A stretch of DNA of 34,658 bases from Clostridia bacterium (GTDB lineage Bacteria > Bacillota > Clostridia > Oscillospirales > Acutalibacteraceae), in contig JAFVSK010000016.1 of the NCBI GenBank assembly GCA_017503785.1, forward strand, positions 1 through 34,658, written 5' to 3'. Position numbers and translations under genes: made by a program. Position 1 is the stretch's first letter. Every line of letters starts with the position of its first letter. The notes beneath the pieces are model-generated. The model worked only from the letters and a program-made list of their open reading frames with translations, searched no databases and was not told the DNA's origin. Below, piece after piece: positions 1 to 34,658 of this stretch.

Positions 1-11
1 GGCAACCCATA

Positions 12-136
12 GGCGCGGCTTTTCGTGCAGAAACGAAGTTGAGCCGCGCCGACATACGCGCGTATTTCAAGCGGCGAAACAAGCTTTATGCCGAAAAGCC
101 GCCCTATGGGCGGTTAGGAGTTCGACTCCCTTCGGC
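12..136. other. Structured, tRNA-like 3' flank of the phosphatase gene
   Basis: Two structures are visible. First, a hairpin of GGCGCGGCT (12-20) with AGCCGCGCC (42-50), with a smaller inner stem TTCGT/ACGAA. Second, a compact three-way junction: GCCGAA (90-95) pairs with TTCGGC (131-136) and encloses GCCGCCC-TAT-GGGCGGT (98-114) and GGAG-TTCGA-CTCC (117-129). The last arm resembles a tRNA T-arm, but there is no D-arm, no room for 73 nt and no CCA, so this is not a normal tRNA. On the minus strand the same region is the 3' flank of the phosphatase gene and could end its transcript. Its function is unknown. Confidence 0.35.
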
Positions 137-771
137 TATACTGTTTTGGGAAGCTCCGTCACCAGGTCACCCAAGTGAGTCACGATTCCGGGCTCCACCA
201 CACGAAACTCATCGTCCTCGAAATCCACCACGGTAACCGAGGCGTTCGGCGCCCACTCCATCGAGCGCATTGCCGCAACGCTGCCCGTTATCCACAGCGC
301 CAATAGCCCACGAATAATGCCGCCGTGAGTTGCCGCCACCAACGGCCCTTCCAGATGCTGTGCCGCCAAGCGGCGCAAGGTTGCATCGGCGCGCTTTGCA
401 GCCTCGGCTGTAGACTCTCCGCCCACAGGGCACGCATTGCCAATATCGTTTCGCCACACCTCAAACTCCGCAGGATACCGTTCCGGTAGCTCTTCAAACG
501 CGCAGCCTTCCCATTGCCCGGCATACAGCTCGCGCAGCCCCTTCTCGGGAACCAACGGCAACCCATGCTGCTCTGCCACACCGCGCACCGTATCCATCGC
601 GCGTGACAGATCGGACGAATACACCGCCTCAATGGATATATCTTTAAAAAACTCCGTAACGCACGCCGCCTGCCGGTGCCCCAGTTCTGTCAGCTCCACA
701 TCGGTCTGTCCTGCGAATACTCGTGTGTGGTTTGTGACGCTTTCACCATGGCGGACCAGATAAATACGCAT
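136..771 (-). CDS. Histidine phosphatase family protein (phosphoglycerate-mutase-like)
   Basis: A 211-residue member of the histidine phosphatase superfamily, which transfers phosphate through a histidine in an RHG motif. The motif is at the N-terminus (LVRHGES), and the second catalytic histidine lies in the ATHGG motif about 150 residues in. The SSDLSRAMDT segment is typical of cofactor-dependent phosphatases of the CobC/PhoE/GpmB type. The substrate cannot be deduced. An ATG nine bases upstream (780) is also in frame, but AAAGGA abuts it; the ATG at 771 has proper spacing and places the first strand directly before RHGE. The stop codon TAG (136-138) overlaps the structured 3' flank. The gene stands alone, divergent from tRNA-Lys. 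Confidence 0.88.
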   Translation of the reverse strand: MRIYLVRHGESVTNHTRVFAGQTDVELTELGHRQAACVTEFFKDISIEAVYSSDLSRAMDTVRGVAEQHGLPLVPEKGLRELYAGQWEGCAFEELPERYPAEFEVWRNDIGNACPVGGESTAEAAKRADATLRRLAAQHLEGPLVAATHGGIIRGLLALWITGSVAAMRSMEWAPNASVTVVDFEDDEFRVVEPGIVTHLGDLVTELPKTV

Positions 772-796
772 TTCTTTCATTCCTTTTAATTTTTTC

Positions 797-839
797 TTGA
801 CAATTGCTGCACAGTTGGCTATAATATCATAGCAACTGT
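797..839 (+). promoter_or_regulatory. tRNA-Lys promoter with overlapping inverted repeat
   Basis: TTGACA (797-802), a 17-bp spacer and TATAAT (820-825) form a full-consensus sigma-A promoter about 20 bp upstream of the tRNA. A near-perfect inverted repeat, ACAGTTGGCTAT (811-822) with ATAGCAACTGT (829-839), is centred on the -10 box and has one unpaired base. It may be a protein-binding site or chance symmetry. Confidence 0.8.
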
Positions 840-843
840 AAAT

Positions 844-919
844 GAACCATTAGCTCAGTTGGCAGAGCACCTGACTTTTAATCAGGGTGTCCGGGGTTCG
901 AATCCCCGATGGTTCACCA
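844..919 (+). tRNA. tRNA-Lys (anticodon UUU), CCA encoded
   Basis: The acceptor stem GAACCAT (844-850) pairs with ATGGTTC (909-915), followed by discriminator A and encoded CCA (917-919). The D-arm contains AGCTCAGTTGG. The anticodon arm is CCTGA-CTTTTAA-TCAGG, giving anticodon TTT and therefore lysine. The T-arm is CCGGG-GTTCGAATC-CCCG-like. All arms pair, so the gene appears functional. Confidence 0.97.
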
Positions 920-977
920 AAGAACGCTATTGCCCTTTAGGGCGGTGGCGTTCTTTTTTTATCGGGGATTCGAACCC
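902..977 (+). repeat. 76-bp direct repeat, copy 1 (tRNA-Lys 3' end, terminator, inverted T-arm)
   Basis: This copy starts inside the T-arm of the intact tRNA-Lys and runs through CCA, the terminator hairpin and a 17-bp inverted copy of the T-arm end (ATCGGGGATTCGAACCC, 961-977). It is identical base for base to 1097-1172, at an offset of exactly 195 bp. Confidence 0.95.
920..960 (+). terminator. Terminator of tRNA-Lys
   Basis: AAGAACGC (920-927) pairs with GCGTTCTT (948-955), with an inner GCCC/GGGC stem, and a run of T follows. It begins directly after the CCA end. Confidence 0.88.
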
Positions 978-1096
978 TGAGAGGGTGAGGAGCGCCCGAA
1001 AAACAGTTCGGGGAACTGTTTTTCAGCGACGAAGTGCGACGGCGGGCACCGTTCCCTCGGAACGGTCGCCGAGCACGAAAGACGCGAAGCGGCTTT
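978..1096. other. Hairpin-rich spacer between the 76-bp repeats
   Basis: The 119-bp spacer holds two perfect hairpins. AAAAACAGTTC (999-1009) pairs with GAACTGTTTTT (1013-1023) around GGG, which resembles a terminator. ACCGTTCC (1048-1055) pairs with GGAACGGT (1059-1066) around CTC. I see no credible coding sequence. Repeat unit plus spacer is 195 bp long, which suggests a short structured element or a recombination remnant. Confidence 0.6.
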
Positions 1097-1172
1097 ATCC
1101 CCGATGGTTCACCAAAGAACGCTATTGCCCTTTAGGGCGGTGGCGTTCTTTTTTTATCGGGGATTCGAACCC
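1097..1172 (+). repeat. 76-bp direct repeat, copy 2 (orphan tRNA-Lys 3' end and terminator)
   Basis: An exact second copy of 902-977, without the 5' two thirds of a tRNA. It contains the acceptor 3' strand with CCA, the terminator hairpin and the inverted T-arm. It cannot encode a functional tRNA by itself. Confidence 0.95.
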
Positions 1173-1396
1173 CTCACGCAAAAATTAGTCAACCGTAGTT
1201 ATTCGGTAACCGGTTTCTTTTTTTGCTCGCCTATTATACACCTTTTTATATGTGCGCGCAAGTCACTACTTTTCGAAAACAACGATTCTCATTGCCAAAA
1301 CAAAGAAAAACCACATATTTTAGCCCTGTTTTCCAATGTTGCTGTGGTATTTTGTAAATTTTTTCTGTGTTTTTGTTATTTTCTGCGTAAAAAGTG
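1173..1396. other. AT-rich intergenic region, no gene
   Basis: About 220 bp of AT-rich DNA between the repeat and the dehydratase promoter. A weak AACCG/CGGTT hairpin followed by a T-run lies near 1188-1228 and could be a terminator. Short reading frames here have no credible start signals. I see no riboswitch or clear operator. Confidence 0.5.
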
Positions 1397-1426
1397 TTGA
1401 CTTTTTCGTTTGTTATGGTGTATGAT
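1397..1426 (+). promoter_or_regulatory. Promoter of the dehydratase/microcompartment operon
   Basis: TTGACT (1397-1402), an 18-bp spacer and TATGAT (1421-1426) lie just upstream of the AGGAGG ribosome site (1441-1446) of the glycyl radical enzyme. No specific operator is evident, and no regulator gene is adjacent. Confidence 0.7.
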
Positions 1427-1454
1427 AGAGTCATCATAGCAGGAGGTTTAGAAA

Positions 1455-3983
1455 ATGAAAAACGTATACACTGCTGACATTGCTAAAACCGATCGCATTC
1501 AAAAGCTGATCGACGATTTGTATTCCGGCACACCCACCATTGAATCCACTCGTGCCGAGATCATTACGGAAAGCTTCAAGAGCACCGAGGAGCTGCCCAT
1601 CCACCTGCGGAAATCGCACGCATTCCGTGCGCTGGCAGAAAAACTGCCGGTCGTCATCCGCGACGATGAGCTGATCGTCGGCTGCAACTGTGTGGCACGC
1701 CGCGGCTGCCCCACCTTCCCCGAATTTTCCAACACATGGCTCGAGGAAGAGTTCACAACAATTGCCAACCGCAGCGCCGACCCCTTCTACATTTCGGAAG
1801 AAGCGGCCGCTAAGCTGACGGAGATCCACAAATATTGGAAGGGCCGCACCACCAGCGAGCTGGCCACCTCCTACATGGCGCCCGAAGCCAAAACCGCTAT
1901 TGAGCACAACATTTTCACCGTAGGTAACTACTACTACAACGGTGTCGGCCACGTAAGTGTCGACTACGGCAAGGTGCTGAAGATCGGCTTTAAGGGCATT
2001 TACGAATACGCCAAATCCGAGCGCGACAAGTGCCACGTGTACGACAGCGATTACGCTACGCGCTTCAACTTCCTCAGCGCCGTTATGGAAAGCTGTGAAG
2101 CCGCCATCATTTTCGCTAAGCGGTATGCTGCCGCTGCGCGTGAGATGGCTGCCTCCTGCAGCAATGCCAAACGCCGCGAGGAGCTGCTCACCATCGCCGC
2201 CAACTGCGACCGTGTTCCCGAAAACGGAGCGCAGAGCTTCCACGAAGCCTGCCAGGCGTTCTGGTTCGTGCAGCTGCTCATTCAAACCGAAGCCAGCGGT
2301 CACTCCATCTCCCCCGGCCGCTTCGACCAATATATGTATCCTTACTACATTAAGGATATCGAAAGCGGTAAGATCACCCGCGAGCAAGCACAAGAACTGA
2401 TCGACTGCGTCTGGGTCAAGCTGAACAGCTTGAATAAGGTTCGCGATGCCCTGTCGGCCGAAGGCTTTGCCGGCTACAGCATGTTCCAGAACCTCATCGT
2501 CGGCGGTCAGGACATCAACGGCATCGATGCCACCAACGACCTGTCGTTCATGTGCATCAGCGCCTCCATGCACGTCAATCTGCCGCAGCCTTCGCTGTCC
2601 ATGCGTGTCTGGAACGGCACGCCGCACGAGCTGCTGGTCAAGGCGGCCGAGCTCACCAAAACCGGTATCGGTCTGCCTGCGTATTATAACGATGAGATCA
2701 TCATTCCCGCACTGATCTCCCGCGGCTTAACGCTGCAGGATGCCCGTAACTATTGCATTATCGGCTGCGTGGAGCCCCAAACCCCGGGCAAGACCGACGG
2801 CTGGCACGATGCGGCGTTCTTCAACATGTGCCGTCCTCTGGAGCTCGTGTTCTCCAACGGCGTCGATAATGGCGTGCAGGTAGGCCTGCCCACCGGTCAG
2901 CTGGCCGAATTGGATACTTATGAAAAGTTCTTCGAGGCCTACAAGAAGCAGATGGACTACGCCATCAAATTGATGGTCAACGCCGATAACGCGGTGGATG
3001 CCGCTCACATGGAGCGTTGCCCGCTGCCGTTCGCCTCGTCCATGGTGGCCGACTGTATCGGCAAAGGCAAATCGGCCCAAGAAGGTGGCGCGGTATACAA
3101 CTTCACCGGCCCGCAGGGCTTCGGTATCGCCAATGTAGCCGATGCGCTGTACGCCATCAACGAGTTGGTTTACAAAACCAAAAAGGTTACACTGCAACAG
3201 TATGCCGATGCACTGAAGAATAACTTCGGTATGCCGTACAGCGAGGCCTATGCCAAAAATCTCACGGTGGAGGTCGTTAAGGCGATCGCTCTGCAGGGCC
3301 ACCAGTTAGACGGTGCGCAGATCTCCGAAATCTTCAATCAGATCAAGGAAAACAACGTGGGCGCCGCGAAAAAGCAGGAGTATCAGGCACTGCTTGAAAC
3401 CATTAAGGCACTGCCCAAGTTCGGCAACGACCTCGACGAGGTCGATCTGTTCGGCCGCGAAGCCGCCTACACCTACACCAAGCCGGTTGAAAAGTACCGC
3501 AACCCCCGCGGCGGCCAATATCATGCCGGTCTGTATCCGGTGTCGGCCAACGTTCCGCTGGGTCTGCAGACCGGTGCCACACCCGACGGCCGTCTGGCAG
3601 GCACCCCCATTGCCGACGGTGTGTCCCCTGCGGCCGGCTGCGACGTCAACGGTCCCACGGCAGCAGCCAACTCGGTTGCCAAGCTCGACCACGGCATTGC
3701 CTCCAACGGTACGCTGTTCAACATGAAATTCCATCCCTCTGCCCTCAAGGGCGCTTCGGGTATTGAAGGCTTCATCGCCCTGATCCGCGCCTTCTTCGAT
3801 CAGAAGGGCATGCACATGCAGTTTAACGTGGTCAGCCGCGAAACGCTGCGCGATGCACAGCTTCACCCCGAAAACTACAAAAACCTGGTGGTGCGCGTGG
3901 CCGGCTACAGTGCTCTGTTCACCACCCTGTCCCGCTCGCTGCAGGATGATATCATCAACCGTACCGAGCAAGGAGGGTTTTAA
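1455..3983 (+). CDS. Glycyl radical enzyme, B12-independent 1,2-propanediol/glycerol dehydratase type
   Basis: An 842-residue glycyl radical enzyme of the glycerol/propanediol dehydratase clade, which uses a thiyl radical to turn a vicinal diol into an aldehyde. The clade's active-site pattern is complete: H166 in GVGHVSVDYG, H283-S284 in GHSISPGRFDQY, C438-V-E440 in IIGCVEPQ, D452 in GWHDAAFFN, and the radical glycine G817 in RVAGYSA near the C-terminus. From memory, Clostridium butyricum glycerol dehydratase matches along the whole length but is about 55 residues shorter; most of the difference is a helical insertion around residues 590-650, and propanediol dehydratases have about this length. 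It lacks the long N-terminal extension of some choline lyases. It is first in the operon, and its 3' end carries the ribosome site of the activase. Glycerol versus 1,2-propanediol cannot be decided here; choline or isethionate is less likely. Confidence 0.87.
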   Translation: MKNVYTADIAKTDRIQKLIDDLYSGTPTIESTRAEIITESFKSTEELPIHLRKSHAFRALAEKLPVVIRDDELIVGCNCVARRGCPTFPEFSNTWLEEEFTTIANRSADPFYISEEAAAKLTEIHKYWKGRTTSELATSYMAPEAKTAIEHNIFTVGNYYYNGVGHVSVDYGKVLKIGFKGIYEYAKSERDKCHVYDSDYATRFNFLSAVMESCEAAIIFAKRYAAAAREMAASCSNAKRREELLTIAANCDRVPENGAQSFHEACQAFWFVQLLIQTEASGHSISPGRFDQYMYPYYIKDIESGKITREQAQELIDCVWVKLNSLNKVRDALSAEGFAGYSMFQNLIVGGQDINGIDATNDLSFMCISASMHVNLPQPSLSMRVWNGTPHELLVKAAELTKTGIGLPAYYNDEIIIPALISRGLTLQDARNYCIIGCVEPQTPGKTDGWHDAAFFNMCRPLELVFSNGVDNGVQVGLPTGQLAELDTYEKFFEAYKKQMDYAIKLMVNADNAVDAAHMERCPLPFASSMVADCIGKGKSAQEGGAVYNFTGPQGFGIANVADALYAINELVYKTKKVTLQQYADALKNNFGMPYSEAYAKNLTVEVVKAIALQGHQLDGAQISEIFNQIKENNVGAAKKQEYQALLETIKALPKFGNDLDEVDLFGREAAYTYTKPVEKYRNPRGGQYHAGLYPVSANVPLGLQTGATPDGRLAGTPIADGVSPAAGCDVNGPTAAANSVAKLDHGIASNGTLFNMKFHPSALKGASGIEGFIALIRAFFDQKGMHMQFNVVSRETLRDAQLHPENYKNLVVRVAGYSALFTTLSRSLQDDIINRTEQGGF

Positions 3984-3989
3984 GAGAAT

Positions 3990-4778
3990 ATGTCGGACTA
4001 TTTAAACGTATCCGGCAGAATTTTCGACATTCAGAAGTTCTCTGTGCACGACGGCCCCGGCGTTCGCACCATTGTGTTTTTCAAGGGCTGTGCCCTGCGG
4101 TGCAAGTGGTGCTGTAATCCGGAATCGCAAAAGCACGAGATCCAGACGATGCTGCAAAACGGCAAAGAAAAAACCATCGGCCGCGACGTTACGGTAGCCG
4201 AGGTGCTGGAGATCGTGCGGCAGGATATGCCGTACTATCGGCGTTCGGGCGGCGGACTCACGCTGTCGGGCGGCGAAATGCTGTGCCAAAGTGATTTTGC
4301 CTACGCGCTCCTGCGCAGTGCCAAGGAAGCAGCGATCAACACGGCAGTGGAAACTACCGGCTTTGCTTCGTATGAGGTGATTGAAAAGCTGCTGCCGCAT
4401 ATCGACACCGTGCTGATGGATATTAAACACACCAACAGCCAAAAGCACAAGGCCTTCACCACACAGCCGAACGAACTGATACTTGAAAATGCTGTTAAGA
4501 TCGCCAAAAACGCCAAAAAACTCATCATCCGCGTACCGGTGATCCCCACGTTTAACGACACTCCCGAAGAAATCGGCGATATTGCCAAGTTCGCCGCTTC
4601 GCTGGAGGGCGTTACCGAGATCAACCTTCTGCCGTACCATCGGTTCGGCAAGGATAAGTACGACGGTTTGAACCGCGAATATTTGATGGGCGATCTCCCC
4701 TCGCCCACCGACGAGCAAATGCAACAGCTCAAATCCGTTGCCGAACGCTACGGATTAACCTGCAAGATAGGAGGATAA
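3990..4778 (+). CDS. Glycyl radical enzyme activase (radical SAM), without ferredoxin domain
   Basis: A 262-residue radical SAM enzyme expected to place the glycyl radical on the preceding dehydratase. The [4Fe-4S] motif CALRCKWC (C34, C38, C41) follows the family signature FSVHDGPGVRT, and the SAM-binding SGGE motif is near residue 92. Activases of glycerol dehydratase-type enzymes usually carry an inserted two-cluster ferredoxin domain soon after the CxxxCxxC loop. Here the sequence runs from CNPESQ to the GRDVTVAEVL helix within about 25 residues and has no extra cysteine cluster, so it resembles pyruvate formate-lyase activase in architecture. The start lies 7 bp after the dehydratase stop. 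The pairing with the dehydratase is inferred from the operon. Confidence 0.88.
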   Translation: MSDYLNVSGRIFDIQKFSVHDGPGVRTIVFFKGCALRCKWCCNPESQKHEIQTMLQNGKEKTIGRDVTVAEVLEIVRQDMPYYRRSGGGLTLSGGEMLCQSDFAYALLRSAKEAAINTAVETTGFASYEVIEKLLPHIDTVLMDIKHTNSQKHKAFTTQPNELILENAVKIAKNAKKLIIRVPVIPTFNDTPEEIGDIAKFAASLEGVTEINLLPYHRFGKDKYDGLNREYLMGDLPSPTDEQMQQLKSVAERYGLTCKIGG

Positions 4779-4782
4779 CACG

Positions 4783-5157
4783 ATGGATCTGCACGAACTG
4801 ACTATGCAGGATAAAATGCGCATAGTACAGGAACTGGTTCCCGGCAAACAGATCACCATTGCCCATATCATCGCCAACCCCGATGATATTCTGTACAGAA
4901 AATTGGGCCTGGATCCCGCTGTGGACTACTCCAAAACCGCCATCGGCATCGTCACGATGTCCCCTGCCGAAACGGCAATTATCGCGGGTGATATCGCCAT
5001 TAAATCCTCTGGTGTGGAGCTGGGCTTTGTTGACCGCTTCAGCGGCACGCTCATCGTCACCGGCCGCGTTTCCGACGTGGAATCCTCGTTGAACGCCTTG
5101 GTGGACTACTGCCGTGATACGCTGGGCTTTACCGTGTGCCCCATCACCAAAACATAA
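4783..5157 (+). CDS. Microcompartment shell protein, EutS/PduU family
   Basis: A 124-residue protein with the circularly permuted BMC fold of EutS and PduU. The family order is visible: an N-terminal segment with IVQELVPGKQITIAHIIANP, then AIGIVTMSPAETAIIAGDIA, then a C-terminal LGFTVCPIT strand. These proteins form hexameric tiles of the bacterial microcompartment shell. The ribosome site AGGAGG overlaps the activase stop region, and the TAA stop overlaps the ATG of the next gene by one base, so this gene and the GTPase gene are probably translationally coupled. It is the first of only two shell proteins in the window. Confidence 0.88.
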   Translation: MDLHELTMQDKMRIVQELVPGKQITIAHIIANPDDILYRKLGLDPAVDYSKTAIGIVTMSPAETAIIAGDIAIKSSGVELGFVDRFSGTLIVTGRVSDVESSLNALVDYCRDTLGFTVCPITKT

Positions 5158-5582
5158 TGAAAAATTTAATTCTGATGGGCCGCAGCGAAAGCGGTAAAAC
5201 CACACTCACGCAGGTGTTGCGCGGCGAAAAAATCGCCTACGATAAAACGCAATACATCAAGTTTGAAAACAACTTGATCGACACGCCCGGCGAATACGCA
5301 CAAACCCAACACTTGGGGCGCGCTTTGGCACTGTACTCGTATGAGGCCGATATCGTCGGCCTGCTCATCAGCGCCACCGAACCGTATTCGCTGTTCCCTC
5401 CGTGTGTGACCTGTATGGTCAACCGTGAGGTCATCGGTATCGTTACCAAATCCGAACAGGAAGGCGCCAATCCCGACCGAGCGGAAAACTGGCTGCGCCT
5501 CAGCGGCTGCAAGCAGGTGTTCCGCGTTGATTCGGTTACCGGATACGGCATAAACGACCTGATTCGGTATTTAAATCAGTAA
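5157..5582 (+). CDS. EutP/PduV family GTPase-like protein
   Basis: A 141-residue P-loop protein of the EutP/PduV family, small Ras-like proteins linked to microcompartment operons. The Walker A motif is GRSESGKTT near the N-terminus, DTPGEY is the switch region, and a TKSE sequence stands where the guanine-specificity TKxD motif is expected. The ATG at 5157 is chosen because it begins the GRSESGKTT strand and overlaps the upstream TAA by one base; an in-frame ATG 21 bases upstream would lie inside the shell gene. There is no independent ribosome site, in keeping with coupled translation. In other systems the family has been linked to acetate/propionate kinase activity or shell placement, and the role here is not known. 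Confidence 0.85.
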   Translation: MKNLILMGRSESGKTTLTQVLRGEKIAYDKTQYIKFENNLIDTPGEYAQTQHLGRALALYSYEADIVGLLISATEPYSLFPPCVTCMVNREVIGIVTKSEQEGANPDRAENWLRLSGCKQVFRVDSVTGYGINDLIRYLNQ

Positions 5583-5613
5583 CCAATTAAATTATTTTTA
5601 GGAGGAAAACACT

Positions 5614-5892
5614 ATGTCACAGGAAGCCTTAGGTATGATCGAAACAAGAGGTCTGGTAGCTGCTATCGAAGCTGCCGACGCTATGGTTAAAGCTGCCAAT
5701 GTTCAGCTCATCGGCACCGAAAAGATCGGTTCCGGTTTGGTGAGCGTGATGGTGCGCGGCGATGTCGGTGCCGTAAAATCTGCCGTTGAAGCCGGCGGCG
5801 CTGCTGCCACCAAGCTGGGCGAGATCGTTGCTACGCACGTGATTCCGCGCCCGCACAGCGATGTGGAGAAGATTCTGCCCACGCTGAAGTAA
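5614..5892 (+). CDS. Hexameric BMC shell protein, PduA/EutM-like
   Basis: A 92-residue single-domain BMC protein. The [20 protein letters not shown] start and the pore-loop motif KIGSGL are those of PduA/EutM, and [19 protein letters not shown] is the classic second half. Such hexamers form the main facets of microcompartments, with a small polar pore that passes diols and aldehydes selectively. The AGGAGG ribosome site is well placed. With the EutS-like protein it gives facet tiles, but no pentameric vertex protein (EutN/CcmL type) is in the window, so a closed shell would need a protein encoded elsewhere. Confidence 0.95.
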
Positions 5893-5918
5893 GTTTCACC
5901 GCCTAGGAGGAATACACT

Positions 5919-6857
5919 ATGTTAGTGAATATGAACGAAGTCCTGCGGCCGGCAAAAGCCAACAAATACGCCGTCGGTCTGTTCAATGCCGTGAATCTGG
6001 AGTTGGCGCGCGGTATCATCAACGCTGCCGAAAGCACTCGCTCTCCCGTAATTATGGGTACCGCCGAGGTGCTGCTGCCCTACGGTCCGCTGGAAGAGGT
6101 TTCCTACTACCTGCTGCCCATGGCGAAGAAAGCCTCGGTACCGGTGGTTGTGCACCTCGACCACGGCCTGTCGTACGACACCTGCATTAAAGCGCTGGAG
6201 TTGGGCTTCAGCTCCATCATGTACGACTGCTCCACCGATTCCTATGAGGAAAACGTGCGCAAAGTTAAGGAGATGGCCGATATCGCCCACTCCTACGGTG
6301 CCACCATCGAAGGTGAGCTCGGTCACGTTGGTGATAACGAGGGTTCGGCAGAGGGCAGCTCGCACTTGGCCGACCCGTCCAAATTCTTCACCGATCCCAA
6401 ACTGGCTAAGGATTTCGTCGACAAGACCGGCGTCGATGCGCTGGCTATCGCAGTGGGTAACGCCCACGGTGCCTATAAACTGCCCCCGAAGCTGGATTTC
6501 GAGCGCATCCGTACCATCGCCAAAACGGTTGACGTTCCGCTGGTGCTGCACGGTGGCTCGGGTCTCACGGATAACGACTTCAAAAAGGCCATCCAAGAAG
6601 GCATCAGCAAGGTGAACATCTTCACCGATATCAACGTTGCCGCCGTGGAAGCCGAGTTCAAGAAGTTCTCCAGCATGGATAAGGGCCTCATCGACCTGAT
6701 CCCTGCCGCTGTGGAAGCTGTAAAACAGGAAAGCATGAAAAAAATGGAACTGTTCAGCAGCACCGGCAAGGCCGATTCCCGCATTAACACGGAAACGGAT
6801 ATGGAATACCTCACCCGTCTGGTTGCGGCCGAGGTTGCGAAATATCTCAATAAGTAA
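5919..6857 (+). CDS. Class II aldolase, fructose-bisphosphate/tagatose-bisphosphate (GatY/KbaY) type
   Basis: A 312-residue zinc-dependent class II aldolase, the group that reversibly splits ketose phosphates into dihydroxyacetone phosphate and an aldehyde. Family motifs are in order: YAVGLFNAVN near the N-terminus, zinc-binding HLDHG, GELGHVGDNEG, VGNAHGAYK and phosphate-binding LHGGSGL. A ribosome site and a 26-bp gap link it to the shell protein gene, and the terminator at 6860-6890 follows it. In some microcompartment loci a fuculose/rhamnulose-type aldolase supplies lactaldehyde; an FBA-type enzyme in this place is less usual. N- and C-termini look normal, with no evident encapsulation peptide. 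The substrate is unknown; ordinary fructose bisphosphate is possible. Confidence 0.88.
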   Translation: MLVNMNEVLRPAKANKYAVGLFNAVNLELARGIINAAESTRSPVIMGTAEVLLPYGPLEEVSYYLLPMAKKASVPVVVHLDHGLSYDTCIKALELGFSSIMYDCSTDSYEENVRKVKEMADIAHSYGATIEGELGHVGDNEGSAEGSSHLADPSKFFTDPKLAKDFVDKTGVDALAIAVGNAHGAYKLPPKLDFERIRTIAKTVDVPLVLHGGSGLTDNDFKKAIQEGISKVNIFTDINVAAVEAEFKKFSSMDKGLIDLIPAAVEAVKQESMKKMELFSSTGKADSRINTETDMEYLTRLVAAEVAKYLNK

Positions 6858-6859
6858 AC

Positions 6860-6890
6860 AAAAAAGGCTGAAAATACTTCAGCCTTTTTT
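6860..6890 (+). terminator. Terminator of the dehydratase/shell operon
   Basis: AAAAAAGGCTGAA (6860-6872) pairs with TTCAGCCTTTTTT (6878-6890) around a 5-nt loop. Confidence 0.92.
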
Positions 6891-6910
6891 ATTTTGTCGC
6901 TCTTGGGATA

Positions 6911-6939
6911 TTGACATTTATTTGCAAAAAGTTTACAAT
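6911..6939 (+). promoter_or_regulatory. Promoter of the xpt-nup purine salvage operon
   Basis: TTGACA (6911-6916), a 17-bp spacer and TACAAT (6934-6939). The leader before the GTG start is only about 25 nt, too short for the purine riboswitch that often precedes xpt in Firmicutes. Any control must act at the DNA level or elsewhere. Confidence 0.75.
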
Positions 6940-6968
6940 TATACTATTAATAGACAGGGGGCCTCATC

Positions 6969-7544
6969 GTGAAATTGCTGGAAGATCGCATCCTGCGTGA
7001 CGGTCAGTTTTTGCCCGGAAACGTATTAAAGGTCGATAGCTTCTTAAATCATCAAATCGACGTTGCTTTCATCTGCGAGCTCGGCAAAGAATTTGCCCGC
7101 TTGTTTAAAGATTCCGGCGTCACCAAGATCCTCACCATCGAGGCTTCGGGCATCGGCATTGCGTGTCTCACGGCACAGTACTTCAACGTGCCGGTGGTGT
7201 TCGCCAAAAAATCCAAAACCACCAACATTTTCGGCGACGTATACACCGCCAAGGTGGAATCCTACACCCACGGCACCACCAGCCAGATCATCGTATCCAG
7301 CCGCTTCCTGCAGCCGGAAGACCGCGTGCTCATCATTGATGATTTCTTGGCCAATGGCCAAGCACTGAACGGCCTCATCGAAGTGGTCGAAAGCGCCGGC
7401 GCCACGGTTGTGGGCGCGGGCATCGTCATCGAAAAGGCGTTCCAGCCGGGCGGCGATCTCATTCGCAGCCGCGGCATCCGCGTGGAATCGCTGGCACGCA
7501 TCGCTAAAATGGACGGCGCCAATATTGAATTCGTTCAAGATTAA
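6969..7544 (+). CDS. xpt: Xanthine phosphoribosyltransferase
   Basis: A 191-residue phosphoribosyltransferase that converts xanthine and PRPP into XMP in purine salvage. The match to Bacillus-type Xpt is clear: LKVDSFLNHQID near residue 20, the PRPP-binding VLIIDDFLANGQA around residue 120, and GIVIEKAFQPGG followed by RVESLARI near the end. The length equals that of the family. The start is GTG, preceded by AGGGGG seven bases upstream. It is followed at 55 bp by the nucleoside-binding lipoprotein gene, which supports a combined uptake and salvage unit. Confidence 0.95.
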   Translation: MKLLEDRILRDGQFLPGNVLKVDSFLNHQIDVAFICELGKEFARLFKDSGVTKILTIEASGIGIACLTAQYFNVPVVFAKKSKTTNIFGDVYTAKVESYTHGTTSQIIVSSRFLQPEDRVLIIDDFLANGQALNGLIEVVESAGATVVGAGIVIEKAFQPGGDLIRSRGIRVESLARIAKMDGANIEFVQD

Positions 7545-7599
7545 CGGTTACACTGTTGCGTAAGGCAACTGTAATAAAGAAAAAATGGAGGGAAACACA

Positions 7600-8787
7600 A
7601 TGAAAAAGATCCTGGCACTTCTCCTGGCTCTTGTCATGATCCTGGGCATGACCGCTTGCGGCGCTCAGAACAACGACGGGGCCGACAAGATGAAGGTTGG
7701 CTTCATCTTCCTGCACGACGAAAACTCCACGTACGACAAGAACTTCATTACCGCCGCTGTTGAGGCCTGCAACGAAATGGGCGTCACGATGGTACAGAAG
7801 ACTCAGATTCCCGAGTCTAACGAGTGCTACGAAGCTGCGAAAGAACTCATCGAAGTCGAAGATTGCGACATCATCTTCGCCGATAGCTTCGGTCACGAGT
7901 CCTTCCTGATGAAGGCTGCTCAGGAGTATCCGGATGTTCAGTTCTGCCATGCCACCGGCACGCAGGCTCACACCGCCGGCCTGGCCAACTTCCACAACGC
8001 GTTCGCTTCCATCTACGAAGGCCGCTACATGGCCGGTGTTGTTGCCGGTCTGAAGCTGAAGGAAATGATGGATGCCGACAAGACCATCGTTCCCAAGATG
8101 GGCTACGTTGGTGCTTTCACCTTCGCTGAAGTTATCTCGGGCTACACCTCCTTCTATCTGGGTGCGAAGTCCATCGTTCCGGAAGTCACCATGGACGTTA
8201 AGTTCACCGGCTCCTGGTACGACGAAGAGAAGGAAAAGCAGGCTGCTCAGGCTCTGATCGACGGCGGCTGCGTCCTCATCAGCCAGCACGCTGACTCGAT
8301 GGGTGCTCCCACCGCTTGCGAGAACGCTAAGGTTCCCAACGTTTCCTACAACGGCTCCACCGCCGCTGCTTGCCCCGAAACCTTCCTGGTATCCTCCCGC
8401 ATCAACTGGGTGCCCTACTTCAAGTACATGATCACCCAGGTGAAGAACGGTGAGGCTATCGCCACCGACTGGACCGGCACCATCGAAACCGGTTCCGTTA
8501 TGCTGACCGAGCTGGGCAAGAACGTTGCTGCCGGTACCGCTGACAAGCTGGCTGCTGTTGAAGCCGGTCTGAAGGATGGTTCCATCAACGTGTTCGACAC
8601 CGCCAACTGGACCAAGGACGGCAAGAAGCTGACCAGCTACATGGCCGACGTTGATTTCGACACCGACTACGCTAAGGACACCGAAGCGATCGAGAACGGC
8701 GTGTTCTACGAGTCCAAGCATCGTTCGGGCCCCTACTTCGACATTGAAATCGATGGCATCACCCTGCTGGATCGCAACTACGGCTGA
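7600..8787 (+). CDS. nupN: BMP family nucleoside-binding lipoprotein of an ABC importer
   Basis: A 395-residue lipoprotein of the BMP/PnrA family, the extracellular receptor of nucleoside ABC importers. The N-terminus is a signal peptide ending in the lipobox LGMTAC, so it should be lipid-anchored on the outer face of the membrane. VGFIFLHDENSTYDKNF and FADSFGHESF are typical of the family. An in-frame ATG at 7585 contains the ribosome site GGAGGG, so the start at 7600 is the right one. The gene uses strongly preferred codons (GCT, AAG, ATC) compared with its neighbours, a sign of high expression. A strong hairpin just downstream would limit read-through into the ATPase gene. The symbol follows the Bacillus nupNOPQ guanosine importer; the actual ligand is not proven. 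Confidence 0.9.
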   Translation: MKKILALLLALVMILGMTACGAQNNDGADKMKVGFIFLHDENSTYDKNFITAAVEACNEMGVTMVQKTQIPESNECYEAAKELIEVEDCDIIFADSFGHESFLMKAAQEYPDVQFCHATGTQAHTAGLANFHNAFASIYEGRYMAGVVAGLKLKEMMDADKTIVPKMGYVGAFTFAEVISGYTSFYLGAKSIVPEVTMDVKFTGSWYDEEKEKQAAQALIDGGCVLISQHADSMGAPTACENAKVPNVSYNGSTAAACPETFLVSSRINWVPYFKYMITQVKNGEAIATDWTGTIETGSVMLTELGKNVAAGTADKLAAVEAGLKDGSINVFDTANWTKDGKKLTSYMADVDFDTDYAKDTEAIENGVFYESKHRSGPYFDIEIDGITLLDRNYG

Positions 8788-8808
8788 TCTCAGTAATTAG
8801 TAACCCGC

Positions 8809-8845
8809 AAAATAAGGCGGGGCGCACTCCGCCCCGCCTTATTTT
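8809..8845 (+). terminator. Strong intra-operon terminator/processing hairpin after the binding protein
   Basis: A 16-bp perfect stem, AAAATAAGGCGGGGCG (8809-8824) with CGCCCCGCCTTATTTT (8830-8845), around a 5-nt loop. It lies between the binding protein and the ATPase, a common place for partial termination or mRNA stabilisation that makes the receptor more abundant than the membrane parts. Confidence 0.88.
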
Positions 8846-8919
8846 AATTCCAGTTTTGAATATTGCGCTGTCACCGACGACAGCGTAATCTTGAAAATTA
8901 GGAAAAGGAGGGGTATCCG

Positions 8920-10473
8920 GTGGCAAACAAAGCAGCAATTGAGCTGAAAGGTATCACCAAAACCTTTGGCAGCGTGGTCGCCAACAAAAACGTAGACCTC
9001 ACCGCCAATCGGGGCGAGATCTTGTCGATTTTGGGCGAAAACGGCAGCGGCAAGACAACCCTAATGAACATGATCTCCGGTATCTATTTTCCCGATGAGG
9101 GGCAAATCTTTATCGACGGCGAGGAAGCGGTAATCGCTTCCCCGAAGGATGCGTTCGATTATAAGATCGGTATGATCCACCAGCATTTTAAACTGGTAGA
9201 CGTGTTCACCGCCACAGAAAATATTGTACTTGGCCTCAAAGAAGAAGGAAAATATAACCTGAAAGCAGCAGAAGCCCGTGTGAAAGAGATCTGCGACCGC
9301 TACGGCTTTGAGGTAGATCCCAAGAAAAAGATCTACACCATGTCCGTATCGGAAAAGCAGACCGTCGAGATTATTAAAGTGCTGTACCGCGGTGCGGATA
9401 TCCTCATTCTTGATGAACCTACCGCCGTGCTCACGCCGCAGGAAACGCAAAAACTGTTTGCCATCCTGCGCCGTATGCGTGACGACGGCAAGGCGATCAT
9501 CATCATCACCCACAAGCTGCACGAGGTATTAAGCCTTTCCGACCGCGTATCCGTGCTGCGCAAGGGCGAATACGTGGGAACCGTCAACACCGCTGAAACC
9601 AACGAATCCGAGCTTACGGAAATGATGGTCGGCAAGAAGATCAGCCTTAATATTCACCGCAGCGAGCCAAAAGAGCCTGCCGACCGTCTGGTTGTGAAAG
9701 ATATCAGCTGTGTCAACCGTCAAGGCGCTCTCGTGCTCGACGACGTATCTTTCACCGCTCGATCAGGTGAAATTTTAGGTATCGCCGGCATTGCCGGCTC
9801 CGGCCAACGCGAGCTGCTGGAAGCCATTGCCGGCTTGCAGCACCTCACTGAGGGTGATATCTATTACCACGATCCCAAAACCGGCAACGTGGAAGACCTG
9901 CGAGATAAAACTCCCCTTCAGATCCGTGAGCTGGGCGTGCGCTTGTCATTCGTCCCCGAAGACCGTTTGGGCATGGGCTTGGTCGGCAACATGGATATTG
10001 TGGATAACATGATGCTGCGTAGCTATCGCAAGGGCAAAAGCTTGTTCTTGGAGCGTAAAGCCCCGCGCGATCTCGCCGATCATATCATTAACGAGTTAGA
10101 GGTCGTTACCCCCAACGCCAACACCCCCGTGCGGCGCTTGTCGGGCGGTAATGTGCAAAAGGTGCTGGTCGGCCGTGAGATCGCTGCCGCTCCCACCGTG
10201 CTGATGGCCGCCTACCCCGTGCGCGGACTGGATATCAACTCGTCCTACACCATTTACAATCTGCTCAACGAACAGAAGGAACGCGGAGTCGCCGTGATCT
10301 TCGTTGGCGAAGACCTGGACGTGCTGCTTGAACTGTGCGACCGTATTTTGGTCATCGGCTCGGGTAAGATCACCGGCTTGGTGGATGCCCGCACCGCTAC
10401 CAAAGAAGAAATCGGTCTGCTGATGACTAAAACCGAAGCCTTAGAGGAAAACGGAGGTGAACAGAATGGCTGA
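8920..10473 (+). CDS. nupO: Nucleoside ABC importer, ATPase with two ABC domains
   Basis: A 517-residue fused ATPase like those of ribose and nucleoside importers. Domain 1 has Walker A GENGSGKTT (residues 39-47), a modified signature MSVSEKQTVEI and Walker B ILILDEPTAVLT. Domain 2 has a degenerate Walker A (GIAGSGQRELL), an intact signature RLSGGNVQK and a poor Walker B (VLMAAYPVRGLDI instead of the usual PTRGLD), as expected for a half that hydrolyses ATP weakly or not at all. The start is GTG with AAGGAGGGG nearby. Its end overlaps the region before the first permease, whose ribosome site GGAGGTG lies inside this gene. Confidence 0.93.
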   Translation: MANKAAIELKGITKTFGSVVANKNVDLTANRGEILSILGENGSGKTTLMNMISGIYFPDEGQIFIDGEEAVIASPKDAFDYKIGMIHQHFKLVDVFTATENIVLGLKEEGKYNLKAAEARVKEICDRYGFEVDPKKKIYTMSVSEKQTVEIIKVLYRGADILILDEPTAVLTPQETQKLFAILRRMRDDGKAIIIITHKLHEVLSLSDRVSVLRKGEYVGTVNTAETNESELTEMMVGKKISLNIHRSEPKEPADRLVVKDISCVNRQGALVLDDVSFTARSGEILGIAGIAGSGQRELLEAIAGLQHLTEGDIYYHDPKTGNVEDLRDKTPLQIRELGVRLSFVPEDRLGMGLVGNMDIVDNMMLRSYRKGKSLFLERKAPRDLADHIINELEVVTPNANTPVRRLSGGNVQKVLVGREIAAAPTVLMAAYPVRGLDINSSYTIYNLLNEQKERGVAVIFVGEDLDVLLELCDRILVIGSGKITGLVDARTATKEEIGLLMTKTEALEENGGEQNG

Positions 10474-11581
10474 AAACACCGTTAACAAGCATCGTCACGA
10501 GCCGTTGTTTCACCTTGCCAAGCGTGACGATCTGGTGTGGTGGAAAGCGTGGCTGATCCGCCTTGCTGCTATTCTCATCGGCATGCTCATTGTCGGTATT
10601 CTGTCGTCCCTGCTCACCGGTGCCGGTTTCTTTGAAACCTACGGTCTTATGTTCCGCGGCACCTTCGGGCGCGTTTTTCAGGGCCGCACCAGTATGCTGT
10701 GGCGTTTCCTGCAACAAACCGCCATTCTGTTGTGCCTGTCCTTGGCAGTCACCCCTGCTTTTAAAATGAAATTTTGGAACTGCGGTGCCGAGGGTCAAGC
10801 ACTCATCGGCGGTTGGGCCGCTATGGTGTGCATGATGAAGCTCGGCGGTACCATGCCGAACGGTCTACTCATCGTTGTGGTAGTGCTAGCCAGCATTGTG
10901 GCAGGTGCTATCTGGGGCTTGATCCCCGCTCTGTTCGGTGCGCAGTATCGCACGAACGAAACGTTGTTCACGCTGATGATGAACTACGTAGCCACACAGA
11001 TCGTTTCCTATTACGTCGACATTTCCAGCGGTGGCTCGCAGGTTATTCAACCGGTTTCCACCGGCGCGCTGCCGATCATCGGCAATCTGCCGTATCTGCT
11101 GAACGTGCTGATCGTTACGGTGCTCACCGTTGCCATGTTCATCTATTTGAAATACAGCAAGCACGGCTATGAGATCGCTGTTGTGGGTGAAAGCCGCAAC
11201 ACCGCCAAGTACATTGGTATCAACGTAAAAACCGTAATGATCCGCACCATGCTTATCTCGGGCGCGGTGTGCGGCATTGCCGGTATGCTGCTTGTGGCCG
11301 GCACCGATCATTCCATCAACACCAACACCGTTGGCGGTCAGGGCTTCACAGCCATTATGATCTCGTGGCTGGGCCAGTTCAATCCGTTCATTATGGCAGG
11401 CATGTCTGCCTTGGTCATCTTCCTGGAAACGGGTGCCGCCAAAGTAGCCGACACGTTCTTCCTCAACAGTTCTATGGCCGATATCGTGTCGGGTGTCGTT
11501 ATTCTGTTCCTGGTAGGTTGTGAATTCTTCATTCGCTACACCGTAAAATTCCGCCATTCCAAGAAGGGGGGAGAAGTATGA
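10466..11581 (+). CDS. nupP: Nucleoside ABC importer, permease subunit 1
   Basis: A 371-residue membrane protein of the BPD_transp_2 permease family, with many hydrophobic segments from residue 30 on. GAEGQALIGGWAA and GINVKTVMIRTMLISGAVCGIAGML are family motifs of the larger permease in nucleoside importers. The ATG at 10466 is preferred over GTG at 10457 because GGAGGTG ends eight bases before it. The gene overlaps the ATPase stop by eight bases and the next permease by four (ATGA), so the three are translationally coupled. Confidence 0.92.
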   Translation: MAENTVNKHRHEPLFHLAKRDDLVWWKAWLIRLAAILIGMLIVGILSSLLTGAGFFETYGLMFRGTFGRVFQGRTSMLWRFLQQTAILLCLSLAVTPAFKMKFWNCGAEGQALIGGWAAMVCMMKLGGTMPNGLLIVVVVLASIVAGAIWGLIPALFGAQYRTNETLFTLMMNYVATQIVSYYVDISSGGSQVIQPVSTGALPIIGNLPYLLNVLIVTVLTVAMFIYLKYSKHGYEIAVVGESRNTAKYIGINVKTVMIRTMLISGAVCGIAGMLLVAGTDHSINTNTVGGQGFTAIMISWLGQFNPFIMAGMSALVIFLETGAAKVADTFFLNSSMADIVSGVVILFLVGCEFFIRYTVKFRHSKKGGEV

Positions 11582-12564
11582 TCGCCTCGTTTATCAGCAG
11601 TGCTATTCCGTTGGGCGTACCGCTGCTTTACGGCTCCACCGGTGAGATCATCACCGAAAAATCCGGCCACCTCAACTTGGGTATTCCGGGCATCATGTAC
11701 GTGGGCGGCATCGGCGGCGTTATCGGCGCGTTTTTGTATGAGAATGCGTGCGGCAACGATCTCGCCAATATGAATCCCGCTCTGGCGATCCTCATCCCGC
11801 TGTTTGCTTCCATTTTGGGTTCGGTGCTGATGGGCCTTATCTATTGCTTCCTTACCGTCACGCTGCGTGCCAACCAAAACGTTACCGGCTTGGCAATCAC
11901 CACGTTCGGCATCGGTATCGGTAACTTCTTCGGCGGCTCGCTCATCAAGTTGGTGGATAGCGATATGCCCTCCATCATCCTCACCAAAACCAGTTCGTTT
12001 TTCCGCACAAGCCTGCCGTTTGCCGATGACCTCGGCTGGTTCGGCCAGATCTTTTTGTCACACGATTTTCTGACCTACACATCCATTTTGTTCGCCGTCA
12101 TTACGTCGCTGGTACTCAACCGCACTCGTGTGGGTCTGAACCTGCGCTCGGTGGGTGAAAACCCCGCCACCGCCGATGCCGCCGGCATTAACGTTACGCG
12201 GTATAAGTATTTGTCCACCTGCATCGGCAGTGCCATTGCCGGCCTGGGCGGCCTGCAATACGTTATGGCCTACGCCAACGGCGTGTGGTCAAACGATGCG
12301 TTCGGCGACCGCGGCTGGATGGCTATCGCATTGGTCATTTTCGCTCTGTGGAAACCGCTGATGGCTATTTTCGGCTCGTTTTTGTTCGGCGCTCTGTGCA
12401 ACCTCACGTTCTACGCCGAGGGCTTGGGCAAGAGCAAGGAACTGTTCTACATGCTCCCGTACATCGTTACCATCATCGTGCTGGTCATCACCAGCATGCG
12501 CAAAAAACGCGAGCATCAACCCCCTGCCGGATTGGGTCTGCCCTACTTCCGCGAAGAACGATAA
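11578..12564 (+). CDS. nupQ: Nucleoside ABC importer, permease subunit 2
   Basis: A 328-residue membrane protein of the same permease family, the smaller partner in the heterodimeric channel. STGEIITEKSGHLNLGIPGIMYVGG at the N-terminus and NLRSVGENPATADAAGINV in the middle are typical of the group. It starts in the ATGA overlap with the upstream permease and ends just before a strong bidirectional terminator, closing the xpt-nup unit. Confidence 0.92.
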   Translation: MIASFISSAIPLGVPLLYGSTGEIITEKSGHLNLGIPGIMYVGGIGGVIGAFLYENACGNDLANMNPALAILIPLFASILGSVLMGLIYCFLTVTLRANQNVTGLAITTFGIGIGNFFGGSLIKLVDSDMPSIILTKTSSFFRTSLPFADDLGWFGQIFLSHDFLTYTSILFAVITSLVLNRTRVGLNLRSVGENPATADAAGINVTRYKYLSTCIGSAIAGLGGLQYVMAYANGVWSNDAFGDRGWMAIALVIFALWKPLMAIFGSFLFGALCNLTFYAEGLGKSKELFYMLPYIVTIIVLVITSMRKKREHQPPAGLGLPYFREER

Positions 12565-12570
12565 CAAGAT

Positions 12571-12602
12571 AAAAAAGCCACCCGCAAGCGGGTGGCTTTT
12601 TT
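12571..12602. terminator. Bidirectional terminator between nupQ and the small protein gene
   Basis: AAAAAGCCACCCGC (12572-12585) pairs with GCGGGTGGCTTTTT (12588-12601). A-run and T-run on the two sides let it serve both converging genes. Confidence 0.92.
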
Positions 12603-12781
12603 TAGAACATTTCGCCGAGATCCTCTACCAATTCGCTCAAATTCTTCATGGCCTTGCCAACGGTCTTTTTCATACCGCGCTTACCACTGTGCACGTACTG
12701 GTTGGCCACCGCTCCTGCCATGCATCCCACGGCAATACCCAGTCCCATGCCCTTTGCAAAATTCATCAAGCTCTTTCCCAT
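12602..12781 (-). CDS. Small glycine-rich hypothetical protein
   Basis: A 59-residue protein that I cannot assign. A hydrophobic glycine/alanine-rich stretch (GMGLGIAVGCMAGAVAN, about residues 9-25) could cross or dip into the membrane, followed by a basic region (HSGKRGMKKTVGKAM) and an acidic amphipathic end. The ATG at 12781 lies eight bases after AAGGAG; GTG and TTG codons just upstream are in frame but too close to that site. It converges on nupQ and shares its terminator. Confidence 0.65.
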   Translation of the reverse strand: MGKSLMNFAKGMGLGIAVGCMAGAVANQYVHSGKRGMKKTVGKAMKNLSELVEDLGEMF

Positions 12782-12903
12782 GCCCAACACTCCTTTTTAT
12801 ACTGGTAACCCTAGTATTAGCGACACTTTTTTAAAAATTCTCCTCTCAACCGAAAAAATCATAAAAAACACAACGGTTATTCCGCTTTTTTGCACCACAG
12901 GTC

Positions 12904-12931
12904 TTGATAAATATTTTCAAAGTGGTATGAT
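12904..12931 (+). promoter_or_regulatory. Promoter of the MATE exporter gene
   Basis: TTGATA (12904-12909), a 16-bp spacer and TATGAT (12926-12931). Transcription would begin near 12938, which rules out translation starts upstream of that and supports the ATG at 12976. Confidence 0.65.
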
Positions 12932-12975
12932 TGACCCGTACGAACCGTTTGTGTGCTCAAGGGGGAATTGTTGTT

Positions 12976-14460
12976 ATGAGCCGTTCCAAAAAACGCGATT
13001 TGTGTCAAGGGCCGATCTTATCGAACATGTTTATGTACGCTCTGCCTGTAATGGCCACCGGCATTTTACAGGTGTTGTACAACGCTGCCGACACCATTGT
13101 GATCGGGCAGTTTGCCGGCGATCAATCGCTGGCCGCCGTGTCGTGCACGGGCGCGCTCACCAACCTCATCGTCAACCTGTTTTTAGGCCTTTCCACCGGT
13201 GTGCTCACGGTGGTGGCGCGCCACATTGGCGCCGCACACCACAAACGCGTGCGCCAAAGCGTGCACACCTCCATACTGCTTGCACTTGCGTGCGGTGTGT
13301 TCCTCATGGTGCTGGGTGTGCTCATCTCCGGTCCCATGTTAAAGCTAATGGGCGCCGGCGCTGAAGCCGGCTCCACCGTGCTTCCCAAGGCCACACTGTA
13401 TATGCGCATTTACTTTCTCGGCGCCCCCGGTTTTTTAGTGTATAACTTCGGTGCTTCCATTCTTCGTGCCGCAGGCGACACCAAACGCCCGCTCATTTAC
13501 CTCACTGTTTCGGGCTTTTTAAACGTGGCGCTCAACCTCGTTTTTGTCATCGTCTTTCACATGGACGTTGCCGGCGTTGCCGTTGCCACCATCGCCTCGC
13601 AATACCTGTCGGCGGTGCTGGTCGTCGTGTGCCTGCTGCGCGAAACGGGCGATATTCGTTTGGAACTGAAGCGATTGCGTATCTATCCCAAACGCCTTAC
13701 GGAAATTTTGCGCATGGGCATTCCCTCGGGCATCCAATCGACTCTGTTTTCCTTCTCCAACGTTCTCATACAATCCACCGTGAACTCTTTCGGCGATCTG
13801 TACGTTGCGGGCAACGGTGCCGCTTCGCAAATTGAAAACGTGCTGTACACCACCACGAACTCATTTTACACGGCGACCATGGCGTTCACCAGCCAGAACT
13901 TCGGCGCCCATAAAAAAGACCGCATTAAAAAAACGCTGCTCAGTGGCCTGTTCTTAAACACCGTCACGATACTGACACTTTCCTCGATAGTCATGCTGTT
14001 TGCCGATACCCTGCTGTCTCTGTTCACCACGAACCCCGTTGCACTGGAGGCGGCGCGTCACCGTATGCAGCTCACCACCATGTTCACCTTCGTGGGCGGT
14101 ATTATGGATATCTTCACCGGACATCTGCGTGGCCTTGGTGCCTCCTTGGTGCCCATGCTCACCACCTTGGCAGGCGTGTGCGGATTGCGTGTTGTGTGGA
14201 TCTTCACCGCGTTCCCCTTGTTGGGCGGCACGTGGGATATGCTGTACCTGTGCTATCCCATCACGTGGGCGGTTACCGCATTCGCGCACTTTTTGTATTC
14301 TCGTTATGTCAAACGCACTGTGCTTGACCGCTTGTCCGACCGCCCTGCCATCTCCACGCCGTCACCCACAGAGGAAGTCTCCACGGAGGAAACGTCGGCC
14401 GTTGCCGATTTTGATGACGACAGCGATGAGGACGAACTTGCTCCCCTCGCCCAACCATAA
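12976..14460 (+). CDS. MATE family efflux transporter
   Basis: A 494-residue membrane protein of the MATE family, sodium- or proton-driven exporters of drugs and metabolites. It shows the twelve-segment pattern, with PVMATGILQVLYNAADTIVIGQFAG at the first helices and LRAAGDTKRPLIYLTVSGFLNVALNLVFV in the middle, both typical of the clostridial branch. The ATG at 12976 follows AAGGGGGAA, and no hydrophobic segment would be lost. The last 45 residues are an unusual acidic serine/threonine-rich tail ending in DDDSDEDE, likely disordered and cytoplasmic. The substrate is unknown. Confidence 0.93.
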   Translation: MSRSKKRDLCQGPILSNMFMYALPVMATGILQVLYNAADTIVIGQFAGDQSLAAVSCTGALTNLIVNLFLGLSTGVLTVVARHIGAAHHKRVRQSVHTSILLALACGVFLMVLGVLISGPMLKLMGAGAEAGSTVLPKATLYMRIYFLGAPGFLVYNFGASILRAAGDTKRPLIYLTVSGFLNVALNLVFVIVFHMDVAGVAVATIASQYLSAVLVVVCLLRETGDIRLELKRLRIYPKRLTEILRMGIPSGIQSTLFSFSNVLIQSTVNSFGDLYVAGNGAASQIENVLYTTTNSFYTATMAFTSQNFGAHKKDRIKKTLLSGLFLNTVTILTLSSIVMLFADTLLSLFTTNPVALEAARHRMQLTTMFTFVGGIMDIFTGHLRGLGASLVPMLTTLAGVCGLRVVWIFTAFPLLGGTWDMLYLCYPITWAVTAFAHFLYSRYVKRTVLDRLSDRPAISTPSPTEEVSTEETSAVADFDDDSDEDELAPLAQP

Positions 14461-14470
14461 TCCCATAAAC

Positions 14471-14508
14471 AGAAAGCCCGAGCAGGCAAATGCCTACTCG
14501 GGCTTTCT
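14471..14508. terminator. Bidirectional terminator after the MATE gene
   Basis: AGAAAGCCCGAG (14471-14482) pairs with CTCGGGCTTTCT (14497-14508), with a small inner GGCA/TGCC stem. It serves the MATE gene and the converging minus-strand gene, whose stop codon touches it. Confidence 0.85.
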
Positions 14509-14933
14509 TACGTAATATTGATTACTACTCTGTTCTTCTTTTCCGCTATCTCTTTGAATTTTGCCGCTCCACCAAAAGAACGGCTTACATAGGTAATAAC
14601 AAAATCCGAATGATCGATCATCCATCTGTTTCTCTTGTCAATAGCAAATCGTCTGGGAACCATTTCCAACCCTTCCGGATAAATTGTATTTTCGGTTGAA
14701 AAATCAGCGGTTTTCTTAGGCAAATATGATAACACTACATAATAAGTGATTTCACTTTGTTCCTGTTGTATCTCTTTTATAATTTGCCGAGCATAGCGAT
14801 CGAAATTCCCTTGTTCTCCCACGTAAAATGTATCTACTGCGTGCTTTTTAATACAGTATTGTATAATTTCTTTCAGTTCCGGGATAATTTCTGCCGGCGC
14901 ATCAGCATGTCCAAAAAAAGTACAGCATTTCAC
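14508..14933 (-). CDS. Uncharacterised Rossmann-like protein, possible SLOG/DUF1273 relative
   Basis: A 141-residue protein without a family I can name with certainty. Visible features are FFGHADAP at the N-terminus, YVGEQGNFDRYARQIIKE, then VVLSYLPKK, IYPEGLEMVPRRFAI with RNRWMIDHSDFVITYV, and GGAAKF near the end. This alternation of strand, glycine turn and helix, with a late SDFVI strand followed by a GGAA turn, looks like the SLOG/DprA-type Rossmann group that binds nucleotide-like ligands. It is AT-rich compared with its neighbours. Its promoter faces that of an XRE regulator across a perfect palindrome, so the two probably form a regulated pair, possibly recently acquired. Confidence 0.7.
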   Translation of the reverse strand: MKCCTFFGHADAPAEIIPELKEIIQYCIKKHAVDTFYVGEQGNFDRYARQIIKEIQQEQSEITYYVVLSYLPKKTADFSTENTIYPEGLEMVPRRFAIDKRNRWMIDHSDFVITYVSRSFGGAAKFKEIAEKKNRVVINIT

Positions 14934-14957
14934 AAGAATGACCTCACAATCGCAAGC

Positions 14958-15011
14958 ACCAACAATTGTTGGTATATCGCTAATTGTAATCTACTATACT
15001 TGTTTTGTCAA
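14958..15011. promoter_or_regulatory. Divergent promoters with a perfect 16-bp palindrome
   Basis: On the minus strand, TTGACA (complement of 15006-15011), a 17-bp spacer and TACAAT (complement of 14983-14988) drive the Rossmann-like gene. The perfect palindrome ACCAACAATTGTTGGT (14958-14973) lies near its start of transcription. On the plus strand, a weaker TTGGTA (14969-14974) and TACTAT (14992-14997), 17 bp apart, could drive the XRE gene and would overlap the palindrome. This is a natural operator for the XRE protein. Confidence 0.65.
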
Positions 15012-15033
15012 GAACAACTGTAGGTGAACGATT

Positions 15034-15249
15034 GTGAGAAAACTGTTATCTCAAAGGCTGAAAGAGTGCCGCAAAGAAAAGGGATATACCCAAGGTCAAG
15101 TTGCTATTTATTGCGACATTACTGAAAAAGCCTATCAAAACTATGAACTTATGACCCGCGAGCCAAAACTCGAGATTCTAATTCGCATTGCCGATCTGTT
15201 TGAGGTATCGTTAGATTACCTCGTCGGGCGCACCAACAGTAAAACGTAA
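15034..15249 (+). CDS. XRE/Cro-type transcriptional regulator
   Basis: A 71-residue protein that is essentially one helix-turn-helix domain of the Cro/CI type. LSQRLKECRKEKGYTQGQVAIY, then YQNYELMTREPKLEILIRIADLFEVSLDYLVGR follow the family consensus. The start is GTG with AGGTGA upstream. It has no added ligand domain and most likely represses its own promoter and that of the divergent Rossmann-like gene through the palindrome between them. The lower GC content than most neighbours fits horizontal acquisition of the pair. Confidence 0.9.
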   Translation: MRKLLSQRLKECRKEKGYTQGQVAIYCDITEKAYQNYELMTREPKLEILIRIADLFEVSLDYLVGRTNSKT

Positions 15250-15252
15250 ATA

Positions 15253-15280
15253 AAAAGAGCAGGCAGCAGCCTGCTCTTTT
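15253..15280. terminator. Bidirectional terminator between XRE and TSCPD genes
   Basis: AAAAGAGCAGGC (15253-15264) pairs perfectly with GCCTGCTCTTTT (15269-15280), with A and T runs on the two sides. Confidence 0.9.
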
Positions 15281-15529
15281 TTATTCTTCCAACGCTTTTT
15301 GCAACGCTTGTGCCAACTGATCAGGACACGAAGTGGATTTAAAACCGCAACGGATTCCCGCCAACCGACGAACGGCTTCTTCAGCTTCCATGCCTTCCAC
15401 CAACGCCGCAACCCCCTGCGTGTTACCGGAACAACCGCCCTCAAAGCGAACGTTGCGCACAACACCCTCTTCCAGATCAAACGACACTGAGCGTGAGCAC
15501 ACACCACGTGTGGGAACCTTATATGTCAT
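15281..15529 (-). CDS. TSCPD domain-containing protein
   Basis: An 82-residue protein of the TSCPD family (also known as the TIGR03905 type). The naming motif STSCPDQLAQAL is near the C-terminus, and FEGGCSGNTQGVAALVEGM is the conserved middle. The motif resembles the C-terminal end of class II ribonucleotide reductase, but the stand-alone protein has no established function. It follows the PHP gene by two bases, with the ribosome site AAGGACGG in the end of that gene, so the two are probably co-translated. Confidence 0.92.
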   Translation of the reverse strand: MTYKVPTRGVCSRSVSFDLEEGVVRNVRFEGGCSGNTQGVAALVEGMEAEEAVRRLAGIRCGFKSTSCPDQLAQALQKALEE

Positions 15530-15531
15530 CG

Positions 15532-16380
15532 TTAACCGTCCTTTCGCGCACGTGCTTTTTTATCTTTATAGGTTAACAGTGCCTCCACCTGTTCGTCGGG
15601 CACCGAGGTGGAGCCCAGAGGACGAATGGTGCGAGCATACATACCGTGAAAATCGGATCCGCCCGTTGCCAGCAAGCCGTGCTGCTTCGTGTATGCGAGC
15701 AGCTGTTCGCTTTGTTCAGCCGTGTGCGTGGGATGCCACACCTCCACGCCATCGAGCCCCAAGGCCACCAGCTCCTCCAGCAGTTCTTCGTTATGATACC
15801 CATACGGATGCGCCAACACGGCAATGCCGCCCGCCTCGTGAACGGCGGTGAGAATTTCGCGCGTATCGGGGTACTCGATCTTCATTTTCACGCTGCCGTC
15901 GGCACCGAACAGCTTTTCATACATCTCACCGTAAATGCTGTCGGCATAGCCGGCATCCACCAATGTGTGCATGATATGCTGCCGATAAATGCTGGTGCTG
16001 CCCGAGCCGCGGCTAAGCACCAATTCGGGCGTGATGGGATAATACCGCATCACCTTGCGTATCATATCCATACCGGCGGCACGGCGACTTTCGCAAATGC
16101 GATGGCACAAGCCCTGCAGACGGTCGGGAAAATCGCACAAATAGCACAGCAAATGCGCGGTGTTTCCGCGCTGCGTATCGTATGTAGAAAATTCCACACC
16201 GTGGATCACACGGATCCCCATGCGCTTACCGATAACCACCGCGCGCGTGGCACCCACCGTGTTATCGTGGTCGGTGATCGCAATCGACGACAGGCCCCGC
16301 CGTTTGGCGATGGTAAGTACCTCCTCAATACCGAGCGAACCGTCGGAAATTTTTGTGTGACAATGAAGATCGCTTGCCAA
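15532..16380 (-). CDS. PHP domain phosphoesterase
   Basis: A 282-residue metal-dependent phosphoesterase with the PHP fold, related to RNase AM/TrpH-type nucleoside bisphosphate phosphatases. The metal ligands are visible: DLHCHT at the start, AITDHDN, GVEFSTYD, VLAHPYG and GGSDFHG at the end. I chose a TTG start at 16380 because AGGAGGG ends seven bases before it and the first motif follows at once. The ATG at 16401 is an alternative with no good ribosome site. A candidate promoter (TTGCCT, 18 bp, TATAAT) lies at 16451-16480 on the minus strand. The substrate could be 3',5'-bisphosphonucleotides or RNA 5' ends. Confidence 0.88.
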   Translation of the reverse strand: MASDLHCHTKISDGSLGIEEVLTIAKRRGLSSIAITDHDNTVGATRAVVIGKRMGIRVIHGVEFSTYDTQRGNTAHLLCYLCDFPDRLQGLCHRICESRRAAGMDMIRKVMRYYPITPELVLSRGSGSTSIYRQHIMHTLVDAGYADSIYGEMYEKLFGADGSVKMKIEYPDTREILTAVHEAGGIAVLAHPYGYHNEELLEELVALGLDGVEVWHPTHTAEQSEQLLAYTKQHGLLATGGSDFHGMYARTIRPLGSTSVPDEQVEALLTYKDKKARARKDG

Positions 16381-16450
16381 GATATTACCCTCCTGCGGCA
16401 TCCGCCGCTGTAAAAAACCCTGAGGAAAATTCCTCCTGTATACATAGTTT

Positions 16451-16480
16451 ATTATACACCAAAGCCAGGGAAAAAGGCAA
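16451..16480 (-). promoter_or_regulatory. Candidate promoter of the PHP-TSCPD pair
   Basis: On the minus strand, TTGCCT (complement of 16475-16480), an 18-bp spacer and TATAAT (complement of 16451-16456). Confidence 0.55.
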
Positions 16481-16498
16481 GCAAAAATACGTTTTTTC

Positions 16499-16527
16499 TT
16501 GCTTTTTCGTGTAGGTTGTTTTATAAT
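16499..16527 (+). promoter_or_regulatory. Promoter of the mgtE leader
   Basis: TTGCTT (16499-16504), a 17-bp spacer and TATAAT (16522-16527). Transcription would begin near 16534, leaving a leader of about 185 nt before the mgtE start. Confidence 0.65.
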
Positions 16528-16533
16528 AAACGA

Positions 16534-16718
16534 GGTACAGTGCAAACTAACTTAAAGGAAGTGAAACACACATGGACACCATTCCGTCACGAAGTACCAA
16601 GCATACAACAAAACAGTGGGTCTGTGCGTTCACAACCGTTTCAGCAAGATGGCCATAAGGCCCTCTTGTATCTTTTCGTGCACTCACCTCCTGTTTTGTG
16701 AAAACAGGAGGTTTTTTT
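16534..16718 (+). promoter_or_regulatory. Attenuator-like mgtE leader RNA
   Basis: The leader ends in a 12-bp perfect terminator stem, ACCTCCTGTTTT (16686-16697) with AAAACAGGAGGT (16701-16712), followed by T residues. The 3' arm contains the mgtE ribosome site AGGAGG, so the stem would block both transcription and translation. An upstream segment, CAAAACAG (16609-16616) plus GGT (16619-16621), can pair with CTGTTTTG (16691-16698) and ACC (16686-16688), forming an alternative antiterminator. A further hairpin, CAAGA-GGCC-ATAA-GGCC-TCTTG, lies at 16645-16668. The sequence does not match the M-box magnesium riboswitch as I know it. Magnesium control is inferred from the gene. Confidence 0.7.
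16572..16658 (+). CDS. Possible 28-residue leader peptide of mgtE
   Basis: An ATG at 16572, preceded by AAAGGAA (16554-16560), opens a 28-codon frame that ends in TAA at 16656-16658, inside the tetraloop of a leader hairpin. It begins MDTIPSRS and ends ARWP, with single Pro at positions 5 and 28. Its codons cover the antiterminator segment (16609-16621), so translation through it would be expected to favour the terminator, whereas early stalling would free the antiterminator. The spacing of 11 bases is long, and coding is not proven. Another frame from GTG 16561 would end within the terminator loop. Confidence 0.35.
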   Translation: MDTIPSRSTKHTTKQWVCAFTTVSARWP

Positions 16719-18086
16719 ATGACAACTTGGCTCATCCCCTTGGAAAAGGCGCTCACCGAGCATCTTGCCGCCGCTCAGTTCGATGACGCACGCACCCTGC
16801 TGCGCTCCCTCGACCCTGTCGATATCGCCACACTCATCGCTTCGCTCCCGCCCGAGCAAGCTCTGCCTGCCTATCGCCTGCTTCCCAAAACCACGGCGGC
16901 ACACACGTTTGCCTATCTGGAGCCCGACACGCAAGAAGCCCTTCTTCGGCTGTTTACCACCGGCGAGATCGGCACGGTCATGCAAGGTCTTTATGACGAC
17001 GATGCCGCCGACCTGCTGGAAGAACTGCCGGCCGGCGTGGTAAAACGGCTGCTGCGCACCGTGTCGCCCGAGCATCGCCGCACGCTCAATCAGCTGCTAC
17101 GCTATCCGGAAGACAGCGCCGGCAGCGTACTCACCACGGAGTTTGTGGATCTGAAAGCTGCCATGACGGTTGAGGCCGCTTTCCGCTACATTCGCGCGCA
17201 AGGCCCCAACAAGGAAACCGTTTACACCTGCTACGTTACCGATAGCGACCGCCACCTGCAAGGCGTGCTCACGGTGCGTGAGCTGCTGCTCGCCAAAGAA
17301 ACGGCACTGGTGGGCGACTTAATGCAACGCCAGGTGCAGTTCGTTCGCACCACGGAAGACCGCGAACGCGTGGCGCAGCTGTTCACGCGCTATGATCTGA
17401 TGGCTCTCCCCGTGGTGGACAGCGAGGATCGGCTGGTAGGCATCATCACCGCCGACGACGTGATGGACATTTTGCAGGAGGAAGCCACCGAGGATATCGA
17501 GAAAATGGCGGCCATCACCCCCACCGATAAGCCGTATTTGAAAACCGGCGTGTTTGCCACCTACCGCACGCGTATTCCGTGGCTGCTGTTATTGATGATC
17601 TCTGCCACCTTTACCGGCATCATTATTACCCGCTTCGAAGCCGCTCTCACGGCCTCGGTGGCGCTTACTGCGTTCATTCCCATGCTGATGGGCACCGGCG
17701 GCAACAGCGGCAGTCAATCGTCGGTCACCCTCATTCGTGTGTTGGCTCTCGGGGAGGTGCAGCTTCGCGATATCGGTCGCGTACTGTGGAAGGAACTGCG
17801 CATTGCCCTGCTGTGCGGTATCACACTGGCAGCGGCGGTGTACGTGAAATTGCAGTTGGTTGACCGTTTGCTGCTGGGCGTGGCCGTCACCACCACAGAA
17901 GCGTTGGTCATTTGCCTCACACTGGTCGCTACCGTGGTTTGCGCCAAACTGCTCGGCTGCACGCTGCCGCTGTTGGCCAAGCGGCTGGGACTGGACCCTG
18001 CCGTGATGGCCAGCCCGTTCATCACCACCGTGGTCGACGTATTATCCCTCTTAATGCTGTTCGGCACTGCTACCCTGCTGCTGTGA
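16719..18086 (+). CDS. mgtE: Magnesium transporter MgtE
   Basis: A 455-residue magnesium channel. The soluble half has the MgtE N-terminal helical domain (about residues 1-130, with LYDDDAADLLEELP) and two CBS domains (about 135-255, with VLTVRELLL and LVGIITADDVMDIL), which sense magnesium and gate the pore. Five membrane helices follow from about residue 285, with the selectivity motif MGTGGNSGSQSS and PAVMASPFITTVVD. The ATG at 16719 follows AGGAGG and seven T residues, so the ribosome site lies in the terminator arm of the leader; an earlier in-frame start at 16698 would be inside the hairpin loop. The ribU promoter begins two bases after the stop. Confidence 0.96.
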   Translation: MTTWLIPLEKALTEHLAAAQFDDARTLLRSLDPVDIATLIASLPPEQALPAYRLLPKTTAAHTFAYLEPDTQEALLRLFTTGEIGTVMQGLYDDDAADLLEELPAGVVKRLLRTVSPEHRRTLNQLLRYPEDSAGSVLTTEFVDLKAAMTVEAAFRYIRAQGPNKETVYTCYVTDSDRHLQGVLTVRELLLAKETALVGDLMQRQVQFVRTTEDRERVAQLFTRYDLMALPVVDSEDRLVGIITADDVMDILQEEATEDIEKMAAITPTDKPYLKTGVFATYRTRIPWLLLLMISATFTGIIITRFEAALTASVALTAFIPMLMGTGGNSGSQSSVTLIRVLALGEVQLRDIGRVLWKELRIALLCGITLAAAVYVKLQLVDRLLLGVAVTTTEALVICLTLVATVVCAKLLGCTLPLLAKRLGLDPAVMASPFITTVVDVLSLLMLFGTATLLL

Positions 18087-18087
18087 C

Positions 18088-18116
18088 TTGACAATCGCAG
18101 CGTATAGGTATATACT
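18088..18116 (+). promoter_or_regulatory. Promoter of the FMN riboswitch-ribU unit
   Basis: TTGACA (18088-18093), a 17-bp spacer and TATACT (18111-18116), starting directly after the mgtE stop codon. Confidence 0.85.
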
Positions 18117-18134
18117 AAATAACAACTTCATACA

Positions 18135-18241
18135 GTCTTCGGGGCGGGGTGCAATTCCCCACCGGCGGTACAGCCCGCGAGCGCATTGCGCTGATTTGGT
18201 GAAATTCCAAAGCCGACGGTATAGTCCGGATGAAAGAAGAC
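18135..18241 (+). ncRNA. FMN riboswitch (RFN element)
   Basis: The conserved RFN core is present in order: CTTCGGGGCGGGGTG, AATTCCCCACCGGCGGTA, AGCCCGCGAGC, GATTTGGTGAAATTCC, AAAGCCGACGGTATAGTC and CGGATGAAAGAAG. The closing stem P1 is GTCTTC (18135-18140) with GAAGAC (18236-18241). FMN binding would favour the following terminator and reduce riboflavin uptake. Confidence 0.97.
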
Positions 18242-18259
18242 GATGCGTTTTTGCATAAC

Positions 18260-18295
18260 AAGCGCCCCGTAGCCGTGCTATGGGGCGCTTATTTT
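18260..18295 (+). terminator. Expression-platform terminator of the FMN riboswitch
   Basis: AAGCGCCCC (18260-18268) pairs with GGGGCGCTT (18282-18290), followed by ATTTTT. The ribosome site GGAGG of ribU comes directly after it, so control is probably by termination. Confidence 0.85.
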
Positions 18296-18308
18296 TGGAG
18301 GTCTTACC

Positions 18309-18965
18309 ATGCAAAAACAAAAGATCGACACTCGTCAGCTCATTGTTATGGCGCTGTTTTGTGCGTTAGCCTTTGCCTCGGTGGCGGTGTTCCGCATTCC
18401 CGTGGTGCTCTTTTTGAAATACGAACCCAAGGACTGCCTGCTTGCCATCGGTGGCATGCTGTACGGTCCCGGTCCGGCACTGCTGATGTCGGTGGTGGTA
18501 TCGCTCATTGAATGCTTTACCATCAGCGATACCGGCTGGATCGGCTTGATTATGAACGTGCTGTCCTCGGCACTGTTCATCTGCCCCGCCGCCATGCTGT
18601 ACCACCGTCGGCGCACGCTATCCTCGGCTGTGCTCGGCCTGATCCTCGGCGCACTGCTCACCACCGCCGGCATGCTGCTGTGGAACTGGCTCATCACGCC
18701 GCTGTATATGCATATCCCTCGCGAACAGATCGAGCCCCTGCTGCTCACCGCCTTTTTGCCGTTTAATCTACTCAAATCGGCATTCAATACCGTGCTGACG
18801 GTGCTGCTCTATAAATCGGTAGTATCGGCGCTGCGTGCGGCAAAACTGGTGCCGAAATCAAACGCACCCGTCCGCCGCGGTATCCGCGTGAGCGTTCTCC
18901 TTACGTGCTTGTTCTGCCTTGTCACGCTCATTCTCATTTTGTTGGTGTGGCGTGGCATTTTGTAA
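18309..18965 (+). CDS. ribU: Riboflavin ECF transporter S component RibU
   Basis: A 218-residue membrane protein with about six hydrophobic segments, the riboflavin-binding S component that works with a shared ECF energy module encoded elsewhere. The family signature is FLKYEPKDCLLAIGGMLYGP at about residues 37-56, and LLWNWLITPLYM lies in the middle. The FMN riboswitch upstream supports riboflavin as the substrate. The ATG at 18309 is preceded by GGAGG at eight bases. Confidence 0.95.
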   Translation: MQKQKIDTRQLIVMALFCALAFASVAVFRIPVVLFLKYEPKDCLLAIGGMLYGPGPALLMSVVVSLIECFTISDTGWIGLIMNVLSSALFICPAAMLYHRRRTLSSAVLGLILGALLTTAGMLLWNWLITPLYMHIPREQIEPLLLTAFLPFNLLKSAFNTVLTVLLYKSVVSALRAAKLVPKSNAPVRRGIRVSVLLTCLFCLVTLILILLVWRGIL

Positions 18966-19013
18966 GCGCGTATCGGGATAGATCTTTGTAGGCCTTTTAT
19001 CCTTGCGAGTCAT
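18858..19013 (-). CDS. Doubtful 51-residue highly charged reading frame antisense to the ribU end
   Basis: A minus-strand ATG at 19013 follows AAGGAGAGG at a proper distance and opens a 51-codon frame ending in TGA. The predicted peptide is very polar (MTRKDKRPTKIYPDTRLQ at the start, then Gln/Glu/Lys-rich). About two thirds of it overlaps the ribU 3' end, so coding is uncertain. The ribosome site lies in the loop of a CTATC/GATAG hairpin (about 19014-19036). It could be a real small protein or the remnant of an interrupted gene. Confidence 0.25.
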   Translation of the reverse strand: MTRKDKRPTKIYPDTRLQNATPHQQNENERDKAEQARKENAHADTAADGCV

Positions 19014-19072
19014 GCTATCCTCTCCTTTCGGTGATAGTATCGTGTATCAAACATGCATTTATGCAAAAACTA

Positions 19073-19102
19073 TTGACAACAGCCCTGTTTCGCTCGTATA
19101 AT
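19073..19102 (+). promoter_or_regulatory. Promoter of glnA
   Basis: TTGACA (19073-19078), an 18-bp spacer and TATAAT (19097-19102). No GlnR-type operator is obvious. Confidence 0.8.
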
Positions 19103-19133
19103 TATACTATTAAAGAGGTAGAAGGAGATTCCT

Positions 19134-20468
19134 ATGAGTAAGTACACCGCCGCCGATATCATACGCATCGTCAAAGAAGAAAATATTCGGTTCATCCGTT
19201 TGCAATTTACCGATATTTTCGGTGCCTTCAAGAACATTGCCATCACCGCCAGCCAGTTGGAAAAGGCGCTGAACAACCAATGCATGTTCGACGGTTCCTC
19301 GGTGGAAGGCTTTGTGCGTATCGAAGAATCCGATATGTACCTCTACCCCGATTACGACACCTTTATGGTGTTCCCGTGGTATGAGAACTCCTGCAAGGTC
19401 GCCCGTCTTATCTGTGATGTCTACACACCCGACGGTAAGCCCTTCGCAGGCGACCCGCGCGGCCTTCTCAAGCGCATTATCAAAGAAGCGCAGGACATGG
19501 GCTTCGATTGCTTTAACGTCGGCCCCGAATGTGAGTTCTTCCTGTTTAATTACGACGAAGAGGGCCATCCCACCACCTCCACCCGCGACCGCGGCGCCTA
19601 CTTTGAACTCGGTCCCACCGACTTGGGCGAGGCCGTTCGCCGCGATATGTGTCTGGCACTGGAGGATATGGGCTACGAAATTGAAGCCTCGCACCACGAA
19701 AACGCCAACGGCCAGCACGAAATCGACTTCAAATATGCCGATGCCCTGCGCGCGGCCGATAATATCGTCACCTTTAAGCTGGCCATCAAAACCATTGCCC
19801 ATAAGCACGATATGTACGCCACCTTCATGCCCAAGCCTGTGTTTGGCAAAGAAGGCAGCGGTATGCACATCAATATGTCGCTCACCAAGAACGGCAAAAA
19901 CGCCTTCTACGATCCCGACGATCGCTTGGGGCTCAGCCAAACCGCCTATCAATTCATTGCCGGTGTGCTGGAGCATGCTCGCGGCATGAGCGCCATCACC
20001 AACCCGCTGGTCAATTCCTACAAGCGCTTGGTTGCCGGCTATGAAGCACCGGTTTACATTGCCTGGTCGGGCTCCAACCGCAGTCCGCTGGTGCGCGTTC
20101 CCGCCTCGCGCGGTGCCGGCACCCGCATTGAGCTGCGCAACCCCGACCCGTCGGCCAACCCGTATTTAGCACTGGCGCTGTGCCTCGCCGCCGGACTCGA
20201 CGGCATCCGCCGCGGCCTCACGCCGCCGGAGGGCATTGAAGCCAATCTGTTTGAACTGGACGAGGATGAGCGTGAGGCTTTGGGCGTAAAGAACCTGCCC
20301 TCCAACCTCAAGGAAGCCGTTCGCGCCATGAAGGCCGATCCGCTCATCCGCGAAACGCTGGGCGAGCACATTTTCTCGTGCTACGTGCAGCATAAGAGTG
20401 ACGAATGGAACGAATACAAGATCCGCGTTACCCAGTGGGAACTGGATCGGTATCTCGCCCGTTATTGA
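19134..20468 (+). CDS. glnA: Type I glutamine synthetase
   Basis: A 444-residue glutamine synthetase that joins ammonia to glutamate using ATP. The length and pattern are those of the Bacillus GS-I-alpha form: [20 protein letters not shown] near residue 50, including the arginine linked to feedback inhibition, [38 protein letters not shown] with the glutamate-binding loop, and [14 protein letters not shown] do not see the adenylylation-site region of the beta form. It has its own promoter and is followed at 18 bp by the kinase-like gene, perhaps co-transcribed. Confidence 0.97.
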
Positions 20469-20486
20469 TCGGAAAGGAGGAGTATA

Positions 20487-21119
20487 ATGAAACATCCGGT
20501 CATTATCACCATCGCCCGTCAATTCGGCAGCGGCGGGCACGAAATCGGCAGACGCTTGGCAGAAAAGCTGGGCATCCCCTGCTACGACAAGGAGCTTCTT
20601 ACCCACGCCGCGCAGGAAAGCGGCCTGTCCGAGGAGGTTGTTGCCTACTTCGACGAAAAACCCACCAGCAGCTTGCTGTACACGCTGTCCACAGGCGCTT
20701 ATGCACTGAACGAAACCGGCTTAATGAACTACGCCATGCCGGTAAACCAGCAGGTGTTTCAGGCACAGTTTGATGCCATTCGCTCGCTTTCCGAAAAGGG
20801 CGCTTGCGTCATTGTGGGCCGCTGCGCCGACTACGTGCTGCAAAAATACCCCTATCTGGTCACGGTGTTCGTTCACGCCGATCTCGATCACCGCATAGCG
20901 CGTGTGTCCGAGCACGACGGCATCTCCCCACAGGAGGCCAAAACGCGCATTGCGCGCAGCGATAAGAAGCGCGCCAACTACTACAATTTCTATTCCGGCA
21001 AAAAATGGGGCACCGCCTCTCACTACGACTTGTGCATCAACACCAACTCGGTGAGCTACGACAACGCCATCGAACTGATTGCACAGCTGGCCGAAATGAA
21101 ATACGCCGACGAGGAATAA
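20487..21119 (+). CDS. Cytidylate kinase-like family protein
   Basis: A 210-residue P-loop protein of the cytidylate-kinase-like family. The N-terminus IITIARQFGSGGHEIGRRLAEKLGIP holds the nucleotide-binding loop and the family's RQFGSGG motif, and CVIVGRCADYVL and RIARSDKKRANYYNFYSG follow. Classical CMP kinase is shaped differently, and the substrate of this group is not established. It follows glnA after AAAGGAGG and ends just before a bidirectional terminator. Confidence 0.9.
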   Translation: MKHPVIITIARQFGSGGHEIGRRLAEKLGIPCYDKELLTHAAQESGLSEEVVAYFDEKPTSSLLYTLSTGAYALNETGLMNYAMPVNQQVFQAQFDAIRSLSEKGACVIVGRCADYVLQKYPYLVTVFVHADLDHRIARVSEHDGISPQEAKTRIARSDKKRANYYNFYSGKKWGTASHYDLCINTNSVSYDNAIELIAQLAEMKYADEE

Positions 21120-21127
21120 CACAATAT

Positions 21128-21161
21128 AAAAAAGGGCTGACCATGCGGTCAGCCCTTTTTT
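21128..21161. terminator. Bidirectional terminator between the kinase-like gene and mtaB
   Basis: AAAAAAGGGCTGACC (21128-21142) pairs perfectly with GGTCAGCCCTTTTTT (21147-21161) around a 4-nt loop, and serves both converging genes. Confidence 0.93.
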
Positions 21162-22452
21162 ATGTTCTCTCGCCCACGCACACACCGTTTTCGTACGCGG
21201 TAATGCGCACCTGCACCAACTCACCCGCGGCACAGCCCGACACGATTACCGGCACGTACGTATCGGTATAGCCGCCCATGCGGCCGTCGGGAAACTCGGT
21301 TTCGGTAAGCACGGTTACCGTTTCACCCACCAAGGCCGATTCGTACGCTTCGCGGCTACGCTCGGCCATGGCGATCATCGCCTTGTTCCGTTTCATTTTT
21401 TCGGCGTTCGGTACCTGATTCGGCGCTTTCGCCGCGGGTGTGCCCGGGCGACGCGAATAGGGGAAACAATGCATTCGCGAAAACCCGATCTTCTCGGCAA
21501 AGGCCACCGACGCGGCAAATTCCTCCTCCGTTTCACCCGGGAATCCCACCATAATATCGGTGGTAATAGCACAGCCGGGGAATGCTGCACGCAGTTTTTC
21601 ACACAGATCGCGGTATTCGGCCGTGGTGTAATGGCGGTTCATCCTCTTGAGCGTGGCATCACAGCCGCTTTGCAGCGCTAAATGGAACTGCGGACACAGC
21701 TTTTCACACGCCGCCAAGCGTGCAAGGACTTCATCGTTCAAATGATCGGGCTCGATCGACCCCAACCGCACGCGGCGTATACCTTCCGGTCGTGCCGCTG
21801 CCTCTACCGCATCGCAAATGGTATCGCCCGTATCCTTGCCGTAAGCGGTAAGATTGATGCCCACCAGCACGATCTCCTTGTACCCCTGTTCTGCCAAGCG
21901 CTCTGCCTCGGCTGCCAACTCCTCCAGCGGCTTCGACCGCACACGACCGCGCGCATACGGAATGATGCAGTACGAGCAAAAGCGATCGCAACCGTCCTCA
22001 ATTTTTACAAACGCACGGGTGCGCCCTTGAAATTCGCAAATGGACAGGCTTTCATACTCCTTGCCGTGCGGACCGATCGCCACCACACGCTGCCCCTCGT
22101 TATAAAACTGCGCCAATCGCTCGGGCAGCTCGCGCCGTGCAGCATTTCCCAACACAATCTGCGGCTCGGGCAACGCTGCGGCATCGGCAGGAAACGCCTG
22201 CGGGAAACACCCCGTCAGCACCAGCACCGCCTGCGGATGCTCACGGCGACACCGTCGCAACAGCTGCCGCAGCTTACGGTCACTCTCTCCCGTTACGGTG
22301 CAGGAATTGATTACCAGCACCGCTTCGCCCATATCGGGCTGCCCCACCTCAAACTCGGCGGTTTCATAGCCTTGCTCCTCCAACAAACGGCGCATGGCCT
22401 GTGTTTCGTATTGATTCACCTTGCAGCCCAAGGTGTGAAAAAACGCCTTCAT
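21160..22452 (-). CDS. mtaB: tRNA t6A37 methylthiotransferase MtaB
   Basis: A 430-residue radical SAM enzyme that adds a methylthio group to t6A at position 37 of tRNAs. The N-terminal MTTase domain has TLGCKVNQYE, INSCTVTGESDRK and VLTGCFPQ, giving three cysteines for one cluster. The radical SAM motif is CDRFCSYC at about residues 154-161, and a C-terminal TRAM-like domain includes GETVTVLTE. CKVNQYE is the MtaB rather than MiaB version. The start overlaps the end of the AraC-type gene by four bases, so the two may be read together. Confidence 0.94.
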   Translation of the reverse strand: MKAFFHTLGCKVNQYETQAMRRLLEEQGYETAEFEVGQPDMGEAVLVINSCTVTGESDRKLRQLLRRCRREHPQAVLVLTGCFPQAFPADAAALPEPQIVLGNAARRELPERLAQFYNEGQRVVAIGPHGKEYESLSICEFQGRTRAFVKIEDGCDRFCSYCIIPYARGRVRSKPLEELAAEAERLAEQGYKEIVLVGINLTAYGKDTGDTICDAVEAAARPEGIRRVRLGSIEPDHLNDEVLARLAACEKLCPQFHLALQSGCDATLKRMNRHYTTAEYRDLCEKLRAAFPGCAITTDIMVGFPGETEEEFAASVAFAEKIGFSRMHCFPYSRRPGTPAAKAPNQVPNAEKMKRNKAMIAMAERSREAYESALVGETVTVLTETEFPDGRMGGYTDTYVPVIVSGCAAGELVQVRITAYENGVCVGERT

Positions 22453-23288
22453 CGCCGTTCTCCTCTCTTGCGATACTCCCGCGGCGCACAGCCGCAGAAT
22501 TTGCCAAACAACCTACTGAAATACAGCGGATTATCATACCCCGTCAGCCGCGCCACCTCGCCCACCGGACAATCGGTGGTGCTCAACAGCTCGCGTGCTT
22601 TGGCCATACGTACACGAATAAGGTATTGCTGCGGGGAGCACCCCATCTGCCTGCGAAACAAGCGAGAAAACCAGCAAACCTCCATGTTCAACTGTGCCGC
22701 CAGCTCTGCCACGGTAAGCGGTTCAGCAAACCGTTGTTCAATTTCGCTCACCGCCTGCTCGATCAATCGCGAACGCGGTCGGTCAGTGGACGATTCACGG
22801 TGGCGGCGCGCCATGCGCACCAATAGTTCACGCAGTAACGCCGTCGTTAACTCGTTGAACAACGGACGCTTAAACTGCAGTTCACGAATGATGCTTTCAA
22901 TCAACTCGCGAAACCGCGCATCCATACCCACCGTTTGCCGACTTTCCAGCGCCAAGCCATCCACCAACGCATCCGCCTCGGTACCGGTAAAATGCACCCA
23001 GTATATCTCGGGCTTGTCCTCCAAGTGATACCAATATTCCTGCACTTCAAAAGGACGGTACAGCACCGCCTCCCCCTCATGCAAACACAGCTTTTCGCCA
23101 TTCACCATAAAGTCGGCCGTACCGCTCGCGATATATAGCAGCTGATAATCTTCTCGTCCGTGAGGGCGATGGGTGTGAAACCGTGCCATGCGCACAAAAC
23201 GATAGTGCCCCGCACTCATTACCATGAGCGGTGCTGTATACGGCGCAGGCTCGCCGTCGGGCACCAAGTACCCCGAATGACTGATCAT
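22449..23288 (-). CDS. AraC family regulator, likely of the divergent beta-galactosidase
   Basis: A 279-residue regulator with an N-terminal cupin-like sugar-binding domain (RFHTHRPHGREDYQLLYIASG at about residues 36-56) and a C-terminal pair of helix-turn-helix motifs (LTVAELAAQLNMEVCWFSRLF and VGEVARLTGYDNPLYFSRLF), ending in the usual PREYRKR. It is transcribed away from the GH2 gene from a promoter at 23308-23337, and a matched inverted repeat lies between the two. Control of that gene by a galactoside is inferred from the position. Confidence 0.92.
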   Translation of the reverse strand: MISHSGYLVPDGEPAPYTAPLMVMSAGHYRFVRMARFHTHRPHGREDYQLLYIASGTADFMVNGEKLCLHEGEAVLYRPFEVQEYWYHLEDKPEIYWVHFTGTEADALVDGLALESRQTVGMDARFRELIESIIRELQFKRPLFNELTTALLRELLVRMARRHRESSTDRPRSRLIEQAVSEIEQRFAEPLTVAELAAQLNMEVCWFSRLFRRQMGCSPQQYLIRVRMAKARELLSTTDCPVGEVARLTGYDNPLYFSRLFGKFCGCAPREYRKRGERR

Positions 23289-23307
23289 ACCCTCACCTCA
23301 CCTGTCC

Positions 23308-23337
23308 AGTATACCACACGGTAACCCACCTTGTAAA
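23308..23337 (-). promoter_or_regulatory. Promoter of the AraC-type regulator gene
   Basis: On the minus strand, TTTACA (complement of 23332-23337), an 18-bp spacer and TATACT (complement of 23308-23313). Confidence 0.7.
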
Positions 23338-23346
23338 GAGCAGCGT

Positions 23347-26395
<3,049 letters not shown>

Positions 26396-26400
26396 ACAGA

Positions 26401-26436
26401 AAAGCGCTCAACCGTTTGGTTGAGCGCTTTCTTTTT
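26401..26436 (+). terminator. Terminator of the beta-galactosidase gene
   Basis: AAAGCGCTCAACC (26401-26413) pairs with GGTTGAGCGCTTT (26418-26430), followed by CTTTTTT. Confidence 0.92.
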
Positions 26437-26455
26437 TGCTAATTGTAGGGGCGGT

Positions 26456-26923
26456 TTATTGCGTTTTCAGTTTCGCCCGCGCAATCAAACCGCGAATCAC
26501 CGTCACCAGTGCTACAGTAGGAATGAGGACTCGCAATAAGATCATCACCAAATCGTCGCGGCCGCCCAGCAGGTCCATACCCAGCAGATAAAGCCGAAAG
26601 GCGTAATCCACCAAATACACGATCCCACCAATCAGCATCCACCGCGGCTTGGCCTTGGCAAACTGCCAACAAAGGAAATAAAAGATCAACACCGCCGCGG
26701 TAACGGCAATGCACACGATCTGCCAAAACAGCGGCGCTTTCAGCGAATACAGCGCGATCTCCACCAAGGTCAGCACCTCGGGTATCGCTGCTGTTGCGAT
26801 GAAATTGAAGCTTTTGTCAATCAGTATCCACACCAGATTGACCGCGCTCACCAGCGCCACCAGCAACAGCGTCCACCGCGCAACGGTGTACATTTTCTCA
26901 TATTCCATACGATTCTTCATCAT
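26456..26923 (-). CDS. Integral membrane protein of unknown function
   Basis: A 155-residue protein with four hydrophobic segments (at about residues 15-33, 45-60, 65-85 and 95-115, then a weaker one near 130-148) and a basic C-terminus. I do not recognise a family. The ATG at 26923 follows GAGG; longer readings from 26956 would overlap the end of mntP. It is the last gene of a minus-strand run after mntP, only 13 bp away, so it is probably co-transcribed with it. Confidence 0.65.
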   Translation of the reverse strand: MMKNRMEYEKMYTVARWTLLLVALVSAVNLVWILIDKSFNFIATAAIPEVLTLVEIALYSLKAPLFWQIVCIAVTAAVLIFYFLCWQFAKAKPRWMLIGGIVYLVDYAFRLYLLGMDLLGGRDDLVMILLRVLIPTVALVTVIRGLIARAKLKTQ

Positions 26924-26936
26924 ATTCTGCCTCTTT

Positions 26937-27518
26937 TCATCCCAACAAATGTTCAACCAAGATCTTCACGCCAATGCCGATCAGCACCAAACCACCGGCA
27001 ATCTCAGCACGTTTGCCGTAGCGGCTGCCCGTGCGGCATCCCAGTTGTACGCCGAAAATACAAATTCCGAAGGTGATCGCGGCAATAACCGCACAGCACA
27101 CCAAATATCCGTACCACGGCTCTAACAGTTGTGTGCGGCCCAGCGCCATCGTCACGCCCACCGCCATCGCATCAATGCTGGTTGCCAGCGCCATGATCAG
27201 CAGCGTTTTCCAGTCTGAGGGATCGCCGTGGTGTTCTTCGCCCTCCTCGTGGAAAACCTCCCACAGCATTTTACCGCCGATAAAGCTCAGCAGCCCAAAG
27301 GCCACCCAATGGTCTATTGCCACGATTTGCTCGGCAAACAGCCCTGCGATCCAATAGCCGATCATCGGCATAATTCCCTGAAACAAACCAAACGCACCGG
27401 CAATGCGGCAAGTCATTTTCGTGTTTGCGCAGCCCAATAAAATACCGTTGCTAATGGACACCGCAAACGCATCCATCGCCAAACCAATGGCAATCAACAA
27501 TAACGTTAACCAATCCAT
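26937..27518 (-). CDS. mntP: Manganese efflux pump MntP
   Basis: A 193-residue membrane protein of the MntP/YtaF family, which exports manganese. It has six hydrophobic segments in two related halves, with the conserved aspartates in GLAMDAFAVSISNG and TSIDAMAVGVTMAL, and an acidic/histidine loop between them (EEGEEHHGDPSDW). The ATG at 27518 overlaps the TAA of the upstream GH16-like gene by one base, so translation is probably coupled. An earlier in-frame start would lie inside that gene. A yybP-type manganese riboswitch is not visible. Confidence 0.93.
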   Translation of the reverse strand: MDWLTLLLIAIGLAMDAFAVSISNGILLGCANTKMTCRIAGAFGLFQGIMPMIGYWIAGLFAEQIVAIDHWVAFGLLSFIGGKMLWEVFHEEGEEHHGDPSDWKTLLIMALATSIDAMAVGVTMALGRTQLLEPWYGYLVCCAVIAAITFGICIFGVQLGCRTGSRYGKRAEIAGGLVLIGIGVKILVEHLLG

Positions 27519-28624
27519 TACGCTGCCGGAGCCTCCCATACGCGTACCCAATCCACGTCGATGGGCCAGGTTTCGTGTGCACCGAGGAACAATACCATGT
27601 GATCCACGTTCATAATGGTCTGTGCACCCGGCCAGGTGCGGCCCTTCAGCGACGGCTCGCTCTCCTCGTTCCAGAACAGCGGTTCATCAATATCCATGTA
27701 ATAATGCGCCGGATATTCCCCATCGGCAAACCGCACGGAATGCATCAGCGTGCCGTCCAGATACCACGCAATGTACCCCTCCGTCCACAGCGCCGCATAG
27801 GTGTGCCATTCACTGTCAAGAGTAGTCTGAATACCCATCGCACCCGTGGCGTTGAGCACGTTGGTCGCAATCTGCTGCGAACCGTCCTCCAGCTTCACGT
27901 GGTCGTGCAGCGTACCGGTGTAGATCACGTCGGAGTGGGGATCGTTTCCATCCACCTGATGCGCCTCCAAAATGTCCAGCTCACCCACACGGTCCCATTT
28001 TTCACCGGCCACGTCCACCACGCTGACACCCCAGAACGACGGCCAACCGTTACGACCGGTCTCCGAGCGCAGGGAGATCTCTTCCGTAGAAAAACGAATA
28101 CGCGCCTCAGCATAGCCAAAATGCATCGTATATCCCGTTTTCCCCTTGGCGCTGAACGTAGGCAGGCCAATGGAAGAGGGGCACGTTTTGGGGGCGAAGG
28201 TCATGACACCGTCTTTTAACACGATCTCCTCTTTCGTCAGCGTAACGCCCTTGTACGGACGGTCCACATACCAGTTGTAACCGGCCTTTCCCTCGCCGCT
28301 GAAATCAAAGGTATCGTACGAATCAAACTCATCGGCAAACGCCAGTTTGGTAAACCCTGCCGCCTTTGCCGCCTCGGGCACGTCGGCCACCGCCTGCGGC
28401 GTGGGGTTGGTATCCTTTTGCGACAGCAACGCACTATCCGTCACCGCCGGCAATCCCGTGCCGGGTGTCGGCGCAACGGCCGTACTGTCGGTGTGTGCCA
28501 CCGTGGTGGTCGTCTGCCCCGAGGTGGTCGTCCCGATCGTGCCCTCAGCACCGCAACCGCCGAGTGCCGCACACAGCATACACAGCACCAAAACCACTGC
28601 TGTCAGCTTACGATAGTTCTTCAT
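27518..28624 (-). CDS. Secreted lipoprotein with GH16-like glycosidase domain
   Basis: A 368-residue protein with a lipoprotein signal peptide (lipobox ALGGC, Cys24), a Thr/Ser/Pro-rich linker (about residues 28-80) and a concanavalin-like GH16 domain. The catalytic motif of GH16 is intact as GELDILE (E215, D217, E220), and WPSFWGV, EWHTYAALWT and the terminal VDWVRVWE strand are typical. GH16 enzymes cut beta-1,3/1,4-glucans, agars or related polymers; the substrate is not evident. ATG 28624 follows GGAGG. It has its own promoter and is coupled to mntP. A second GH16-like gene ends at the right edge of the window. Confidence 0.9.
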   Translation of the reverse strand: MKNYRKLTAVVLVLCMLCAALGGCGAEGTIGTTTSGQTTTTVAHTDSTAVAPTPGTGLPAVTDSALLSQKDTNPTPQAVADVPEAAKAAGFTKLAFADEFDSYDTFDFSGEGKAGYNWYVDRPYKGVTLTKEEIVLKDGVMTFAPKTCPSSIGLPTFSAKGKTGYTMHFGYAEARIRFSTEEISLRSETGRNGWPSFWGVSVVDVAGEKWDRVGELDILEAHQVDGNDPHSDVIYTGTLHDHVKLEDGSQQIATNVLNATGAMGIQTTLDSEWHTYAALWTEGYIAWYLDGTLMHSVRFADGEYPAHYYMDIDEPLFWNEESEPSLKGRTWPGAQTIMNVDHMVLFLGAHETWPIDVDWVRVWEAPAA

Positions 28625-28662
28625 ATCCGTGCCTCCTTCATTTTTTGAAAACACTATTTTCT

Positions 28663-28691
28663 ATCATACTCGAAATCGCCGTAAAAAGCAA
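28663..28691 (-). promoter_or_regulatory. Promoter of the GH16-like gene
   Basis: On the minus strand, TTGCTT (complement of 28686-28691), a 17-bp spacer and TATGAT (complement of 28663-28668). A small AAAAAGCATTGCTTTTT hairpin overlaps it and could partly end transcription from the upstream regulator gene. Confidence 0.6.
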
Positions 28692-28703
28692 TGCTTTTTC
28701 GCG

Positions 28704-29639
28704 TTACGCCTCCTCGCCGCCGGTGAGCTTCACCGTGGTCAGCGTCAGCTTGTCGGGATCGGTCAGTTCGGGCACCTTCCCGCTGCGCAAAAACACCGTG
28801 CGGTATTCACGCGGCGTCATGCCGGTTTTGAGCTTAAATACACGTGAAAAATAGTTGTAGTCCGAAATACCGCAGTTACCCGCAATTTCCGAAATGTTAT
28901 ACTTGGGATCCTTTAAGTACTTACACGCCAGCACAATACGCTTTTGCAAAATAAACTTGCCGATCGCCATATTCACGTTCTTTTCTGCGCAACGATTCAG
29001 CGTAGATACACTCACCGAAAGCTCCTTGGCAATTTCCGATACCGGCAGTTTTTCGCGCAAATTTTCATCGATGTACGCCTGGGCACGCTGCCACAGGTCG
29101 TCGCGGTTGCGCTGAATGAGCTTTTGCAGCAGCAGGTGCTCAATGCAGATCTGTAAAATATCACACATGGCCGCAATACACGAACGCGACGTGGGGATAA
29201 GCTGGAAAAACTGATGGTTCAGCACCGACATATCCCGAATAAAGTGGCGGCAATTTTCGTACACCGTGTTCCACTGCGCACCCAACGAGGTCTGATCGTC
29301 CAACAGATGCCCCAGCACCACGTAGCCCAGCACCTCGTCGCCGCGTTGCCCCGACTTAATGGGCACGCACACCTCGATCAACCCCGCGTGGCATTGATAT
29401 ACACACAGCTTACCCGTCGCCTTGGCCTGACGGAAGCCGTACAAGTCGCACGCCTCACATTTCGACTTGCCCACCGCCGTCGACTGGATATGCTGACAAA
29501 ACGCGTTTCCCTGCACGGGATAGCGCAACAGCGCCCGATATTCCGGATCGAACAGCGCGCATTGATGGCCGGTGATCAAGTAAATATCCTTAAAGATCTT
29601 TTGTATCTCGTTTAGTTCAAAAAAGAGATTATGTGCCAT
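28704..29639 (-). CDS. PocR/AraC-type regulator
   Basis: A 311-residue regulator with an N-terminal PocR ligand-binding domain (about residues 5-165) and a C-terminal AraC helix-turn-helix pair (about 190-285). The PocR domain shows the cysteine pattern SKCEACDLYGF and the CHAGLIEVCVPI and GYVVLGHL strands. Such domains sense small diols, hydrocarbon derivatives or sugars; PocR itself controls propanediol use. The DNA-binding part has SEIAKELSVSVSTLNRCAEK, and ISDYNYFSRVFKLKTGMTPREYR. It is divergent from the ASRT operon across a palindrome and direct repeats, so it probably controls that operon and perhaps the GH16-like gene. Confidence 0.92.
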   Translation of the reverse strand: MAHNLFFELNEIQKIFKDIYLITGHQCALFDPEYRALLRYPVQGNAFCQHIQSTAVGKSKCEACDLYGFRQAKATGKLCVYQCHAGLIEVCVPIKSGQRGDEVLGYVVLGHLLDDQTSLGAQWNTVYENCRHFIRDMSVLNHQFFQLIPTSRSCIAAMCDILQICIEHLLLQKLIQRNRDDLWQRAQAYIDENLREKLPVSEIAKELSVSVSTLNRCAEKNVNMAIGKFILQKRIVLACKYLKDPKYNISEIAGNCGISDYNYFSRVFKLKTGMTPREYRTVFLRSGKVPELTDPDKLTLTTVKLTGGEEA

Positions 29640-29695
29640 AAAATCACCTCAAAACCCTGCACAAACATTTCATTTTGAATAAAAAATGCTAATTT

Positions 29696-29739
29696 TCAAG
29701 TACATTGTACTATTATCTTTTGTGAAAGTCAAGTACAAT
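29696..29739. promoter_or_regulatory. Candidate operator between the PocR regulator and the ASRT operon
   Basis: The direct repeat TCAAGTACA occurs at 29696-29704 and 29729-29737, 33 bp apart (about three helical turns). The first copy merges into a perfect 13-bp palindrome, AGTACATTGTACT (29699-29711). TACAAT at 29734-29739 may be the -10 box of the ASRT operon, with only a weak -35 region, as for an activated promoter. Confidence 0.55.
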
Positions 29740-29773
29740 AAAGTTAAAGTAAAGTTGAGAGGAGAACGGTATT

Positions 29774-30139
29774 ATGGATGGCAAAACAAAATGGTACTTC
29801 CCCGACGGTGAAATTCCCCCGATGGGCGATGATCCCGAGGTCTACGGCCACGAATCGCTCATTGTGCTGAACCCCAACGACGAGGAAGCCCACGTCAAGC
29901 TGTGTATGTATTGGACCGATCGCGACCCGGTGTGGAGCGAAGCGATCACCGTTGGTGCCAAGCGCGTAAAGGGCTTGCGTGCCACCGAGAAAAAGGATTT
30001 TCTGGGCGAGGTGCCCAACGCAGGCGAGCAATACGCCCTGCTGCTGGAAAGTGACGTTCCGATCATTGTCCAGTACGGCCGTTTGGATGTGCGCCAAACC
30101 AATATGGCGTTCTACACCACCAGCGGTTATTCCGTGTAA
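29774..30139 (+). CDS. ASRT family protein (sensory rhodopsin transducer-like)
   Basis: A 121-residue single-domain protein resembling the Anabaena sensory rhodopsin transducer family. WYFPDGEIPP at the start, GHESLIVLNPNDEEAHVKLCMYWTDRDPVW and VPIIVQYGRLDVRQTNMAFYTTSGY follow the family pattern of a small beta sandwich. No rhodopsin is encoded here. Relatives in non-photosynthetic bacteria have been proposed to bind carbohydrate-like ligands, and the two following genes fit such a role. It is first in the operon, 38 bp before the M24-like gene. A sugar-sensing or substrate-carrying task is inference. Confidence 0.8.
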   Translation: MDGKTKWYFPDGEIPPMGDDPEVYGHESLIVLNPNDEEAHVKLCMYWTDRDPVWSEAITVGAKRVKGLRATEKKDFLGEVPNAGEQYALLLESDVPIIVQYGRLDVRQTNMAFYTTSGYSV

Positions 30140-30176
30140 AAATTAAAAATTTATAAAAAGAAAGGTAGGAATCGTT

Positions 30177-31346
30177 ATGTCCCGCATTTGCATCCCCGAT
30201 TATGAATACAAGGAGCGCGTAAAGCGCTGCGCCGAACTCGTTGCCAAGAAAGGCTACGACATTTTCCTCGTTAACTCCAACGAGGCCGACTATGCAAACG
30301 TTCGCTATTTCAGCAACTTCTGGCCGCTGTTCGAGCGCGCCGGCGTGGCCATCACCCCCACGGGTAAGGCCGCTCTGTTGGTTGGCCCCGAAAGCACCAT
30401 CTTCTCGGCCGACCGCAGCAAGATCGAAACCATCTACACCATGCTCGCCTACCGCGAGTCTGCCGACCCGTCCTATCCCGAGCTGTCGCCCGTCGAGTAC
30501 GACGAGGTGTTCCGCAACATGGGCGTTACCGGCAAGCACATTAAGATCGCTATCGGCAGCTTCCTCGACACCAGCTGCGAAATGATGCGCCACCTGAAGG
30601 CTGCGTATCCCGAAGCCGAAATCGTGGAAGACAAGGAGATCATGGTTTCCCTGCGTCAGATCAAGTCGGAAAACGAGCTGGCTTGCATCCGTGAAGGCTT
30701 CCGCATCGTCGACTTGGCCACCCAGGAGGTTATCAAGAACCTGCGCCCGGGCGTGACCGAGCTGGCCATGGTTGGTATCGCACAGCGCGTTATCTACGAA
30801 AACGGCGCCGAGTACGAAGGCCTGCCGATGTACGTGTTCAGCGAGGCTTCCACCCGCCACGCCATCTCCCGTCCGAGCTACCGCACGCTGGGTAAGGGCG
30901 ATATCATTCAGCTCAACCTGTCTGCCAAGATCGACGGCTACTCCCCCTCCATCGGCCTGCCGGTTTGCTTGGGCAAGCTCACCGATGAGAAGCGCCGCTA
31001 CGTTGAGTTCTGCTTGCAGGCTCACAACTGGACGGTCGATCAGATCAAGGCCGGCGTCATGGCTTCCGACATCGCCAAGGGCTTCTACAAGCTGTACTGC
31101 GATAACGGCTACAAAGATGCCTACGTCTACGGCCCCTGCCACGGCACCGGTATGATCGAAGTGGAGGCTCCTTGGATGGAAACCTCTTCCGATTATGCGC
31201 TGCAGAAGAACATGACCTTCCAGGTCGATACCTTCATCTCCGGCCCCACCTTCGGTCTGCGTTGGGAAAAGGGTATCGTTGTTACCGAAAACGGTTGCGA
31301 GTCCACCGGCGGCAACATTGGTAAGATCTACGAACTGGATGTATAA
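30177..31346 (+). CDS. M24 family 'pita-bread' protein lacking metal ligands, creatinase-like
   Basis: A 389-residue protein with the creatinase N-domain (about residues 10-150) and an M24 fold (about 165-385). In metal-dependent Xaa-Pro aminopeptidases the first two metal-binding aspartates lie in a GDxVxxDxG...GYxSD stretch; here they are N247 (QLNLSA) and S258 (YSPS). H322 (CHGTG) and E364 (RWEKG) remain, but the usual HExP histidine is V329 and a glutamate position is D351. It should therefore not hold a normal dimetal site. Creatinase is the known example of a metal-free enzyme of this fold. A C-N hydrolase on an amidino or amide compound, or a non-catalytic role, are both possible. Confidence 0.85.
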   Translation: MSRICIPDYEYKERVKRCAELVAKKGYDIFLVNSNEADYANVRYFSNFWPLFERAGVAITPTGKAALLVGPESTIFSADRSKIETIYTMLAYRESADPSYPELSPVEYDEVFRNMGVTGKHIKIAIGSFLDTSCEMMRHLKAAYPEAEIVEDKEIMVSLRQIKSENELACIREGFRIVDLATQEVIKNLRPGVTELAMVGIAQRVIYENGAEYEGLPMYVFSEASTRHAISRPSYRTLGKGDIIQLNLSAKIDGYSPSIGLPVCLGKLTDEKRRYVEFCLQAHNWTVDQIKAGVMASDIAKGFYKLYCDNGYKDAYVYGPCHGTGMIEVEAPWMETSSDYALQKNMTFQVDTFISGPTFGLRWEKGIVVTENGCESTGGNIGKIYELDV

Positions 31347-31359
31347 TCTGTAAGTCATT

Positions 31360-31393
31360 GTTCCCTATCGGCAGCAAGCTGCCGATAGGGAAC
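31360..31393. repeat. Perfect 34-bp palindrome between M24-like and TIM-barrel-like genes
   Basis: GTTCCCTATCGGCAGC (31360-31375) and GCTGCCGATAGGGAAC (31378-31393) form a 16-bp perfect inverted repeat around AA. No T-run follows, so it is not a typical terminator. It lies 27 bp before the next start codon. Confidence 0.9.
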
Positions 31394-31419
31394 GCATTTA
31401 CAACGGAGGACGAAATACT

Positions 31420-33564
31420 ATGGATGCTTGTTTTCTCCCCACCGGTAAGAAAGGCGCGGAATATCCGCACTTTCCCGATCCGGCCTTTGCCGTCATTTGG
31501 CGCAACTGGGGTTTGGTTCCTGTAGAACGCATTGCGCGCGCACTGGAGTCCAATGAGGAAACCGTCTGTAAATGGGCGGCACAGATGGGGCTCGATCCCC
31601 ATCTGGCCGCTTCTCCTTTATGGAAGCAGCGCGGCTTTCTCACCATCATTCGCAACAACTGGAACCTGTGCGATTATGACCAGATCCTCACCCTCACCGA
31701 TATGACCGACGAACAGTTGGAATTCACCCTGCGTGAAGACGATTTTATGTGGCACAAAATGGGCCAGCTGAAGCCCGTGGTCAAGCGCCCGTCGCTGAAG
31801 GCCGACTATGCCGACGAGATCGTCGAACGGCTGGCTGCCATTGCCGCGTTGGCTAAGCAGATCAACGCCCCCGCCGATAATTCGTTTGAATTTCTTGCAC
31901 CGTACATGCAGAATTACACGGGCGATATCGTGTTCCCACAGCAGGAGCATCTGCGCCTGGTGTATTCCTATTTTGCCCTGTATGCCGACACGTTGGCAAA
32001 CGATGCCGTGGAATCGTACCCCGATGCCCTGCTCGCCGAATACGCCAAGAACGGCATCAACGCCATTTGGCTGCAGGCACTGCTCCGTCAGCTGGCTCCC
32101 AACCCGTGGGACGATCACGAAGAAGATGCCCGCCTGCGCCCCGCCCGTTTGGCCTCGCTGCGTGCGCTGGTCAACCGTGCCGCGAAATACGGCATCGGCG
32201 TCTACCTGTACATCAACGAGCCGCGCTCCGAGCCCGATAGCTTCTTTGAGAAGTTCCCGCATCTGCGCGGCGCCGGCTTTGAAGTGTTCCACTGTCTGTG
32301 CACCTCGCTTCCCGAAGTGCAGCAGTATTTGGAAGACTCCATGGAATACCTGTTCCGCGAAGTACCCGGTCTGGCCGGCTATTTCGATATCAGCTATTCC
32401 GAAAACTTCACCAACTGCGCCTGCCGCGGCCCCGAGCCGCAATCCACCTGCCCGCGTTGTAAAGACGTGCCGCCGCAAGACTTGGTGGCCGCCGTCAACA
32501 ACAGCTTGGCTCGCGGTGCACGCAAGGCCAATCCCAACGTGCGCGCCATCGCCCACTCGTGGGCGTGGGATCCCCTGTGGGATGCCGATGCCATCGCCAA
32601 GCACGAGGAAAACCAGTACATTCTGGCCGTTAGCGAGCGCAACGTGCCGTTCACGCGCGGCGGCATCACCGGCAAGGTACACGACTATTCCATGTCGGTG
32701 ATCGGCCCCGGTAAGAACTCGCAAAAGCGCTGGGAAGTGGCTCAGTCCTGCGGCTTAAAGGGTGTAGCCAAGGTGCAGATCAACGGCAGCTGGGAAATCA
32801 GCTCGCAGCCGTACGTGCCGATCTTCGGACTCATCGGCGAGCACCTGTCGAACGTGAAAGCCATCGGCGTGCGCGATGCCATGCTCACCTGGACGGTAGG
32901 CGGCAGTCCGTCGCCCATCACGCAGTTTTCTTGTGAGTTCCTCGACAGCGATCAACCGCTCGAAGAGGCTCTGCCCGCGTTCTTCAAACAGGAATACGGC
33001 GCTTCTGCCGATGTCGTCGCCGCTGCCGACAAGCAGTTCTGTGCGGCGTTCCGTGAGTATCCGTTCCATATCACCATGATCTACAACGGCCCTCACACCT
33101 TCGGCCCCATGGCTCCGTTCTTTGAGAAACCCACAGGCTGTGCCTCCACCATGGTCGGCTTCCCCTACGACGATCTCGACGGCTACCGTGCCATCTATCC
33201 GCGAGAGATCCTGGAACAGCAGTTCCGCATTCTCTCCGAGGAATGGAAGAAGGGTGTCGCCATCCTTGACGCCCATGCCGACACGAGCGAGAAATACACC
33301 GAACTGTGCCTCATGGCCAAAGCGGCGTGGTGCCACTTTGCCTCGGCGTACAACCACGTGCATTTCATCATCAACCGCGACAACGGCAATAAGGAAGGCA
33401 TGAAAGAAGCCATTCTTGCCGAGCAAACCGTGGTAACCGAGCTCATCGCCCTGCGCGCCAAGGATTCCCGCTTGGGCTTTGAAGCCAGCAACCAGTATTA
33501 CTACTCCATGCAGGATCTTGTTGAAAAGCAGATCAACCTCGCATACCTGCTGGACCGCTGCTAA
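31420..33564 (+). CDS. Large protein of unrecognised family, probable TIM-barrel glycosidase-like
   Basis: A 714-residue cytoplasmic protein (no signal peptide). The N-terminal 120 residues contain a small helical domain (RIARALESNEETVCKWAAQM) and a conserved-looking RGFLTIIRNNWNLCDYDQIL...LREDDFMWHKMG segment. From about residue 180 the pattern suggests a TIM barrel: LLAEYAKNGINAIWLQALL, RAAKYGIGVYLYINEPRSEP and FDISYSENFTNCACRG, as in glycosidases related to GH20/GH84 or DUF4838 groups. A cysteine cluster, CAC...CPRC, at about residues 338-348 may bind zinc. ATG 31420 follows GGAGG. It is the third gene of the operon with ASRT and the M24-like protein. Acidic residues in SYSENF and INEPRSE are candidates for catalysis, but no family assignment is secure. 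Confidence 0.7.
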   Translation: MDACFLPTGKKGAEYPHFPDPAFAVIWRNWGLVPVERIARALESNEETVCKWAAQMGLDPHLAASPLWKQRGFLTIIRNNWNLCDYDQILTLTDMTDEQLEFTLREDDFMWHKMGQLKPVVKRPSLKADYADEIVERLAAIAALAKQINAPADNSFEFLAPYMQNYTGDIVFPQQEHLRLVYSYFALYADTLANDAVESYPDALLAEYAKNGINAIWLQALLRQLAPNPWDDHEEDARLRPARLASLRALVNRAAKYGIGVYLYINEPRSEPDSFFEKFPHLRGAGFEVFHCLCTSLPEVQQYLEDSMEYLFREVPGLAGYFDISYSENFTNCACRGPEPQSTCPRCKDVPPQDLVAAVNNSLARGARKANPNVRAIAHSWAWDPLWDADAIAKHEENQYILAVSERNVPFTRGGITGKVHDYSMSVIGPGKNSQKRWEVAQSCGLKGVAKVQINGSWEISSQPYVPIFGLIGEHLSNVKAIGVRDAMLTWTVGGSPSPITQFSCEFLDSDQPLEEALPAFFKQEYGASADVVAAADKQFCAAFREYPFHITMIYNGPHTFGPMAPFFEKPTGCASTMVGFPYDDLDGYRAIYPREILEQQFRILSEEWKKGVAILDAHADTSEKYTELCLMAKAAWCHFASAYNHVHFIINRDNGNKEGMKEAILAEQTVVTELIALRAKDSRLGFEASNQYYYSMQDLVEKQINLAYLLDRC

Positions 33565-33570
33565 ACGAAC

Positions 33571-33589
33571 AAAAAAAGACTCCGTGTTA
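33571..33589 (+). repeat. Left arm of a split bidirectional terminator
   Basis: AAAAAAAGACTCCGTGTTA lies seven bases after the stop codon of the 714-residue gene. It is the reverse complement of 34553-34571 at 18 of 19 positions. Joined, the two would form one terminator stem with A and T runs, suited to two converging genes. Confidence 0.75.
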
Positions 33590-33626
33590 AGAGTCGTACT
33601 CTAAAGGACAGTAAAACGAAGTACGA

Positions 33627-33665
33627 AAACACCCATAGTTTTTAAAACTGTGGGTGTTTTTATTA
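33627..33665 (+). terminator. Terminator upstream of the EamA gene
   Basis: AAAACACCCA (33627-33636) pairs with TGGGTGTTTT (33651-33660), with an inner AGTTT/AAACT stem, then more T. It would stop read-through from the upstream operon. Confidence 0.85.
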
Positions 33666-33741
33666 TTCTCTTTATTTGTTAGTCAAGTCGTGCTATAATA
33701 TAACCAACCGATAAATAAGAATTTAGTGGAGGTAATATTGT

Positions 33742-34155
33742 ATGTGGTTTGTACTCGCATTACTGTCTGCAATATTTGCAGCACTTACCTCTATACTGGC
33801 GAAGGTCGGCATAGAAGGTGTCAACTCAAATCTTGCAACAGCAATAAGAACCGTTGTGGTAGTTGTTATGGCTTGGGGAATGGTTTTCCTCACGAATGCA
33901 CAAAATGGAATTGCAGAAATTAGTAAACGGAGTTGGCTGTTTCTCGTTCTATCGGGATTGGCAACGGGTGTCTCATGGCTTTGCTATTATAAGGCATTAC
34001 AGTTGGGTGATGCATCCAAAGTTGTGCCAATTGACAAGTTGAGTGTTGTAATCACATTGATTTTGGCGTTCGTGTTTTTACACGAACAGTTTACAACGAA
34101 ATCCTTGATAGGTTGTATACTTATTGGAATTGGAACTATGGTAATGGTTCTTTAA
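33742..34155 (+). CDS. Half-size EamA/DMT family transporter
   Basis: A 137-residue membrane protein equal to one EamA repeat, with four to five hydrophobic helices. SAIFAALTSILAKVGIEGVNSNLATAIRT at the start and YYKALQLGDASKVVPIDKLSVVITLILAFVFLHE near the end are typical of the drug/metabolite transporter superfamily. Full-size members have two such repeats, so this one probably works as a dimer. The ATG at 33742 follows GGAGGT. Its codons are AT-rich, unlike the surrounding GC-rich genes, which fits foreign origin. TATAAT at 33694-33699 is a likely -10 box. The substrate is unknown. Confidence 0.9.
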   Translation: MWFVLALLSAIFAALTSILAKVGIEGVNSNLATAIRTVVVVVMAWGMVFLTNAQNGIAEISKRSWLFLVLSGLATGVSWLCYYKALQLGDASKVVPIDKLSVVITLILAFVFLHEQFTTKSLIGCILIGIGTMVMVL

Positions 34156-34356
34156 TTTCTTTATCAAACCGTTAGATAAATTCCAATTTATCGAACAGAT
34201 GATATTTGTTTGTAAAAGGGTTTTAGGTTTTCCTAACAAGTAGAAAATGATATATATTTTCCCTGCTTGTTACGGTATGCGACAACTATTAAACGGATGT
34301 GTAGAATTTCTGCACATCCGTTTTACTATCTCAAAAAGTATTGTATATAGTGTTAT
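34156..34356. other. AT-rich non-coding stretch before the hairpin array
   Basis: About 200 bp with no credible gene. It includes a TGTGTAGAA-like stretch and a GGATGTG...CACATCCG hairpin (about 34295-34321, followed by TTTTA) that may end the EamA transcript. Confidence 0.5.
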
Positions 34357-34552
34357 TGTGAGACAAGTCTCACAGTGTTATTTTGCCTATCGGCAAAGTG
34401 ATATTAAAACCTAATGGTTTTAGTGATATTTTATTCGCCTATAAAACTCGCAAAGCGAATAACACTCGGCTTTTAGCCGAATATAACTGCGAAGCAATAT
34501 AACTCGCCAAAGGCGAATAAAACTGGCGTTGTATCCTTACGGGTACAACGCC
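34357..34552. repeat. Array of about eight small hairpins with mirror-image linkers
   Basis: Hairpins in order: TGTGAGAC/GTCTCACA (34357-34374), TTTGCC/GGCAAA (34382-34397), AAAACC/GGTTTT (34406-34421), TCGC/GCGA (34448-34458, extendable to TTATTCGC/GCGAATAA), TCGGCT/AGCCGA (34466-34480), TGC/GCA (34488-34496), TCGCC/GGCGA (34504-34516) and GGCGTTGTA/TACAACGCC (34525-34552). Stem sequences differ, but linkers are alike: GTGATATT in the first part and ATATAACT or a close variant in the second. The second type is nearly the reverse complement of the first, so the array is roughly symmetric about 34435. Confidence 0.75.
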
Positions 34553-34571
34553 TAACACGGAGCCTTTTTTT
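34553..34571 (-). repeat. Right arm of the split bidirectional terminator
   Basis: TAACACGGAGCCTTTTTTT on the plus strand, complementary to 33571-33589 with one mismatch. It lies 13 bases beyond the stop codon of the minus-strand GH16-like gene. Confidence 0.75.
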
Positions 34572-34584
34572 ATCTCTAAAATTA

Positions 34585-34658
34585 TCAGGGGCGCTGCCAC
34601 ACACGGATCCAGTCGATCTCCAACGGATTGCACGCAGCACCGCTGAGAATGAGTGTTT
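34585..34658 (-). CDS. 3' end of a second GH16-like gene (partial)
   Basis: Only the last 23 codons and the TGA stop (34585-34587) are inside the window. The frame ends NPLEIDWIRVWQRP, which matches the closing strand of GH16 domains and closely resembles the VDWVRVWE end of the lipoprotein at 27518-28624. The rest of the gene lies beyond the right edge. This suggests that the whole 27-35 kb region is a polysaccharide-degradation neighbourhood. Confidence 0.7.
   Translation of the reverse strand, partial: TLILSGAACNPLEIDWIRVWQRP

Follow-up and report, generated by a model that had tools for sequence, protein, structure and literature searches.

The window analyzed here is a stretch of 34,658 nucleotides from a Clostridia bacterium (assembly GCA_017503785.1, contig JAFVSK010000016.1, forward strand), and near its right end it carries a 963-bp cassette (33590 to 34552, plus strand; bounds taken from the family ends and the target duplication described below) inserted between two converging protein genes, in their terminator. 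The left arm of this split host terminator (33571 to 33589; an A-run and GACTCCGTGTTA) and the right arm (34553 to 34571; TAACACGGAGCC and a T-run), both unstranded features, match as reverse complements at 18 of their 19 positions, the A-run and the T-run being on the outer sides, as a first-pass annotation of this DNA had described. The imperfect inverted repeat at the arms reaches 38 nt with 82% identity. Copies of a 2-bp target duplication, TA, lie within the left arm (33588 to 33589) and the right arm (34553 to 34554), and the reconstructed target loop is TTAA. The 963 bp between the arms are AT-rich, as had been noted, with a GC content of 37%, compared with 59% in the flanks.

The cassette opens with the left end AGAGTCGTACTCTAAAGGACAG, which includes the family anchor TAAAGGACAG (33590 to 33611, plus strand) and is common to the family. 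This end is followed by a terminator-like hairpin from the terminator scan, i.e., a cassette-borne intrinsic terminator (33625 to 33661, plus strand), by an extended -10 element, TGCTATAAT (33691 to 33699, plus strand; seen by eye and absent from the scan output), and by the cargo gene (33742 to 34155, plus strand), which encodes a single-domain EamA transporter of 137 aa (PF00892; E 3e-23). Relatives of this protein that are 69 to 79% identical occur in the genomes G026, G020, and G017. To the right of the gene lie an apparent inverted copy of the left-end interior (34223 to 34330, minus strand; based on inverted matches, with a wider likeness by eye), which includes a hairpin at 34291 to 34323, and an array of short hairpins (34342 to 34525, unstranded), whose 9-nt spacers of the AGTGATATT type have a direct orientation through the left half and an inverted one through the right half. 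The array is closed by the 28-nt right-end hairpin GGCGTTGTATCCTTACGGGTACAACGCC (34525 to 34552, unstranded); counting this hairpin, the array region reaches 34552, and the RNA fold of 34326 to 34557 has a z score of -9.4. The terminator scan also reported two minus-strand hairpins (34518 to 34502 and 34484 to 34462), and a weak match to the Gut-1 RNA (RF01706) covers 34454 to 34525 on the minus strand (E 8e-6; 39 bits, with a cut-off of 50). The ORF list contains no ORF of recombinase size within the cassette, nor does the cassette carry a PF05635 gene, a gene found in other elements of the family (see below).

The promoter, the terminator, the hairpin array, and the lack of a recombinase had all been pointed out in the first-pass annotation. 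Two of its descriptions need adjustment. The EamA gene, called half-size, is indeed a single-domain gene, but it spans one complete EamA domain, and the term "half-size" does not have to imply a broken gene. Similarly, of the two edges described as hairpins, the right one is a constant feature of the family, but the left one is merely a weak inverted copy of it. The last part of the window (33709 to 34658, the end of contig C27) overlaps positions 77560 to 78509 of contig C34 over 950 bp, inside and beside the cassette, with 2 mismatches; we therefore took the two as one locus split by the assembly and not as two copies.

In the following, G000 denotes the genome of the window and G001 to G008 its congeners; C numbers denote contigs or copies and L numbers denote loci. 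The arms had been proposed to form one ordinary terminator serving both converging genes, and a search for an empty site in related genomes had been recommended. Such a site exists in G007, where the same left gene (71% identical across 1149 bp) and the same right flank (95% identical across 42 bp) enclose an ordinary intact terminator, AAAAAAGACCGCCTCACCGAGGCGGTCTTTTTT, and no cassette. G008 has this left gene as well, followed there by a different intact terminator. The EamA gene is not always present at this place, since G001 to G008 yielded no match to it at E 1e-12. A second empty site was found in G007 at the locus corresponding to copy C59, where flanks of about 1.5 kb each (69% and 74% identical) adjoin the intact terminator AAAAAAAGCCGACGGGGAATAACCCCGTCGGCTTTT, which has the outer stem GCCGACG in common with the split one.

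Six further places in G000 carry the array, with 80 to 85% identity (the C34 match being counted as the window locus). Split arms belonging to different terminators enclose copies C30a (AAAACCGCTGCCC and GGGCAGCGGTTTT), C30b (AAAAACCGCC and GGCGGTTTTT), C62 (AAAAAGCACCCAACC and GGTTGGGTGCTTTTT), and C59 (AAAAAAGCCGACGA and TCGTCGGCTTTTTT); a search for the left arms of array copies C30c and C30d found none. By eye, the gene preceding C30a is followed by intact terminators with other stems in G001, G002, G004, G005, and G008, and the gene preceding C62 is followed by intact terminators in G004, G005, G007, and G008. Using the left-end pattern together with the known right end, we identified a further element of 2.96 kb without an array, C59b (G000:C59:94035-97018; L047 and L082), which brings the occupied terminators in G000 to six including the window, i.e., at least five beyond it. 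C59b is located in the terminator loop behind a partial tRNA-Val copy, and there is an intact tRNA-Val terminator at a distance of 160 bp. When the flanks of C59b are joined at the duplicated TA, the sequence of this intact terminator results, except for the lengths of the A- and T-runs.

Array or end matches were detected in 20 of 59 relatives, which belong to several families of the order (G005 is included by a 30-bp end match only). A first set, composed of the window and 60 loci, provided 58 candidate right ends, of which 49 have a T-run by the rule of the script used for that set; the ends of L081, L086, L087, and L099 finish in other hairpins. Left arms were sought within 2.5 kb for the 53 ends with upstream DNA, and arm scores of at least 13 and at least 14 were reached by 15 and 12 of them, respectively, compared with 0.8% and 0.2% of 3009 mismatched pairs. 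A right-end pattern scan of a collection of 84,980 species genomes matched 104 stretches; 80 of the 104 genome loci and one viral contig make up the scan set (81 loci), which holds 82 distinct right ends (81 genomic and one viral). All 80 genome loci are titled as Clostridia or Oscillospiraceae metagenome-assembled genomes, and the titles that name a sample refer to the cecum, colon, or rectum of herbivores, the others naming none. A T-run lies no more than 32 nt from the right end in 80 of the 82 cases (33% of 1640 random positions), and a WW dinucleotide begins 81 of them (TA, 40; TT, 23; AT, 15; AA, 3), the exception being a single TG. Among the 66 usable cases, arm scores of at least 10, 12, and 14 were found in 38, 25, and 10, compared with 22%, 1.8%, and none of 330 controls. 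The controls of the first set exclude chance as the source of the arm matches. The same cassette ends, which the first-pass annotation had suggested looking for at other terminators, are present at many. The stems of the end hairpins vary widely among subfamilies yet stay paired; because pairing was a search criterion, only the variety of the sequences is informative.

The elements fall into a short class of 322 to 333 bp (13 of 34 sized elements) and a longer class that bears cargo; L205, L213, L219, and L236, in which the best arm does not adjoin the end, were left out of the sizing. A 9.6-kb viral contig (L292; IMGVR_UViG_3300029305_004744) also holds a 325-bp element flanked by split terminator arms, suggesting that phages or prophages may carry the family. 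At L089 (G047:C33), the outer terminator arms are 1.5 kb apart around an apparent second left end, and a nested insertion is possible at this locus.

Target duplication was assessed in the scan elements with an arm score of at least 9 and a left anchor, together with five named first-set loci; identical right flanks were counted once, and the four loci left out of the sizing were omitted here as well. In 30 of 33 elements, the dinucleotide located 15 nt before the left anchor is identical to the one at the right end, this offset being the best of 22 tried, with no other near it. A stricter version, from which L198 and L251 (false anchors) were also dropped, gave agreement in 29 of 31 elements, whereas 36% would be expected (p 2e-11, without correction for the number of offsets tried), with L206 and L215 failing. 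A longer duplication was considered and rejected: three bases agree in 39% of cases (11% expected) and four in 24% (4% expected), compared with 91% of the 33 elements for two bases (36% expected). When the flanks of the 29 agreeing elements were joined, the resulting folds had energies of -10.7 to -26.5 kcal/mol; the reconstructed target loop is a tetraloop in 17 of the 29, the duplicated pair lies no more than 0.5 nt from the hairpin axis in 23, and a tetraloop is combined with zero offset in 14. The junction comparisons and reconstructed hairpins show that 2 bp of the target (TA, TT, AT, or AA) are duplicated in or close to the center of a short loop, usually a tetraloop. Such a duplication at or near the loop center demonstrates an insertion event, and the folds with their central duplicated pair place this event at or near the tip of the loop. 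The targets have a hairpin and a T-run in common and not a sequence.

The elements also bring terminators of their own. A terminator facing the left gene is present within the first 160 nt of 25 of 31 elements (1% of single-base shuffles), and one facing the right gene is present within the last 160 nt of 21 of 31 (2% of shuffles). In the terminator scans, many elements are thus shown to bear terminator-like hairpins toward both flanking genes, and these would render the splitting of the host terminator harmless. Splitting may be tolerated because the cassette supplies replacements, and the ends of operons would for this reason be safe landing sites.

The cargo includes genes for EamA proteins, a HAD hydrolase, an ion channel, TetR, GNAT, and membrane and unknown proteins, and C59b carries a gene for a BnzB-like anti-phage protein (PADLOC E 2e-47). 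The same cargo occurs in different terminators and genomes at L214 and L261 (ion channel and PF05635) and at L252 and L254 (a 128-aa membrane protein). A Pfam scan of 18 proteins encoded in elements or beside arrays revealed no transposase, recombinase, reverse transcriptase, or integrase among them, and four were assigned to PF05635 ("23S rRNA-intervening sequence protein"). One of these four, from L045, lies beside an array for which a left arm was sought and not found. PF05635 genes lie inside split terminators in L073 and L096. No other gene recurs as often in the elements; PF05635 is present in 7 of the 16 scan elements longer than 600 bp (identified by sequence likeness and motif; one, in L253, is shortened). 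It lies on the left side of the array and is oriented away from the array, and in L264 (721 bp) it is the sole ORF of at least 70 aa outside the last 230 bp. Its motif precedes the array at 10 of the 82 right ends. PF05635 genes occur in 19 of the 20 relatives with element matches and in 11 of the 39 others (p 8e-7, uncorrected for kinship or genome completeness).

Around 53 PF05635 gene records, in which three genes are counted twice (L073/L112, L096/L109, and L107/L132), split-terminator arms with a score of at least 13 were found in 10, compared with 2.3% of 884 controls, several of these matches being short tandem repeats or intact terminators and not split ones. Inspection by eye of 20 PF05635 surroundings showed that at least seven (L107, L113, L115, L133, L134, L137, and L145) adjoin other arrays or heptamer repeats and then an intact terminator; the spacers of these other arrays include ATGATG/CATCAT, ATGAAG/CTTCAT, and GATGAAATC/GATTTCATC, and several of the intact terminators apparently belong to tRNA genes. 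Some terminator tips at L107, L133, L134, L137, L113, and L115 resemble TTTGTC-GGTA-GACAAA on different stems. At L111, L135, and L140, a PF05635 gene and an array of the cassette family abut an intact tRNA terminator at the position of the end hairpin, an arrangement that perhaps reflects another insertion mode. The presence of PF05635 genes beside intact terminators indicates that the association of the protein with loop insertion is not universal. At L145 (G056:C44), near-identical terminators, each preceded by the same repeats, lie on both sides of the PF05635 gene, a layout that suggests duplication of an array with its terminator.

We consider it likely that the cassette of the window belongs, as one of many copies, to a mobile family whose insertion sites are the hairpin tips of intrinsic terminators and whose mechanism is linked to PF05635. 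The observation made in the first-pass annotation and the core of its interpretation, a cassette inserted at a terminator loop, are upheld by the empty sites and by the 2-bp duplication at or near the loop center, and the anatomy of the insertion can be regarded as established as far as sequence allows. The further proposal of a hairpin-directed mechanism acting in trans would be the natural reading of these data, because the targets are alike in structure and not in sequence and because many elements are too short to hold a gene. In such a mechanism, a protein made in trans would recognize the end hairpin and array of the element as well as the target hairpin, probably as extruded cruciforms or single strands, and a host or partner nuclease would make a 2-nt staggered cut at the hairpin tip. 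The PF05635 protein may be the factor supplied by the family itself, and its role in mobility is a well-supported hypothesis in view of its recurrence and distribution. PF05635 proteins are four-helix bundles; we know of no catalytic site in them, which counts against PF05635 as the driver. Other points against the explanation are the detection of left arms with a score of at least 12 in only 25 of the 66 usable cases, the T-run at only 49 of the 58 first-set ends, the PF05635 genes beside intact terminators, and the lack of such a gene in the window cassette.

Alternatively, the cassettes may be non-autonomous copies, such as miniature inverted-repeat transposable elements (MITEs) or mobile insertion cassettes (MICs), of a DDE-type transposon whose transposase is encoded elsewhere and prefers palindromes, with PF05635 as a frequent passenger. 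Imperfect inverted ends, a fixed 2-bp duplication, and two classes, one of about 325 bp and one larger and cargo-bearing, are typical of elements of this kind, and the cassettes share with MITEs and MICs their short length, multiple copies, optional passengers, and lack of a transposase. PF05635 is, moreover, not the only recurrent gene: the ion channel and one of the membrane proteins were each seen twice. On the other hand, the cassettes differ from MITEs and MICs in targeting terminator hairpin tips whatever their sequence and in having their own terminators at both ends, and the 18 scanned proteins include no transposase, recombinase, or reverse transcriptase. Among the elements read, no autonomous transposon with matching ends was recognized. 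Only 40 of the 82 cases have TA as the duplicated dinucleotide, so the strict TA families (IS630 and Tc1/mariner), in which the duplication is always TA, do not fit. PF05635, moreover, keeps a fixed place beside the array. We regard this origin as possible, although rather unlikely.

Insertion through RNA, in which PF05635 as a relative of Avd would act with a reverse transcriptase to copy the structured element RNA into terminator hairpins, appears improbable. The arrays are highly structured as RNA, the targets are transcribed hairpins, and Avd, a component of diversity-generating retroelements, is described as homologous to PF05635 in the part of the source available to us (PMC10053308). 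However, RVT_1 was detected in only 3 of the 20 element genomes versus 12 of the 39 others (p 0.22), no reverse transcriptase is among the 18 scanned proteins, and the combination of a reverse transcriptase with an Avd-like protein that defines diversity-generating retroelements does not characterize the element genomes. Group IIC introns, which are ribozymes with a reverse transcriptase, also choose terminator hairpins by structure; they insert beside the hairpin, whereas the cassettes enter its loop, and Rfam searches of the window end and 15 loci gave no match to a group II intron family. Movement of hairpin-ended elements as single strands by a Y1 (HUH) transposase of the IS200/IS605 or RAYT kind is very improbable. 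Although the subterminal hairpins and arrays resemble IS200/IS605 ends and REP/BIME arrays, Y1_Tnp is found in 8 of the 20 element genomes versus 17 of the 39 others (p 1.0, weak partial matches included), and the Y1 transposase expected for IS200/IS605 or RAYT-REP systems is thus absent from most element genomes. IS200/IS605 elements insert after a fixed tetranucleotide without target duplication, unlike the cassettes, which duplicate their target. Neither reverse transcriptases nor Y1 transposases, considered as drivers, are associated with the element genomes. Finally, the arms could be unrelated terminators, or the inverted repeat could have arisen after the gene was in place. Terminators are short and G+C rich, so some chance arm matches are expected, and 0.6 to 2% of control pairs indeed reach scores of 12 to 13; this explanation is nevertheless refuted, its probability being negligible, by the target duplication, by the empty sites with their intact terminators, and by the empty paralog of the tRNA terminator.

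Like integron cassettes, the elements can combine a gene with a structured end site and would be moved in trans, but they have a duplicated WW dinucleotide at their junctions instead of G/TTRRRY. An attC reading of the right junction, GCCTAAC, which by eye is like RYYYAAC, was rejected: the AAC belongs to the host arm, and the dinucleotide at the junction is not constant.

A strong parallel, by analogy, exists between PF05635 in elements that enter terminator tetraloops and the intervening sequences (IVSs) of 23S rRNA genes. The available part of one source (PMC4990558) describes IVSs that replaced the tetraloops of helices 9, 25, and 45, a Coxiella IVS with complementary ends and an S23p gene, and a mobility that is proposed and suspected and as yet unproven. 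The two kinds of insertion have in common a tetraloop site, complementary ends, and the ability to encode PF05635 (S23p/IVP). The cassettes differ in their location in terminators and not in rRNA, in their array, 2-bp duplication, and cargo, and in that 72 of the 82 right ends lack an upstream PF05635 motif. They are not members of the 23S rRNA IVSs, because the defining site is an rRNA gene and the window cassette, for instance, lies between two protein genes. In the rRNA setting, IVSs are cut out of the transcript by RNase III. More tentatively, with a chance that we would put somewhat below even, terminator-loop cassettes and 23S rRNA IVSs may be two habitats of one class of mobile DNA that recognizes hairpin tips, with PF05635 and the arrays forming a transposase-free, loop-directed machinery that also spreads cargo such as the BnzB-like anti-phage gene.

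We found no earlier description of terminator-loop cassettes in the literature searched (open-licence PMC papers). To our knowledge, no mobile element is known that targets the tips of intrinsic terminators irrespective of their sequence and always duplicates 2 bp. If PF05635 drives insertion, the origin and movement of rRNA intervening sequences become testable on many insertions with empty sites. In addition, the family exemplifies how an element may land safely at the ends of operons, and DNA insertion directed by structure could serve as a tool.

A place is also gained by the orphan RNA family Gut-1, which seems, from the positions of its matches, to be part of the hairpin arrays. Seven matches above the gathering score were obtained in 6 of 15 loci (L043:18115-18185, L043:9627-9699, L140:743-813, L098:6904-6980, L135:2877-2948, L046:2409-2479, and L096:7247-7323), all in the right half of the arrays. 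Gut-1 is listed as an sRNA gene, whereas here it covers the right half of an array at the end of a mobile element. Covariation was considered for the long stem of the array and set aside, as by eye its spacer pairs are not strictly complementary in two copies. In L135 and L140, the array with the Gut-1 match lies beside a tRNA terminator.
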